Assembly: GCF_003350005.1 (NCBI RefSeq)
Contig: NZ_QLKS01000001.1
Coordinates: 353,946 to 417,945, forward strand
DNA length: 64,000 bases
DNA from: Psychrobacter proteolyticus
GTDB lineage: Bacteria > Pseudomonadota > Gammaproteobacteria > Pseudomonadales > Moraxellaceae
Direction of reading: 5' to 3'
The notes below the pieces were generated by a model. It saw nothing but the letters and a program-made list of their open reading frames with translations, had not been told where the DNA came from and did not search any database. Made by a program: the position numbers and the translations under genes. This document shows, piece by piece, positions 1-64,000 of the stretch; position 1 is the stretch's first letter, and each line of letters begins with the position of its first letter.

Positions 1-531
1 GTACATCCGTTTCATACAGTCAGCTGTGCTCAAATGGCCAAAGACTTCCCGCAAGCCACCTTTTATGGCAGTAGCCGTCATCATAAAAAAGTACCAGAAA
101 TCAATTGGGCAGATGACTTGGTTGAAAGTGACGCAGTCGCTGCACGCTATCCTGAGCTTAAGTTTTCAATGTCAGAGGGCATTTACTATATCTCGCCTAA
201 TGAGATGATTCATGCAGGTTCTTTATTGGCCTATCATTCTGCCAGCCAAAGCTTACACGTAGATGATACTTTTATGAGTCCACCAATTAAGCTATTAGAA
301 GCTGTATTGCCTGAGCTAATACTGCATCCTACGACCAAAAAAGCACTGAAAAACGAGCCAAACGCTGGCGCGCAATATTGCGACTGGGCGACCAATTTGG
401 CTCATGAATGGCGTGACGTTCGCAATTTCTGTGCTGCGCATTCTTATCTTGTTCAGTTCAAAGAAGGTGGGTTTGAGAAAGCATTGTTAAAAGCAATTAA
501 GAAAGCTCGTCCAAAGTTAGATACAGTATAG
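1..531 (+). CDS. C-terminal part of a putative metallo-hydrolase (MBL/DUF4336-like), 5' end outside window
   Basis: The frame is open from base 1, so the gene begins upstream; the ATG at 34 is internal, because coding-like sequence with an H-P-F-H-T motif precedes it. The visible part is 176 residues. After HPFHT comes a stretch with several histidines (RHHKK), then a NEMIHAG...YHSASQSLHVDDTF segment, which looks like the late metal-ligand and beta-sandwich region of a metallo-beta-lactamase fold as in DUF4336-type proteins. The family call is an inference from this pattern; the classical HxHxDH motif would be upstream and is not visible. Substrate unknown. It is convergent with the cryptochrome gene, and no clear terminator separates them. 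Confidence 0.55.
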   Translation, partial: VHPFHTVSCAQMAKDFPQATFYGSSRHHKKVPEINWADDLVESDAVAARYPELKFSMSEGIYYISPNEMIHAGSLLAYHSASQSLHVDDTFMSPPIKLLEAVLPELILHPTTKKALKNEPNAGAQYCDWATNLAHEWRDVRNFCAAHSYLVQFKEGGFEKALLKAIKKARPKLDTV

Positions 532-533
532 TC

Positions 534-767
534 TTAAGCAGATACAAATCCGCCGTACGCTATACATATAGATCTATCTAGAAAGAAGCTATCAATAAAC
601 CCAATCACTAGACCATAAGCGCTCAGTGTATCGGCCACTGAGCCAAGTATAGGTCCATCAACAACGTTTATTATCAGCAAAAATGCACAGGCTATAAGTG
701 GACGGTACTTGCAAAGGTTAGATAAGGACTGGGCTTTTTCATTGTTTAAACCTATCTTATAGTTAGT
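534..767 (-). pseudogene. Start-less open frame, possible remnant of a small membrane protein
   Basis: This 280-bp gap between two convergent genes holds a minus-strand frame of 77 sense codons. It runs from an in-frame TAG at 768-770 to a TAA at 534-536 and has no ATG. The translation has a hydrophobic segment (RPLIACAFLLIINVVDG) followed by a second one (GLVIGFIDSFF), as in a short membrane protein. It could be a decayed gene, a gene using a TTG or GTG start, or chance. A short hairpin with 8-bp arms (621-628/636-643) lies inside it and lacks a T-tract. Confidence 0.25.
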
Positions 768-811
768 CTAATAATGGTTGTCACCTGTTGAGTGGGAGTT
801 TTCAACATACA

Positions 812-2194
812 TTAATCGCTCTTTTGAGTGTTGCCTTGCCACTGACGAATAAAATCACCATTTGGATCGTATTGCTGGGTTTGCTTGTCGAGATTAAACT
901 GCCTGCACCCTCTTGGGTCAGCACCCACGCCTGCCAGATATTGCCAATTGCCCCAATTATTGCAGACATCATAATCAACAAGATATTGCTCAAAGTAAGT
1001 AGCTCCATAGCGCCAATCAAGGCCTAGCTCGTGAATAAAGCAACTGGCAACCAGCTGTCGTCCGCGATTCGACATATAACCTGTCGTACGCAATTGGTTC
1101 ATGCAAGCATTGACGATAGGATATTGTGTTGTACCATTTTTCCATTGTGCTAACAGATTTTCGTCCAATTGAGTTGAAGGCGCGTGCTGAGCGATGCCCT
1201 TAAACCAAAACAACTTTTGCCGATGGGTGACAGTATACCAGTAGAAATACTCACGCCACAGCAGCTCGAACCATATCCAGTAAGTAGAGTCATTTGCGAT
1301 AATATTGCGCTCATAGCGACGTAGACGATTCAATATCGTGTTTACAGATAGTGAGCCGTTTGCAAGCCAACCGGAGAACTTTGTGGAATGTGTCCAGTCA
1401 TCTAGCGCGTTTCGGGTAGTTTTATAAGTGCTGGGCGCATCGGAACCAAAATAGGTACCTAAGTGATTGAGACCATTTGACTCTCCACCTGTAAAACTGG
1501 ATGGCGGCTGCGATGGTTTATCAAGCTCTGCCTGATTAGACAACTGCGATTCAAAAAAGTACTCGTCCCTACTCCGTATACTTTCAGGCAATGGAGCAAG
1601 TGATTCTGGCGTTGGAGAAATGGCTATATCTTTTTCTGCATGCAGCAAATCATAATCAGTTTCGATTTTTTTACGAAACTGTGTAAAACTTTTGGGCAGG
1701 TTCTCTAGCGGTAACTCGTCAAACAAAGTCGCCGTCGTTTGAATGTGCCACTGTATCTCTGGATATTTCGCCTGTAGAAGGTCATATACTTTGTTTTGAT
1801 TATAATCTCCCGTTTGACTGATGCAGATATCTGTCACTTGTTGCTGCGCAATTAGATCATTCAACTGAGTAAAGATGTCCAATGCTTCATCGTCTTTCTG
1901 TAAATAAAGCAACCTATTACCCTGCTGCATCAATGACGCGTTTAAATCAGCTAGACTCTCATGCAAAAACTGCTGACGAGCTTGCCCCATACTGTCGTAA
2001 TGATAGGCATCGTAATAGTTTTTATCGTCTAATACATCTGTCAACGATGAGACATAAACCAATAGCAGCTTTCCATTATTAGATATCTCAGATGCTTTTA
2101 ATAGAGTGGCATTATCCGCTACCCGCAAGTCATTATGGAATAGCACCAATGTGACATTATTGTTCTCTGAATTGTTCGCTGCTTGATTTGACAT
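812..2194 (-). CDS. DASH-type cryptochrome / FAD-binding DNA photolyase
   Basis: At 460 aa it has the usual length for the CRY-DASH branch of the photolyase/cryptochrome family. The N-terminal Rossmann-like antenna domain starts with LVLFHNDLRVADNATL (about residues 16-31). The C-terminal FAD domain carries WIWFELLWREYFYWYT, then the conserved run TGYMSNRGRQLVASCF...LDWRYGATYFEQYLVDYDVCNNWGNWQ, typical of CRY-DASH. The family binds FAD plus an antenna folate and repairs UV-induced cyclobutane dimers, preferably in single-stranded DNA. The last third aligns better with the family than the variable linker near 200-240. It stands alone on the minus strand; the start follows a weak AGGATAGGG ribosome site just upstream of the ATG. 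Confidence 0.9.
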   Translation of the reverse strand: MSNQAANNSENNNVTLVLFHNDLRVADNATLLKASEISNNGKLLLVYVSSLTDVLDDKNYYDAYHYDSMGQARQQFLHESLADLNASLMQQGNRLLYLQKDDEALDIFTQLNDLIAQQQVTDICISQTGDYNQNKVYDLLQAKYPEIQWHIQTTATLFDELPLENLPKSFTQFRKKIETDYDLLHAEKDIAISPTPESLAPLPESIRSRDEYFFESQLSNQAELDKPSQPPSSFTGGESNGLNHLGTYFGSDAPSTYKTTRNALDDWTHSTKFSGWLANGSLSVNTILNRLRRYERNIIANDSTYWIWFELLWREYFYWYTVTHRQKLFWFKGIAQHAPSTQLDENLLAQWKNGTTQYPIVNACMNQLRTTGYMSNRGRQLVASCFIHELGLDWRYGATYFEQYLVDYDVCNNWGNWQYLAGVGADPRGCRQFNLDKQTQQYDPNGDFIRQWQGNTQKSD

Positions 2195-2406
2195 ACCCTA
2201 TCCTTCTGGCTGTTTAGCGCTAATTTATTATTTTAATACTTAGTCTTTAATCTTGAAATATCATATACAGTGTAAAACATACTTAGCATTCAACCATGAT
2301 GCTAGCCTAATACTTGTAAGGCAATGCGTTCAGCCCCAGAAACCATTTATAAGCATTGACTCTCATGTATCTGACTGCTTAAATGGCTTACCTCTAGGAG
2401 AACACC

Positions 2407-2655
2407 ATGACTCAAAATAATACTACGACTGAAGAAAATAAATCAGATGAAAAGCGTAAACTTATCAATCGATTTTTGATGAGACTGACAAAAGAGCAGC
2501 CTCAAATGTATTACGCGACCACCTCTGAGATATCGCGAAGTATTCATACAATGATAAAAGAGCACACCAATCGCCTGTCGGTAGAAGAACAAGCACTGGT
2601 AAGACGCATGACTATGGAAGAGATTGAAGGGTTACTTGGCTTTCATGCTAGATAA
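2407..2655 (+). CDS. Small conserved-looking protein of unknown function
   Basis: An 82-residue protein preceded by a good ribosome site (TAGGAG, about 7 nt before the ATG) and followed by a clear terminator, so it is probably real. The first 18 residues are polar and disordered-looking (TQNNTTTEENKSDEKRK). The remainder is predicted helical by eye, with KLINRFLMRLTKEQ, then SRSIHTMIKEH and a leucine-rich end (MTMEEIEGLLGFHAR). No signal peptide, membrane segment or cysteine is seen. I do not recognise the family; it is a monocistronic unit between two divergent blocks. Confidence 0.6.
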   Translation: MTQNNTTTEENKSDEKRKLINRFLMRLTKEQPQMYYATTSEISRSIHTMIKEHTNRLSVEEQALVRRMTMEEIEGLLGFHAR

Positions 2656-2709
2656 GAGATTGACCAACTTCAAATACGTCATTATCAGTAATTTGCCAAA
2701 TGACACACA

Positions 2710-2740
2710 AAAAAAGACCGCTATATAAGCGGTCTTTTTT
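2710..2740. terminator. Bidirectional Rho-independent terminator
   Basis: The inverted repeat AAAAAAGACCGC / GCGGTCTTTTTT has a 7-nt AT-rich loop (TATATAA) and a T-run on either strand. It lies between the small gene ending at 2655 (+) and the aldehyde dehydrogenase gene ending at 2771 (-) and serves both. Confidence 0.85.
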
Positions 2741-2770
2741 ATTAGCTATTAGCATTCTACTGTATGACAA

Positions 2771-4249
2771 TTAGAACGGATATTCACGTGGCTCATTTTG
2801 CATTGAGATCCAATGTGTTCTGGTGAATTCTTCTAGTACCCACTCACCGTTGAAACGGCCGATACCTGAATTTTTCTCACCACCAAAAGCCACGTTACTT
2901 TCATCGTTTACTGGAATATCATTTATATGGGTCATACCTGCTCGGATACCACGAGCGAAACGTAAACCTTTTTGCATGTCTGCGGTAAACACCGCACTAG
3001 ATAAGCCATACATAGAGTCATTAGCTATCGACAAAGCATCCTCTTCATTTTTGGCTCGAATAATGCCTATCAATGGTCCAAATATTTCATTATAGGCAAT
3101 ATCCATCTCTCTAGTAACTTCGGTAAAGACATGGGGCGGGACTAATTGACCATTGATTTCACCGCTCAAGAGCATTTTTGCGCCTTCTTTCTGTGCCTCA
3201 TCAATCTTATCTCTAAGTGACTGAACTTGTTTCTCATTGATGATTGGGCCAATAGCAGTACCTTGATCGTTAGGATCACCTACCTGTAACGTTTTAACAT
3301 GAGACAAGAAACGCTCTACAAACTCATCGTACACTTCATTTTCAACAATAATTCGGTTAATAGCCATACAAATCTGGCCTTGATGCAAGAACTTACCGAA
3401 CACGGCTGCTTTTACTGCCTGATCAATATCTGCATCCTTGAGTACAACAAATGGACTGTTTCCACCTAACTCAAGTGCCACTTGTTTGATATGCTCACCA
3501 CCATTAGCTAGCTCACCGATGTGTTTACCCACTGAAGTTGATCCTGTGAATGACACAAAACTTGACGCTTTGTGTTCAACGATTGCATCGCCTATCTCGC
3601 TGCCTGAACCCACAACCACGTTTAACAGGCCTTTTGGTAGACCCGCTTCTTCAAATACTTTGGCCAATAGTAAACCACCAGTCACTGGCGTATCGCTAGC
3701 AGGCTTGAGTACCACTGCATTGCCAAGTGCTAAGGCTGGCGCGATAGAGCGTTGAGTTAAATGTAGTGGAAAGTTCCATGGGCTAATAACAGCGACAACA
3801 CCGATTGGCTCACGATAAATAAAGTTTTCTTTGCCAGGAGTATTTGATGGGCGAATCTCACCATGGACACGATTAGGGAATGTCGCTGCTTCCAGGGTAA
3901 TCGCGCGCGTCGCACCGAACTCGACCATGGCTTTGATACGAGTACTGCCCGACTCTTTGATTAGCCAGTCAACGATTTCTTCTTGGCGCTGATCCAGTAT
4001 GTTGACCACTTTATATAATACTGCAGAACGCTCTGCTGGTGTCTGCTTAGCCCACGTTTCTTGAGCTTGGGTTGCAGCATCATAGGCTTTATTCAACTGA
4101 TCTTTGGTCGCTTGCTGGATCTCTACAAGCGTATCACCGTTATATGGGTTGGTATTATTGTTGGTGCTATCGTCTTTACCAGTCTGCCATTCACCAGCGA
4201 TGAACTGCAAATGAAAGTCGCTATATGCACTAGTAGTATTGGTTGACAT
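2771..4249 (-). CDS. NAD(P)-dependent aldehyde dehydrogenase (aromatic/vanillin-type)
   Basis: A full-length aldehyde dehydrogenase of 492 aa that oxidises aldehydes to acids in the cytoplasm. Counting from the upstream ATG at 4255, the SPWNFPL motif is at about 158-164, the FTGS cofactor turn at 236-239, the general base Glu262 in LELGG and the nucleophile Cys296 in GQICMAINR. The ATG at 4249 is preferred because AAGG lies 6 nt before it; the ATG at 4255 sits against that site and adds only two residues. The closest wording is to benzaldehyde/vanillin dehydrogenases; the exact substrate is an inference. It is divergent from the NemR-like gene, and their shared intergenic region carries the 15-bp operator at 4474, so induction by electrophiles is likely. 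Confidence 0.9.
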
Positions 4250-4677
4250 AATCATCCTTATTTTTAATTTGTTATGTTAAGTATTGGTTTGCGATTATTA
4301 AAATAAAATTATTAAGTCGGCGATATCTTAATGAGAAAATATCTGGCAAGTGATAAGTCTGAAATCGTTACCAAGCTATCAATCAATAGTCATCAATTAA
4401 AAAAAGCTCTAATGAAAAATGATCTTTAGCAATAAATACTAACGGTAACGGATAACAACAAAACCTACCTTGCTAGACGACTGGTCTAATGCTACCATAG
4501 CTATCAATAAAACAAGACTACTTTGTCAGTGAATATTGTTGATAAAACGTAACACATATAACTATATCCTATTACAATACGTCATCAACGTGACGTTCAA
4601 ATGAACGCTAACTGTCTTAACTGACTATTTAATGCATACGCTAATATAAGCAACTACTAAGGGAGATAATCCTGTTT
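4250..4677. promoter_or_regulatory. Divergent promoter region of aldehyde dehydrogenase and NemR-like gene
   Basis: These 428 bp have no gene. The only strong signal is the operator palindrome at 4474-4488, roughly 190 bp from the regulator's ATG and 225 bp from the dehydrogenase ATG. The rest is AT-rich and could hold several promoters; I cannot pick -35/-10 pairs with confidence. Confidence 0.6.
4474..4488. promoter_or_regulatory. NemR-type operator, copy 1
   Basis: TAGACGACTGGTCTA has inverted 5-bp arms TAGAC/GTCTA. The same 15 bases, and 18 with flanks (CTAGAC...TAAT), recur at 5466-5480 upstream of yqhD. The arms match the kind of site described for Escherichia coli NemR. Two identical copies around the regulator gene make an operator role likely. 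Confidence 0.75.
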
Positions 4678-5277
4678 ATGTCTAATACAGACGCAACGAC
4701 ACCAGATACCAAAGCTCATTTACTTGCTACTGGCTACCAATTAATTGCTAAAAAAGGTTTTACCGCTGTTGGTCTAAAGCAAATTTTAGATACAGCAGGT
4801 GTACCAAAGGGTTCTTTTTACCATTACTTTGCTTCTAAAGAAGCCTTTGGTGAAGCCATTATTAATCATTACTTTAGCTTATATAAGACTCGCTTAGATG
4901 TCATCAATGCACAAGATGTCAGTGCGCAGCAAAAGCTATATGATTATTTTCAAAACTGGTATGACACCCAGCAGAACGGCTGTGACCATGAAAAATGCTT
5001 GGTAGTGAAGCTCAGCGCAGAGGTAGCCGATATGTCAGAAACCATGCGTAAGGCACTCGATACTGGCTATCAGCAGACGACCATGTGGCTTGCTAAGCAG
5101 ATCAAAGCTGGCTGGCTCGATGAGTCTATCCCTCGTCACGATAACATCTCGGCTGAGAGTATGGCCAAGCGTTGGTATTTTGCATGGCTTGGTGCAAGCT
5201 TGATTGCAAAGATTAGCCAAACCAATACGCCTTTAGCAGAAATCTGGCAGATGACAACCACTCAGATGGGACGTTAA
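4678..5277 (+). CDS. nemR: NemR-like TetR-family redox/electrophile-sensing repressor
   Basis: At 199 aa with an N-terminal helix-turn-helix (about residues 30-52, VGLKQILDTAGVPKGSFYHYF), it matches E. coli NemR in wording throughout. NemR represses detoxification genes and is released by N-ethylmaleimide, methylglyoxal, quinones and bleach through Cys106, which forms a reversible bond with Lys175. Here Cys107 in KCLVVKLSAEV and Lys178 in LIAKIS occupy those places; the second E. coli cysteine (Cys116) is Ala, and an extra Cys102 is present. An AAGGGAG site lies ahead of the start. The gene lies between an aldehyde dehydrogenase and a YqhD gene that both have the 15-bp operator upstream. Autoregulation is probable, since the first operator lies in its own promoter region. 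Confidence 0.88.
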   Translation: MSNTDATTPDTKAHLLATGYQLIAKKGFTAVGLKQILDTAGVPKGSFYHYFASKEAFGEAIINHYFSLYKTRLDVINAQDVSAQQKLYDYFQNWYDTQQNGCDHEKCLVVKLSAEVADMSETMRKALDTGYQQTTMWLAKQIKAGWLDESIPRHDNISAESMAKRWYFAWLGASLIAKISQTNTPLAEIWQMTTTQMGR

Positions 5278-5340
5278 CTCTTTTAAGCAAGCTAGCCTCA
5301 AGCCAATTATTTCTAAGCAAGTGAATATTCATTAATATGA

Positions 5341-5376
5341 ATAGCGCGGTGGCTAAGTTCTCAACCGCCGCGCTAT
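5341..5376 (+). terminator. GC-rich hairpin after the regulator gene
   Basis: The arms ATAGCGCGGTGG (5341-5352) and CCGCCGCGCTAT (5365-5376) pair with one G-U and a 12-nt loop. It starts about 64 bp after the nemR stop. It has no T-run, so it may be a weak terminator or an mRNA 3'-end stabiliser. Confidence 0.5.
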
Positions 5377-5465
5377 ATCATAGCTTGCCATTCGACATCC
5401 GCATTTAAACCAGTCTCATCAATGATCGCAAAAAAGGTTTTGTACGATAGTTTTGTAAATATCAC

Positions 5466-5480
5466 TAGACGACTGGTCTA
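5466..5480. promoter_or_regulatory. NemR-type operator, copy 2 (yqhD promoter)
   Basis: Identical 15-mer to the site at 4474. It lies just upstream of a TACAAT -10-like hexamer (5488-5493), where a bound repressor would block the promoter of the YqhD gene. The remaining 358-bp gap between nemR and yqhD holds the hairpin above and AT-rich leader sequence. Confidence 0.75.
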
Positions 5481-5635
5481 ATTGGTGTACAATGCGCACA
5501 AATATTAAGAATGAATGCCTATACGAGCATTGCTTATCATTTCATTCATTGATTGATATCAGACAATATCCCATGTCAAAACAATTTAATTGAATCGTTT
5601 TTATTAAAAACTTTTTATTACTAATTAGGAATCTT

Positions 5636-6847
5636 ATGAATAACTTCCAATACTACAACCCAGTCCGTATCGTTTTTGGTGAAGGTCAAATCGAGCAATT
5701 ATCAGATCTAGTCCCTACTGATGCGCGTGTACTCATTACTTATGGTGGTGGTTCAGCTCAGCGTACTGGTACATTAGACGAAGTAAAAACTGCATTAGCG
5801 GCAAGCGGTGAACGTACTGTATTTGAATTTGGTGGCATTGAAGCCAACCCAGAATTCACCACATTACTTAAAGCCGCTGATATGGTTAATGAGCACAACA
5901 TCGACTTCTTATTAGCAGTTGGCGGTGGTTCTGTGATTGATGGCAGCAAATTTGTCGCACTCGTTTCTTCATTGACTGAAGAAGACGGCACTGTCTCACG
6001 TGACCAAGCTTGGGATGCCTTAACTGGTTATTGCAAAAACATCGATTCTGCTGTCGATTTGGGCGCGGTATTGACTATCCCAGCCACAGGTTCTGAGATG
6101 AACTCAGGTGGCGTGATCAACTATAGTGAACGTCAAGCAAAACTACCGTTTGGTAACCCACTTGCCTTCCCTAAATTCTCAATTCTAGATCCAATCAAAA
6201 CACTTACCTTGCCTGAACGTCAGGTTATGAATGGTGTGGCTGATGCATTTGTTCATGTAATGGAACAATATCTGACTTACCCAGTAAACGCGAAAGTACA
6301 AGATGCCTTTGCTGAGAGCTTGCTTAAAATCCTTATTGATGAAGGTCTAGTTGTTAAGCAAGATCCAGAAAACCTAGAAACACGTAAGAACATTATGTGG
6401 ACAGCGACGATGGCATTGAACGGTCTGATCGGTACTGGTGTACCACAAGACTGGACAACTCACATGGTTGGTCATGAGCTGACGTCACTACACGCTATCG
6501 ATCATGCACGTACGCTAACCATCGTATTACCATCAGTCATGCGTGAGCTAAAAGAAAGCAAAAAAGAAAAACTGCTTCAGTATGCGCGTAACGTATGGAA
6601 CATTACCGATACTGACCTAGATGACGATGCCATTATCGAAACGGCCATTATTTACACTGAAAACTTTTTCCGCGAGCTTGGCTTGCCAGTTAGCCTAGAA
6701 GACGTTGACTTGACGGAATCAGCGATTGATCCAATCATCAAGCAGCTTGAAGTGCATAACATGGTTAAGCTTGGTGAACATGGTACCAACGACCTAGAAG
6801 TATCACGTCGTATCTTGCAGCGCGCTGTAACTAGCAAAGCCTCTTAA
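5636..6847 (+). CDS. yqhD: YqhD-type iron/zinc-containing alcohol dehydrogenase (aldehyde reductase)
   Basis: 403 aa and collinear with E. coli YqhD, starting with the same MNNF. The YqhD family is a group III metal alcohol dehydrogenase that uses NADPH to reduce short and lipid-derived aldehydes. The nucleotide-binding run GGGSVIDG is at 96-103. Metal ligands are visible as Asp203 and His207 (GVADAFVHVMEQY), His276 (THMVGHE) and His290 (AIDHART). It ends with the conserved LEVSRRI. It is slightly longer than the E. coli protein through an acidic insert near 112-125 (SLTEEDGTVSRDQ). Its promoter has the NemR-type operator, as in E. coli where the family defends against aldehydes. An AGGAAT site precedes the ATG. 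Confidence 0.93.
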   Translation: MNNFQYYNPVRIVFGEGQIEQLSDLVPTDARVLITYGGGSAQRTGTLDEVKTALAASGERTVFEFGGIEANPEFTTLLKAADMVNEHNIDFLLAVGGGSVIDGSKFVALVSSLTEEDGTVSRDQAWDALTGYCKNIDSAVDLGAVLTIPATGSEMNSGGVINYSERQAKLPFGNPLAFPKFSILDPIKTLTLPERQVMNGVADAFVHVMEQYLTYPVNAKVQDAFAESLLKILIDEGLVVKQDPENLETRKNIMWTATMALNGLIGTGVPQDWTTHMVGHELTSLHAIDHARTLTIVLPSVMRELKESKKEKLLQYARNVWNITDTDLDDDAIIETAIIYTENFFRELGLPVSLEDVDLTESAIDPIIKQLEVHNMVKLGEHGTNDLEVSRRILQRAVTSKAS

Positions 6848-7014
6848 TAAGCGCTATAGCAAGAACTGTCAGAAGAATTATAAGAAAAATCGCGACAGTA
6901 ACCATAAGTACATATCGTTATGCTATTTATAGTAGTAGCTATTCCATGCTGAGTAGCTACTACATTTAACACCACTATAATAATGACAATTAATAAATAT
7001 AAAGGAGTCCTACA

Positions 7015-8064
7015 ATGAGCTTCGACAAACAACAGAATCAACAAACAAACCGTCAAATCAAATTGGCTAGCCGTCCTAATGGCGTACCTACTGCTGACAA
7101 CTTTGACATGGCAACTAGCGACATCCCTACGCCAAAAGATAACGAGATGCTACTACGCACGGTATATCTATCACTAGATCCATATATGCGTGGACGTATG
7201 AGCGATGCAAAAAGCTATGCAGACCCGTTAGAAGTCGGTGACGTCATCATGGGTGGTACCGTAGCGCAAGTGGTCGAGTCAAATATCGATAACTTCGCGG
7301 TAGGCGACTTGGTCGTATCAAACTCAGGCTGGCAAGATTACAGTGTCAGTGATGGCGAAGGCGTCCTCAAACTAGACAAAAACATGTCTAACCCTTCTTA
7401 TGGTTTAGGCGTGTTAGGTATGCCAGGGTTTACCGGTTACATGGGTCTGACTGATATCGGTAAACCACAGAAAGGCGAAACTTTAGTCGTAGCAGCAGCC
7501 ACTGGACCCGTCGGTGCCACTGTCGGCCAAGTGGGTAATCAACATGGTCTGCACACTGTCGGTGTGGCAGGCGGTAAAGAGAAATGCGACTTTGCGGTCA
7601 ATGAGCTTGGCTTCGATATCTGTATCGATCACAAAGCTGACGACTTCGCTGAGCAATTAAAAGCAGCATGTCCAGATGGTATCGACATCTACTATGAAAA
7701 CGTCGGCGGTAAAGTATTTGATGCAGTGATGCCATTACTTAACGACCACGCACGTATTCCAGTATGTGGTCTGGTATCGCAGTACAATGCAACTGATTTA
7801 CCGCATGGTAAAGATCGCCTAGGTATGCTGATGGGTCTTATATTAAGCCAACGCCTAACTGTCAGAGGTTTCATTATCTTTGAAGAGTACGGCGACCACT
7901 TCCCAGAGTTCTTAGAAACCATGAGTAAATGGGTAGAGTCAGGCGAAGTGAAAACCAAAGAGCACATTACTGACGGTTTAGATAATGCCCCAGATGCATT
8001 TGTCAGTATGTTAAACGGTGATAACTTTGGTAAAACCGTAATCAAAGTATCTGACGTTAAGTAG
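7015..8064 (+). CDS. curA: NADPH-dependent enone/curcumin reductase (CurA family, MDR superfamily)
   Basis: 349 aa, matching E. coli CurA almost block by block: LASRPNGVPTADNF, TVYLSLDPYMRGRMSDA, LGVLGMPGFTGYMG, VVAAATGPVGATVGQ (the nucleotide-binding glycine run), GIDIYYENVGGKVFDAV and ITDGLDNAPDAF. The family reduces the C=C bond of alpha,beta-unsaturated ketones with NADPH and needs no zinc. It lies 167 bp after yqhD, has a strong AAAGGAG site, and fits a role in removing electrophilic enones. I see no NemR box of its own; it may be read through from yqhD or have a separate promoter. Confidence 0.9.
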   Translation: MSFDKQQNQQTNRQIKLASRPNGVPTADNFDMATSDIPTPKDNEMLLRTVYLSLDPYMRGRMSDAKSYADPLEVGDVIMGGTVAQVVESNIDNFAVGDLVVSNSGWQDYSVSDGEGVLKLDKNMSNPSYGLGVLGMPGFTGYMGLTDIGKPQKGETLVVAAATGPVGATVGQVGNQHGLHTVGVAGGKEKCDFAVNELGFDICIDHKADDFAEQLKAACPDGIDIYYENVGGKVFDAVMPLLNDHARIPVCGLVSQYNATDLPHGKDRLGMLMGLILSQRLTVRGFIIFEEYGDHFPEFLETMSKWVESGEVKTKEHITDGLDNAPDAFVSMLNGDNFGKTVIKVSDVK

Positions 8065-8273
8065 CCACTAACAGTTAGCAATCATTGTGAATAACTACTT
8101 AACAACATAAATTACTAATACCACTACTGAAAGTTGCTCACAAAGCAGGAATAATGCTAACAGTCATTATTTGCATTTAGGTTAATTAAATAAAAACGGC
8201 TGACGATGCAACGTAAAACTTATGACTGTTGGCTATATAGTTAATAACACATAAATAATAAACAAGGATAATT

Positions 8274-8951
8274 ATGAACATTTTAATGGTACTAACTTCT
8301 CATGACCGTTTAGGCGATACTGGTAAAAAAACTGGCTTTTGGCTAGAAGAATTTGCTGCTCCTTACTACGCATTTCTTGACGCCGGTGTAAATGTAACTC
8401 TAGCCTCTCCAGCAGGCGGTCAGCCACCACTAGATCCTAGTAGTGACACAGAAGACACGCAAACCAAGGATACCACTCGTTTTAAAGACGACAAAGACGC
8501 TCAAGAGCATTTGGCTAATACCAAAAAACTTGCTGATATGAACGCTGAAGATTTCGATTCAGTATTTTATCCTGGTGGTCATGGCCCATTGTGGGATTTG
8601 GCAGTAGATAAAAACTCTATCAATCTGATCGAGACTTTTGTTAAGCAAGACAAGCCTGTTGCTTTTGTTTGTCATTCTCCTGCAGCGCTTAAAAACGTTA
8701 AAGTCGATGGCGAGTATTTGGTAAAAGGCAAAACAGTGACTGGTTTTACTAACTCTGAAGAAGACGCAGTTGGCCTAACAGACGTAGTACCATTCCTAGT
8801 AGAAGACGCATTGAAAGCCAATGGCGGTAACTACGAAAAAGCGGCTGATTGGGAATCATTTGTTGTTGAAGATGGTCTTCTAATCACAGGTCAAAACCCT
8901 GCATCATCAGAAGAAGCTGCTAAGCGTCTAATGGCGAAGCTGAAAGGTTAG
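8274..8951 (+). CDS. DJ-1/PfpI family protein (class I glutamine amidotransferase-like, Hsp31/YDR533C type)
   Basis: 225 aa. It carries the nucleophile elbow FVCHSPAAL with Cys133 and His134 and the acid partner Glu25 in TGFWLEEF, the arrangement of glyoxalase III-like members. FYPGGHGPLWDL (98-109) is the family's oxyanion region. Such proteins convert methylglyoxal to lactate without glutathione, or act as chaperone/deglycase; which applies is inferred from context. It follows curA by 209 bp and is 30 bp ahead of the GST gene, so the last two are probably one unit. An AAGGATAATT ribosome site precedes the ATG. Confidence 0.85.
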   Translation: MNILMVLTSHDRLGDTGKKTGFWLEEFAAPYYAFLDAGVNVTLASPAGGQPPLDPSSDTEDTQTKDTTRFKDDKDAQEHLANTKKLADMNAEDFDSVFYPGGHGPLWDLAVDKNSINLIETFVKQDKPVAFVCHSPAALKNVKVDGEYLVKGKTVTGFTNSEEDAVGLTDVVPFLVEDALKANGGNYEKAADWESFVVEDGLLITGQNPASSEEAAKRLMAKLKG

Positions 8952-8981
8952 TCAAATCCACTACGCAATAAGGCCGATACC

Positions 8982-9611
8982 ATGATTCGCTTACATCATC
9001 TCAATCAATCACGTTCATTACGTACGCTATGGCTCTTAGAAGAGCTAGGCGTTCCTTATGAAGTAGTCAGCCATCAGCGCGATGCCAAAACTCATTTAGC
9101 ACCAGACTCTCTAAAAGCTGTACATCCACTCGGTAAGTCTCCGGTTATCGAAATGGATGGACAGATTTATGCTGAGTCAGGTGCCATCACTGAGTTATTG
9201 ATTGAACGGTTTGCGCCAGAGCGTCTGCGCCCTGCTACAGGAAGCTCAGACTATGGCTACTATCTACAGTGGATTGATTTTGCAGAGAGCTCGCTCATGT
9301 TGCCGTTAATGCTTGAGCTATTTACTAATAAAGCAGGCATCAATGACAATGAGTTTTTAAACGGCTATATCGAGACAGAAAAAACCAGATTGTTTAAGTA
9401 TCTGGATACTTCGGTTGAAGGTAAGTCGTTCATTGTGGGTGATAAGCTAAGTGGTGCTGACTTTATGTTGTCATTTGACTTAATCATTCTCGCTAAGCGT
9501 CAAAAACTCGACGCCTATCCGCATATCAAAAAGTATGCTGAAAAGCTGGCCGGTCTTGATAGCTATCAGCGGGCGATGCAGCTAGAAGCAGAATATGATG
9601 AATCAATTTAG
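8982..9611 (+). CDS. Glutathione S-transferase
   Basis: 209 aa with a two-domain GST layout. The N-terminal thioredoxin fold begins IRLHHLNQSRSLRTLWLLEELGVPYE; Ser10/Ser12 region residues are candidates for the catalytic hydroxyl. The glutathione gamma-glutamyl site is LGKSPVIEMDGQIYAESGAI (about 47-66). The helical C-terminal domain includes FIVGDKLSGADFMLSFDL. It conjugates or transfers glutathione in the cytosol. It is the last gene before a strong terminator and completes an aldehyde/electrophile detoxification series; substrate unknown. Confidence 0.88.
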   Translation: MIRLHHLNQSRSLRTLWLLEELGVPYEVVSHQRDAKTHLAPDSLKAVHPLGKSPVIEMDGQIYAESGAITELLIERFAPERLRPATGSSDYGYYLQWIDFAESSLMLPLMLELFTNKAGINDNEFLNGYIETEKTRLFKYLDTSVEGKSFIVGDKLSGADFMLSFDLIILAKRQKLDAYPHIKKYAEKLAGLDSYQRAMQLEAEYDESI

Positions 9612-10012
9612 TATTTGGTATTAATTAATACTATGCTGTTAGTCAAAATTCTACGTAGTAATTGCCTGCCCAATTTTTTGGTATACAAAAACAGCTCTGT
9701 ATAGAGCTGTTTTTTATGCGTATAGCATTTTTGCTTGTTGCATCGTTTGTTTTAATGTTCGTTAAATTGCATGAAATACTGCTATATCTTTATTCAGCAG
9801 CGCCAATGAGTTACGCGCTAATGACAAAAGCGCTGTAGAAATTATGATAAAATATGCCCTACATTTCTTGTGTTATCTTTCCAGTTTGACCAGCATTTAT
9901 ATCAGTAACTCCACTGTGTTTTAAGCTATGAACATTCATCGTACTGACCTGATTTTGTGTCTGGAATCTATTCTATGCCATTCTATTTCCTTATACAGAT
10001 TATGGTACGTCC
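9612..10012. other. Intergenic region upstream of the MFS gene
   Basis: 401 bp without a gene. It holds the GST terminator at 9687 and then AT-rich sequence. A 4-codon mini-ORF (ATG at 10001, ATGGTACGTCCATGA) ends by overlapping the MFS start codon, and no clear ribosome site precedes the MFS ATG. Nothing else is evident. Confidence 0.4.
9687..9716 (+). terminator. Rho-independent terminator after GST gene
   Basis: AAAAACAGCTCT / AGAGCTGTTTTT has a GTAT loop and a T-run of six, 76 bp after the GST stop. Confidence 0.9.
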
Positions 10013-11701
10013 ATGAGTAACGAATATCAGTTTAAGCCCCACGAACAACCGATAATGGTAGGCTCTCCTGCCAATCCTGATCATCCTGCACGCCGTAAAT
10101 TATTTTACTTACTGATTGGAATTTTCGTTGGTCTCACAGCTAGCCTCCAAAACGGTCTACTCGTTGCAAATCTTACTCAAATTCAGGGTCAACTGGGCTT
10201 AACACCAGCCGAAGGTGGTTGGATATCTGTTAGCTACAATATGACCAATGCCTGTATCACCGTTCTGCTGTACAAAATTCGCCAACAATTTGGCATGTCA
10301 CTCTTTAGCAAAATCACTCTGTTCTTTTTATTGGCCGCCACCAGTCTACAGTGGCTGATCAGCAGTCACTTGTTAGACACACCTAATATTAGCATTGAGC
10401 CCTATTATTTAGAGATTGTCGCTAGGGGACTTAGTGGTATGGTGGCAAGTGGTATGACCGTATTGGGCTTGTTTTATTGTCTTCAGGGTATGCCAACCGT
10501 CAAACGTACTAGTGGTCTCATATTGGGTTTTGGTTTGGTACAGTTTGGTATTCCATTATCACGTGTCATCTCGCCCTACCTCGCCATCGACGGTCAGCTT
10601 GAAAACTTATTTTTATTTCAATTTGGTCTGGCGCTGATTTGTTTTGGGCTGATTAATATATTAGAGCTACCACCAGGGAATACAGAAAAAGTATTTGAGA
10701 AATTGGATTTTGTAAGCTTTGGTTTTTTCGCAAGTGGTCTGGCTGCATTGGCTGTCGTTTTGGTACAAGGTCGAATTTTATGGTGGACGACACCTTGGCT
10801 CGTCTATCCACTGATGATTGCTATCGTCGGGATTGGCATCGCGTTATGGATTGAGACGCATCGCAAAAATCCAATGCTCCAAGTACGCTGGATGCGTAGT
10901 CGCAATATTATTGCATTCATGGTGACGGGCGCTGTCATGCGGATTTTGCTATCTGAGCAAAACGTCGGAGCGGCAGGATTGCTCGCTAACCTCGGCTACG
11001 GTAACGATCAGCTGGTTACTTTTTATGCTGTTATTATAGCCGCCAGTGCACTGGCTTTGATTATTAGTATTTTTAGTACCAATGCGATGGATTTGCGCCG
11101 ACCTGTTATTTTTGCCGTGGCATTGATTGCCTTAGGTTCTTGGATGGATGTTGGTGTGTCTATTAATTCAGCGCCCTATATGTTTTATCTTAGCCAGTTT
11201 TTGATTGCCTTTGCTGCAGTCTATTTCATGGGGCCTTTGGTTTTTGAAGGGTTTTTGCGGGCTATTGGCAGTGGCCCTGCGTATATTATTAGTTTTTCAG
11301 TGATTTTTGGCATCTCCCAAACAGTTGGCGGATTGGCAGGTGCAGCGGCTATTCAGGCATTTACGACCATTCGTACACAGGTCCATTATGCAGATATGGT
11401 CAGCTCACTGAATTTGGGTGATCCTACGTTCAGCGCTCAAATTGCTGGTACTCGTAGTGTATTGTCAAACCAAACGACGGACGCAGCACAAGCGAATGTG
11501 GCCGCGATGAGCCAAGTGTTGCAAGGGATTCAGCGCCAAGCAACTGTCTCCGCTTATAGCGATTTGTTCTTTTTGATGGCCAGTTTTGCTACTTTCGTTA
11601 CAGCCATTTTATTGATCAACTATTTTTATAACCGTTACCACAAGCGCAATCCACTTGCTAAAGAGCTTGCCGTTATTGCAAAAATGCGTGAGTCAAAATA
11701 G
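10013..11701 (+). CDS. MFS drug/solute efflux transporter (EmrB/DHA2-like)
   Basis: 562 aa and strongly hydrophobic. A 28-residue cytoplasmic tail precedes the first membrane segment (FYLLIGIFVGLTASLQNGLLVA); about 12-14 segments follow. The motif GGWISVSYNMTNACITVLLY near 68-87 corresponds to the second-helix region of the DHA2 group. A long periplasmic-looking loop near 455-505 (HYADMVSSLNLGDPTFSAQ...) precedes the last segment, as in EmrB/FarB partners. It is followed 85 bp later by a HlyD/EmrA adaptor, so the two should form a tripartite pump with an outer-membrane channel encoded elsewhere. Substrate unknown. Confidence 0.85.
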   Translation: MSNEYQFKPHEQPIMVGSPANPDHPARRKLFYLLIGIFVGLTASLQNGLLVANLTQIQGQLGLTPAEGGWISVSYNMTNACITVLLYKIRQQFGMSLFSKITLFFLLAATSLQWLISSHLLDTPNISIEPYYLEIVARGLSGMVASGMTVLGLFYCLQGMPTVKRTSGLILGFGLVQFGIPLSRVISPYLAIDGQLENLFLFQFGLALICFGLINILELPPGNTEKVFEKLDFVSFGFFASGLAALAVVLVQGRILWWTTPWLVYPLMIAIVGIGIALWIETHRKNPMLQVRWMRSRNIIAFMVTGAVMRILLSEQNVGAAGLLANLGYGNDQLVTFYAVIIAASALALIISIFSTNAMDLRRPVIFAVALIALGSWMDVGVSINSAPYMFYLSQFLIAFAAVYFMGPLVFEGFLRAIGSGPAYIISFSVIFGISQTVGGLAGAAAIQAFTTIRTQVHYADMVSSLNLGDPTFSAQIAGTRSVLSNQTTDAAQANVAAMSQVLQGIQRQATVSAYSDLFFLMASFATFVTAILLINYFYNRYHKRNPLAKELAVIAKMRESK

Positions 11702-11786
11702 CTCACCTTATTATATTAATAATGTTTCACCCTATTCATTTATAGCCAGTCTATTTTAATATTTATTAAGAATTTAGGAGCATGTC

Positions 11787-13049
11787 ATGAGCCAAGAAAA
11801 ACCAAATGAGCTTAATCAAACACCTCAGACGTCCACTGGCGCTCCAGCAACAGACACACCTATAGCGTCCGATATAAGTAAAGAAGAGTCTGCTACAACC
11901 TCTTCGCCATCAGTAACTAAGACAGCACAAGATGAGGTAGAAAACAGTTCAGACAGCAATGAAACACCAATGCCGCCAAAAGAGCCGATACCCGATACTA
12001 CTGGTTGGTCGCCCAAGAAAAAATCCTATCTAAACTTAGGCTTATTAATTTTATTGATTGTCATTGGCGTGGCATTGATTTTGTATGCATGGAAGCTTCC
12101 ACCGTTCACCCCAACGGTACAGCAAACCAATAATGCTTTTGTCAAAGGTCAGACGACTATTATTAGCCCGCAAGTTTCTGGCTATGTCACCAAGGTAGCC
12201 GTGCAAGACTTCGCCAACGTAAAAGCTGGCGACTTACTCATAAAAATAGACGATCGAACCTTTCAGCAGCAGCTCGAACAAGCCCAAGCAAATACAGAGG
12301 TAGCTCTTACTAACCGTTCTACCAATGAACAAGATACGCAAACCAGTCAAGCACAAATCGAAGCACGTAGAGCTGATTTGTATAGTGCCAAAATCAATGT
12401 AGAAAGCGCGCGTGAAGATGTCAACCGTTATCAAGGTTTAGATGCTATTGGGGCAGTATCGAAAGCAGAAGTTGCTCACATCAAGGCGCAATTGGCTCAA
12501 GCACAAGCAGGTGTACAGCAAGCAGAAGCCAATTTACAGGCCGCCCAAGAAAACCGTGAAAAGACTAGTGGCAGTCGCTCATCGCTAGATGCAAATATCA
12601 AAAATGCTGAGGCAGGCGTCAAGCAAGCGCAAATCAATCTAGACAATACTATTATCACTGCGCCTGAATCTGGCCAGCTAAGCCAAGTCAGTGTCAAAGA
12701 AGGCCAATACGTCAGCGCTGGTACGCAGCTCATGTATATCGTACCAAAAGGCATTTGGATCATTGCAAACTTTAAGGAAACTCAAATAGCCAATATGGCA
12801 ATCGGCGAGCCTGCGACCATTCACGTTGATGCGCTTGGCGGTGCCAAATTTACGGGTCACGTGAGTAATATCTCGCCAGCGACTGGTAGCGAGTTTAGTG
12901 CTGCTGCAGCCAACCCTGCGACAGGTAACTACATAAAAATCGCTCAACGTATTCCTGTACGCATTGACCTAGACCAAAACCAGCCTGAACTTGCACGCTT
13001 ACGTCCTGGTATGTCAGTCTCAGTGGATGTCGATACCAATATTAAATGA
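11787..13049 (+). CDS. HlyD/EmrA-family membrane fusion (adaptor) protein
   Basis: 420 aa. An unusually long cytoplasmic N-terminal tail of about 77 residues, rich in T, S, P and E, precedes a single membrane anchor (LNLGLLILLIVIGVALILYAW, about 82-102). Then come NNAFVKGQTTIISPQVSGYV (lipoyl half 1), an Ala/Gln-rich coiled-coil hairpin (about 155-275), DNTIITAPESGQLSQVSVKEGQYVSAG (lipoyl half 2) and a beta-barrel domain. It bridges the MFS pump to an outer-membrane channel. AGGAG precedes the ATG. The tail is longer than in EmrA and probably disordered. Confidence 0.9.
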   Translation: MSQEKPNELNQTPQTSTGAPATDTPIASDISKEESATTSSPSVTKTAQDEVENSSDSNETPMPPKEPIPDTTGWSPKKKSYLNLGLLILLIVIGVALILYAWKLPPFTPTVQQTNNAFVKGQTTIISPQVSGYVTKVAVQDFANVKAGDLLIKIDDRTFQQQLEQAQANTEVALTNRSTNEQDTQTSQAQIEARRADLYSAKINVESAREDVNRYQGLDAIGAVSKAEVAHIKAQLAQAQAGVQQAEANLQAAQENREKTSGSRSSLDANIKNAEAGVKQAQINLDNTIITAPESGQLSQVSVKEGQYVSAGTQLMYIVPKGIWIIANFKETQIANMAIGEPATIHVDALGGAKFTGHVSNISPATGSEFSAAAANPATGNYIKIAQRIPVRIDLDQNQPELARLRPGMSVSVDVDTNIK

Positions 13050-13106
13050 AAGGTTGAATAAAAAGCTAAATAAAAAATAATGCCAAATAAGGTCAATAGC
13101 TAACGT

Positions 13107-13156
13107 AAAAAAGCCACTCTAGATACCAAAGAAATTGGATTTAGAGTGGCTTTTTT
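13107..13156. terminator. Bidirectional terminator between efflux operon and pdxH
   Basis: The arms AAAAAAGCCACTCTA (13107-13121) and TAGAGTGGCTTTTTT (13142-13156) are perfect, with A/T runs on both sides and a 20-nt loop. They lie between convergent genes. Confidence 0.88.
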
Positions 13157-13191
13157 AGTTTTGTATAATCTATAGCTTCAAACTACAGCAA

Positions 13192-13860
13192 CTATGGTAA
13201 TAAACGTTTGGTCGTCCAGCTTGTATTGCCTTCACTGTCATTACCGCCACTCTGCGTATACACAATTCGGTCATGCATCCGATTGGCGCGGCCTTGCCAA
13301 AATTCAATACTTTCAATCGTAATTTCATACCCACCCCAAAACCCTGGCGTTGGTACAGTAGTATTTTCAGGGTGCTCTGCTTGAAGCTGTTCAAACGTTT
13401 GCTCCATGACTTCACGATTGGCCACTTCACCGCTTTGCGGTTGACTGACCCAAGCGCCTACTTGACTATCATGGGGACGCTTTTGGAAGTAAGCAGCCGA
13501 TTTATCAGCAGCGATTTTAGCGATACTACCGCTGATACGGACTTGACGCTCTAGCTCATGCCAAAAGAATAACGCTTCGGCATTAGGGTTTTCTGCGATA
13601 TCCTGCCCCTTCGCGCTTTCATAATTGGTATAGAAAACGATACCTGTCTCAGTAATCTCGCGTAGTAACACAATACGGACGCTAGGCTTATTGTCTGCGC
13701 CACATGTCGCCAAACTCATTGCATAAGGCTCTTGCACCTTTTGCGCTAGCGCCTCATTCATCCAAGCTTTAAAAAGCTCGAATGGTGACGTTGGCACTGA
13801 CTGTTGGTCAAGCTCACCTTTCTCATATGAGAGGCGTTGGTCGGTAAAGTCCATGCTCAT
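13192..13860 (-). CDS. pdxH: Pyridoxamine/pyridoxine 5'-phosphate oxidase
   Basis: 222 aa, the normal length for PdxH, the FMN enzyme that oxidises PNP or PMP to pyridoxal 5'-phosphate. Motifs: SLATCGADNKPSVRIVLLRE (FMN-binding start), FYTNYESAKGQDI, ALFFWHELERQVRISG, and the C-terminal substrate site WGGYEI...EFWQGRANRMHDRI with the family's final residues RLLP. Start taken at 13860, two codons before an alternative Met; an AGGAACTGCC site lies upstream. It follows glmM on the same strand after 84 bp and may be co-transcribed. PLP supply is relevant to the Dat/Ddc enzymes elsewhere in the window, though there is no linkage. Confidence 0.95.
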   Translation of the reverse strand: MSMDFTDQRLSYEKGELDQQSVPTSPFELFKAWMNEALAQKVQEPYAMSLATCGADNKPSVRIVLLREITETGIVFYTNYESAKGQDIAENPNAEALFFWHELERQVRISGSIAKIAADKSAAYFQKRPHDSQVGAWVSQPQSGEVANREVMEQTFEQLQAEHPENTTVPTPGFWGGYEITIESIEFWQGRANRMHDRIVYTQSGGNDSEGNTSWTTKRLLP

Positions 13861-13944
13861 GGCAGTTCCTTATTTGAAAACTATAATGTTGTTGTCTTAA
13901 ATTCCAGTCATTATCTTAAATACCAGTTATTGTCGTAAATACTA

Positions 13945-15312
13945 TTAGCCTAGTACTGATTTTATAAGATCAGCCAAGTCATTAGCCATTACATCGCATT
14001 CAATTTCATCATCTGACTCTACCATCACGCGAATCATAGGCTCTGTACCTGACTGACGTATTAGAAGACGACCACGACCCTCTAGCGTTGCCTGTGCTTT
14101 GTCAAAAGCAGCAACCAACTCCTCATGTTTGAATGGGTTTTGCATTTGAGACAAACGTACATTGACTAGCTTTTGCGGCAACACTTCAAAACCTTCAACA
14201 AGCTCACTTAGCGCACGCTCTTTGGCTTGCATCACTGCCAGTACTTGCAAACCAGCAATGATAGCATCCCCTGTACGACTTTTGTCTAAGCAGAGAATAT
14301 GACCAGATGGCTCACCGCCCAATATCCAGCCATTAGCTTCTAAATCCTGCATCACATAACGGTCACCCACCTTTGCGCGAGTAAATTGGATGTCTGCATC
14401 CTTTAGTGCCAGCTCTAATCCCATGTTACTCATGAGGGTACCCACTACACCTTCAGCTTTGACTAGACCTTGGGTAGCAAGCACGTATAAGATACCATCG
14501 CCGTCGACTAGCTTACCCGTCTCATCAACCATTACGATACGATCGCCATCACCATCTAATGCAATACCGACATCTGCTTCATGCTCAAGCACGGCCTTTT
14601 GCAAACTTTCAGGATGGGTAGAACCACACTCAGCATTGATATTGATGCCATCTGGCGTATTATTGATGGCAATCACGTTTGCCCCCAACTCGCGCATCAC
14701 TCTAGGTGCTACGCTATAGCCCGCGCCATTGGCACAATCCACTACTACCGTCAGATGACTGAGGTCATATTGATAAGGGAAGCTGCCTTTGCAAAATTCA
14801 ATATATCGACCTTTTGCATCATTAATACGATTGTTCTTACCTAAATTTGCAGGATCAAGAATAGGCATCATAGCAACGTCACTACTAACGTCATTCATAA
14901 TTGCCGTCAATTTATCATTAATTGCAGTTTGCATCTCATCAGTAATTTTTTTGCCGTCGCCTGAGAAAAACTTGATGCCATTATCATAATAAGGGTTGTG
15001 CGAGGCTGAAATAACCACGCCAGCATCTGCATTAAAACTACGGGTCAAATGCGCAATCGCTGGAGTCGGCAATGGACCAAGCATATAAACATCAACACCA
15101 GCCGCATTAAAACCTGCTTGTAGTGCCCCTTCTATCACATATCCTGAAAGACGCGTATCTTTACCAATCACCACACTTGGCTTACGCGTAGGATTTTCAT
15201 TTTTTTCTATGAGAACAAGCCCAGTGACGTAGCCCAATTTTAAAATAAAATCAGGTGTAATAGGCAATTCACCAAACTTTCCACGAATACCATCGGTGCC
15301 AAAATAGCTCAT
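13945..15312 (-). CDS. glmM: Phosphoglucosamine mutase
   Basis: 455 aa and collinear with GlmM, which isomerises glucosamine-6-phosphate to glucosamine-1-phosphate for peptidoglycan and LPS precursors. It starts [14 protein letters not shown]. The phosphorylated serine is Ser104 in [14 protein letters not shown] (101-114). The metal loop DGDGDR and the sugar-binding GGEPSGH and [14 protein letters not shown] motifs are all present. The ATG at 15312 has a GAGGAACACATA site. It lies downstream of guaB on the same strand, beyond the guaB terminator, so it probably has its own promoter. Confidence 0.97.
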
Positions 15313-15396
15313 TATGTGTTCCTCAAGTCAAAAAATAAAAGGCCAAACGTATACGCAGGCAATACTATTGTTGTAATAATCTGTTTCTGTATTTTA

Positions 15397-15438
15397 CAAA
15401 AAAAACAGCCAACAATAACAGAGCATTGTTGGCTGTTT
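15397..15438 (-). terminator. Rho-independent terminator of guaB
   Basis: On the minus strand AAACAGCCAACAAT pairs with ATTGTTGGCTGTTT and is followed by a run of eight T. It lies 86 bp after the guaB stop. Confidence 0.92.
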
Positions 15439-15523
15439 GTATCTTAAGCTCGCTGCAACCTTACGTCTCAGCTGATTTTAATACGATGCAAATACAGAAC
15501 AGAGAAGCATTTTACGAAACGAT

Positions 15524-17014
<1,491 letters not shown>

Positions 17015-17264
17015 TTATTTTGATGGGTAGGAGCTAAGGGTCAAGCGTATTAATCATTGCAGCTGCATGCACAGTGCCGACTCATCACCAACCACTCAGT
17101 TATCCTATAAAAATAACGCCACATTATAACAAATAAGTGCCTCGCTGACACACTATATTTGTCAGATTATTTTACACAAATGAGTCTTTAGCGATAGCAG
17201 TCATACTTCAAACCATTAATAACTTCTTTTCAAGGCTTGCAAAGCCCATCGCTATTTCCAATTC

Positions 17265-19250
17265 CTATTCGCCTTTTGTTAACGTAAAACGCTCTGTGGG
17301 TAAATACTTGTTTTGCTGCGCATGCAAGTAGCCCAGCATTTGCTCTCGTATCTCACAGGCCAGCGTCCATGCTTCTATAGGTCCTACCGATGAAACAGCG
17401 CCGCGCAGTTGAATGGTGTTTTCTGTCACCTCAACCACATACATTTCAGGCTCTGTTTTGTCGTCCCAAAGCTTATTAGACTTGACCATCGATATAAAAT
17501 TTTCTCGAATAGCACCAATATCCGCACCATAATCGATATACAAAAACACAGGACAAGTCTGATGCACTTCCGTGTGTGACCAGTTCTCTACTCGTTCAGT
17601 AATCAGTTCGCGCATCGGCACAATCAATCGACGCTCATCCCATGTCTTTAACACTGCATAAGTATAACGCAGATCTTCAACAGTACTAAAATTGCCATCC
17701 ATTATCACACTATCACCAATTCGCACTGGCTGCGTTACTGCTACCTGTACACCAGCAATGATGTTCCCTAATATTGGTTGAGCAGCGATACCAAGCACCA
17801 CCCCAGCAATACCAGCGGAGGTTAATAACGTCTTGCCGAGACCTTCCATATTCGCAAACTCGCTCAGACCTATCCATATACTACCCAACACCATTACAAA
17901 TATAAAAACACGGCGAAATATCGATACATAAGTTCGACGACGGCGCACTTTATCAAAATGCTCTTCTCCTAAGTTTTCAATCTGCATGTCTTGATAGCGA
18001 TTGGCAAAAAAATTGATAACACGTATGCCAAGCCACATGGCACTTGATACCAGTCCAATCCAAATAAGTGGACGAATCGACGACGCTACCGCATCCAAAT
18101 AAGGAAAGCCACCTGAAACTAAGGTAAAAACAAGTGAAAAGCTGATCGTAAAAGTTAATGGCACAGTGAGTTTACTAACTAAATCTGCCACACCGTTGGT
18201 ACTACCGATATACATGCGATATTTTTCAACATCAATATAACGACTGATAAGCTTTTCTGTGCCTTTACTGAGTAACCATCCTACGCCCATGGTCAATAAG
18301 AAAAACAGTATTAATGCTGAAAACTCCCATAAAGCAATTCCAAAAAACTGTAACTTCAACCAAGTGGGCAAGTAACGTTCAAATTCTGCTGGATGATATT
18401 GTTCATAAAGATTTTCGATATTATCCACTGTCTGCGCAGAAAACACCCAAACGGGTGCTCTATCACCTACTCGAACCCGCTGCAAATAAATAGGCACTCG
18501 TCGCTCTCGATAATCCACATAACCCAGCTTAATAGACCGTCTAGCAATACCCATAACACTACTATTGTTACCAAGAGGTGGTTCAATAAGACCGTCAGGA
18601 CGATCTGGCATGTCATCAAATACATACAGCTCTTTTTGAGACAACAAAAAATCTAACTGCTTAGTCAAATCAATCGCACGATTTTTCTGGTTCTGCTCCT
18701 CAATCAAGTTCATATTAAGCGCGTAACCTGCTAGGTCATACTGCTGCTTCATTACTGCAGATTGAAAGAACTCTAAAGTCGCGAGCGGCGTTGCTAAATT
18801 TGGTGATTTAGACAGCGGTGGCAATCCAGCATTGAGTTTGCTGAGTAAATAATAGCTTTCACTATACTCTCCCGTTAGTTCTGCGTTGCCTTGCAAGGTT
18901 CCCGCTTGTTCTACTGCATTACGCTCGGTAGGATCAAAGATCTCTTCAGTAATACCAGAGACACTAATACTTCCATTTTTGATGGTGTTAACTTGTTGAA
19001 CTGCATACTCAACAAAATTATCAGGTTTACTAGAAGGCTGTTTTGTTTGATCGCTTACGTTTTGCCCACTCTCTCTCTCTGCTGCATGAGCAGGCACGTA
19101 AATGATATTCAAAACCACAATACTAGCGCCTAGTAGCCATCGTAAAACGTGATGCTGTAGACCGTAGTATTTTTGGTCTAAGCGGTGGTCACAGTCTGAA
19201 CTAATGATGCCATCATGATCGTTCATAGGGTTACGTTTAAGAGTATTCAT
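17265..19250 (-). CDS. Mechanosensitive ion channel of the MscS family, large variant
   Basis: 661 aa. A signal-like hydrophobic segment (VLRWLLGASIVVLNIIYVPAHA, about 35-56) is followed by a 240-residue periplasmic domain. Membrane segments follow at about 305-325 (FSALILFFLLTMGVGWLL), 350-385, 395-415 and 440-460. The pore helix plus MscS core run from about 470 (TLLTSAGIAGVVLGIAAQPILGNIIAGVQVAVTQPVRIGDSV). The beta domain has DLRYTYAVLKTWDERRLIVP, a well-known MscS signature. It would relieve hypo-osmotic pressure at the inner membrane, with the periplasmic domain possibly sensing the envelope. The ATG at 19227 (MNDHDG) is an alternative start. Convergent neighbours are absent; it stands alone between guaB and cysS. 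Confidence 0.88.
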   Translation of the reverse strand: MNTLKRNPMNDHDGIISSDCDHRLDQKYYGLQHHVLRWLLGASIVVLNIIYVPAHAAERESGQNVSDQTKQPSSKPDNFVEYAVQQVNTIKNGSISVSGITEEIFDPTERNAVEQAGTLQGNAELTGEYSESYYLLSKLNAGLPPLSKSPNLATPLATLEFFQSAVMKQQYDLAGYALNMNLIEEQNQKNRAIDLTKQLDFLLSQKELYVFDDMPDRPDGLIEPPLGNNSSVMGIARRSIKLGYVDYRERRVPIYLQRVRVGDRAPVWVFSAQTVDNIENLYEQYHPAEFERYLPTWLKLQFFGIALWEFSALILFFLLTMGVGWLLSKGTEKLISRYIDVEKYRMYIGSTNGVADLVSKLTVPLTFTISFSLVFTLVSGGFPYLDAVASSIRPLIWIGLVSSAMWLGIRVINFFANRYQDMQIENLGEEHFDKVRRRRTYVSIFRRVFIFVMVLGSIWIGLSEFANMEGLGKTLLTSAGIAGVVLGIAAQPILGNIIAGVQVAVTQPVRIGDSVIMDGNFSTVEDLRYTYAVLKTWDERRLIVPMRELITERVENWSHTEVHQTCPVFLYIDYGADIGAIRENFISMVKSNKLWDDKTEPEMYVVEVTENTIQLRGAVSSVGPIEAWTLACEIREQMLGYLHAQQNKYLPTERFTLTKGE

Positions 19251-19327
19251 GTTTTAAAAATCACCAGTCTAGAAAGAGAATGTCTGTAAAAGATATATTC
19301 ATGCTGCTTTAACCTAATTCAGTAAGC

Positions 19328-19355
19328 AAAAAAAGCCAGCCTAAAGCTGACTTAA
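19328..19355 (-). terminator. Terminator of cysS
   Basis: On the minus strand GTCAGC-TTTAG-GCTGGC (one G-U pair) is followed by seven T. It lies about 50 bp after the cysS stop. Confidence 0.75.
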
Positions 19356-19404
19356 TTTATTACAAGATTTGTAGCTATTTACTATATAAACGGCAAAAAT
19401 TATT

Positions 19405-20865
19405 TTAAGCTCGTCGCCATGTCGTGCCAGCACGGCTATCTTCGAGCTCAATACCCGCCTCTTTTAGTTGCTCACGTATCTCATCAGCACGGGCAAAGTT
19501 TTTGTTGGCTTTAGACTCTGCACGTTCGATAATCAAATTATCAATAACCGCATCGGTTAGACCGTCTTCTGCCTGATCACCGACCACTGCTTGCAAAAAC
19601 TGCTGCACTGGCTGCTGTAAAATATTTAATACTTGCGCCAATGCTTTTAGTTGCTGTGCCAACTGCCATGCGGTGTCGACGTCTTCTGCTTTAATGGCTT
19701 TATTGATATCACGAGCCAATCCGAATAAGACGCTGATGGCGGTCGAGCTATTAAAGTCGTCATTCATCGCCTTGATGAAGTCTTGTCCAACCGCGCTATT
19801 ATAAGCTTCAGCCACCAAATCTTCATTGATTACGATTGACTGTCCTTTTTGCTGCTCAGCCAATTTTAGTGCATTATACAGTCTGCTTAGGCTATTATGC
19901 GCTTCATCTAAGGCGCTATCAGAGAAGTTAACTTGGCTGCGATAATGGCTCGATAATAAGAAAAAACGCACCGTTTCAGGTAAGTACTTTGCCATCACAT
20001 CGCGAATGGTAAAAAAGTTGCCCAATGATTTAGACATCTTTTCGCCATCGACATTGATAAAACCAACATGCATCCAGTTACGTGCATACTCACAACCAGT
20101 TGCTGCCTCAGACTGCGCGATTTCATTTTCATGATGCGGGAACTGTAAGTCATGACCACCGCCGTGAATATCAAAGGTGCTACCTAAGCACTTAGTCGAC
20201 ATCGCTGAACATTCAATATGCCAGCCTGGACGCCCTTGACCCCATGGTGACGCCCACTGCGGCTCGTCAGGTTTTGCCGCTTTCCATAGTACAAAGTCAA
20301 ATGGATTGCGTTTATCATTCTCAACTTCGACTCGCGAACCTGCCTGCATATCGTTCAGATTGCGCTTAGATAATTTACCATAACCGTCAAAGCTATCAAC
20401 AGCATAGTAGACGTCACCGTTATCGCCTGCATACGCGTAGTTGCCAGTGACTAGCGTCTCAATCATATTCTGCATATCGTCGATATGATCGGTCGCACGT
20501 GGCTCAGCATTTGGCATCTCGCAACCAAGGGCAGTCGCGTCTTCATGCATTGCTTCAATAAAGCGCTGCGTCAATGTACCAATCTCTTCACCGTTTTCAG
20601 CAGCACGGGCAATGATTTTATCATCGATATCAGTGATATTACGTACATAGTTCACGTCGTAACCCAAGCGCGCTAACCAACGAACGACCATATCAAAACC
20701 GACCATCACTCGCGCATGACCAATGTGACAATAGTCATAAACGGTCATGCCGCACACATACATACCAACCTGCCCTGCTTTGAGTGGTACAAACTGACGC
20801 TTGCTGCCAGTCAATGAATCGTAAATGGCAAGTTGGGACATCGCATCTGCAAGTGGTGTGGTCAT
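19405..20865 (-). CDS. cysS: Cysteinyl-tRNA synthetase
   Basis: 486 aa class I synthetase that charges tRNA-Cys. The zinc ligand Cys38 in [18 protein letters not shown], the HIGH motif (47-50), WHIECSAM with another zinc Cys, the [15 protein letters not shown] zinc/adenylate region and the KMSKSLGNF loop are all present. The C-terminal helical domain ends with the family pattern [29 protein letters not shown]. The annotated start is 10 residues longer than some homologues; an inner Met at 9 (MSQLAIYDS) is an alternative start. Confidence 0.97.
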
Positions 20866-21098
20866 AGTAAAAAAGCCTTGTAACGTAAATAAAATAGAGA
20901 AATGTGAAATCTAAGCCGCGGTGTATGAATAAGCCATACCAACAACTGTGACTATAAATTAAGCAAATAAAAAAATTCAGACCAAAAAACGTCGTGATAT
21001 AAAACGTAACCCATTATCTTAGCGAAAACAGGCGTAAAATACTACAATGAGCGTGCAACTAACGCTATTCAATCATAAAAACCGTTAAGGATGTAAAG

Positions 21099-21692
21099 AT
21101 GGGCAATCGCTTAAGCAAAATATACACACGTACTGGAGATGACGGCAGCACTGGTATGGCTGATGGCAGCCGCCTTAGCAAAGCGGACGATCTATTTAGC
21201 GTCATGGGTGACATCGACGAGCTCAACTCGCATATTGGCTTGGTACGTGTGCAACTAAAGCACAATAAAGGCCAATCTATAGAGAAAGAGTTCTCTGAAG
21301 CCTTGGTCATCATTCAGCACTTGTTATTCAATATAGGCGGCGAGCTTGCCATGCCAGAATATGAAGGGGTTAATGCCACTCATATTGAATGGTTAGAGCA
21401 GCAAATAGATATGATGAATGCCACATTGCCACCGCTAAAAGACTTTATTTTGCCAACAGGTTCTATATTGGTCAGTCAATTACACGTGGCGCGTAGTGTG
21501 TGTCGCCGCGCTGAACGTCAAGCTGTAATATTGCAGCAGCGTCCACAAGCGATTCGCAGTACTGCCGTCAGCTTTATCAACCGCTTATCTGATTGGTTGT
21601 TTGTCGCTGCACGCTTCTGTACAGACCCAGAAAAAGTCTCTGAGGTGTTGTGGGACAGTCAAGCCTTGAAGACGTTCACTGACAATCAATAA
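21099..21692 (+). CDS. Cob(I)alamin adenosyltransferase, PduO type
   Basis: 197 aa. The N-terminal ATP-binding motif KIYTRTGDDGSTGMADGSRLSK (7-28) and GDIDELNSHIGLVR (43-56) are diagnostic for PduO-type ATP:corrinoid adenosyltransferases. The C-terminal helix carries ARSVCRRAERQAV and FINRLSDWLFVAARF, the cobalamin-side residues. It makes adenosylcobalamin from cob(I)alamin and ATP. No cobalamin riboswitch or B12 enzyme gene is nearby, so it may serve salvage. AAGGATG lies before the start. Confidence 0.93.
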   Translation: MGNRLSKIYTRTGDDGSTGMADGSRLSKADDLFSVMGDIDELNSHIGLVRVQLKHNKGQSIEKEFSEALVIIQHLLFNIGGELAMPEYEGVNATHIEWLEQQIDMMNATLPPLKDFILPTGSILVSQLHVARSVCRRAERQAVILQQRPQAIRSTAVSFINRLSDWLFVAARFCTDPEKVSEVLWDSQALKTFTDNQ

Positions 21693-21776
21693 TATTGTCG
21701 ACCCGTTATAGTTTTTAACTAAACGAGCTAAATGTAGCCAATCCACTATACTTGTTATTAATCGGCTTAAACGCAT

Positions 21777-21814
21777 AAAAACCCCCACGACATTACTGTT
21801 GCGGGGGTTTTATT
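21777..21814. terminator. Bidirectional terminator
   Basis: AAAACCCCC ... GGGGGTTTT with a partly paired interior lies between the adenosyltransferase gene (+) and the lipoprotein gene (-). Confidence 0.85.
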
Positions 21815-21871
21815 ATTCGACAATAGCGATTCGCTTTACTAGATATCACTCTCTCTTATTACAATGAAAAA

Positions 21872-22801
21872 TTAATAAGTAGCACTATCGTCTTCTACAA
21901 TTACCATATCGATGCTTTCATCTTTAGGCACTGCTTTTGATGTGGCTGGCTTACTAGGCTCAGCAGCAGCCGCTTGGCTATTTGAAGTCGAGCCATTCTG
22001 ACTTTCAGTAGGTTTGTTGATAGTTGGCGGCGGCGTAGGTTCAGTTGGACGAATCGGCTCAACTGGCGTCACAGTTCTTGGCTGACGGATTGGTGCTGTT
22101 TGAGTAGTGTCATTGTTCTGCGTTGCGCGGCGCTCAGCAGCACGTTGAACGCGCTGTTCATCCATTGCATTTTTTAATACAGAGCCCGCCATCACATCTG
22201 CAACCACAGTGATCAAGGCAGGTTGACCTGCAATACGCGTACGCACTTGACCGCCTTGAGTACCGACGATGTAAGTGAAAGCATCATCAACGAGCATATT
22301 GTTATTAATACGGATATTGTCTTGGGCTAAACGTGATTGTAAGCTTGGCTGATTATTGGCTGCTTGTACCTGACTGGCTTGATACAAGTCTTCACTTGGT
22401 AGCGTCATACTGACACTCGCTTGGCAAGTGGTCATGCCGTTCTCATTGGCTTGTTGCAAGATAGCAGCGTTTTGGACATCAATGACGACGCCATTGGTTT
22501 TTTCGCTAACCACACCGCTTGCTAAACTGATTTCAGCATCATTTGCATAATTGGCAGCCAATGACTGTGCTTGTTGATTGAGCGTATTCTTTAGAGCTGA
22601 CTTGAGGCGATCTTGCACCATAGGATCATCACAACTGATCGCAGGCGCCACGCTATTTTCAGTATCGACAGTCTCCTGCTCTGCCTGCTCAGAAGCGTCT
22701 TCTTTATCTGAGCGATCACAGCCTGCAAGCGCTAAACCACATATCAATCCAATCCCAGCAACTTTATGCCACTTGCTCAAACTTATATTTGCTACGCTCA
22801 T
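21872..22801 (-). CDS. Predicted lipoprotein of unknown function with proline-rich C-terminus
   Basis: 309 aa. A signal peptide with lipobox LALAG-C (Cys28) makes it a lipoprotein; Asp at +2 (CDRSD) suggests inner-membrane retention by the E. coli rule. A polar linker precedes a folded region (about 55-220) with two cysteines (SCDDPMVQ and TTCQASVSM) that could pair. After that come an arginine-rich helix (EQRVQRAAERRATQ) and a low-complexity P/T/S/A tail, ending in an acidic patch (VIVEDDSATY). I do not recognise the domain. Monocistronic; the start codon follows a GGGAGTAGAG site. Confidence 0.7.
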   Translation of the reverse strand: MSVANISLSKWHKVAGIGLICGLALAGCDRSDKEDASEQAEQETVDTENSVAPAISCDDPMVQDRLKSALKNTLNQQAQSLAANYANDAEISLASGVVSEKTNGVVIDVQNAAILQQANENGMTTCQASVSMTLPSEDLYQASQVQAANNQPSLQSRLAQDNIRINNNMLVDDAFTYIVGTQGGQVRTRIAGQPALITVVADVMAGSVLKNAMDEQRVQRAAERRATQNNDTTQTAPIRQPRTVTPVEPIRPTEPTPPPTINKPTESQNGSTSNSQAAAAEPSKPATSKAVPKDESIDMVIVEDDSATY

Positions 22802-23132
22802 ACTAACTCTACTCCCAATTTACAGGTTCGTACCGCCACTGACTGACAGTGTTCAACATTCAAATCGCAACGCTAGCTGCTACAGATATGAAAACCACAT
22901 CATTATACGGTGTTTAAATCAAATGGTCATTAGTGTAGCCCATGGATATACAAATAGTGCCCCTCATTGTGGAAAAAACCTGCGTTTGGTTGCAAAAACA
23001 TAACAAACATTCGCAGATTTGGACTCTAAAAAGTCATATTTAAAAAAGTACGGATTTCATCACAGTTTTCGTTAGACGTCATGGATATGACGCTATATGA
23101 TTGGGCATAAAAATCATCGATAATTGGTGCAT
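22802..23132. other. Divergent intergenic region
   Basis: 331 bp between the lipoprotein gene (-) and the phosphodiesterase gene (+). AT-rich and presumably carrying both promoters; I see no repeat, palindrome or RNA in it. Confidence 0.4.
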
Positions 23133-23861
23133 ATGATAAATTTTAGAGATACGTTGTTATTAGGTCATCGAGGCGCACGCGGTGAGGCGTTAGAAAATAC
23201 CTTTTCAGGCTTTCAATACTCTCAAAACCTCAAGTCAAGAGGCTTAGCAGGCGTAGAGTTTGATATACAACTAAACGCTGACGGTCACTTAATCGTATTC
23301 CATGATGACGATCTAGAGCGTATGTGCGGGCGACAATCACGTATTGATCAGTTAAAACTGACTGAGATTCAATGCCAGTTGCAGTTTGGTCAACCCATTA
23401 TGACGCTCGCAAGCATAGCACCTGCGCTTAGTGGATTTAACGTTATTGAGCTGGAAATTAAGACGCATAGCCGCACCAACTATGCGGTGTTGATTGCAGC
23501 GCTTCGGCAGGCATTTATTAATACACCTCTTGCCAGCTTACCAGTTGTGTTGACGAGCTTCGATGTCGAGTTACACAACCGTTTGCAACGTCACAAACTA
23601 TTATCTCATATGCCTCGCGGCTTGCTCATTCGTACGCCAGAAGCGTTGGCAAGCGCTACCAATACTGCATTGCAACTCGGCTGTATTCAACTGGGCATTC
23701 ATTATCCGCTTTTGACCCAAGCTATCATCAAACATAGCCACCGTTATGGATTGCCCGTAAGTGCTTGGACGGTTAATGATATTCCCACCATTGAGCAGCT
23801 CATAAAATGGCAAACCGATGTCATCATTACGGATTTTCCAAGTCATTTGCTGTTGCCTTAA
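23133..23861 (+). CDS. Glycerophosphodiester phosphodiesterase
   Basis: About 242 aa, GDPD family TIM barrel. It starts LLGHRGARGEALENTFSGFQY, where the HR pair and E-N-T are the catalytic and metal signature, followed by VEFDIQLNADGHLIVFHDDDLERMCG with the second metal-site Glu/Asp and His. Late motifs are ELEIKTHS and SAWTVNDIPTIEQL...VIITDFPSHL. It hydrolyses glycerophosphodiesters from phospholipid turnover to glycerol-3-phosphate; without a signal peptide it is cytoplasmic, like UgpQ. The frame is open from a TTG at 23124, but the ATG at 23133 is preferred. The ribosome site is poor. Confidence 0.88.
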   Translation: MINFRDTLLLGHRGARGEALENTFSGFQYSQNLKSRGLAGVEFDIQLNADGHLIVFHDDDLERMCGRQSRIDQLKLTEIQCQLQFGQPIMTLASIAPALSGFNVIELEIKTHSRTNYAVLIAALRQAFINTPLASLPVVLTSFDVELHNRLQRHKLLSHMPRGLLIRTPEALASATNTALQLGCIQLGIHYPLLTQAIIKHSHRYGLPVSAWTVNDIPTIEQLIKWQTDVIITDFPSHLLLP

Positions 23862-24107
23862 CCGACTTAACCGTACTTTTTTGATATTTAATCATTTTTT
23901 CGATAAACGCATTCTTTCCTACATATCTACCCTCCTTGTTACACTTCTCCTTCATGTCTGATAAGTCACTCGTATTTTTGACCAATACATTCTATAATCC
24001 ATACAAGTTATTGTTATTTAGCAATATTTTTATAGTGTATAAGTGTTCACTTTACACGCTTTTTAAGGTACTATGGTGGCTTAAATTAATACCGTTAGGG
24101 ATATTAT

Positions 24108-25511
24108 ATGATTGCAAAAAAAGCACTTGGCTTACCGCTTAAAGGCTTACGTTTCGCTATCAAATCTGGTGACACGCTTGTAAAGACTGCCAGCACTCAA
24201 GTAACGCGTTTTAAAACTCGTTTTGATGAGAAAAAAGCGCAGATGGCGCTTGATGAGCAGCCTGTTGCCAAACGCAATTATGCTAAAGCTTCTGAGCAAG
24301 CGGATCTTTCTGCGCAAGAGCAAAGCATTGATATGCGCGAGTTTGAATTTACCAAAGCACCGATCAACTGGATTCCGGCGACTATCTTGGTAGCGACGCC
24401 GATTGCTGCTGCTATCATTACGCCATGGTACTTGTTCACTCATCAAGTGAGCGCACCTGTTTGGGGTGTATTTGGTGCCTTTATGGTATGGACTGGTATC
24501 AGTATTACGGCAGGTTACCATCGTCTAATGGCGCATCGTGCTTATAAAGCGCATCCAATTGTTAGAAACTTTTTATTGCTTGGTTCTACCCTAGCGGTAC
24601 AGGGTTCTGCGTTTGATTGGGTTTCTGGTCACCGTACTCACCATCGTCATGTAGATGATCGTTTGGATGATCCGTATTCAGCACAGCGTGGATTCTGGTT
24701 CAGTCATATTGGCTGGATGCTACGTAACTACCCTAGCGGCAAGTTCGACTACAAAAACATTCCTGATTTGACTAAAGATAGAGTCTTACAGATTCAGCAT
24801 AAATACTACGGTCTATGGGTAGTTGCCATGAACGTCGGTATGGTTGCCGCTATCGGTTGGTTGCTTGGTGATGTTTGGGGTACGTTGGTTATTGCAGGCC
24901 TACTACGTTTGGTATTGACGCATCATTTTACGTTCTTTATCAACTCGTTCTGCCACATGTTTGGTACACGTCCTTATACGGATACTAACAGTGCTCGTGA
25001 TAACTTCTTCTTGGCTATCTTTACGTGGGGTGAGGGTTATCATAACTATCATCACTTCTTCCAATACGACTATCGTAATGGTGTGAAATGGTGGCAATAT
25101 GACCCAACCAAATGGTTAATCGCTGGTTTATCAAAACTTGGTTTGACCTCTGAGCTACGTACTGTTGATGATACGACTATCAAACATGCAGAAGTACAAA
25201 TGCAGTTTAAGAAAGCTCAGCAGCAAATCGATACAGCAGCAGTAAGCGGCATTGATCTTCCTCATGCGATGAAGAGTTTCCAAGACCGTATTAAGTTTGA
25301 ATATGATGCCTTTACGCAGACTGTTGAAGAATGGCAAGCGCTAAAAGCAAAAACTATCGAGCTTAAGAAGACAGAGTTTGCTGATCGTTTGCATGAAGTT
25401 GATGATAAGTTAAAGCATGATTATGCCAAAATTGAACAGAAAATCCTTGAGCATAACAGCAATTTAAAAACCGCCTTCCGCTCTATTGGCGCAAATGAAA
25501 AAGCGGCTTAA
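24108..25511 (+). CDS. Membrane acyl-CoA/acyl-lipid delta-9-type fatty acid desaturase with long N- and C-terminal extensions
   Basis: 467 aa. The three histidine boxes of di-iron desaturases are present: HRLMAHR (138-144), HRTHHRHVDD (175-184) and EGYHNYHH (309-316). Membrane pairs lie at about 89-132 and 235-275. The enzyme puts a double bond in saturated acyl chains, keeping membranes fluid in the cold. Oddities are an 80-residue basic N-terminal tail and a 130-residue C-terminal tail, charged and helical, coiled-coil-like. Bacterial homologues are often about 300-400 aa. The site TAGGGAT precedes the ATG, and a strong terminator follows. Electron donor not encoded here. Confidence 0.9.
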   Translation: MIAKKALGLPLKGLRFAIKSGDTLVKTASTQVTRFKTRFDEKKAQMALDEQPVAKRNYAKASEQADLSAQEQSIDMREFEFTKAPINWIPATILVATPIAAAIITPWYLFTHQVSAPVWGVFGAFMVWTGISITAGYHRLMAHRAYKAHPIVRNFLLLGSTLAVQGSAFDWVSGHRTHHRHVDDRLDDPYSAQRGFWFSHIGWMLRNYPSGKFDYKNIPDLTKDRVLQIQHKYYGLWVVAMNVGMVAAIGWLLGDVWGTLVIAGLLRLVLTHHFTFFINSFCHMFGTRPYTDTNSARDNFFLAIFTWGEGYHNYHHFFQYDYRNGVKWWQYDPTKWLIAGLSKLGLTSELRTVDDTTIKHAEVQMQFKKAQQQIDTAAVSGIDLPHAMKSFQDRIKFEYDAFTQTVEEWQALKAKTIELKKTEFADRLHEVDDKLKHDYAKIEQKILEHNSNLKTAFRSIGANEKAA

Positions 25512-25549
25512 TTAACCTCTGATTTGTTTTATAATTTTGAAGCTTCTCC

Positions 25550-25585
25550 ATCCCCCTATCCGTCCTAGATAGGGGGATTTTTTTG
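25550..25585 (+). terminator. Rho-independent terminator of desaturase gene
   Basis: ATCCCCCTATC / GATAGGGGGAT has a 7-nt loop and then seven T. The rest of the 335-bp gap to selO is AT-rich promoter-like sequence without other recognisable features. Confidence 0.92.
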
Positions 25586-25846
25586 CTTATACTTTATCGC
25601 TTATGTCACTACAGCTACTTCTAATGACCTTATTATCATAATAAATGGTCAAATACCTTGACTGAGCTATTGCCAGATTCAACCTACAAACAATAACAAT
25701 CTCGCTCATCACATTCAGTCAATTAAAGACAGAGGAATTCATTTTTTGGTTAGATATTACAAGAGACGGACAGAGTGCAACGATGCCATATGAGAGCTAT
25801 GCTATAGTGACATTCTCACTTTTATATTTTAATGGAAACGGCCTGT

Positions 25847-27313
25847 ATGCGTTATCAAAACACTTACGTCAACCTAGACACGCGCCTTTATCATGAGCAG
25901 CCACCGACGCCACTAGACAATCCTCGTGCTGGTCACTTCAATACTCAAGTTGCACAGCAGTTAGGTTGGGCAAGCGACGAGGATCTTATGACCAATTGGG
26001 TTGAGATATTGGGCGGTCAATACGTGCCAGCTGATTTTAAACCACTATCAATGGCCTATGCTGGTCACCAGTTTGGACAATGGGCTGGGCAATTGGGTGA
26101 CGGACGCGGTTTACTCATGGCGCAGGTACTCGATAATGATGGACAGCCACAAGACTTGCATCTCAAAGGTGTTGGTTTGACGCCCTACTCACGCATGGGT
26201 GATGGGCGCGCAGTCTTACGTAGTACCATTCGCGAGTATCTATGCGGTCATGCATTGACCCAGCTTGGCATCCCCTCATCTAGCGCATTGGGGTTTGTGG
26301 TATCTGATACGAGAGTACGCCGTGAGCGTATCGAAGCAGGTGCAGCGTTGATGCGTGTGGCAGACAGTCATATTCGTTTAGGTCATGTCGAATGGATTGC
26401 CAGCTTTGCCCCTGATGTACTAGGTGAGTTCACTAACTATATGATTGACACTTATTATCCAGAGTGCCGCGATAGCGAAACGCCTGTCTTAGCTTTCTTG
26501 ACCGCAGTGGTTGAGCGTACGGCTCGTATGATTGCTGATTGGCAATTGATTGGCTTTGCTCACGGTGTGATGAATACAGATAACTTATCTATTACAGGCA
26601 GTACTTTGGACTTCGGGCCGTTTGGCTTTATGGAACGCTTCAATCCTGCATGGATTAATAATCATTCTGATCATACGGGTCGCTATGCTTATCAGAATCA
26701 GCCTGCTATTGGGCATTGGAATCTAAATGTTTGGCTGCCACACTTTATGCGTTTAGAAGGCGTTACCCGTGAGACCCTATCTGACTGCTTAGCACCTTAT
26801 GAAGCAACCTTTATGCAGCACTATCAGCAAGGTCTGTGCCGCAAGCTTGGCTTACCGCATCAAAGAGAAAGTCTCAGCTTGGCCTTTGAATGGTTGACAC
26901 TATTAGAAGACAACTTGCTTGACTACACCAATAGCTTCCGCGCCCTACTCGGTTTGGTCGCACCAGCAGATCATCCTTATGAGCAAAAGCTACTGACTAC
27001 CATGACCACTGAATTAAGCGCTGATGCGCAGCAAGTATGGCAAGACTGGTCAACACGTTATCTGGCACAGATCAAGCAGCTGCCACTTGAGCAGGTAGTT
27101 AACGACATGCAGACCAACAATCCTGTTTATGTCCTTCGTAATAGCATGGCGCAGCGTGCAATTACTGCCGCAGAGCAAGGTCAGTTTGAAGAGGTTGATC
27201 GGGTATTCCGTTTACTGACCAATCCTTACAGTGTGCAAGATATTGCTAGTGATTTAGATAGCAGTGCGCCTGCGCCTGATACACCGCAGATGCCTATTAG
27301 TTGTTCGTCTTAG
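25847..27313 (+). CDS. selO: SelO/YdiU-family protein adenylyltransferase (AMPylator pseudokinase)
   Basis: About 488 aa and collinear with E. coli SelO: AYAGHQFGQWAGQLGDGRG, LHLKGVGLTPYSRMGDGRAVLRSTIREYL, GFAHGVMNTDNLSI...LDFGPFGFM and NPVYVLRNSMAQRAI. SelO has a kinase fold with inverted ATP and transfers AMP to proteins during redox stress. The end is ISCSS, where many relatives have a selenocysteine or Cys; here it is Cys with UCU/UCG serines, so no recoding is involved. The upstream ATG at 25832 is possible; 25847 is preferred because it starts like the family (MRYQNTYVNLD) and has GGAA upstream. Monocistronic. Confidence 0.92.
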   Translation: MRYQNTYVNLDTRLYHEQPPTPLDNPRAGHFNTQVAQQLGWASDEDLMTNWVEILGGQYVPADFKPLSMAYAGHQFGQWAGQLGDGRGLLMAQVLDNDGQPQDLHLKGVGLTPYSRMGDGRAVLRSTIREYLCGHALTQLGIPSSSALGFVVSDTRVRRERIEAGAALMRVADSHIRLGHVEWIASFAPDVLGEFTNYMIDTYYPECRDSETPVLAFLTAVVERTARMIADWQLIGFAHGVMNTDNLSITGSTLDFGPFGFMERFNPAWINNHSDHTGRYAYQNQPAIGHWNLNVWLPHFMRLEGVTRETLSDCLAPYEATFMQHYQQGLCRKLGLPHQRESLSLAFEWLTLLEDNLLDYTNSFRALLGLVAPADHPYEQKLLTTMTTELSADAQQVWQDWSTRYLAQIKQLPLEQVVNDMQTNNPVYVLRNSMAQRAITAAEQGQFEEVDRVFRLLTNPYSVQDIASDLDSSAPAPDTPQMPISCSS

Positions 27314-27683
27314 TAGCTGCTCTTCTTAGTAGTTGCTCGCCTTAACACTTTTCAATTCTGTAATATTTTGAAATATTATGAAATTAAGGTTGATATCTAG
27401 ACACATTTTTTGGCATTATCAACGAGATAAATAACGAATATCATTTTATTATATTATTCGCACAATTCACCGTTGTTGACTAGGCAGTGAATTGGCAATA
27501 ATGCTAGAATGAATATTTTAGCTAGTTTGCTTTTTTGACCTGATCTTTGATCGTCGACCATGATTCTGATGGTCGTGAGTCGTTTAACGTCTTTATACTT
27601 TTCAATTATTATCATTCAATGATTTTTGGAGGGTTGGACGTTGTTTTTTATCACCATTTAATTTATTCCAATTTATTCCAACC
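27314..27683. promoter_or_regulatory. Leader/promoter region of maeB with a hairpin
   Basis: 370 bp without a gene. A perfect 7-bp-arm hairpin CGACCAT (27555-27561) / ATGGTCG (27569-27575) lies about 110 bp before maeB. Earlier the sequence has a short palindrome (AATATTTTGAAATATT at about 27363). The hairpin could be an operator or part of the mRNA leader. No known riboswitch core is seen. Confidence 0.4.
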
Positions 27684-30014
27684 ATGGCAATTATTATGAA
27701 TGACGATACCACTTCGAATACGGATAACCTCAGTACAGAAAAAGAGCAGTTTGAACAAGCTGCCTTACATTACCATGAGTTTCCACGCCCAGGTAAAATT
27801 TCGGTAACCCCTACTAAGCAGCTAGCCAACCAACGTGATTTAGCACTCGCCTACTCTCCAGGCGTTGCTGTACCTTGTCTTGAGATCCAAAGAGATCCAA
27901 AACTTGCTTCTAAATACACGGCACGTAACAACCTAGTTGGTGTTATCACTAACGGTACTGCTGTATTGGGTCTGGGTAATATCGGTCCATTGGCATCGAA
28001 GCCAGTTATGGAAGGTAAAGGCGTTCTATTTAAGAAGTTCGCAGGTATCGACGTTTTTGATATTGAAATTGCTCAAAATGATCCAGATAAGTTTATTGAA
28101 GCGGTTGCCTCTCTTGAGCCTACCTTTGGTGGTATCAACCTAGAAGACATCAAAGCACCAGAATGTTTCAAAATTGAGCGCGTACTACGTGAGCGCATGA
28201 ACATTCCTGTGTTCCATGATGATCAACATGGTACGTCAATCATCGTCGCCGCAGCTATGCTAAATGCTTTGTTGATTACTGGCAAAAAAATTGAAGAGAT
28301 TAAAATTGTTTGTTCAGGCGCAGGCGCAGCAGCCATTTCTTGCCTAGATATCATTTGCGCGCTTGGTGTTAATAAGAACAACATCATTGTTTCAGACTCA
28401 CGCGGTATCATCAGTACTAGCCGTGAAAACCTTGATGAAACCAAACAGCGTTATGCTCGTGATATTACGGCTACTGCTATCGAAGAAGTCATGGACGATG
28501 TCGATATGTTCCTAGGCTTATCAATGCCAGGTACACTATCAGAAGATATGGTTCGCCGTATGGCAAAAGACCCTATCGTCTTTGCACTTGCCAACCCAAC
28601 ACCTGAAATCATGCCAGAATTGGCACACGCGGTACGTCCAGACGTCATCATGGCAACTGGTCGTTCAGACTATCCAAACCAAGTAAACAACGCACTATGT
28701 TTCCCGTATATCTTCCGCGGTGCATTGGATGTTGGTGCGACCACTGTTAACGAAGAGATGAAAGTCGCCTGCGTAAAAGCAATCGCTGCGATGGCACACG
28801 TTGAAGCCACTCCAACTACTAGCGCTAGAAACATAGAAAAAATGCAGAGCTTTGGTCGTGATTACTTGATTCCAGGCCCTCTAGAGCCAAACCTAATCAT
28901 TGAAATCGCATCTGCTGTGGCCAAAGCAGCGATGGATTCAGGCGTTGCCACGCTACCGATCGATGACATGCAAGCCTATCGTCAACGTCTGTCTGAGTTT
29001 GTTTATAACTCAGCGTTTGTGATGAAGCCAATCTTTGCTCGTGCTAAAGCCGATCCAAAACGTATTGTGTACTGTGAAGGTGAAGACAACAACATCTTGC
29101 TTGCTGTGCAAGTCGTCGTTGATGAGAAGCTAGCGCAACCTATTTTGGTTGGTCGTCCTTCAGTTATCGAAGCCAATATTAAAAAGCTAGGCCTACGTCT
29201 AAAAGCTGGCGAGAATATAACCATCGTCAACGTTGATGACGATCCTCGCTACAAAGACTACTGGCAGGGCTACTACGAGAAGAACAAACGCCGCGGTGTA
29301 AGCATCGAGCTTGCTCGTCGTGATGTTCGCCGTAAGACAACTTTGATTGGTTCTTTGCTGGTTGAAAATGGTGCAGCAGATGGCATGGTATGTGGTACAT
29401 TTGGCCATTACCAATTACATCTGAAATATGTCGAAAGCGTCATTGGTAAAAAACAAGGTATGAATGATTTCTATGCGATGAATGCGGTACTCATGCAAGA
29501 TCGTAATATCTTTATCGCCGATACCTATGTCCATGAAGACCCAACCGCCGAACAATTGGCTGAAATGACTGTCTTGGCAACGGATCAATTACGTCGCTTT
29601 GGTATCACGCCACGCGTCGCGCTAGTGTCTCATTCTAACTTCGGTGCTTCAGATCGTGCTAGCGCTGTCAAAATGCGTAAGGTTCATGAACTATTGACCA
29701 ATATGAATGTCGACTTTGAATTTGAAGGCGAAATGCAAGGTGATGCCGCGCTTAACGAACATATTCGTCTAAACGATATGCCATCAAGCCCGTTAAAAGG
29801 TGCAGCGAACTTGCTTATCTTGCCAACCCTTGATGCCTCAAACATCGCTTTTAACCTGCTTAAAACAGCGACTGGCAGTGCTTCTATTGGCCCTATCCTA
29901 TTGGGTACCAATAAGCCAGTCCACATTTTGACGCCATCAGCGACAGCACGTGGTATCGTCAACATGACTGCATTGACCGTTACTGAAGCACAAGACCTAG
30001 AAAACGAAAAATAG
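27684..30014 (+). CDS. maeB: NADP-dependent malic enzyme with C-terminal phosphotransacetylase-like domain
   Basis: 776 aa, the two-domain MaeB form. The malic enzyme domain is about 20-430: [74 protein letters not shown] and the NADP turn [12 protein letters not shown]. The PTA-like domain (about 445-776) contains [30 protein letters not shown] and the end [23 protein letters not shown]; in this enzyme it is regulatory (acetyl-CoA) rather than catalytic. It converts malate to pyruvate and NADPH. A second ATG at 27696 (MNDDTTS) is an alternative start. A NAD-type malic enzyme lies 2.7 kb downstream on the other strand. Confidence 0.95.
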
Positions 30015-30146
30015 TCATACACAGTATGAATGCACTATAGACGGTTCAATATAATTTGGATACAAGAAAGCCGAGTGAAAGTACTAAAAATAGTAGACTG
30101 AGCGAGACTGACACCGTACGCAATTTATAGAGGATTGACTATATTA

Positions 30147-30181
30147 AGAAGGGCTCTGTCATCCATTGACAGAGCCCTTCT
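30147..30181 (+). terminator. Strong hairpin after maeB
   Basis: AGAAGGGCTCTGTCA (30147-30161) pairs perfectly with TGACAGAGCCCTTCT (30167-30181) around a 5-nt loop. There is no T-run directly after, so it may terminate inefficiently or act as a stabiliser. Confidence 0.65.
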
Positions 30182-30285
30182 GCTATACTAAAACCAGTCA
30201 ATGCAACTTATAAAGCATTGGCTGTTTTTTTGATTCATAAAAATTGAGCTAGCAATATAAAGCTCGATAATAACAAGAGGCTTCT

Positions 30286-31467
30286 ATGCAGATTTACCTT
30301 GTGGGCGGTGCTGTGCGCGATCGACTACTTAAGCGTCCTATCAAGGACAAGGACTTTGTCGTCGTTGGCGCTACTGTGGCAGAGATGATTGATGCAGGGT
30401 TTCAACAAGTGGGCGCTGACTTTCCTGTGTTTTTGCATCCGACCAGTCATGAAGAGTATGCATTGGCACGTACAGAGCGCAAGCAAGGATCAGGCTACAA
30501 AGGTTTTAGCGTACATGCCAGTCCTGATGTTAGTCTAGAGGATGATTTGCGCCGTCGTGATTTAACCATCAACGCGATGGCAATTGAAGTTACCAGCTTA
30601 ACCGATGATACTCCGATTAATGGACAAGTCATCGACTACTATGGCGGCCTACAAGACTTAGAAAGCAAGACATTGCGTCATGTGTCCAGTGCTTTTAATG
30701 AAGACCCATTACGTGTACTTCGCACAGTGCGTTTCTATAGCCGTTACTACGATCTGGGGTTCACCATCGCGGATGACACTTTAACGCTGATGCGTCAATT
30801 GGTCGATACAGGAGAGCTGGCTCATTTAAGTGCCGAGCGTATCTGGCAAGAGTCAAGCCGTGCAACTATGCAGTTATCACCGCAAGTCTATTGGCAAAAA
30901 CTGTTTGAAATTGGTGCACTCACAGAGTATTTCGCGCCTTTGCATCATGTTTGGGATGATGCTCAAATAAGGGAAACAGTGCAGACAGCATTATACTTTG
31001 CGGGACAGATACATTTAAATTTATCGCAGCGCTGGGCACTACTAATGACTAGCTTGACCTCATCATTGTTTAATAGCGAAAACTCTGAGTCTACGTCTAA
31101 CGTATCAACCGCTATAAAAAATATTAACGCTATCGGTAATAAAGCCAAAGTCCCAAAAACACATACTCAGTTCGCGATTTTATTCGCTCAGCAAGCTGAC
31201 AAACTAAGCACAATAAACAGTCTAAATGCAGCTGAAAAAATCGATCTAATCCAAGCCTGCGGTGCGCATAAAGAGCCTGACAAGCTCTCTCAACTGCTAG
31301 TATGTAGTCATGTGTTACAGCTAGCAATACAGCATCGTCAAATGATGCTAGCGCTAAATAGCTTTCACGCCATCGGCATGACTGATATTGCGCCAGACCT
31401 TAAAGGCCCCGCTATAGGTGCAGCCTTACGCCAAAGTAGGATTGAACACTTACAAGCGCAACAATGA
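30286..31467 (+). CDS. cca: CCA-adding tRNA nucleotidyltransferase
   Basis: 393 aa, class II nucleotidyltransferase head: YLVGGAVRDRLL (4-15), the catalytic DxD pair Asp21/Asp23 in KDKDFVVVG, the RRRDLTINAMAIE template motif and the GLQDLESKTLRHV...FNEDPLRVLRTVRF arm. It repairs or adds the 3' CCA of tRNAs. The E. coli protein has a C-terminal HD phosphohydrolase domain; here the equivalent stretch (about 245-260, WALLMTSLTSSLFN) lacks the His-Asp doublet, so only the nucleotidyltransferase activity is expected. An AAGAGGC site precedes the ATG. The SDR gene follows 37 bp after its stop. Confidence 0.9.
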   Translation: MQIYLVGGAVRDRLLKRPIKDKDFVVVGATVAEMIDAGFQQVGADFPVFLHPTSHEEYALARTERKQGSGYKGFSVHASPDVSLEDDLRRRDLTINAMAIEVTSLTDDTPINGQVIDYYGGLQDLESKTLRHVSSAFNEDPLRVLRTVRFYSRYYDLGFTIADDTLTLMRQLVDTGELAHLSAERIWQESSRATMQLSPQVYWQKLFEIGALTEYFAPLHHVWDDAQIRETVQTALYFAGQIHLNLSQRWALLMTSLTSSLFNSENSESTSNVSTAIKNINAIGNKAKVPKTHTQFAILFAQQADKLSTINSLNAAEKIDLIQACGAHKEPDKLSQLLVCSHVLQLAIQHRQMMLALNSFHAIGMTDIAPDLKGPAIGAALRQSRIEHLQAQQ

Positions 31468-31504
31468 TATAGACAAGCACCTTAGAGAAAAAAGTAGTAT
31501 TGCT

Positions 31505-32317
31505 ATGAACCAAGAACTTAACACCTATCAAGCAGAAAATATAAGTAGCCAAGCGCCAGTGATGCTTGTCACAGGTAGTGCTAGGCGCATTGGGGCGGCT
31601 ATTGTTAAAGCGGCTCATAGGCAAGGTTACCGCGTTATCATTCATTGCTACCGTAGTGAACGAGATGCTAATGACTTAGCTGACCATCTGAACGACATCC
31701 GTGCTAATAGTGCAAAAGTTATCGTTGCTGACTTAACGATAGTCAACGATGGGAAGGCTTTAAACAGCTTTGTTGGAAGTATTATAGAGGCGTTTGGACA
31801 GCTTGATGTACTGGTGCATAATGCCTCACGGTTTTATCCTAGCCCACTCGGTAGTATCAATCATGCACAGTGGGATGAGTTGCTTTTGACCAATGCCAAA
31901 GCCCCTCTACTATTAAGCCAAGCCCTACTGCCCTACCTTAAGCAACAACAAGGCTGTATTGTCAGCTTATTGGACATACACGCGCATGATAGACCGTTTA
32001 ATAACTATACTGTCTATAACATGGCAAAGGCTGCGCATCGAATGATGGTACAATCGCTAGCGCTAGAGATGGCACCAGATGTACGTGTAAATGGTGTCGC
32101 ACCAGGGGTCAATATTCTTCCTGATGCTAATAGCGATCAAGCTATTGATAACGAGCAACAACAAAGTATCATTAATGCGATCCCTATGCGGCGAATAGGC
32201 CAACCTGATGAGATTGCTAATAGCGTACTGTATCTTGTGCAGGCAAATTATGTCACAGGAGAGATCATCACCGTGGATGGAGGCCGTAGCCTGACCATAG
32301 CTGGCGGTCACCTGTAA
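31505..32317 (+). CDS. Short-chain dehydrogenase, pteridine-reductase/FolM-like
   Basis: About 270 aa. The cofactor motif is TGSARRIGAAIV, the Arg-containing TGxxxRIG form typical of pteridine reductases, with HCYRSERDA after it for NADPH. Further motifs are VHNASRFYPSPLG (NAS motif), VYNMAKAA (catalytic Tyr and Lys) and RVNGVAPGV. Where classic SDRs have a catalytic Ser, this one has Asp (SLLDIHAHD), as in PTR1 and FolM. Reduction of dihydropterins (dihydromonapterin or dihydrofolate) is the likely reaction. The frame is open from 31418, overlapping cca; the ATG at 31505 fits the family's N-terminus and lies after the cca stop. Confidence 0.85.
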   Translation: MNQELNTYQAENISSQAPVMLVTGSARRIGAAIVKAAHRQGYRVIIHCYRSERDANDLADHLNDIRANSAKVIVADLTIVNDGKALNSFVGSIIEAFGQLDVLVHNASRFYPSPLGSINHAQWDELLLTNAKAPLLLSQALLPYLKQQQGCIVSLLDIHAHDRPFNNYTVYNMAKAAHRMMVQSLALEMAPDVRVNGVAPGVNILPDANSDQAIDNEQQQSIINAIPMRRIGQPDEIANSVLYLVQANYVTGEIITVDGGRSLTIAGGHL

Positions 32318-32368
32318 TACGGAAATATGGCTCAATAAAAAATATCTTGATTACTGCCTATCTTTTAC

Positions 32369-32396
32369 TTGAAAAATTAAAAAAATCAGGTATCAT
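32369..32396 (+). promoter_or_regulatory. Sigma-70 promoter of the tRNA gene
   Basis: TTGAAA (32369-32374), a 16-bp spacer and TATCAT (32391-32396), ending 16 bp before the mature tRNA 5' end. Confidence 0.65.
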
Positions 32397-32412
32397 TGTG
32401 CGTCTAACGTTA

Positions 32413-32489
32413 GGGCCCATAGCTCAGTTGGTTAGAGCAGAGGACTCATAATCCTTTGGTCGTAGGTTCAAGTCCTACTGGGCCCACCA
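32413..32489 (+). tRNA. tRNA with CAT anticodon, probably tRNA-Ile2 (lysidine type)
   Basis: A 77-nt complete cloverleaf: acceptor GGGCCCA / TGGGCCC, D-arm GCTC...GAGC, anticodon stem GAGGA/TCCTT with loop CTCATAA (anticodon CAT at 32447-32449), T-arm GTAGG-TTCAAGT-CCTAC, discriminator A and an encoded CCA. CAT anticodons belong to Met or to Ile2, whose C34 is changed to lysidine by TilS. The C4-G69 and C5-G68 pairs and the wording of the anticodon arm (GGACTCATAATCC) match E. coli ileX rather than the elongator Met tRNA, which has U4 and A5. Isoleucine is therefore more likely; Met is the alternative. Confidence 0.88.
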
Positions 32490-32494
32490 AATTC

Positions 32495-32530
32495 AAACCC
32501 TTACAAGCATTGGCTTGTAAGGGTTTTTTT
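32495..32530 (+). terminator. Rho-independent terminator of tRNA gene
   Basis: AAACCCTTACAAGC / GCTTGTAAGGGTTT with an ATTG loop and a long T-run, beginning 6 bp after the CCA end. Confidence 0.95.
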
Positions 32531-32580
32531 TGCTTGATGGCTTTGGTTGGGTTATTTAATCTCTATACTTATAAGCTGCC

Positions 32581-32611
32581 AGTATACTGTTAGTATACTG
32601 TTAGTATACTT
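32581..32611. repeat. 11-bp direct repeat, about 2.8 copies
   Basis: AGTATACTGTT occurs at 32581 and 32592, followed by AGTATACTT at 32603. Each unit contains the palindrome AGTATACT, and the period is about one helical turn. Between the tRNA terminator and the maeA end; function unknown. Confidence 0.7.
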
Positions 32612-32671
32612 CTAATTTTCTCGCATCTCTTATAGCATAGTTATACTTATTATCTGATGACTCAGACAAAG

Positions 32672-32706
32672 AAACCTAATGCTACTTTTAATCGCGGCAT
32701 TAGGCT
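32672..32706 (-). terminator. Probable terminator of maeA
   Basis: On the minus strand AAGCCTAATGC pairs with GCATTAGGTTT across a 13-nt loop and is followed by a T-rich TTTCTTTG, 23 bp after the stop. Confidence 0.6.
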
Positions 32707-32728
32707 TTGTTATATCTCTTTTATGGAA

Positions 32729-34411
32729 CTAGAAAGAAGTACGGCGATAGTCACGATATTCAGGTAACCAAAAATTCGCTTTTAATCGGCGTTGTAAGTT
32801 CTCCGATGTGATAGGTAGTGCTAGCTTATCTTGAGCTGCTTGCAATGCCACTGCATACGCTATTTTTTCACTGATCTCTCTAATAACTTTGATTGGTGGT
32901 AGTATGGCACCAGGTGCTTTTTCGTATTCCATTGATATATCTGCCAAGGCTTGACTTGCCGCCATTAGCATATTATCGCTGATACCCGTTGCCCGTGCTG
33001 CTAAAACCCCTAGACCAATACCGGGAAATATATAGCTGTTATTACACTGAGAAACCTCAAAAGACTGACCGTTAAAAGTAGTATGAGGAAAAGGACTGCC
33101 AGTTGCAATAATTGCCTTACCACGACTCCAGTTTGTCACTTCTTGCGGCGTTGCCTCAACACGAGACGTTGGGTTCGATAGCGGTAGTACAATTGGGTTT
33201 TCAGTATTAACACACAAGGATTCGATCACCTCTTGGGTGAACAGACCTTTTTGCCCACTGACACCAAACAACACGGTTACTTTGGCTTGTTTAACTACTT
33301 GCAACAAACCTAGTTTTTGACTTTTATCCCAGTGTGCAATAGCGGATTCCTTTTGTACTAATGGTGCTTGGAATTTTTGCAGCTCTGTCATGCCATCTGT
33401 CAATAAACCATAGCGATCAACCATGAATACTTGACTACGAGCTTGCTCTTCAGTCAATCCTTCACGCTGCATCTGGCGAATAATATGCTCAGCAATACCA
33501 CAACCAGCAGATCCTGCGCCTAAAAATGCGATATTCTGTTGGCTAAGTTTTTGACCTTTATTTAGACACGCTGCAATCAAAGTACCAACCGATACCGCAG
33601 CAGTCCCTTGAATATCATCATTAAAGCAGCATAGCTGATCACGATATTTATTCAATAACGGGGTCGCGTTTTCCTGAGCAAAATCTTCAAATTGCAATAA
33701 CACTTCTGGCCAACGGCGCTTAACGGCTTGAATAAATAAGTCCACAAATTCATTATATTCATCGCCAGAAATGCGCGGATTTCTCCAACCCATATACATA
33801 GGATCGTCAAGCAACTGTTGGTTATTGGTACCGACATCTAGCAAAATAGGTAGACAGTAAGCTGGGCTAATACCACCACAAGCCGTGTATAAAGACAACT
33901 TACCGATTGGAATGCCCATACCCCCAATGCCCTGATCTCCTAGGCCCAATATACGTTCACCGTCAGTAACAACGATCACTTTGACATTTTGTTTGGTCGC
34001 ATTCTGTAGCATATCATCGATTTTATGACGCTCAGGATATGAGATAAACAAACCCCGTTTACGACGATAAATTTGCGAGAATTTTTCACACGCTTGACCA
34101 ACTGTTGGGGTATAAATGAGCGGCATGACTTCCTCAATATGCTGCTCAATTAAATGATAGAACAAGGTCTCATTGGTATCTTGTATATTACGCAGATAAA
34201 TATGCTTATCCATAGCGTCAGTAAATGAGCTCAATTGATGATAAGCACGTAATGATTGCTCCTCAATCGTTTCAATATTATGAGGTAATAATCCAGTTAA
34301 ATTAAAGCTACTACGTTCTTCTGATGAAAAAGCACTACCTTTATTCAATAAAGGTGTCTCTAAAAGAGCAGGACCAGCAACGGGGATATATAAAGGACGC
34401 TTTTTTGACAT
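32729..34411 (-). CDS. maeA: NAD-dependent malic enzyme
   Basis: 560 aa, the length and order of E. coli MaeA. Motifs: [95 protein letters not shown] and the NAD turn [13 protein letters not shown]. It oxidatively decarboxylates malate to pyruvate with NAD. With maeB on the other strand, the window carries both malic enzymes. Monocistronic; an AAGAAG site before the ATG. Confidence 0.95.
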
Positions 34412-34832
34412 AATAAAATCTTCTTATTAAGGATGTATGGATGGAAACTATGCTAGTGCTGCATTATACATAGCATCAGCCCATACTTAACAATAGATAA
34501 CAAATCATTTGATTAAATATGGCTCTAAATTTGATGACCCTTATACGTTCATCTAGAAATAATATTATTTTCTATAGAGGTCTATGAACAGAGTCAAATA
34601 CCAAGTCAGCGTTACTCGGCAGTCGAATTTCATCCATAATAAAGCCCATCTACATGAGTAGATGGGCTTCGTCTTTATTAGGAAGCTAGTTTATAACTCT
34701 TTATACTAATAACGTCTTTTGACAATCTGTCATATATTATCTTATCGTACCAGTTTGAGCTAGATAGACCATTAGCTTAACTTGTAGTTTGTCATAACTA
34801 CCTGTCCGAAGTATGCCTCAAGCCTCACACTA
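34412..34832. other. Intergenic region between maeA and mntP with one hairpin
   Basis: 421 bp. A perfect 12-bp stem AAGCCCATCTAC (34642-34653) / GTAGATGGGCTT (34658-34669) with an ATGA loop is the likely terminator of mntP on the minus strand (followed there by TATTATG, a weak T-run). The remaining part upstream of maeA is AT-rich promoter sequence; nothing else recognised. Confidence 0.5.
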
Positions 34833-35411
34833 TCATTGAAGATGGCTGGATAAAATCCATGCACCGATGGCAATGAGCATAAAACCACCAAACACTTCAG
34901 CTTTGTGACCAATTAGTGAGCCCAACACTTTCCCTAGCATTACTCCCAGCGTGACCATCACCGTCGTAGCCAAGCCAATCAGACCTGCCGCCAGTAAAAG
35001 ATTGACCTCTATAAACGCGAGACTAACACCGACAGCCATCGCATCAATACTGGTGCCGAATGCGGTCAAAACGAGTTTGAAAAAAGAATGTCTCGTCAGC
35101 GTTTCTGCTTTTTCATCATTTGGCTTCAAACCCTCATGCAACGTGTGCAGACCGAGAGCACAAAGTATGACAAAAGCGACCCAGTGATCCCATGCTTCAA
35201 TGAAAGCTGCATCTACAAAAGAGGTGGCAGAATGACCAATAAACCAACCAATAACAGGGGTGATAGATTCAATAGTGCCAAAGATAACCCCCATTCTTAG
35301 AGCTTCGGTAAAACGAGGGTTTTTAAGAGTTGCGCCTTTACTAATTGCCACAGAAAAGGCATCAGTAGACATAGAAAGAGCAAGTAAGAGAAGAGCGATA
35401 GGGTTCATGTA
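34833..35411 (-). CDS. mntP: Manganese efflux pump MntP
   Basis: 192 aa from the ATG at 35411, which gives the family N-terminus MNPIALLLLALSMSTDAFSVAISKG. Six membrane helices in two repeats, with the conserved Asp in STDAFSV and in TSIDAMAVGVSLA as metal-path residues. It exports Mn(II). The frame stays open 54 codons further upstream, but that stretch is the riboswitch RNA and should not be called protein. A GAGAAAATTAC sequence before the ATG acts as ribosome site. Regulation by manganese through the leader is well established for this family. Confidence 0.93.
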   Translation of the reverse strand, partial: YMNPIALLLLALSMSTDAFSVAISKGATLKNPRFTEALRMGVIFGTIESITPVIGWFIGHSATSFVDAAFIEAWDHWVAFVILCALGLHTLHEGLKPNDEKAETLTRHSFFKLVLTAFGTSIDAMAVGVSLAFIEVNLLLAAGLIGLATTVMVTLGVMLGKVLGSLIGHKAEVFGGFMLIAIGAWILSSHLQ

Positions 35412-35453
35412 ATTTTCTCTGGTCGAGTATAGAGTCCACGACATAGCCACACC

Positions 35454-35578
35454 CTCGACCTGCAGTGTAGATATATCGATGGTCTCGCCAACCGAGAGGT
35501 GTTCGTACCATGGCATGTGGCCAAGTATGTTGATACGAACGCTTTCGCAGTACGAAAGCAGGCTACTCCCCAAAGAAG
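35454..35578 (-). promoter_or_regulatory. yybP-ykoY manganese riboswitch upstream of mntP
   Basis: On the minus strand the leader has the two conserved loops of this class: GGGGAGTAGCC (from 35571 downward) and ATCAACATACTTGG (35533-35521 region). GGCGAGACC follows at 35489-35481. Supporting helices are GCTTTCG/CGAAAGC and GTTCGTA/TACGAAC, both perfect. A distal pair GGTCGAG/CTCGACC (35454-35460 with 35421-35427) lies over the region just before the ATG and could form the expression platform. Mn(II) binding turns on mntP. Confidence 0.92.
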
Positions 35579-35712
35579 GGTAAGATTAGCATTGATACAC
35601 TATAAGTCAACCATAAAACACTAAACGAAAATTTTTTGCACCTGATCAAGCGTAAAGTTGGAAACGCTAGCAAATACTTTGGATCGAATGAATGATTTGA
35701 GTTATCAACATT

Positions 35713-35755
35713 AAAAAACCCTTCATACTATGAAAATTAGCATGAAGGGTTTTTA
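35713..35755 (-). terminator. Terminator of the TonB-receptor gene
   Basis: AAAAACCCTTCAT / ATGAAGGGTTTTT with a 15-nt loop and T-run on the minus strand, just after the receptor stop at 35769. Confidence 0.88.
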
Positions 35756-35768
35756 ATACGTTCTGTTT

Positions 35769-38165
35769 TTAGTAATCGACAGTATAGCTTAGGCCATAAG
35801 TCGTGCCTGATGCAGGTAAACGGTTCAGATCGCCATACGTAGTTTGATGATAGACCGTTAGATAGTCTTTATTAAGCAAATTATAAACGCCATAATCTAC
35901 TCGGCCAACTGGCATTTTTACTTGACCTAATACATCAAGGGTCATATAACCCGTAACTGGCAATGCACTAGAATCAGGGTCTCGTTGTTGGTCTTTAAAG
36001 GCTTTATCATCACCGCCGATTGCCAATGCTTGCAGACGAATATTGCTGCCTTCATCGAAGTTATACTGAGCAAATGCCGTACCTTTTAGCGGTGTTAGAC
36101 GTACTGCATCCAGCTCTAGCCAATCACCATCTTTGTCATACTGACCACGAGTGTACGCCACACTACCGCCTACTTGCCATTTATCACTAATGTCATGACT
36201 AAGCGACCCTTCTACCCCATAGACACGCTCATCAGTATCGACGACTTCTACGGTATAGCTATCAGTAAAACGTACTACTTTGTCTGATTCGTTATAAAAA
36301 CCGCTCAGTCGCGCAGCAGTATCACCATGCTTGCCCTGCCAACCAAACTCGTAGTTGTTAATGGCAATAGGTTGCACGTTGTCTGAGTTAACTACAAAAC
36401 CTGCACGCACATCACGCAGCGCACGCTGAATATCCGCTGTGGTGAACCCTTGTGAAAAATTAGCAAATATTTGATCATTTGGGGTTAATTGATAGCTCGT
36501 GCCGAGATTGAACAAGGTTTTGTCGTGGTCTGTGCTGCCTTTTTCTACGTCGCCTGCCTGATAGTCGATGCCATAAGCTGCACTTGTTCCACTAATAGCA
36601 GAACTATTAAAATACTCTTCAAGCAGTTGCTCATAGATAGGCGTAAATCTATCAGTCTCTGACTTCAGCTTTTGGTAACGCACACCAGCACTGGTATGCC
36701 ACTTGTCGGTTATATCTACATCTGCATTGACAAAAGCGCCCCATTTATCAATGGTAGTATCTGGACCACCATTATAGGTAAGTCCATTGGTTTGGGCGCT
36801 CAAGCCATTACTAGCAAGGAACGTATTTAAGTCTTGACCGTAGTAAGTTTGCTCACTGTTTTCGCGTTCGAAATCAGCGCCGTAACTAAAAAGTGTCTTT
36901 TTGCCTGCGATTTCGGTTTCGGTTTGCATGGCGGCACGTAGGCCCATTACTTCGATATCAGCTTCTGACTGAGTGACGACGACTGCCCCGCCCAATAATT
37001 CTTCTAGCGTACTCTTATCGGTAAGACCATTAGCTACCCAGACTTTGCCCGCTTGTTTAGGGAAATCTTTACCAGAAGGATAAAAACGGCCTTTCTCATC
37101 TCTATAATAGCCTGTCAAGCTTAAGCTAGACCCTGAGCCTACAAAGTCATCATCGCTATAGCTTAAATTTACTGAGCTTTTTTCGGTATATGGCTCATTT
37201 TCTACGTTAGCACCATCAATGGCTTTTAAAGACGGTGGTGCGTCCTTAGGTTTTAGCAAGACCTGTAAGTTATCGCCATAGTCTGGACCATAGTCGGTGT
37301 CTTGTTCATCCTTATAGTAAGTCACTGCAAGATCAAGGCGTTGGCTGTCAGTGAGCTCTACACCCAAGCTACCATTCACACTTAGCGATTCGGTATCTTG
37401 TTGATCCGTTTGGTTCACATCTGGGCTGACACGATCGCCATGACTATCAAATTTGCCGCCTTTATTATCATAATCGACATCTAGGCGACCATACACTCGC
37501 TCGCCGCCATATCCTAAGGTTTGCCCTACATGATAACCCAATGAGTCTGACTCAAAATTACGACTGCTACTGACACCGACTCTAGTCTGTCTGATAGGGC
37601 CATAACCGACCAAAGATTTGGTCACAAGGTTAATTAGGCCACCTGCTGCACCAGCACCGTAAATACTGGTGGCACCTGAAAGCACCTCTACCCGCTCAAG
37701 CTGCGCAGGATCGATACTATTTAGCTCGCGTGAAAGACTACGTGAGCTGCTTAAAGGCACACCATTCAACAAGAACTGTACAGGGCGACCGTGCATGGTC
37801 GTACCATAGTTACTAGTTGAGCCACTACTGGCACCCAGACTCGGTATCAACTGTGCCAAGATATCACCAGTGGTACGGTCACCCGTTGCCTGCATCTGAA
37901 TCTCGTTTTCAGTAATTACTTGGGTGACTGCTGGCATCTCACTAATTTTCTGTGCCAGTGCCGTGCCCGTTCTGGCTTTAGCCGTGACATTGATAGTGTC
38001 TAAAGTCACATTAGGTGTTTCGTCAGACACAGTACTTGAAGACAGTTCCGCTGAGGTCTGTGCATCTAATACGGCATTCGCTTCATTGACATTGTTTTGT
38101 GCATATAATTGCTGACTAATACAAAGGGTAAGAACAGATAGAGCAACTTGATGATGGCTTTTCAT
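35769..38165 (-). CDS. TonB-dependent outer-membrane siderophore receptor
   Basis: 798 aa. Signal peptide about 1-22 (ALSVLTLCISQQLYAQ). A TonB-box-like DTINVTAKA (about 56-64) precedes the plug domain (about 70-180; MPAVTQVITENEIQ, NGVPLSSSRSLSRELNSIDPAQLERVEVLSGATSIYGAGAAGGLINLVTK). The 22-strand barrel follows, ending YGLSYTVDY. The final residue is Tyr rather than Phe, which is common in this family. It imports the ferric siderophore with ExbBD-TonB energy. It lies directly after the siderophore operon, with a Fur-box-like site in its promoter, so the local hydroxamate is the probable ligand. Confidence 0.9.
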   Translation of the reverse strand: MKSHHQVALSVLTLCISQQLYAQNNVNEANAVLDAQTSAELSSSTVSDETPNVTLDTINVTAKARTGTALAQKISEMPAVTQVITENEIQMQATGDRTTGDILAQLIPSLGASSGSTSNYGTTMHGRPVQFLLNGVPLSSSRSLSRELNSIDPAQLERVEVLSGATSIYGAGAAGGLINLVTKSLVGYGPIRQTRVGVSSSRNFESDSLGYHVGQTLGYGGERVYGRLDVDYDNKGGKFDSHGDRVSPDVNQTDQQDTESLSVNGSLGVELTDSQRLDLAVTYYKDEQDTDYGPDYGDNLQVLLKPKDAPPSLKAIDGANVENEPYTEKSSVNLSYSDDDFVGSGSSLSLTGYYRDEKGRFYPSGKDFPKQAGKVWVANGLTDKSTLEELLGGAVVVTQSEADIEVMGLRAAMQTETEIAGKKTLFSYGADFERENSEQTYYGQDLNTFLASNGLSAQTNGLTYNGGPDTTIDKWGAFVNADVDITDKWHTSAGVRYQKLKSETDRFTPIYEQLLEEYFNSSAISGTSAAYGIDYQAGDVEKGSTDHDKTLFNLGTSYQLTPNDQIFANFSQGFTTADIQRALRDVRAGFVVNSDNVQPIAINNYEFGWQGKHGDTAARLSGFYNESDKVVRFTDSYTVEVVDTDERVYGVEGSLSHDISDKWQVGGSVAYTRGQYDKDGDWLELDAVRLTPLKGTAFAQYNFDEGSNIRLQALAIGGDDKAFKDQQRDPDSSALPVTGYMTLDVLGQVKMPVGRVDYGVYNLLNKDYLTVYHQTTYGDLNRLPASGTTYGLSYTVDY

Positions 38166-38267
38166 AATTTTTTCACTTAGGTTATTTCACTTAGTTGAAT
38201 AAATAAACAGTGTTATGAGTAATATTTAGCTAATAATACTGTGTGTACTAACTTTGTGAATAGTATT

Positions 38268-38286
38268 GTAAATGATAATCGTTTTT
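38268..38286. promoter_or_regulatory. Fur box upstream of the TonB receptor
   Basis: GTAAATGATAATCGTTTTT matches 14 of 19 positions of the Fur consensus (GATAATGATAATCATTATC). It is about 100 bp before the receptor start. Iron-repressed expression is the likely consequence. Confidence 0.7.
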
Positions 38287-38373
38287 ATTTCTATATGTAT
38301 TTACACCTTGCTAGTAAACGCTTATTTGTACTGTTTTTAGATATCGCTGACTATTTAACCTCTGATATTTTTA

Positions 38374-39015
38374 TTAGTTATTGAATAACTTATCTAGCTC
38401 ATTATTACGATAGGCCTCAAAAAACCGCTGAAATTTTGCCTCATCCTCTCTATGCTTCTTTTGACAATCTGATAATAGCTGCTGTGCTATATCAACAGAC
38501 AATATAAATACGCCGTCATTATCCATAATGGCAATGTCGCCTGAATGAATCGTCGTTGCCTGCTCACCGAAGCGATAGCAAATATCGGGTGCTAGTGTGC
38601 CTTGTACTTGGTTACTCTTGAAGGTAGTCACAGCGCTGATACCCTGCGTAAATACCGGAAAACTTAGCTGCTGAATCTGTAACGAATCAGTCACCTGCCC
38701 AATAACAATGACCGCAGACAGCCTTTCATAGATAGCCGCGCAAGTTCGCAATGCTCCCCAACATGCCTTGACGCCTAATACCCGAGCATCAATACATAAC
38801 ACATCATTGGGCGCTGCTTGAATCAATGCTTGGTTGATTACATCCGTGTTGTCAGAGGTTAGTTGCACTGTTAACACTCGGCCGACTATAGTAGCCGTGC
38901 ATGGATTCAGCGATTTAATATCTGGTAAATACCCCTCTTCCGTCAGATGACCAATGGTAGAGGTACCTATCTCTTTATAACTATCTATAAGTTCGCGAAT
39001 ATCAATATCATTCAT
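38374..39015 (-). CDS. RraA-family protein at the end of the siderophore operon
   Basis: 213 aa from the ATG at 39015 (39039 is an alternative, 221 aa, overlapping no upstream coding). The RraA/HMG-aldolase fold is visible: STIGHLTEEG, NDVLCIDARVLGVKACWGALRTCAAIYERLSAVIVIGQVTDSLQIQQLSFPVF and the late SGDIAIMDNDGVFIL. RraA-fold aldolases need an Arg-Asp pair in GxxRD; here it is Thr109-Asp110 (GQVTD), so the metal Asp is kept and the substrate Arg is lost. RNase-E regulation (RraA proper), aldolase/decarboxylase activity or a divergent role in siderophore substrate supply are all possible. It follows the third synthetase by 28 bp. Confidence 0.75.
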   Translation of the reverse strand: MNDIDIRELIDSYKEIGTSTIGHLTEEGYLPDIKSLNPCTATIVGRVLTVQLTSDNTDVINQALIQAAPNDVLCIDARVLGVKACWGALRTCAAIYERLSAVIVIGQVTDSLQIQQLSFPVFTQGISAVTTFKSNQVQGTLAPDICYRFGEQATTIHSGDIAIMDNDGVFILSVDIAQQLLSDCQKKHREDEAKFQRFFEAYRNNELDKLFNN

Positions 39016-39043
39016 TATGTTCTCATTATGGTATTTCATAATT

Positions 39044-41149
39044 TTACCCACTGTTCTTGACACGCTTGAATGGGTTGATCGTTTTACTTTCTCCAGCTGG
39101 CATACTGCCATGAGGATCGGAGCCACGTGCAATCACAGGCAATAGCAATGTTTTATGCGGATAATGTGAAGCGTTCAATAGCTCATCACGAAGTACCTGA
39201 CGTTGATCATCATCAAAATTGATAGTTACTAAGGATTCCTCGATACTTATCATTGCCTCGTGCCACAGCGCATCTTCATTAATATGATAGTGCTCAACCA
39301 ATGACTCGATAATCGCTCGAATATTGACTAGTAGTCCTAACGACTGTAGATAAAATATCAGCGCTTTCGGCGTCTCGCGATATAGACGGTTTTTAAAATC
39401 TGGCGGGCTTAAATACTCAGGATCTGCTATTTGATGACGTGCCAGCCATGGTAGATGGATGCGTACGGAATCATGGTCACGCAATAACAGACTGGTAAAA
39501 CGATTCTCCTTTAATACGATAACAATATTTTGCCCGTGCATCTCAGGAGCAAATCCTAGGCGTAAGCAGTGTAGCATCGTCCCCAAAAACACATCACAAA
39601 GGTTTTTAAAGCACGCTATGACAGCGAGTTTTTTATTCTGTGACGCGCCTTCTTGAAAGCTGTCTTGAGCACTGTTTTGGCTACTATTCTGGGTAGTACT
39701 ATGAATATCCTCCTGAACAATGCCATCAAAAACGTGATAGCTGACACCTTGTTTGTAGACCAACATACCCAAGCTTGCCATAGGAAACAGTCGAATCGAA
39801 TCGTCACACAGGTCTGCTGGCAGTTGGCGTAGCATCGCGCCTAGATGCGTGGGCTTTTCTTGATAAAAGTAAGGATTGATAGCGCTTTTATCATGCGAAT
39901 GAGAGGGCGACATGTAACCCCACCACAGACGTTCATCCCATAACCGTAGCTGCGAGGATAGATCGGGGTCTAACGTTCTTGCCTGCATCAATATGGCTTG
40001 GTTTTTTTCACCATTGATCAGCTTGAGGGCTGGCAAGTAGCGCTTTGAGTTCAGTGCGTACACACCTATAGGTAGCTTAATGCTATTTGGCGTATCCGTA
40101 TCAATTAACACACTGCGCATGGATGAGCTGGCATAAGTAATTAGCGTATCAAATTTGAGCGCAACAACTGTGCCATTGGCAAGATCGTCGGCATATATGT
40201 CATCAACCACATGAGTCATTTGCCAAGGATGTACGGGCATCGCAATGTGCGTGTCTGCAATGCCTTTATCGCTTAGCTCTCGCATCAAACTCTGCTGCTG
40301 CGTTGTGTCCAAAAGATAAGTCGCTGGATTTTGCGTTGTTGTGTCTTGAACATGGTCTGCCACCATGACATGGCTTTTGGCAATGGCGACCCATACCAGC
40401 TTAATGGGTTGATTAAACTCTGCCATATAACGTTTGTATTCTGTTGCCGTAAAGCCCAGTTTACCTTTTGCCAGTGGATGAAACGGACGATCCATCAGTG
40501 ATGCCCACTGCTCCGCTGCAATCAAGGTTTGATGCCAATGCGGATACTGACATACTGTCGTCGTGATGTTTGCAGTTGCTGATTGTTTCTGCGCTATAAA
40601 GGAGGCTTCTAAGCTCTCTTTTAGCTTTAAGACACCAACGTCAGATAACGCGGCACTATCCATCATTGATAAAAAGATATCTAACAACTGCTGTGCTGAG
40701 CTTACTAGTTCTAGCCAAGCGCTATGTACATGATGACTATTACTAAGGTTACTATTAAAGCTGTTATTAAGGTTATGTATGATAGGCAGACAGGATTTAG
40801 ACAATCGCCACGGTGACGCATAAGCAGGCTCTACCAATAGTAGTAACTGTCTATTCTGATTAATCTGCATCACCATTAACGGGGTATCTTGGTCAAAAAA
40901 ATCTTGATACTGCTGTGGTAGTGATTCTAAAAATTGATGCGCGTCTTGAGCTTGAGTCGTCTGATGGTTTTCTAAATACTCAGCGGTGGTTGTCACTTGA
41001 ATAAGTTGCTCATCCACCCACTGCTCTAATAGAAAACACTCTACCAAATGACTAATCAGCGACCATTGGATGGCCTCGATATCTGGCTCAGGATTTGCAT
41101 CAAGGTGGCGGTTTTGCGCAGAAGTTTGCACAGGAAATAAGGTATGCAT
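39044..41149 (-). CDS. IucA/IucC-family NIS siderophore synthetase (third)
   Basis: About 701 aa. The ATG at 41149 lies 4 bp after the previous stop and follows a GGGGGT ribosome site; the longer frame back to 41269 overlaps the previous gene and is rejected. NIS synthetase motifs: HPLAKGKLGFTATEY, MPVHPWQM, SSMRSVLI and EMHGQNIVIV, then the ferric-reductase-like C-terminal domain with the end MPAGESKTINPFKRVKNSG. Such enzymes activate a carboxylate of citrate (or a citryl intermediate) with ATP and couple an amine or hydroxylamine. As one of three paralogues its substrate cannot be assigned; 4-bp spacing to the second suggests coupled translation. Confidence 0.88.
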   Translation of the reverse strand: MHTLFPVQTSAQNRHLDANPEPDIEAIQWSLISHLVECFLLEQWVDEQLIQVTTTAEYLENHQTTQAQDAHQFLESLPQQYQDFFDQDTPLMVMQINQNRQLLLLVEPAYASPWRLSKSCLPIIHNLNNSFNSNLSNSHHVHSAWLELVSSAQQLLDIFLSMMDSAALSDVGVLKLKESLEASFIAQKQSATANITTTVCQYPHWHQTLIAAEQWASLMDRPFHPLAKGKLGFTATEYKRYMAEFNQPIKLVWVAIAKSHVMVADHVQDTTTQNPATYLLDTTQQQSLMRELSDKGIADTHIAMPVHPWQMTHVVDDIYADDLANGTVVALKFDTLITYASSSMRSVLIDTDTPNSIKLPIGVYALNSKRYLPALKLINGEKNQAILMQARTLDPDLSSQLRLWDERLWWGYMSPSHSHDKSAINPYFYQEKPTHLGAMLRQLPADLCDDSIRLFPMASLGMLVYKQGVSYHVFDGIVQEDIHSTTQNSSQNSAQDSFQEGASQNKKLAVIACFKNLCDVFLGTMLHCLRLGFAPEMHGQNIVIVLKENRFTSLLLRDHDSVRIHLPWLARHQIADPEYLSPPDFKNRLYRETPKALIFYLQSLGLLVNIRAIIESLVEHYHINEDALWHEAMISIEESLVTINFDDDQRQVLRDELLNASHYPHKTLLLPVIARGSDPHGSMPAGESKTINPFKRVKNSG

Positions 41150-41153
41150 CGTC

Positions 41154-43118
41154 TTACCCCCGACTTTTAAACAATGGGTTATTAATGTATTTAATCGGGA
41201 ATGCTTTATCTCCGAATAATCGGCGCTTAGCCAATGACTCAATGCGCGTTTGTTCAGCGAATACATCAAACAAGTCGAACCGTACTTGATGCTCTGGATG
41301 AGAGGTTTGATAGTCGGTCACGCAGCCAGCAACCTGTTGCCAAAACGCCACTTCAGCATAGTTATAATGCGTCTGCATAAAAATCGCAATGTCTGACAAC
41401 GCCACAAAAAACAAGCAAGCAACCGTCATATCTCGAATGCCATCGGTATCTTCGGTCTCGATGAATGAGCCTCTATTTAAGGCTGCATGTGCAGGTGGCA
41501 AGCTATAAAAATTTGGGCGCAAGTGTTGTTGGGCTAAGTGCTCAGGTGCATAACGAACCCCATCATGCAAATCTTTTAATAATATCTTGATGGGATAGCC
41601 ATTTTCATGTACCAAGATGATGTTTTGCGCATGGCACTCTAGTGCCACACCATAACCAAATAAGATATGTAGTAAAGGGGTTACGACGACCTCAATTAAC
41701 TGCGTAATCCATTCCTCTACACCATATTTATCAAGCCAAGGGGCTATAAGATGCGAGCCATCAGCATTGACATAACTGACACCATTGAGCGGAAATGCTG
41801 TTTGACCTTTTGATAGATACTGACTGACATTTTCTCGCCAAATGGCAGCCAGCCCGCCATACATATTTGGATGCTGATAGCCGCGCGCGCGTAACGCCTC
41901 ATGATCTAAACTAACGCCAACGGTCTCACCCAAAAACGCAATGGGTAATGCTTTGGCAGTCTTGTCGTCGGCAATCAGTTGATTCAACCAAGTGGTGACA
42001 ACAGCCGCATTCATCACAGTATGCTTTGCCAATATACGCGTGCTTGAGGTATTAATCAGGTGCATACTCAGCTTTAAGTAGGCTTTATTATTACTAACGT
42101 CAGTATCACCATTAACATTGTCATCAGCATTACCAAGCATCGTCAGTGAGCGAATAGACTGCTGAGCACGGTACTGATGACCCGCACTACCTAAGTAGAC
42201 AACTTCTTGCGTGGCAATCAATGGTTGTAATGCTTGAATTAAGGTGTTTTGCCATTGCCAAGGATGTGCAGGTATTAGGCAATAATTATTAGCCGTCTCG
42301 TCTACTTCATGACTAGCTGTACCTTCGTCTTGCTTATTTATGATTGCAAGTACTTTTGTGAGTTTGGCATTGAGTGCATCAAATTCATTAGCACCCACAT
42401 AATCTTTCACCCATTCATTTATATCGATACCAGTAGTGGTATTGCTCACCAGTAGCTCTTTTTTGACCGCCAACCACACTACGCCGATATTTTGATCAAA
42501 CTCTGGGCCATAGTCATAGTTATCTTGTAAATCAAAACCGATACGAGACTTAAAACACGGATGATAAGGATGCCCTGCCGTCAAATAGCCTTCGAGTTGC
42601 TCATAAGTGAGCGTATCAATAGGCATAGGCATATTAGAAGCCAGTATTTGAGATTGTGCTTCATTCACTAAGGTATGGCGCAGCTCTTTGATAAAACTGT
42701 CTTTGAGTTCTGCACCCTCAATATTGAGCAAGATATCACTGATTACATGCTCAAGAATGGCGTCTTCGGCAACACCGTTAACCACTCGCTGCACATTTAG
42801 GTCACTTAAACGGATGATGTCAAAACTATAATGAATATAGCCTTGTGCGGTATAACAGACATCATTACCTGCTTTACCTAATTTTATAATAAAATTCAGC
42901 AGCGTCTCATTATCAGCACTGTCATGAGCGATGTTCACACTTTCAGATTCAAACTCAATAATATTTTCATATAGTAATGCTTGTAGCAATTGCTTGATCA
43001 CCCGTTGCTCAGCGCGTGCCATAATTTGAGAATTAACAGGTGCTTGCCACGGTTTAGTCGAATAAGTGATATTTGCACTATTATTATTTTTGGTAGAGTT
43101 TGCTAGATGATTGGGCAT
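41154..43118 (-). CDS. IucA/IucC-family NIS siderophore synthetase (second)
   Basis: About 654 aa from the ATG at 43118, which has AGGAAG upstream; the frame runs on to 43175 without supporting signals. Motifs: GHPYHPCFKSRIGF (ATP/citrate loop), IPAHPWQW, RSLTML, ECHAQNIILV and a C-terminal LFDVFAEQTRIES domain. It condenses citrate or a citrate half-amide with the N-hydroxy-N-acyl diamine made upstream. Its own Fur-box-like promoter (43181) sits between it and the MFS gene, so genes for synthetases 2 and 3 and the RraA-like protein may be a separate transcription unit. Confidence 0.9.
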   Translation of the reverse strand: MPNHLANSTKNNNSANITYSTKPWQAPVNSQIMARAEQRVIKQLLQALLYENIIEFESESVNIAHDSADNETLLNFIIKLGKAGNDVCYTAQGYIHYSFDIIRLSDLNVQRVVNGVAEDAILEHVISDILLNIEGAELKDSFIKELRHTLVNEAQSQILASNMPMPIDTLTYEQLEGYLTAGHPYHPCFKSRIGFDLQDNYDYGPEFDQNIGVVWLAVKKELLVSNTTTGIDINEWVKDYVGANEFDALNAKLTKVLAIINKQDEGTASHEVDETANNYCLIPAHPWQWQNTLIQALQPLIATQEVVYLGSAGHQYRAQQSIRSLTMLGNADDNVNGDTDVSNNKAYLKLSMHLINTSSTRILAKHTVMNAAVVTTWLNQLIADDKTAKALPIAFLGETVGVSLDHEALRARGYQHPNMYGGLAAIWRENVSQYLSKGQTAFPLNGVSYVNADGSHLIAPWLDKYGVEEWITQLIEVVVTPLLHILFGYGVALECHAQNIILVHENGYPIKILLKDLHDGVRYAPEHLAQQHLRPNFYSLPPAHAALNRGSFIETEDTDGIRDMTVACLFFVALSDIAIFMQTHYNYAEVAFWQQVAGCVTDYQTSHPEHQVRFDLFDVFAEQTRIESLAKRRLFGDKAFPIKYINNPLFKSRG

Positions 43119-43180
43119 AGATATAAGCTTCCTGTCTGAAAATTGAATTAAATAAAAGTATAAATTTAAATACATTTAAA

Positions 43181-43199
43181 GCGAATGATAATTATTTAC
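43181..43199. promoter_or_regulatory. Fur box upstream of second synthetase
   Basis: AATGATAATTATTT core, matching 14 of 19 positions of the Fur consensus, about 65-80 bp ahead of the synthetase start in an otherwise AT-rich gap. Confidence 0.65.
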
Positions 43200-43238
43200 G
43201 TTGATAAGTTAAGGTAAACCCCGATACGGAATATTTGT

Positions 43239-44738
43239 TTATAAGGATCGTGGTAGTTTGCACGCTGAAGGAATCGTGAATAATAAAATCACCGCGATTA
43301 CTACCAGTATTTCTTGAATCGCACTTGCCGTGCCGTCACTACTACCTGCTGCTAATAATTGCGCACCTCGACTGCCTATATAAAGGGTGGAAAGCGTGAT
43401 AAATATAGTAGAGATGATGCGGCGACTGATGTTATTAAGTGCAGCTCCCTCAGTGACCGAATCTTTGGGTAAGCTACTAAACCCAACGGTAGTGGTTGGC
43501 AGGTAAGCCAAACCTACCCCAATACCTCGCATACTCATAATTAGCATTAATAGCCAAAGCGTGGGCTGATACAAGCACCCTGCCAACATCAAAGTAGATA
43601 GCGCACTAATCGCAATTCCTACGATGCCAATCCCTCTGGCACCTTGCTTATCTACCATCTTGCCAGCGTAATGCGTGGTGATACTGGCTACGAGCGTCGC
43701 GACCATCAGGACAATGCCTGTCCATAAAGCACTTTCGCCCATCACGTCTTGTATCAGCACGGGTAATAGCAAGAGACACAGCATCAAACCGACTGTTTGG
43801 CTAATGCTAATGATATTACTGTGCAAATAGGTTTTATTATTGAACAAGCGCACGTTTAATAATGGATATTTCTGCCGCCGCTCATATGCCCACCAAACCA
43901 TCGCGGACAGTAGAAATCCAATAGATAATAAACCCAACGTGGCTATCTTTAACAAGCCGTCACTGCTGAATAATCCACCAGTGAAGTCTATCTTCAGCGT
44001 GCTCAGCCACACCATTATGGTCAATAGCCAAATGAGTAAGCTGATAAACCCAATGGTATCGAAAGGGCTTTTTTTATCATGTGAGCGCATATCAGGTATT
44101 AACCACCACACCATCGCCATGACCGCCGCACTGAGTGGCAAGGTAATGGCAAACAGTGTCCACCACGCAAACTGCTCAACCAAGTAAGCACCGACCAAAG
44201 GGCCAAACGCCAACGACATCATAATGACAATGCCCCATAGCGCCATTACTCTGCCGTGCTGTTTCTGCGGATAAATCTGATATAGCATACCAATAGACAG
44301 CGGGATAATCAGACCGCCACTCAGTCCTTGTATGGCTCTGGCAATGATGACAAAGCTCATGCTAGACGCCAGCATGCCAATGACTGAGCCCAGCATAAAT
44401 CCAAAAATTGCCGCCAAATAAACATGCTTAAACGGAAACTTTTTGTTTAAGTAGCCGCTTAGCATAAGCCCCACACTCATGGCCAGTACATAAGCATTTA
44501 ACACCCAGCCGCCCATCACGATATCGACATCAAACACCGACATAAAAACAGGAATTGCTGGATTAAGCGCGCTATTACTGAAGCTGACGACCGTACCGCC
44601 GAGTAGTAATGTCAGTAATACCTGCTGTACTTGCTTATCGGTCAAGCCATGACTGCTACTCTTAGAGGCTTCGTTTATAGGCGACTCAGTTGTAGATACC
44701 TTATCTATAGGTGCTTCATTTATAGGCGCGTTGCTCAT
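43239..44738 (-). CDS. MFS transporter, probable siderophore exporter
   Basis: 499 aa with about 14 membrane segments, DHA2 group: GGTVVSFSNSALNPAIPVFMSVF (segment 1), VMGGWVLNAYVLAMSVGLMLSGYL, RAIQGLSGGLIIPLSIGMLY and GIGVGLAYLPTTTVGFSSLPKDSV. The 30-residue N-terminal tail repeats PINEAP/PIDKV/PINEAS. The ATG overlaps the GNAT stop by one base (TAATG), so translation is coupled. Its place inside the siderophore operon, as with other NIS clusters, argues for export of the finished siderophore. Confidence 0.85.
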   Translation of the reverse strand: MSNAPINEAPIDKVSTTESPINEASKSSSHGLTDKQVQQVLLTLLLGGTVVSFSNSALNPAIPVFMSVFDVDIVMGGWVLNAYVLAMSVGLMLSGYLNKKFPFKHVYLAAIFGFMLGSVIGMLASSMSFVIIARAIQGLSGGLIIPLSIGMLYQIYPQKQHGRVMALWGIVIMMSLAFGPLVGAYLVEQFAWWTLFAITLPLSAAVMAMVWWLIPDMRSHDKKSPFDTIGFISLLIWLLTIMVWLSTLKIDFTGGLFSSDGLLKIATLGLLSIGFLLSAMVWWAYERRQKYPLLNVRLFNNKTYLHSNIISISQTVGLMLCLLLLPVLIQDVMGESALWTGIVLMVATLVASITTHYAGKMVDKQGARGIGIVGIAISALSTLMLAGCLYQPTLWLLMLIMSMRGIGVGLAYLPTTTVGFSSLPKDSVTEGAALNNISRRIISTIFITLSTLYIGSRGAQLLAAGSSDGTASAIQEILVVIAVILLFTIPSACKLPRSL

Positions 44739-45340
44739 TAAGCAGTGGCACCATAGAAATTGAGATAACCTCTAGATTCTAGAAACTCATCGCGATTGCA
44801 AAAATATAATGAGGCGGTTTTTTCTGGCATCTCAATCAGACGTTGTACGCGATAAGCGAAGCTATCAGCAATCCATTGATACACCTCAACCTTACTATCC
44901 GGCTCGACTACGATTTTTTTGGCCTCAGTATGCTCAAATATAAACTTGCTGATCATCATGCCTGTTGGCTTGAGATAGCCTTTGCCAACCACCGCTGGAT
45001 CACCAAGCAAAATATGCCAACCCATGTCCGTCTCCTTGGCTTTGTAATAATGAGACAACCGGTCACGAGCCGTCTCATAAATCTCTGTATAGCCAATCGG
45101 CTTATCATCACAAAGTATGAGATAGAGACGCTGATGATCATCGGCTAGCATTTTTTCAAAATGGGTTTTTAATTGCGGCATCGGGAGATGGAGCTGCCAC
45201 TGATCGACCACATGCTCAGCATGCATCCATTTATACAGCAATGGCATATCATCTGGGTAGCTGACAGGTCTCAAGGCAAACGTCTTTTGATAAGCCTCAA
45301 TGCTAAAGGTATCGGGCAAATTTTGGGTGATGGTCGGCAT
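44738..45340 (-). CDS. GNAT acyltransferase of hydroxamate siderophore synthesis (IucB/RhbD-like)
   Basis: 200 aa. RPVSYPDDMPLLYKWMHAEHVVDQWQL is the start of the AcyT/siderophore acetyltransferase domain; GWHILLGDPAVVGKGYLKPTGMMISKFIFEHTEAKKIVVEPDSKVEVYQW is its acyl-CoA-binding core. It should acylate the hydroxylated diamine to give a hydroxamate. Acyl-chain length cannot be read from the sequence: acetyl as in schizokinen-type siderophores, or longer as in acinetoferrin-type ones. Stop overlaps the MFS start; ATG preceded by AGGAGCAAG. Confidence 0.88.
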   Translation of the reverse strand: MPTITQNLPDTFSIEAYQKTFALRPVSYPDDMPLLYKWMHAEHVVDQWQLHLPMPQLKTHFEKMLADDHQRLYLILCDDKPIGYTEIYETARDRLSHYYKAKETDMGWHILLGDPAVVGKGYLKPTGMMISKFIFEHTEAKKIVVEPDSKVEVYQWIADSFAYRVQRLIEMPEKTASLYFCNRDEFLESRGYLNFYGATA

Positions 45341-45401
45341 GACTTGCTCCTAATTATTATTTTGCTATGTGGTTTTTATGAAATACGATGCTTATAGAAA
45401 A

Positions 45402-46799
45402 CTACGTGCCAAATTTTTGAAATACTTTTAAGGCGTCAGTGTCGTAAGTCTGTTCACCTGTTAACTGATTGACGATACACCCTGCTCGATAAGCCCCCAA
45501 CCCCAAGTCTGGTGCCCCAACACCATGGGTATGCACCTCCTGGTTTTGTACGAAAATTTTGCCATCAGTTGCGATGTCTTTTTGATGCGTCAGTACATAT
45601 TTCAGTGCATAGTCTCTATCAATGACTGGCTGCTCAAACTCATCGTGCGCGATGCTAGGCAGTATCGTGTTTAAACACTCAGGCAGACCGTAACGATAGC
45701 CTGTACCAGCAATCACACAGTCATAATCAGCAGTAAATGATTGATTCTGTTCACGCTGTCTACCCACCAGTTTTATAGTGTCTGTCGGCTCTGGATCTTC
45801 TAGCATAGTTGTCAGTGTTGCTTCAATTACTTCACAATTGGACAGCAGCGTTGAATGCAAATCTTTATTGGTAATACTGCGTTCATAAAGACGGTGATAA
45901 ATATCACGTATGGTCTCAAAGCCCATGCCTTTATAGAGCAGGTCTTGCTTAGCAGTGACTTGAGGTTTGATTGCTGAGTCTAAATGATAAAAGTAATCTG
46001 TATACGCCGGGCTAAAATGCTCTAAACCTAATGGGGAGTATTCCATGGGAAAAAATCCTGCCGAGCGAGTCATCCAATCTAACTGAAACTTAGGGTCGTC
46101 ATTAGTACTATCATCGCCATCAAACTGCTGATCGAATAAGGTTCGATACACTTCTGCTGAAGACTGCCCAGACCCCAACACCAACACTTTAGTCAGTTTG
46201 CCCTTAGTCTTGGTGCTATTCAGATCAAGGCTACTAGCATTATTGAGGCTATCCAAGTCAAAATTATCTGCAAAATGGGCGGTGTGCATACAGCGGTTAG
46301 GCGCTTGCTTGGCAATATCTTGCAACGATGGTGGTAGCGTGGCCTGTGTGCCTGTTCCTATGACTAAATTTTTAGCATGATAGGTGTTTTGTGTGCCTTG
46401 CTCAGATACAGTCACTAAAAACCCACCATTATTGTCATCAAATGCCACGTCGATCACTGGCGAATCAAAATTCAGACTATCCAGTTGCCCTGCTACCCAT
46501 TGGCAATAGTGGTTGTACTCTTTACGATAAATTTTAAATTCTTCTAAAAAATAAAACTTAAGCAATCGGTGCTGAGTATGCAAATAATTCAAAAAAGAAT
46601 ATGGACTGGTTGGGTCTATCATCGTCACCAAGTCTGCCATAAAAGGCACTTGCAGTGTGGTGCTCGGCAATATCATGCCTTTATGCCAATTAAACTCAGC
46701 CTTTTGCTCAAAAAACTTGGCGGTTACGTCGGTCTTTGTCAGTAATGCTGCCAAACTTAAATTAAACGGCCCTACGCCAATCCCAATAATATCTAACAC
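45402..46799 (-). CDS. Flavin N-hydroxylase for siderophore synthesis (IucD/RhbE-like)
   Basis: 465 aa, NADPH:FAD amine N-monooxygenase. The FAD site is GIGVGPFNLSLAALL (6-20), the NADPH site LGSGQSSAEVY (208-218), with VIAGTGYRYGLP later. The start is a GTG at 46799 with AAGGGG upstream. It hydroxylates a terminal primary amine of lysine, ornithine or a diamine; with Dat and Ddc upstream the substrate is inferred to be 1,3-diaminopropane, as in rhizobactin- and acinetoferrin-type pathways. An insert rich in D, N and S near 180-203 is longer than usual. It lies between synthetase 1 and the acyltransferase. Confidence 0.9.
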   Translation of the reverse strand: MLDIIGIGVGPFNLSLAALLTKTDVTAKFFEQKAEFNWHKGMILPSTTLQVPFMADLVTMIDPTSPYSFLNYLHTQHRLLKFYFLEEFKIYRKEYNHYCQWVAGQLDSLNFDSPVIDVAFDDNNGGFLVTVSEQGTQNTYHAKNLVIGTGTQATLPPSLQDIAKQAPNRCMHTAHFADNFDLDSLNNASSLDLNSTKTKGKLTKVLVLGSGQSSAEVYRTLFDQQFDGDDSTNDDPKFQLDWMTRSAGFFPMEYSPLGLEHFSPAYTDYFYHLDSAIKPQVTAKQDLLYKGMGFETIRDIYHRLYERSITNKDLHSTLLSNCEVIEATLTTMLEDPEPTDTIKLVGRQREQNQSFTADYDCVIAGTGYRYGLPECLNTILPSIAHDEFEQPVIDRDYALKYVLTHQKDIATDGKIFVQNQEVHTHGVGAPDLGLGAYRAGCIVNQLTGEQTYDTDALKVFQKFGT

Positions 46800-46916
46800 G
46801 GTCGCCCCTTAGTGATCTGGTGGTAGTGATTTGATAGTTACGTTAATTCTGGTGTTCGTTTCTATCGAACCCTAACTTCTATCCTGTGCTTATCTTTGCC
46901 GTCACAATATGATTTG

Positions 46917-48746
46917 CTACATCACCATGGGGTTTGGGATATCGACATAAATAGACTGGGTCTCAACAGGTGCGGTCAGCTCATCGAGCGCATAAAGTCT
47001 GGTGAGTAGATTGCCCTTGAACGGCAATGTAGGACTACGCAACAACAAGTCAAATAACGAGCGATGTGGGTATTGTTGCTCTAACGCTATTAGACACTCT
47101 TTAAACGTCGTAATTAATGCTTCCTCAGTCACAAGCTGAGTACGAGCAATAGCAGTAATAAGACCAAATATACTGTTGCCAACTAAATAATAGGCAAAAC
47201 GTGAGTCGGCAAAGTCTTCTGGAATGACGCACTCTCCTTCGCTAATAAGCTCGGGGTAAGCATCAATGAGCGGCGTGGCGTACTCCGCAATATAGCCAAA
47301 CCCTTGATTGTCTCTGGCCCAAAATTTAGTAGGATAGCCGTCTTTTAGCTCAATCAGAGTGTTCTGCTGATGTACCTCAAAACCAATACCATGCTGATAA
47401 TACATATGAATAAGCGGTATAAAACCAACTTGCAAATAAGTGTCAAACCACTGGATAGCCACCTGTTCTAAAGGTTCATCTGTCTGTTTGTGGATGGACT
47501 TAAACAATGTCTCTAAGCGATTGGTGAGACGGGTTGGATGGTCTTGGCTTAAGCTGGCAAGATTGGTGACTTGCGTATCCTCTGTAAAAGGGTTGTCACG
47601 TAAGATACAAATAGTCTCATCAATGATTTTGCCATCCACACGTAAGGCAATCCAAGCAGGATCATTCAATACGGCAATTGTAGGATACTGGGTCTTGAGC
47701 TGAGTACCATAGTCGCTACGCCAGATTCGGCAGGCATGCATCCCGCGTTTGCATTCTTTGGGCAGGTTAATCCGCACCGAATTGGTAATCGCTACAGACA
47801 ACGACAGTTTAAACATCCAAGGCGCATCAAAGGCAGCCAGTGTGCGTACTGATGTTGTTGGATGCAAATGCCACCCGAGCTCGCCCAAATCAAACAATTG
47901 GCCTTGTTCTAGCAGCTTTCGATACCATGGCTGCTGCTGCAAAAACCTTGCTTGCCAAGGGTGCAATGGCAACAGCTTATAGTCAGGATGCTCATCCACA
48001 AGTTGCTGCTGATAACCACTCATATCAGCTTGTAGCTTTGATTTGAGCGCTGTGGTAATGCTATCGCCATCTACAAATTCTTCTGTAATGCTGCTGGGGT
48101 GCACTAGCCAATAGTGCAACTGGGTTTTGCTACTGGTCTCGGGCGCATACTTTGCCCATTCGGCACCATAAAAGCCAGCACGGCCTTTGGGTGTAGGATG
48201 CATGGCATGACCGTAAATAAGGTTTTGTTCGGTTTGAATGAAATCTTGCTGATAGTCAACGATGTCATCAATCTCATCATTACGATGCTCTAAGATAATC
48301 TGTAGCCCCTCATAGCTCTCAATCCAGCGCTTTAATACACCATTAGCATCTAGCGTCGCTTTGTCTTTATAACGATGCACGATGTCTTCAATAATCAAAG
48401 ACGCTAGGCTCATAGCAGAGGATTTTATCCATCGGCTGTTTTGCAAAGGGTCGTCCAGTTGCGTGTCTAATGTTGAGTCTGATCGTATGCTGACCTGCTT
48501 ATTCAATATAAGCGGCGTGCCTGCCAAACGGTGCTGACCCAATTGGCTCACTCTATCGACAGGTGCGACCATTACCGTGTTCGAAGCCAATAGCATTAGC
48601 ACTAATAGAGGCTTGTTTTGTGAGGCCTGCTTCTGTATATCATCCTGCTGCTCTACGGCAATAATATCGCCGTGCCCAGTCTCAAAACAGTAAGCATTGA
48701 TTAGATTTTGTAGTGTGAGACGATCAAGCGTTTTATGCTGCATCAT
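46917..48746 (-). CDS. IucA/IucC-family NIS siderophore synthetase (first)
   Basis: About 609 aa from the ATG at 48746, which follows the ddc stop by one base and has GGGAAG upstream; an ATG at 48764 inside ddc is less likely. Motifs: HPTPKGRAGF (183-192), LPLHPWQARFL (260-270), HLHPTTSVRTL, EVHQQNTLIELK and the C-terminal ferric-reductase-like domain. It couples an amine, probably 1,3-diaminopropane or its N-hydroxy-N-acyl form, to citrate using ATP. Directly downstream of ddc and likely translationally coupled. Confidence 0.9.
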   Translation of the reverse strand: MMQHKTLDRLTLQNLINAYCFETGHGDIIAVEQQDDIQKQASQNKPLLVLMLLASNTVMVAPVDRVSQLGQHRLAGTPLILNKQVSIRSDSTLDTQLDDPLQNSRWIKSSAMSLASLIIEDIVHRYKDKATLDANGVLKRWIESYEGLQIILEHRNDEIDDIVDYQQDFIQTEQNLIYGHAMHPTPKGRAGFYGAEWAKYAPETSSKTQLHYWLVHPSSITEEFVDGDSITTALKSKLQADMSGYQQQLVDEHPDYKLLPLHPWQARFLQQQPWYRKLLEQGQLFDLGELGWHLHPTTSVRTLAAFDAPWMFKLSLSVAITNSVRINLPKECKRGMHACRIWRSDYGTQLKTQYPTIAVLNDPAWIALRVDGKIIDETICILRDNPFTEDTQVTNLASLSQDHPTRLTNRLETLFKSIHKQTDEPLEQVAIQWFDTYLQVGFIPLIHMYYQHGIGFEVHQQNTLIELKDGYPTKFWARDNQGFGYIAEYATPLIDAYPELISEGECVIPEDFADSRFAYYLVGNSIFGLITAIARTQLVTEEALITTFKECLIALEQQYPHRSLFDLLLRSPTLPFKGNLLTRLYALDELTAPVETQSIYVDIPNPMVM

Positions 48747-48747
48747 G

Positions 48748-50253
48748 TTATTTCTTCCCATCAACGTTCAGGTTGTCAGAATTGAGTTGGTTAAAACCAG
48801 CAATAGCCATCTGCTCAATGATGTCTGCAATATCATTGATTTGGGTATTGGGATTTAGAATGGTGAATTTAAGGCAAAGGCGCTGCTCAAACTGGGTGGT
48901 GGCCACATTGGCGATGTTATTGACCAATAACGCTTGTGCAATGTGACGATTGAGCTGTGCGAGTTGCTCATCAGATAGCACGGCATCCTTAGGTGCAAAG
49001 TAAAACAAAACACTGCTGATAATAGGCTCATGTACCAGCACAAAATTTTCATTTTTATCAATCAGCTGTGCCGCCTGCTTGGCAGTATTCAGACAGTTAT
49101 CAATCAATGCTGCATAGCCATCCGTTCCCAGTAAGTCCAGCGCCATCCACAGTTTTAAGGCATCGAAACGTCGTGTGGTCTGTAAAGAATACGTCACTAA
49201 ATTTGGGATATTGTCTTGTTCGTCATCAGCAGAGTTTAGATACTCACTATGATGGCGAATACTCTCAAAATTTTGGTTATCTCGTAAGAGAAAAGCGCCA
49301 CAGCTAATCGGCAAGAAGAAATGTTTGTGGAAGTCCAAGGTGATAGAGTCAGCCTGATTCAGACCCTCAATCAAGTGTCGATAGCGCTGTGATAATAACA
49401 ATGCCCCACCCCATGCTGCATCGACATGTAGCCATATATTTTCATCATGGCAGATCTTGCCAATAGCCATTAGAGGATCAATTGCACCCAAATCCGTTGT
49501 GCCCGCAGTTGCAATGATAGCCATCACATTGTCAGCACCTAGCTTATCTATCTGATGTTGTAAGTCAGACATCAGCATAGCACCTGATGCATCGGTCGCT
49601 ACTTTAATGACAGATTTTTGACCTAAACCTAGTAGCGCGGCGTTTTTTTCGATAGAAAAGTGCGCTTGGTCTGAGCACAGGATTGTGCCACTAGGCTGAC
49701 CCATCAGGCCGTCCTTTTGCACATCAACGCCCTTAGCTTTATAGAATTGATTGCGTGCTAGCAATAAACCCATCAGGTTACTTTGCGTACCGCCACTGGT
49801 AAAGACGCCACCAGCGTTATGGTCTGTCTGTTCATCAAAGAAGGCATCAGAGATATCACCAAACTGACAACGTTGACATAACCAGTGGATTAAGTCTTTT
49901 TCGATATAGGTCGCGGCTGGGCTTTGGTTCCACGAGTCCATACTTTGATTAGTAGCCGCGATAATCATCTCAGCAATCTGACCGATGACCAGTGTGGGCG
50001 GATGTAAGTGAGCTAAGCAATTCGCATTGGCCGTCGACACACAACTGGGTAAAAACTTGTTTTGAATATCAGCGAGTATCGTGTCGATGTCTCGGCCTTG
50101 TTCACGGATGCTAAAGGCATTGGTCGCTTGCACTTGTTGCGGTGTGCCGCCCAAATACACGTTATTGTCGTCTAGCCACTGTTTAATAACAGCGCTGGTT
50201 TTTTGCATATGCGTGACATATTGCTCACTGGTTTTCTGGTTTAATAAATGCAA
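48748..50253 (-). CDS. ddc: PLP-dependent L-2,4-diaminobutyrate decarboxylase
   Basis: 501 aa, group II decarboxylase. Substrate entry and PLP motifs: FTSGGTQSNLMGLLLAR (151-167), ATAGTTDLGAIDP, HVDAAWGGALL (276-286) and the Schiff-base Lys310 in TLDFHKHFFLP. With Dat it makes 1,3-diaminopropane, the amine backbone of acinetoferrin, schizokinen and rhizobactin. The ATG at 50253 has GAGGAT upstream. A 140-bp gap with a 12-bp tandem repeat separates it from dat. Confidence 0.92.
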   Translation of the reverse strand: MHLLNQKTSEQYVTHMQKTSAVIKQWLDDNNVYLGGTPQQVQATNAFSIREQGRDIDTILADIQNKFLPSCVSTANANCLAHLHPPTLVIGQIAEMIIAATNQSMDSWNQSPAATYIEKDLIHWLCQRCQFGDISDAFFDEQTDHNAGGVFTSGGTQSNLMGLLLARNQFYKAKGVDVQKDGLMGQPSGTILCSDQAHFSIEKNAALLGLGQKSVIKVATDASGAMLMSDLQHQIDKLGADNVMAIIATAGTTDLGAIDPLMAIGKICHDENIWLHVDAAWGGALLLSQRYRHLIEGLNQADSITLDFHKHFFLPISCGAFLLRDNQNFESIRHHSEYLNSADDEQDNIPNLVTYSLQTTRRFDALKLWMALDLLGTDGYAALIDNCLNTAKQAAQLIDKNENFVLVHEPIISSVLFYFAPKDAVLSDEQLAQLNRHIAQALLVNNIANVATTQFEQRLCLKFTILNPNTQINDIADIIEQMAIAGFNQLNSDNLNVDGKK

Positions 50254-50306
50254 AATATCCTCACTTGTTTATTCTACGAATGTATAAATCGCAAATAAGT
50301 GACTTA

Positions 50307-50354
50307 TTATTAGAGTCGTTATTAGAGTCGTTATTAGAGTTGTTATCAGAGTTT
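50307..50354. repeat. 12-bp tandem repeat, four copies, between dat and ddc
   Basis: TTATTAGAGTCG at 50307 and 50319, TTATTAGAGTTG at 50331 and TTATCAGAGTTT at 50343. Contiguous and without gaps; lies between the dat stop (50394) and the ddc start (50253), so it would be transcribed. No hairpin is evident, and copy number could vary between strains. Confidence 0.85.
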
Positions 50355-50393
50355 TTTTATAAATGTGTGAATCATGCTAAAGCGCTGGCAAGA

Positions 50394-51743
50394 CTATTGA
50401 TTGTCCTCTAGCGCCATATCAAGCCTCTGCAAGACTTGCTGCAACTCATCTTTGGTTATATTGAGTGGCGGTAATAATCGCAATACTGTGCCACCGCGTC
50501 CGCCCTTTTCAATCACCAATCCATGTTTAAAACACGACTGCTGAATTTTGGCGGCCATATCACTGTCTGCTGGATAGCTTCCATCATTTTGCTTAGGTAG
50601 ACTGGGATTGACGATTTCTATACCAATCATGAGACCACGTCCTCTGACTTGACCCATTTTTGGATAGCGCTGTTGGCGTAGCTTTAGCTGCGCCATGAAC
50701 CATGTGCCTATTTCTAAAACATAGTCAGCAACGTTGTTATCTTTTAAGTAATTAAGGGTGGCAAGGCCAGTCGCCATCGCTAATTGATTGCCTCTAAACG
50801 TGCCGGAATGATTGCCCGCCTGCCATACGTCGTATTGCTTTTTGATACCCAATACCGCAAGTGGCAGGCCACCACCGATTGCTTTTGACATCACAATCAT
50901 GTCGGGATCAATATCGGCGTATTGATAGGCAAACCAACGTCCTGTACGGCAAAACCCTGTTTGCACTTCATCGATGATAAGCATGATACCAAGCTCTTTT
51001 GTCACTCGGCGCACATGCTTCAGCCATTCTATTGGCGCAGGGTTGACACCGCCTTCCCCTTGTATAACTTCTAAAATGACCGCTGCTGGTTTTACCACAC
51101 CGCTCTCTACATCTTTTAGGAAGTTTTCAAAGTAGCTCATATGGGCATGAATGCTTTGCTCAAAAGGCAAGCCAAACGCGCAGCGATACATATTAGGATA
51201 AGGCAAAAACTGTACCGAGCTCATCAGACCTTCGATGCCCTGTTTAGGTGCCAAGTTCCCTGTCACCGCCAGAGCGCCATGTGTCATGCCATGATAGCCA
51301 CCGCTGAAGCTTACAACACCTGAACGACCAGTGACTTGCTTGGCCAGTTTAATAGCCGCTTCTACCGCATCAGCGCCTGTCGGCCCGCAAAACTGTAAGC
51401 AATATTTATCGCTATTGGTAGCAAGCAACTTATACATGAACTCGCTAAATTTGTCTTTTAACGGTGTGGTGATGTCCAATGTATGCAGAGGTAAATTAAT
51501 GTCTAATAGATCTTTGATGCTTTCTATAACCACAGGATGATTGTGCCCAAGCGCTAGCGTGCCAGCACCAGATAGGCAATCGATATACTTATTACCTTCC
51601 ACATCGGTAATCCAAGCGCCTTTAGCTGATTGAATCGCAAATGGCAGCTTGCGTGGATAACTACGAACCTTCGATTCAAATTGTTCTTGACGGTTTAAGT
51701 AGCATTCGTTATCACGTGATTCGTCTAATAAGATCGTGTCCAT
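50394..51743 (-). CDS. dat: L-2,4-diaminobutyrate:2-oxoglutarate aminotransferase
   Basis: 449 aa class III aminotransferase. [16 protein letters not shown] (120-135), [12 protein letters not shown] and [18 protein letters not shown] lead to the PLP Lys287 in [14 protein letters not shown]; then [14 protein letters not shown]. It makes 2,4-diaminobutyrate from aspartate semialdehyde and glutamate. First gene of the biosynthetic series behind a strong Fur-box-like site. Position and the neighbouring Ddc favour diaminobutyrate over other class III substrates. Confidence 0.92.
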
Positions 51744-51843
51744 AGCTTCAGCCTTGTTATTGTCAGTGGTCTTGGATAAACATTCGAAAGTAAGTTTTGA
51801 CGCTTACTTCTTAAAATAACGCTCATTTATATTGAATGATAAT

Positions 51844-51862
51844 GTAAATGATAATCATTATT
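51844..51862. promoter_or_regulatory. Fur box upstream of dat
   Basis: The 19 bases GTAAATGATAATCATTATT match 16 of 19 of the Fur consensus, and a further AATGATAAT half-site overlaps at 51835-51843, about 100 bp before dat. The strongest Fur-type site in the window. Confidence 0.85.
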
Positions 51863-52045
51863 ATTTATGAGGCGTAGTATCTACTACCAATGATTGGCTG
51901 TCAACCCAGTTTTCGAATTTTCTGTTGATAAAAATGATAAAGATAGCAGCTAGCGTGAATCTAAGAACGACGAATCAAGAGCGATTAATTAGGAACAATG
52001 CAGGCTACTACAAACTGTCGACTAATCAATGACACACAGCTACCA

Positions 52046-52074
52046 AGCACAGACAGTTCTAGACTATCTGTGCT
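52046..52074 (-). terminator. Hairpin after the permease gene
   Basis: On the minus strand AGCACAGATAG pairs with CTGTCTGTGCT through one G-U, loop of 7. It is 40 bp after the permease stop. No T-run follows on that strand. Confidence 0.5.
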
Positions 52075-52113
52075 CACTTTTATCGTTAGTTAATAGCTAT
52101 CTAAAGACAGCGG

Positions 52114-54312
52114 CTATCTATTTGCTGAGGCTGGTACCTTACGAATGAGCCATAAGAAGTAGCCACCACCGATAATAGCTGCAATCGTGCCAGCGGGCAG
52201 CTCATAAGGGAAAATAACATAACGGCCAATCCAATCCGCTATCACCATCACCCCTGCCCCTAAGAGTGCAGCTAGTGGCAATTGCCGTTCAAGCTTTACA
52301 GCACCCAATGAAGTAGCTAAGTGAGGCACCATCAAACCAATAAAGCTCAATGGGCCAACGGCAAGCGTACTGGCTGTGCTAAGCGCTGCTACTAGTGCCA
52401 GTAGTGACAAGGTAACGGGCGTAACTGCCACACCTAGATTACGTGCTACCCCTGTGCCTAAGCCAAGGACACGCAAAGGCTTAATCAGCAATAGACTGAG
52501 TATAAATAAGATAGATGCAATACCAATGAGATACCATACCGTACTGGGCTGGGCGCTATAAGTTGTCCCTGACAGCCAGCTGAGCATAGCTTCTAAACGC
52601 GGGTCTCCTGAGAGCTTGACCATATGCATCACCCCGTCCATCATGGCGGCAATGCCTATACCTACTAATAATAAATAACCTGAGCTGACCCTGCGTGCCA
52701 GCCAAATAATCAATAGCAGCACGGCCATCGCCCCTGAGAGTCCTGAAATCAGCAACGTCCCTGCTCCAGCAGATAGCCCTAAACTTGGTAATAGTAAGAA
52801 CCCTAAAATAACCCCAAGTGCCGCGCCTGAACTGACACCCAAGACCTCTGGACTGGCCATAGGGTTACGCGTTAAAGTTTGCAGTAGCACACCGGCGACC
52901 GCCAACATCAAGCCTGTCGCTGCAGCACTCAAACTACGAGGCAAGCGGTACTGCTGCGTGAGCGCCCAGTCCATACTGAGTCCCCAACCATTGATATCTT
53001 GTACAAAAAGACAAGCCAGCATGATGATAGCGAGCACGCCAACGCCCCATCGCCAAAAAGCAATGGATGTATGCTTACCTGTAAGCATAGGCGTCACTGT
53101 TTCTATCCGCTCACGACGCTGACGTAAAATTAGCCAAATAATCAGCGGTGCGCCCAAAATACCTGTCATGGCACCAGCTGGAATTTGCATATCAAGTATT
53201 GGCTCAAGCAATAATGCGACATTACTGGTCAATAATAACAGCAGCGCCCCTAACCCAAAGGCAGTGGCCAAACGCTTACCAATAGCAGAGATGCCCAGCG
53301 CATTGACCAAGCTTGCTGCACCAAGACCAATAAAACCAATTAAGCCAACTTCACTAATCACTAAGGCGGTCACAACGGCAACAACCAGCACAACAAGTGC
53401 ACGAATGCCATTAATAGGCACACCCAAACGTTTTGCCTGGGTGTCATCTAGGCTCATCAGTGTTAATGGCTTTAGTAATGGCAGACATACAACCGCCATC
53501 AAAATAGCAGTGATGACTAGCGCGATACTGGTATGCCAGCTGTTTTGTGCCAAAAACCCAGCCGCCCATGACAGCATGCCATTGCTACGCTCAGCAAAAA
53601 ACAGTACTAGAACATTGGCTACTGCGGCCAGCAAAATATTGACGACCAAACCGGCCAATATCAAAATCAATGGATTGAATCGACTGGGTGCTGACAAGGC
53701 AAATACCAGACCCATACTAATGATAGCCCCCACAAAGGCCACGTAAATTCCGCCATAAATAGCCAAGCTTGGCAAAAATAACGTGACGATAAGCATGGCC
53801 AACTGTGCACCTACGCCCACGCCTAGCGTCGTATCTGATGCTAAGGGGTTTTTTACCAATTGCTGTAGTAGAATACTGACCACGCCTAATAACCCACCAG
53901 CCAATAACGCTACTACGCTGGTCGCCACGATATGCAGCTGTATCGCCATACTGGCAATATCCAATTGCGAGCTTGGTATAAGCAAGTCACTGACTGGGCG
54001 CGTCCACTGTTGGTCTAACAGCGCCCAACTACTCCATAACGACAAAGCCGCTAGTCCGATGAGCATGGTCCATAGTCGCCAAGACAAATTGGCAAACAAG
54101 GAAGTTTGAGAATTGGGTTGATTCGGTGGCTGATTCAGTGGTGATGATGACTGTTTCAATGATTGCGACGATGATAACGTTGATGAAGGTTTTGAAACCG
54201 TTGCTGCTTGAGAAGCTAATGTCATCGTATGAGCACTGTCGTTATGAGAACTGTCGGTGTGGTTATTGATATTATTGTTTTGGTTGTTGTGAGTATCTGC
54301 ATTGGCGCTCAT
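52114..54312 (-). CDS. Fused FecCD/FhuB-type iron-siderophore ABC permease
   Basis: 732 aa, two FecCD permease halves in one chain as in FhuB, with about 20 membrane segments. Each half has its GPLSFIGL-type or GEVGLIGFIGLGA-type coupling motif: VISEVGLIGFIGLGAASLVNAL in the first half, LAVGPLSFIGLMVPHLATSLGAVK in the second. The transported-substrate loops NPLASDTTLGVGVGAQLAML and NPMASPEVLGVSSGAALGV mark the duplication. The N-terminal tail of about 80 residues is S/N/Q-rich and probably disordered. The ATG overlaps the stop of the lipoprotein gene by four bases (ATGA), so the two are coupled. Confidence 0.92.
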   Translation of the reverse strand: MSANADTHNNQNNNINNHTDSSHNDSAHTMTLASQAATVSKPSSTLSSSQSLKQSSSPLNQPPNQPNSQTSLFANLSWRLWTMLIGLAALSLWSSWALLDQQWTRPVSDLLIPSSQLDIASMAIQLHIVATSVVALLAGGLLGVVSILLQQLVKNPLASDTTLGVGVGAQLAMLIVTLFLPSLAIYGGIYVAFVGAIISMGLVFALSAPSRFNPLILILAGLVVNILLAAVANVLVLFFAERSNGMLSWAAGFLAQNSWHTSIALVITAILMAVVCLPLLKPLTLMSLDDTQAKRLGVPINGIRALVVLVVAVVTALVISEVGLIGFIGLGAASLVNALGISAIGKRLATAFGLGALLLLLTSNVALLLEPILDMQIPAGAMTGILGAPLIIWLILRQRRERIETVTPMLTGKHTSIAFWRWGVGVLAIIMLACLFVQDINGWGLSMDWALTQQYRLPRSLSAAATGLMLAVAGVLLQTLTRNPMASPEVLGVSSGAALGVILGFLLLPSLGLSAGAGTLLISGLSGAMAVLLLIIWLARRVSSGYLLLVGIGIAAMMDGVMHMVKLSGDPRLEAMLSWLSGTTYSAQPSTVWYLIGIASILFILSLLLIKPLRVLGLGTGVARNLGVAVTPVTLSLLALVAALSTASTLAVGPLSFIGLMVPHLATSLGAVKLERQLPLAALLGAGVMVIADWIGRYVIFPYELPAGTIAAIIGGGYFLWLIRKVPASANR

Positions 54313-55232
54313 AGTACTTCCCCGCCTTTTAATGAAACTTCTGACAAGTTATCTGCTAAGCTAACCAATGATGACATCCCGCCATAAATCCATACTGGTG
54401 GTAACTCTCCCACACAGCGGGTATTACCATAACCCAGGCGCTGCCAAATCAAGCTGTCATCAATTTCAGCTCTAGTAATTGGGCTTAGTGGATCGATAAT
54501 TAATAGACAAGTCTCATCATCTAATTGCGCCAAATCTCCCATTCGTATTGGCACAAACCCCCACTGATTGCCCTTGCCCAATACCACAAGCGCTCTACCC
54601 ATCTGCTCTAACGCAGGCTGAAATAAACTATTCGCCACATACATACGCATGTTATTAGCATCCGCAAACTGTACCACTGCGAATTTCTTGGCTTTTGGAT
54701 AACGCTGCTGGAATTGCTGACTGGCCAGCTGTATGTCTTTTTGACTTTGTACAATATAGTCTTCAGCCATCTTCGGATTATCAATCAGCACGCCAAGCTC
54801 CCGCGTCGGTTCGGTATAGTCAGCCCATGTTGCCGTCTCTCCTTTGGCGGCAAACATCACCGACTCAGCAGGGACATCACCGTATAAGTTACGTGCATGC
54901 TCATAAAAATAATTATCTATGACCATATCGACAGGCAGTTGAGCGATTAGCTCAGCATTGGGCTGATAGCGGATGCCTAAGTCTGTTATCGAAGTTGGCA
55001 GTTCGGGGCTTCCCACCCATCTGTCCCAAACCCTGACATCACCTGTCGCAATCGGAGCATGCCCCATCGCTGTCAAAGTCGCTGCATTACCCCAGTCGGG
55101 AGAGACAATATTCATCCTATCGCTATGACTGTTTTCTGCTTTTGAGGTAGCAGTTGTTTGCGTGGATGTCTGACTATTACAGGCCGTCAATACCAAGCAC
55201 CATGCGAGGGCGAACCATTTTAGTGTTGTCAT
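54309..55232 (-). CDS. Iron-siderophore ABC transporter substrate-binding lipoprotein (FhuD-like)
   Basis: 307 aa from the ATG at 55232, chosen because it gives a lipoprotein signal (MTTLKWFALAWCLVLTAC) ending in the lipobox Cys; the frame extends further upstream to 55472 without meaning, overlapping the ATPase gene (ATG 55295 is an alternative). The body is a class III binding protein: TLTAMGHAPIATGDVRVWDRW, ITDLGIRYQPNAELIAQLPVDMVID and MGDLAQLDDETCLLIIDPLSP. It captures the ferric siderophore in the periplasm and hands it to the fused permease. Confidence 0.85.
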   Translation of the reverse strand: MTTLKWFALAWCLVLTACNSQTSTQTTATSKAENSHSDRMNIVSPDWGNAATLTAMGHAPIATGDVRVWDRWVGSPELPTSITDLGIRYQPNAELIAQLPVDMVIDNYFYEHARNLYGDVPAESVMFAAKGETATWADYTEPTRELGVLIDNPKMAEDYIVQSQKDIQLASQQFQQRYPKAKKFAVVQFADANNMRMYVANSLFQPALEQMGRALVVLGKGNQWGFVPIRMGDLAQLDDETCLLIIDPLSPITRAEIDDSLIWQRLGYGNTRCVGELPPVWIYGGMSSLVSLADNLSEVSLKGGEVL

Positions 55233-55344
55233 TACTGATACTGATGTAACTATTGGAAGTTTCGATAATTTATCTGTATAAAAAACGGAAGGCATAGAAG
55301 CGTATCTTTGTAGGCGAATTAAAAAGAAGGAGCAAAACCAGATG

Positions 55345-56121
55345 TTAAGCGACTGCGACAGGCTGTCCAGTAATAGGGTGACTGAGCAGCTGCATATCGA
55401 CATTAAAGATATCGTGTAGCACGGTAGGTTGCATGGTACTGGCAATATCGCCGTTATGACATATTTGGCCATTTTTCAGCGCGATGACTCGATCGGCATA
55501 TTGCGCTGCCAAATTAATATCATGAATAATAATTACCACGCTTAAGCCTTGCTCATCCACCAAACGACGAATGAGCTGAATGACCTCGATTTGATAATGC
55601 ATATCAAGCGCAGCAAGTGGCTCATCGAGCAATAGGTAACGGGTATCTTGTGCCAGACACATCGCGAGCCAAGCACGAGCGCGCTCACCACCTGATAGCG
55701 TGGCAGTAATTCGATCAGCAAACGCTTCGGTTTGAGTTACTTTTAATGCTTGCGCAACTTTGTCTTTATCTATTTGAGTTGGCTTTTGCAGCCATTTTTG
55801 ATGGGGATAGCGCCCTAGCATGACCAGCTCACGCACTGTGAATCCAGCAGCTTCTGGCAATTGCTGCGGCAGATATGCCATTTGCCGCGCTAACTCCCTG
55901 CTGCCGTAGTCATTGATACTGTGCTCATCTAATGTGACATTGCCGCTACTACTTGCCATCTCACCTGCTAGCGCTTTGATCAAGGTCGACTTGCCAGACC
56001 CATTATGCCCAACCAAAGCCACCAGTTGATTGGTATCAATCTCACAAGTCACGTTGTCTAATAGAGTATTTCCTTGACGGCTGATAGTCAGCTGGTTTGC
56101 ACGTAGCATATAAGCACTCAT
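55345..56121 (-). CDS. Iron-siderophore ABC transporter ATPase (FhuC-like)
   Basis: About 258 aa. Walker A GHNGSGKST, Q-loop YLPQQLPEAAGFTV, signature LSGGERARAWLAMCLAQ, Walker B YLLLDEPLAALD, H-loop IIIHDINLAAQYADR. Start chosen at 56121 (MSAYMLRANQLTIS) or four residues later; the longer frame runs into the Fur-type promoter region. It powers the permease and lipoprotein encoded downstream. Divergent from the siderophore-interacting protein gene. Confidence 0.93.
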   Translation of the reverse strand: MSAYMLRANQLTISRQGNTLLDNVTCEIDTNQLVALVGHNGSGKSTLIKALAGEMASSSGNVTLDEHSINDYGSRELARQMAYLPQQLPEAAGFTVRELVMLGRYPHQKWLQKPTQIDKDKVAQALKVTQTEAFADRITATLSGGERARAWLAMCLAQDTRYLLLDEPLAALDMHYQIEVIQLIRRLVDEQGLSVVIIIHDINLAAQYADRVIALKNGQICHNGDIASTMQPTVLHDIFNVDMQLLSHPITGQPVAVA

Positions 56122-56223
56122 TGTTGATAAAAATAATATGTCATAAAAATGATGGTTCATCGGCCATTGGTTGTAGACCAATTTTTGACGATCAAACTAC
56201 AATAAAAATTGATTTTACTCGTA

Positions 56224-56248
56224 AATGATAACAAAAACAATTATCATT
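56224..56248. promoter_or_regulatory. Fur-type palindrome in the divergent ABC/reductase promoter
   Basis: AATGATAA (56224-56231) and TTATCATT (56241-56248) are inverted arms with a 9-bp AC-rich centre. This is more widely spaced than the canonical Fur site but built from the same hexamers. It sits between the divergent ATPase and reductase genes. Confidence 0.6.
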
Positions 56249-56302
56249 AACTATAAACTCATTCACTTTAATTTCAACGCTCTGTTGATTGCGAGTATTT
56301 AT

Positions 56303-57646
56303 ATGACTAATCTTCTTTTAGCTACTACAGAAAACACCAATAACCAAAACAGCCAATACACTCCCCTAAACGACCCTGAAATAGCAGGTGTGGTCGCGCA
56401 TATTAATGAAGAGCACCTCGACGAACTGCTTGGATTCTTGAACGCATTCACTTCATTATCTACCGCCGAATTGGATCTGGTCGATGCGCAAATAACTGAT
56501 ATTTATGCTGAAGGTATTGCCATACAGACTCGTTCAAAAAACTCAGAGACTCAACAAACTGACGCTCAAAATAACTCGCTTCATGACCAGACTTTCTTTA
56601 TCGCTTTTGCTGCACCTATCTCCCAGCTTGATGATTTGCAAGCCCAATATATCTTGCTAAAACAAAGAGCCGATAAAAAGCTAGGCAAAAAAACAATCAA
56701 ACTGACCAAGCAAGTATTTGATGTGCAAAGTAGTTATAGAGTCAGCAAAAATATGCTGCGCCTTGAATTGAGCATGCCGTCATTAGATAGTGATACGCCA
56801 TTAAATAATACTGCTCAATTAAGTAATGCTAAGGGCGCAACAAGCTCGACGTCAGTACCTACCAACGAAGCAGGTTACGCGTACTTGTTTGATTTAGAGC
56901 ACAATGCAATGACCAACGCATTGATGAATGACAGCACTGATGACAATAAAGCTGACAACCGTAAATCTGATGACAGCGAAAAAGAGAACATACGCCTTGC
57001 TCGTCCTCACTGCTATTACACTTTAAGAAAAGCATGGCAAGCTGATGATGAGATACAAGCATGGGTCGATGTTTTTTTACATGGGGATACGCCGGGCGGC
57101 AACTGGGCAACAGCACTACAAGCAGGCGAGACCGTCGTCACAAAACGAGAGTTTCCAGAAAAGGTAGAGCACTTACGAGACGGTCAAGCGGTACTGATTG
57201 TCGATGAAACCTCGATGCCAACGGCAGCTCGGCTGCTGGAGCTATGGAGCAACCCTATACCACCATTGGTCATTTGTGTGACGCAAGATGCAGGCGATCA
57301 AAGCTACTTCGATACTGTAAAAATGCGTAGTGGCATTGATAACATTGGTAATGACAACAACAATACTGACAGTGACACTAATAATGATTGCAATACTGAA
57401 AGCCGCGAGGATAACCACTTTACCGTATTGCCTATAGTAACCAATCAACCAAACTCAGGGGCAGAGTTAGCCACGCTAATTGACAGTAATTTAGGTGATT
57501 ATTTGACTAATAACCCTCTACAGGTTGATAAAGTCTGGGGAGCGCTAGAAGCGAATACCGCCAAAGCATTGCGCCCATTACTGAAAGACCGACTTGAGCT
57601 TAGTCGTACAGATGTTGTGGTAAAGGTATATTGGCGTCACGATTAG
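56303..57646 (+). CDS. Siderophore-interacting protein (ferric-siderophore reductase) with DUF2470-like N-terminus
   Basis: About 447 aa from the ATG at 56303; the upstream ATG at 56225 lies inside the Fur-type site. Residues about 20-70 (VVAHINEEHLDELLGFLNAF) resemble DUF2470, found with heme/iron proteins. Then follows the FAD-binding and SIP domain: YYTLRKAWQADDEIQAWVDVFLHGDTPGGNWATALQAGETVV and ILIVDETS-like VLIVDETSMPTAARLLELW, with VDKVWGALEANTAKALRPLL at the C-terminus. It should reduce Fe(III)-siderophore to release iron in the cytosol. Low-complexity N/D/S/T insertions near 160-200 and 335-375 are unusual. Confidence 0.85.
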   Translation: MTNLLLATTENTNNQNSQYTPLNDPEIAGVVAHINEEHLDELLGFLNAFTSLSTAELDLVDAQITDIYAEGIAIQTRSKNSETQQTDAQNNSLHDQTFFIAFAAPISQLDDLQAQYILLKQRADKKLGKKTIKLTKQVFDVQSSYRVSKNMLRLELSMPSLDSDTPLNNTAQLSNAKGATSSTSVPTNEAGYAYLFDLEHNAMTNALMNDSTDDNKADNRKSDDSEKENIRLARPHCYYTLRKAWQADDEIQAWVDVFLHGDTPGGNWATALQAGETVVTKREFPEKVEHLRDGQAVLIVDETSMPTAARLLELWSNPIPPLVICVTQDAGDQSYFDTVKMRSGIDNIGNDNNNTDSDTNNDCNTESREDNHFTVLPIVTNQPNSGAELATLIDSNLGDYLTNNPLQVDKVWGALEANTAKALRPLLKDRLELSRTDVVVKVYWRHD

Positions 57647-57702
57647 TTTAGCTCTATAAGATGAAACTCAAAACCTATCCTATATCAAAACTTATCCTAT
57701 AT

Positions 57703-57731
57703 ATAGTGGATGCTACTGGCGCATCCACTAT
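57703..57731 (+). terminator. Hairpin after the reductase gene
   Basis: ATAGTGGATGC / GCATCCACTAT with a 7-nt loop, 57 bp after the stop. No strong T-run, so moderate confidence as terminator. Confidence 0.55.
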
Positions 57732-57925
57732 TAATGTTTGCAGCAACGAATGTTTGTAAGGTATAGTTTTCATTTTGAACGTTTAATCAATATAGACTAT
57801 AGGTAGATAGACTTATCGCTAGAATTACCAGTGATAGTCGAGTAGCACCCAGAGACCCACCTTTAATAGACTGTCTAACACCAGTGCCGGAATGCGCTGT
57901 TATTTTTCTAACCCAAGGATGATAT

Positions 57926-58843
57926 ATGAAAAAACTTAGGACACCTGATTCGTATTTTGATAACTTGCAAGACTACGATTTTGAACCGAACTATTTGATG
58001 GTTGATGATACAGAAGGTGGTGAGCTACGCGTACACTACCTTGATGAAGGTCCAAGCGACGCCGACCCTATCTTGTTATTACATGGTGAGCCTTCTTGGT
58101 CTTATCTGTATCGTAAAGTCATTCCGATACTAACAGCAGCAGGACACCGCGTTATCGCGCCAGACCTTCCTGGGTTTGGACGTTCAGACAAACCTGCATT
58201 GCGTACTGACTACACTTATCAGCGCCATGTCGATTGGATGCAATCGGTGCTTGATCAATTAGATTTAAAAAATATCACCCTGTTTTGTCAAGATTGGGGC
58301 GGCTTAATCGGTCTACGTTTAGTAGCAGCGCATCCTGATAAATTCGATCGCGTCGCAGCAGGCAACACGATGCTACCGACTGGAGATCATGATCCTGGCG
58401 AAGGCTTTCGCAAGTGGCAGAAGTTCTCTCAAGAGACGCCGCAATTTAATGTAGCAGGCACCATTAAAAGCGGTACCACAACGACGTTATCACAAGCCGT
58501 ACTGGATGCTTACGATGCACCCTTCCCTGATGAGTCTTATAAAGAAGGCGCCAGACAGTTTCCTATCCTAGTGCCCACGACACCAGATGATCCTGCTTCA
58601 GAAGACAATCGTGCAGCTTGGGTCGTGCTGAGCAAATGGAGCAAGCCATTTATCACATTGTTTAGTGATTCTGACCCCGTAACTGGTGGCGGCGATCGCA
58701 TCATGCAAAAGCTAATTCCGGGTACCAAAGGCCAAAATCATACGACTATTGTTAATGGCGGTCATTTCCTGCAAGAAGACCAAGGCGAAACATTAGCTCA
58801 GCTTCTACTGAAGTTCATCAATGACAATCCAAAAGCACAGTAA
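57926..58843 (+). CDS. Haloalkane dehalogenase (subfamily I)
   Basis: 305 aa alpha/beta hydrolase. HGEPSWSYLYRK (53-64) carries the oxyanion and halide residues; the nucleophile Asp123 and halide Trp124 are in CQDWGGL. The acid Asp250 is in SDSDPVTGG and the base His280 in NGGHFLQED, completing the triad. It hydrolyses carbon-halogen bonds to alcohol plus halide. The family includes DpcA, described from Psychrobacter cryohalolentis; orthology is likely but not proven here. An AAGGATGAT site precedes the ATG, and a terminator follows. Natural substrate unknown. Confidence 0.9.
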   Translation: MKKLRTPDSYFDNLQDYDFEPNYLMVDDTEGGELRVHYLDEGPSDADPILLLHGEPSWSYLYRKVIPILTAAGHRVIAPDLPGFGRSDKPALRTDYTYQRHVDWMQSVLDQLDLKNITLFCQDWGGLIGLRLVAAHPDKFDRVAAGNTMLPTGDHDPGEGFRKWQKFSQETPQFNVAGTIKSGTTTTLSQAVLDAYDAPFPDESYKEGARQFPILVPTTPDDPASEDNRAAWVVLSKWSKPFITLFSDSDPVTGGGDRIMQKLIPGTKGQNHTTIVNGGHFLQEDQGETLAQLLLKFINDNPKAQ

Positions 58844-58854
58844 TAGATAACAAA

Positions 58855-58890
58855 AACCCTGATTGCTAATGTACTAGCAATCAGGGTTCT
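58855..58890. terminator. Bidirectional terminator between dehalogenase and TetR genes
   Basis: AACCCTGATTGCTA / TAGCAATCAGGGTT with a 6-nt loop. On the minus strand it is followed by five T, on the plus strand by TCTTAG. Confidence 0.85.
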
Positions 58891-58969
58891 TAGTAATGCC
58901 GTGATAATTGGTCAACGACAAAATGCGCGAGCTGTCAAAACTAAAAAATCTAATTTTTATACAACCTTG

Positions 58970-59563
58970 CTATACGATATTTTTAAAAATATCATCGATA
59001 TATTTTTCTACTGCATCATTGTCGTTAGTGACTTGCGCATAAGTCCTGAGACCTATAATTTGAATTTGGAAATAACGCGCCAGCTCAACTGGATCTTTTT
59101 CTGCGCTAATCTCACCGCTATCAATGGCTTGTCCAAAGAGCACGGCAAACGACGCCTCTATACCTTCTAAGATATTCGTTGCATGTGTGAGCAAATCTGG
59201 ACTATCGTTTTGAGTAAGCTCAGCGACTGTCTTGACGATCATGCACATACCGCTAGGCGCAGTAGCGCTATTACAGACAATCATCGTATGGATAAAATAT
59301 TTTAAGCCTTCTAGCACTGTGTCTTTTTGCTCAATACAGTCGGCCAATCTCTTGGCACCATCTGCGGCATAGCGATTCAGCGACTCTGTAAATAGTTTGT
59401 CTTTACTACCAAAAGCTGCATAAATGCTACCTGGGTGCATATTTACCACATCTTGCAAATTGCGCATTGATGTCGCGTGATAGCCTTTCTCCCAATAGAG
59501 ATTTTTTGCCTTTTCGATCACATCCTCACGATTGAACTTTATCGGAGCACTCATAATTTTCAC
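58970..59563 (-). CDS. TetR/AcrR-family transcriptional regulator
   Basis: 197 aa. The N-terminal helix-turn-helix is about 25-50 (HATSMRNLQDVVNMHPGSIYAAFGSKDKLF). The ligand domain has Cys104 in SGMCMIVKTVAELT, at the position of the redox Cys of NemR (C-x-x-V-K-x-x-A-E pattern), plus Cys73 and Cys94. Such a cysteine is also common in TetR proteins without redox function. The regulator sits between the dehalogenase and a GST gene. Directly upstream is the 30-bp palindrome; related 14-bp sites occur in promoters to its right. Confidence 0.88.
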   Translation of the reverse strand: MKIMSAPIKFNREDVIEKAKNLYWEKGYHATSMRNLQDVVNMHPGSIYAAFGSKDKLFTESLNRYAADGAKRLADCIEQKDTVLEGLKYFIHTMIVCNSATAPSGMCMIVKTVAELTQNDSPDLLTHATNILEGIEASFAVLFGQAIDSGEISAEKDPVELARYFQIQIIGLRTYAQVTNDNDAVEKYIDDIFKNIV

Positions 59564-59571
59564 CTTAATAT

Positions 59572-59601
59572 CTTTGCCTTAAAATCTATTTTAAGGCAAA
59601 G
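59572..59601. promoter_or_regulatory. 30-bp perfect palindrome upstream of the TetR gene
   Basis: CTTTGCCTTAAAA (59572-59584), spacer TCTA, then TTTTAAGGCAAAG (59589-59601): 13-bp perfect arms. It lies 8 bp before the TetR start, over its leader, between the GST stop and the TetR ATG on the minus strand. It is either the TetR autoregulatory operator or an RNA hairpin; it has no T-run typical of a terminator. Confidence 0.7.
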
Positions 59602-59676
59602 TTTGTAGAATCAACCTTAGTTACTGGTTTTAATCACTTTTTATATTATAAAACTTATTAAGCCTCTTTGCTTCGA

Positions 59677-60357
59677 TTAACTATTTTTATCAAAGTTTTG
59701 CGGATAAAGCGCACGTGCAGCAACGTCATCAAACTCAGTTTTGAAATCAATACCTTCGGGAATGTCACGGGCTTTTTGTACCGCTGGACGAGCATTAATG
59801 CTATCAAACCAGCGCTTTAGATTCGGATAATTATCCAAGCCGCCTTCGCCTAGCACAACTGTCGCCTTGTCAATCCAGCCCCAAGTAGAAATATCAGCGA
59901 TTGAGTAGCTATCACCAACCATATATTCACGGCCTTCTAGATGCGTATCTAGCACTTCATAGTGACGCTCGGCCTCACGAAGGTAGCGATTAATCGCATA
60001 TGGGATTTTTTCTGGCGCTTTATGTCTAAAGTGAACAGACTGACCAGAGAAAGGTCCCAATCCAGATGCCACAAACATTAGCCATGAAAGCATCTCGCTA
60101 CGATCTTCTGGTTGTCCTGCTAACTTTCCTGTTTTTTCAGAAAGATACATCAAGATTGCCGTAGAATCAAACACGCGTTTGCCGTCATCTTCTAGAGCAG
60201 GTGTTTTGCCGTTTGGGTTGATAGCACGGTACTCAGGTGTATGCTGCTCACCTTTTAGCGTGTCTACTGCAACAAGCTCATAAGGCAGCCCTGTTTCTTC
60301 AAGAAATAATGCTACTTTCATTGGGTTTGGCGTTTGATGAAAATAAAATTTAAGCAT
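59677..60357 (-). CDS. Glutathione S-transferase, YghU/YfcG-like group
   Basis: 226 aa. The N-terminal thioredoxin fold starts MLKFYFHQTPNPMKVALFLEETGLPYE; NPNGKTPALEDDGKRVFDSTAILMYLSE (about 48-75) is the glutathione site. The helical domain carries NRYLREAERHYEVLDTHLEGREYMVGDSYSIADISTWGW. The TPNPMKV site and all-alpha end resemble Nu-class enzymes with disulfide-bond reductase or peroxidase activity. It is followed on the same strand by TetR and divergent from the monooxygenase gene. Confidence 0.9.
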   Translation of the reverse strand: MLKFYFHQTPNPMKVALFLEETGLPYELVAVDTLKGEQHTPEYRAINPNGKTPALEDDGKRVFDSTAILMYLSEKTGKLAGQPEDRSEMLSWLMFVASGLGPFSGQSVHFRHKAPEKIPYAINRYLREAERHYEVLDTHLEGREYMVGDSYSIADISTWGWIDKATVVLGEGGLDNYPNLKRWFDSINARPAVQKARDIPEGIDFKTEFDDVAARALYPQNFDKNS

Positions 60358-60377
60358 AACTTTATCCTATTATATGA

Positions 60378-60389
60378 AGACAGTCGTCT
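60378..60389. promoter_or_regulatory. NemR-like inverted repeat in the GST leader
   Basis: AGACAGTCGTCT has arms AGAC/GTCT with a 4-bp spacer. Read on the other strand it matches the 15-bp NemR-type operator apart from one missing base and the outermost bases. 21 bp before the GST start. Binding is uncertain. Confidence 0.4.
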
Positions 60390-60507
60390 GATGACCATCA
60401 AATCTAGTGACTATACTAATGACTATAAAAGCTGTAATGAGATAACAAAAATAGACGTCGAAATTTGAAGCACATTTTTATTGTCTGATATACACTATAA
60501 CCACAAA

Positions 60508-60521
60508 TGAACGGTCGTTCA
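60508..60521. promoter_or_regulatory. TGAACG-CGTTCA palindrome, monooxygenase/GST promoter
   Basis: TGAACGGTCGTTCA, arms of six with GT centre. Similar sites occur at 61128 and 61151. Typical of a TetR-type operator; the local TetR is the first candidate. Confidence 0.6.
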
Positions 60522-60644
60522 AGTAATGTTATATATTGATATAATAAATACAGTATCGGTATAACCCTGCTCGCATATCGTCTCTTTTACCAACAGACAT
60601 CTTCACAACTTGTTTAACCATCACACCAATTCAAAGGATTAAAA

Positions 60645-60935
60645 ATGATTACATTAACCATCATCGCCCACATAACAGCAAAGGACGATAGCATCGCTCT
60701 CGTAAAAGCTGAACTCGAAAAACTCATACCAGCTACTCGCAGCGAAGAAGGCTGTATTCGTTATGACTTGTTTCAAGATAATGAAAAACCCACTCACTTT
60801 ATGTTTCATGAAAGCTGGGCTACGCGTGAGCTATGGCAAATACATATGGAAAACCAACACTTAAAAGACTTCTCTGCCGCAACAGAAGGCGCGGTTGAAT
60901 CATTCGTTCTACATGAGATGACTGAAGTTAATTAA
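60645..60935 (+). CDS. Antibiotic-biosynthesis-monooxygenase (ABM) fold protein, putative quinol monooxygenase
   Basis: 96 aa. The ABM ferredoxin-like fold is visible: LTIIAHITAKDDSIALVKAELEKLIPATRSEEGCIRYDLFQDNEKPTHFMFHESWATRELWQIHMENQHLKDF. The length and the SEEGC...YDL pattern match YgiN-type quinol monooxygenases, which act on quinols without cofactor. A stray Cys in EEGCIRY is typical. An AAGGATT site precedes the ATG. Its promoter contains the TGAACG palindrome. Confidence 0.8.
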   Translation: MITLTIIAHITAKDDSIALVKAELEKLIPATRSEEGCIRYDLFQDNEKPTHFMFHESWATRELWQIHMENQHLKDFSAATEGAVESFVLHEMTEVN

Positions 60936-61127
60936 TCTCGATTCACTCAATCATTTCAATAAGCTTTGTGCGTAACACTAGAGAAGATAATGTTATTAAC
61001 GCTAATAATCGCTTTTTTACCATTATTTTTTCTTACTACTTACACAGTGTTACCTTATTAAGGCACTGATATTAATAGAATAATATGAATTACGCAGAGA
61101 AATGTAATTGAGCCATTACAATTTACT

Positions 61128-61141
61128 TGAACGATTACTCA
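61128..61141. promoter_or_regulatory. Operator-like palindrome 1, AhpD-like gene
   Basis: TGAACGATTACTCA, imperfect inverted arms (TGA-AC / TACTCA). Same framework as 60508 and 61151. Confidence 0.5.
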
Positions 61142-61150
61142 AATAATTAT

Positions 61151-61164
61151 TGAGCGATTGCTCA
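61151..61164. promoter_or_regulatory. Operator-like palindrome 2, AhpD-like gene
   Basis: TGAGCGATTGCTCA within TTGAGC-GATT-GCTCAA; 23 bp (about two helix turns) after palindrome 1, so the two could be bound cooperatively on one face. Confidence 0.65.
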
Positions 61165-61326
61165 ATATCATTTATAGTAGTCTCTATTGACTCGCTTACT
61201 AAGCAAAGTTGCTAATTTTGAGTAAATACTCAAGCCAATAATTGAATGTAATCAGCGATTGCTTTGAAGCGGGCATGAAAACTCTAAAACAGACCAAATC
61301 TCAAACCTATTATTAGGAATTATGTT

Positions 61327-61881
61327 ATGACCGAATTTACTCTACACGACAAAGACACAGCCCCAGCAGAAAGCAAAGACTTGCTTGATTCTTCTATCAA
61401 AGCATTTGGCATGGTACCTAACCTACACGCCGTGATGGCTGAAGCGCCTGGCTTGCTAGAAGGCTACCAAAATCTACATCAACTGTTTTTAGACAGCAGC
61501 TTTGATGATGAAGAAACTACTGTTGTATGGCAAACTATCAACGTTGAACATGCTTGCCATTACTGTGTGCCTGCGCATACTGGTATTGCTAAGAGCATGA
61601 AAGTAGATGACGCTATCACTGATGCATTACGTGATGAGACGCCACTACCAACTGCACGTCTAGAAGCGCTACGTGACTTTACGCTTTCTGTCGTACGTGG
61701 TCGTGGTAACGTTGATGACAGCGCGGTTCAAGCATTTTTAGATGCAGGCTACACTAAGCGCCAGATCCTTGAAGTTATTCTTGGTGCTGCTCAAAAAGTC
61801 ATGAGCAACTACACGAATCACCTAGCTAATACCCCAGTCGACAAACCATTCCAGAAATTTGAATGGCATAAAGCTGACTAA
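61327..61881 (+). CDS. AhpD-like / carboxymuconolactone decarboxylase-family peroxidase
   Basis: 184 aa. The diagnostic CxxC is in EHACHYCVPAHTGIAK (Cys77-Cys80 by position in the sequence as read), with the preceding Glu and following His of the AhpD proton relay. The upstream TTVVWQTINV and downstream YTKRQILEVILGAAQKVMSNYTNHL match the CMD domain. Likely an alkylhydroperoxidase or thiol-disulfide component. Part of the thiol block with FrnE-like and YghU proteins. Preceded by tandem palindromes. Confidence 0.85.
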   Translation: MTEFTLHDKDTAPAESKDLLDSSIKAFGMVPNLHAVMAEAPGLLEGYQNLHQLFLDSSFDDEETTVVWQTINVEHACHYCVPAHTGIAKSMKVDDAITDALRDETPLPTARLEALRDFTLSVVRGRGNVDDSAVQAFLDAGYTKRQILEVILGAAQKVMSNYTNHLANTPVDKPFQKFEWHKAD

Positions 61882-61991
61882 TACGTTTTTCGGCTAACGC
61901 TGACACAGTCCATTTGATGTTTTCATACTGTTGTTCGAAACATCTTCGGGCAGCAGTTTTTCATTTTAATTTATCGCTAATGAGAGATCCT

Positions 61992-62645
61992 ATGGAACAG
62001 GCAAAAAAACCTTTACAAATAGACATCGTGTCAGACGTTGTATGCCCTTGGTGCGCTATCGGTTATAGCCAATTAGCCGAGGCACTAAAACAAACCAACA
62101 CGCCGCATGAGATTCATTGGCACCCATTTGAATTAAATCCTAATACGCCGCACGAAGGAAGAAACTATCGTGAGCATATTATGGAGAAGTACGGTACAAC
62201 TGCTGAGGACGTTAAAGAGAACCGAGCTAGAATGACAGCAGCAGGTGCAGAAGCTGGATTTAACTTTCAGTTTACCGATGAGTTTCGAACCTACAATACT
62301 TTTAATGCGCATCAATTGCTGCATTGGGCTGATCAGCAAGGACGTATGCACGACCTAAAACAAGCATTGTTCGTTGCGCATTTCGTTAATAATAAAAACG
62401 TGGCTGACAGTACCGTACTGGCAGATGTCGCAGCAGATATCGGACTAGATCGTTTTGAGGCGCTTGCCGTTATCGCAGATCAACGCTTTGCCAATGTGAT
62501 ACGTGAAGCCGTACAGCATTCAAAGCAGCAAGGTGTTCAAAGCGTACCATCCGTTATCTTTAATGGTCGTCATCTGGTGAGCGGCGCACAAGGTATAGAA
62601 AACTACAAAAGCATCTTAAAGCAACTAGCAGACATGCCAGAATAA
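61992..62645 (+). CDS. DsbA-family oxidoreductase, FrnE-like
   Basis: 217 aa from the ATG at 61992 (GAGAG upstream; the frame extends to 61914 without support). Thioredoxin-fold CPWC motif in VSDVVCPWCAIGY, with helical insertion and cis-Pro region VQSVPSVIFNGRHLVSGAQGIENY. FrnE-type DsbA proteins are cytoplasmic, and disulfide isomerase or redox roles are known for the family. No signal peptide. It lies 110 bp after the AhpD-like gene and 70 bp before yghU. Confidence 0.9.
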   Translation: MEQAKKPLQIDIVSDVVCPWCAIGYSQLAEALKQTNTPHEIHWHPFELNPNTPHEGRNYREHIMEKYGTTAEDVKENRARMTAAGAEAGFNFQFTDEFRTYNTFNAHQLLHWADQQGRMHDLKQALFVAHFVNNKNVADSTVLADVAADIGLDRFEALAVIADQRFANVIREAVQHSKQQGVQSVPSVIFNGRHLVSGAQGIENYKSILKQLADMPE

Positions 62646-62715
62646 AAACAATAAACTGGATCTGATTTACCAATTACACCCTACTGAGCACAGTATATAA
62701 AAAGGTATCATCATT

Positions 62716-63603
62716 ATGTCAAACTCTAATCATTACGAGCCACCTAGCGTCTGGACATGGGATGCAGAAAGCGGCGGTAAGTGGGCAAGTGTCAACCGCC
62801 CTATCGCTGGCCCAACGCATGAAGCAGAACTACCTCGCGGCAAACATCCGTTGCAAATCTACTCAATGGGTACCCCTAACGGCCAAAAAGTCACCATTAT
62901 GGTCGAAGAATTATTGGCATTAGGTGTGACAGAAGCTGAGTACGACGCGCACCTTATTCAGATTGGTGAAGGTGGACAGTTCTCATCAGGTTTCGTTGAG
63001 CTAAATCCAAACTCAAAAATTCCTGTGCTTTTGGATACAGAGACTGGTAGCCGTGTGTTTGAGAGTGGCGCTATTTTATTTTATCTGGCCGAAAAATTCG
63101 GAAAACTGCTGCCTAAAGATGCAGCAGCACGTACTGAAGTGATGAATTGGCTCTTCTGGTTACAAGGCTCTGCCCCTTACTTGGGCGGCGGTTTTGGACA
63201 TTTTTACTTTTATGCACCAGAAAAGTTTGAATACCCTATCAATCGATTCACGATGGAAGTAAAACGCCAATTAGATGTACTAGAACGTGAGCTTGCAGAA
63301 AATCGCTATCTAGGTGGCAATGAGTATACGATTGCAGATATCGCCACTTGGCCTTGGTATGGCAATCTAATACTAGGCGAAGCATACAATGCAGGAGAGT
63401 TCCTGCAAGTTGAGAGCTATCCCAATGTGCGTCGCTGGGCAACTGAGATTTTAGAGCGTCCTGCTGTGCAACGTGGGCGCAAGGTAAACCGCACTTGGGG
63501 TGAACCTGCTGAGCAATTACACGAACGTCATGATGCCTCAGATTTTGAGCTAAAAACTCAAGATAAACTAGATGCTCAGACAACTGAAGAAGCAAAAAAA
63601 TAG
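62716..63603 (+). CDS. yghU: YghU-type glutathione transferase / disulfide-bond reductase
   Basis: 295 aa and collinear with E. coli YghU: SVWTWDAESGGKWASVNRPIAGPTHEAELPRGKHPLQIYSMGTPNGQKVTIMVEELLALGVTEAEYDA, FSSGFVELNPNSKIPVL, SGAILFYLAEKFGKLLP, MNWLFWLQGSAPYLGGGFGHFY and the end NEQLHERHDASDFE-like motif. Nu-class: binds two glutathiones and reduces disulfides/peroxides. Preceded by the FrnE-like gene and followed by a thioredoxin-fold peroxidase-like gene, so a peroxide/thiol stress role is likely. Confidence 0.94.
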   Translation: MSNSNHYEPPSVWTWDAESGGKWASVNRPIAGPTHEAELPRGKHPLQIYSMGTPNGQKVTIMVEELLALGVTEAEYDAHLIQIGEGGQFSSGFVELNPNSKIPVLLDTETGSRVFESGAILFYLAEKFGKLLPKDAAARTEVMNWLFWLQGSAPYLGGGFGHFYFYAPEKFEYPINRFTMEVKRQLDVLERELAENRYLGGNEYTIADIATWPWYGNLILGEAYNAGEFLQVESYPNVRRWATEILERPAVQRGRKVNRTWGEPAEQLHERHDASDFELKTQDKLDAQTTEEAKK

Positions 63604-63790
63604 ACGCTTTGTCTATGACTTACTAGCTTACTTAAGTAGTCTTATTGGTCGATTTTAAAAGTAATGTTAATTTTTCCTGTTACTACTTGGGACGACTGTA
63701 AACATCCAACACTTTTGCACTTAAGACTGCTAATGTAAGGCTGTTAAATACCAACTAACCATAAAAATACTATTAAAAAGGATAAGAACT

Positions 63791-64000
63791 ATGTCAACAG
63801 ATTATGCTCAAAAAATTCAAGCCGGTACTACGTTTCCTGAAATGGAAGTACAAGTATTAAACGGTGAAATGACTTCATTAGGCAAACCTGAAAATGGTCA
63901 TGACTGGAAAATGGTCGTTGTCTATCGTGGTAAGCATTGCCCAATTTGCACAAAGTATCTAAATACCTTAGAGACAGTAAAACAATCTTTCTATGACGTC
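63791..64000 (+). CDS. Thioredoxin-fold redoxin/peroxiredoxin-like protein, 3' end outside window
   Basis: First 70 codons, cut by the window end. Start ATG at 63791 with an AAGGATAAG ribosome site. The translation has VVVYRGKHCPICTKYL near residue 45-60: a CPIC pair where AhpC/TSA-like redoxins have their active cysteine(s). Residues 13-30 (TTFPEMEVQVLNG) are the usual entry strand of the fold. Peroxidase or thiol oxidoreductase; the rest is needed to decide. Confidence 0.8.
   Translation, partial: MSTDYAQKIQAGTTFPEMEVQVLNGEMTSLGKPENGHDWKMVVVYRGKHCPICTKYLNTLETVKQSFYDV

Follow-up and report, generated by a model that had tools for sequence, protein, structure and literature searches.

A predicted operator shared by a CurR/NemR-group repressor and neighboring carbonyl-detoxification genes in Psychrobacter proteolyticus

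In the 64,000-nt stretch of the Psychrobacter proteolyticus genome analyzed here (the window), two exact copies of the 15-mer TAGACGACTGGTCTA, both on the (+) strand, flank the gene of a 199-aa TetR-family regulator, one on each side, and comparison with relatives makes a convincing case that this 15-mer is the regulator's predicted operator. The regulator (4678–5277, + strand) belongs to the CurR/NemR group and is CurR-like by sequence and neighborhood, without being a proven orthologue of either protein. By analogy with its characterized relatives, its most likely signals are reactive aldehydes, quinones or bleach, in response to which it would switch on nearby detoxifying enzymes.

The gene order in the window is aldehyde dehydrogenase (ALDH; − strand), regulator, yqhD, curA, a DJ-1-like gene and a glutathione S-transferase (GST) gene. 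Most congeners retain the last four genes in this order. The sequence-only reading had placed the same 15-mer in the ALDH/regulator spacer and just before the −10 element of yqhD, and exact copies do lie there: predicted operator O1 at 4474–4488 (+) in the ALDH/regulator intergenic region and predicted operator O2 at 5466–5480 (+), overlapping the −35 region of the yqhD promoter. O1 is located 189 bases 5′ of the regulator ATG and 218 bases from the ALDH start, between a weak −35-like TTGCTA (4470–4475) and a −10-like TACCAT (4493–4498), both belonging to the regulator. For yqhD, a promoter scan returned TAGACG, a 16-base spacer and the −10-like TACAAT (5488–5493, + strand), with 7 bases between O2 and TACAAT. 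A scan of the whole genome (3,031,855 bases) found exact copies of TAGACGACTGGTCTA at these two positions only, against a chance expectation from base composition of ~0.0001 copies per window and 0.005 per genome. Beyond the 15-mer, the flanks of O1 and O2 are unrelated and not duplicated, so the pair is not a recent repeat.

We found that the regulator and the site occur together. Among 100 congeneric genomes, the pattern TAGACGAYYNGTCTA was present in all 95 that carry the regulator and in none of the five that lack it (G014, G021, G082, G083 and G088; Fisher p = 1.3e-8, kinship ignored); a search of these five genomes for YqhD, which had no positive control, gave no match. In the regulator–yqhD spacer of 37 loci, O2 forms the most conserved 15-base block (rank 1 of 344 windows; 0.95 vs 0.35 overall), and TACAAT or a near variant follows at a nearly fixed distance from O2 in most congeneric loci. 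In comparison, O1 has a mean column identity of 0.98 vs 0.45 for the whole region in the ALDH–regulator spacer of 28 ALDH-bearing loci, the window included. The motif was also found in 22/22 order-wide relatives and, with unchanged spacing, at 78 of the 80 named Pseudomonadota loci (genera included Pseudomonas, Shewanella, Oceanimonas, Thauera, Duganella and Vibrio, with P. aeruginosa itself outside the set). All 119 sites of this named set have a 5-base spacer, and 106 of them read TAGACGACYGGTCTA. A frequent order in the named loci is site–regulator–site–yqhD/curA/DJ-1, and the neighbors of motif and regulator in relatives are YqhD, CurA, DJ-1, NemA and GST in changing combinations. E. coli has a box upstream of nemR, TAGACCGACTGGTCTA, that equals the motif plus one inserted C. 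A predicted operator of the type TAGAC-N5/6-GTCTA is found at the regulator's own promoter and at enzyme promoters. Asymmetric sites before yqhD, curA, nemA or DJ-1 are oriented along the gene in 93/93 cases, a fixed orientation that may reflect simple overlap with the −35 element.

Co-occurrence, the conserved block, the spread of the motif among relatives and the E. coli nemR box all support the proposal that the 15-mer is the regulator's operator. That the repeat arose by chance or by recent duplication and has no function would fit the limit of two exact copies in the window, but the probability of this is vanishingly small given the expectation and the unduplicated flanks described above, and the conservation of the 15-mer over many families while its flanks diverged rules it out. 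Sites inside coding regions or in odd contexts (L116–L120) were put aside as likely chance matches; one of these loci (L117, 4317–4331) has a stray reverse-oriented 15-mer in a longer palindrome-like context, GTCAC-site-GTGAC, and no regulator of the CurR/NemR group was found there. A literature search with the operator letters returned nothing relevant.

The plainest role of O1 is autoregulation, since the site lies between the regulator's weak −35 and −10 elements and in the regulator's orientation. The divergent ALDH (494 aa; 2771–4255, − strand) matches Pfam Aldedh with 550 bits and many aldehyde dehydrogenase models of NCBIfam, none of them over its cut-off, and it adjoins the regulator in most of the congeneric loci fetched. 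Control of ALDH by the regulator through O1 is possible on comparative grounds because O1, exact or with one mismatch, is present in 27 of 28 ALDH-bearing loci vs 4 of 9 loci without ALDH (p = 0.0016, kinship ignored). A tighter tie between ALDH and O1 was dropped: counting exact matches alone gave p = 2.6e-5, but the ALDH-less loci L037 and L039 hold a one-mismatch site. In five other congeneric loci (L034, L035, L036, L040 and L042), ALDH and a clear O1 are both missing and the yqhD-side site is kept. We put the probability that O1 is purely autoregulatory, with ALDH outside the regulon, at slightly below even. The orientation of O1 with the regulator, its place inside that gene's putative promoter and its persistence in four of the nine ALDH-less loci point this way, as does the fact that only 1 of 14 sites before ALDH points along that gene, as opposed to all of those before the four enzyme genes above. 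However, the excess of O1 in ALDH-bearing loci speaks against a purely autoregulatory site, and a single bound repressor could block both promoters. The claim that O1 serves as the ALDH operator is overstated, since by position and direction O1 is a better fit to the promoter of the regulator itself.

Downstream of the regulator, the order of enzyme genes after O2 was confirmed, and comparison supports the suggestion that they form a carbonyl/enone detoxification regulon. The first gene encodes a 403-aa YqhD-like iron-containing aldehyde reductase (5636–6847, + strand; Pfam Fe-ADH; NCBIfam PRK15138 with 499 bits, below its cut-off of 645), and the second encodes CurA, a 349-aa NADPH-dependent curcumin/enone reductase (7015–8064, +; NF058644 with 574 bits, over the equivalog cut-off of 440). 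These are followed by a 225-aa DJ-1/PfpI-like protein (8274–8951, +; Pfam DJ-1_PfpI with 58 bits, NCBIfam models under their cut-offs), possibly a glyoxalase or deglycase, and by a 209-aa GST (8982–9611, +; Pfam GST_N and GST_C). The gaps within yqhD–curA–DJ-1–GST are 167, 209 and 30 bases; the four genes presumably form one transcript, and the 167- and 209-base spacers could hold other promoters. The spacer that separates the regulator from yqhD contains a strong hairpin (5336–5382, + strand; −25.3 kcal/mol, z = −4.2), possibly a transcript end or processing signal; it has no T tract, and a terminator scan called no terminator there. Further along, the window contains a gene for a 562-aa transporter-like membrane protein (10013–11701), for which searches of Pfam and NCBIfam models gave no match at E 0.001, and then an EmrA/HlyD-type gene.

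The two operators in the window stand as described, but a third operator-like site, TAGACGACCAGTCTA, with two mismatches, is located elsewhere in the same genome (C14:525138–525152, i.e., L051 5139–5153). It lies 188 bases 5′ of a gene for an MDR-family reductase (PIG3/quinone-reductase-like, below cut-off), which is followed by a gene for a YhdH-type acrylyl-CoA reductase (YhdH family, above cut-off). Other sites with 2–3 mismatches, which would have defined a wider regulon in the genome, were dropped in bulk because the matches to a backwards control pattern outnumbered those to the true pattern; the C14:525138 site alone was retained because it is conserved in congeners, namely in four loci (L121–L124), one of them with diverged flanks.

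In some congeners (L105 8446–8493; L106–L115), the spacer separating the AcuR and AcuI genes contains a tandem pair of sites from the same 15-mer family, which suggests that AcuR and the CurR-like regulator share predicted operators in these organisms; a search for AcuR in the genome of the window gave no match. In both E. coli (L104 1494–1509) and Klebsiella (L257 2471–2486), the site upstream of nemR is 16 bp long and has six central bases; Klebsiella (L257) carries a further site, of 15 bp (3126–3140), between nemR and nemA. As a tentative idea, to which we give well under an even chance, a single asymmetric, gene-oriented 15-bp operator would be common to CurR-, NemR- and AcuR-type repressors across Pseudomonadota, with paralogues that coexist in a cell, such as the CurR-like regulator and AcuR in some congeners, reading the same sites as a merged electrophile/acrylate network and enterobacterial nemR having shifted to a 16-bp form.

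The regulator had been called NemR-like on account of its residues. Both TetR_N and TetR_C_13 exceed their Pfam gathering scores, and the top NCBIfam model is CurR (NF058643, an equivalog; 204 bits, under the cut-off of 300); since E. coli NemR scores 196 bits on the same model, it fails to separate the two proteins. The AcuR model NF051457 gave 123.7 bits (cut-off, 247), and no acuI adjoins the regulator. Alignment to E. coli NemR (~42% identity) confirmed that Cys107 corresponds to Cys106 and Lys178 to Lys175, that Cys116 is replaced by Ala117, and that Cys102 is present, Cys102 and Cys107 being the only cysteines. The Cys107/Lys178 pair is, however, invariant in all 174 regulators collected, the AcuR of congeners among them, and as AcuR also has it, the pair marks the whole group and is not diagnostic of NemR; as proof of NemR identity it was ruled out. 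Nor is Cys102 an oddity: 58 of 61 congeneric sequences share it, and PA2196 has a cysteine at the aligned position.

A search of solved structures ranked 3rd3 (158.8 bits) and 4l62 (157.8 bits) first, at 1e-45, followed by 3knw and then NemR 4yze (130.3 bits, 7e-37). We take 3rd3 and 4l62 to be PA2196 (CurR), in line with the title of a published PA2196-operator structure. In a 51-row tree, the window regulator clusters with its congeners in a single clade, with poorly resolved branching at deeper levels, and enterobacterial NemR falls together with nemA-linked Pseudomonas-type regulators in a group that leaves out the window regulator (91% SH-aLRT, from a short search with long-branch warnings). 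A wider FastTree set the window regulator beside PA2196 and apart from NemR with modest support (0.78 and 0.83). A class-wide genome sample contained no close NemR, and a Klebsiella plasmid copy was used for Enterobacterales instead. As for the neighborhood, curA lies two genes downstream of the regulator with yqhD between, and neither nemA nor gloA is among the genes beside the regulator (ALDH, yqhD, curA, DJ-1 and GST).

On this evidence, we consider true orthology to NemR, with the ligand range and HOCl/Cys106–Lys175 chemistry of NemR kept and the gene relocated to a new neighborhood, quite unlikely for this regulator. The identity to NemR, the aligned Cys106/Lys175 equivalents and an operator almost identical to the E. 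coli box would agree with orthology, but PA2196 is the better match among solved structures, enterobacterial NemR clusters with nemA-linked regulators in the tree just qualified, the Cys/Lys pair is common to AcuR, and nemA and gloA are absent from the neighborhood. What holds of the NemR-like label, by comparison, is membership of the CurR/NemR group and an electrophile-type TetR repressor; the specific link to NemR gives way to the higher PA2196 score (158.8 vs 130.3 bits), the tree and the CurA neighbor.

Taken together, sequence evidence and analogy make it quite probable that the regulator is a CurR/NemR-group repressor that binds O1 and O2 in unstressed cells and is released when electrophiles or chlorine oxidants modify Cys107, derepressing the detoxification enzymes. 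Specifically, a homodimeric TetR repressor would recognize TAGACGAC(T/C)GGTCTA in the unstressed cell; at O1, between its own −35 and −10 elements, it would repress its own gene and perhaps also limit divergent ALDH, and at O2 it would cover the −35 region of yqhD and silence yqhD–curA–DJ-1–GST. The third site would add the MDR-family reductase and the YhdH-type acrylyl-CoA reductase to the regulon. Reactive electrophiles or chlorine oxidants would then modify Cys107 near Lys178 and the dimer would leave the DNA, a step we propose because of the analogy with CurR and NemR, and the derepressed enzymes would reduce aldehydes and enones.

The signal is not settled by the Cys/Lys pair, as AcuR with the same pair answers acrylate (PMC3017554). 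This relative, the third site preceding a YhdH/AcuI-type reductase and the same operator at AcuR–AcuI of congeners would all suit a repressor that binds an unsaturated carbonyl metabolite in a pocket, in the style of AcuR and acrylate, and is not a thiol redox switch. We regard such a pocket ligand as unlikely, however, since Cys107 is invariant and both of the closest characterized relatives are reported as oxidant or electrophile sensors: NemR in PMC5297802, and P. aeruginosa CurR (PA2196), going by the title of Duang-Nkern 2024 as cited in PMC12838394, as an NaOCl- and NEM-sensing repressor of curA.

For electrophile-sensing repressors of this widespread group, these results offer a well-supported predicted operator, with a motif usable for regulon prediction. 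They tie the yqhD, curA, DJ-1-like and enone-reductase genes to a predicted CurR/NemR-group operator in bacteria other than E. coli, in which the activator YqhC governs yqhD (PMC5297802). Modules of this operator–regulator–enzyme type are common among Pseudomonadota, and the closest of them have already been published; the AcuR–AcuI motif, the one-base spacing change in enterobacterial nemR and the fixed site orientation may be unexpected to specialists. Cross-regulation is directly testable because the CurR, NemR and AcuR sites are near-identical.

Among known systems, CurR–curA of P. aeruginosa (PA2196–PA2197; presumably 3rd3 and 4l62) resembles the window locus in giving the best solved-structure match, in the alignment of both Cys102 and Cys107 and in the curA neighbor, and related Pseudomonas loci carry the same 15-mer. 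It differs in that identity is only moderate and in that the window has yqhD first, ALDH divergent and DJ-1/GST downstream. The E. coli NemR–nemA–gloA system shares a TetR repressor, the aligned Cys106/Lys175 and a near-identical operator, but its operator has six central bases instead of five, its targets are nemA and gloA, and Cys116 is present where the window has Ala. The stated departure from E. coli, where nemA and gloA follow nemR, holds, although other Pseudomonadota commonly show the arrangement seen here. A structure of PA2196 with operator DNA has also been published, going by its title as cited in PMC10636190. AcuR–AcuI, known from Rhodobacter sphaeroides and present in congeners, resembles the window locus in that its repressor is related and carries this Cys/Lys pair, and the congeneric loci also have the same 15-mer in tandem; it differs by an identity of ~31%, by acrylate as inducer and by the Rhodobacter operator, TAATAGAC-n6-GTCTATTA (PMC3017554).
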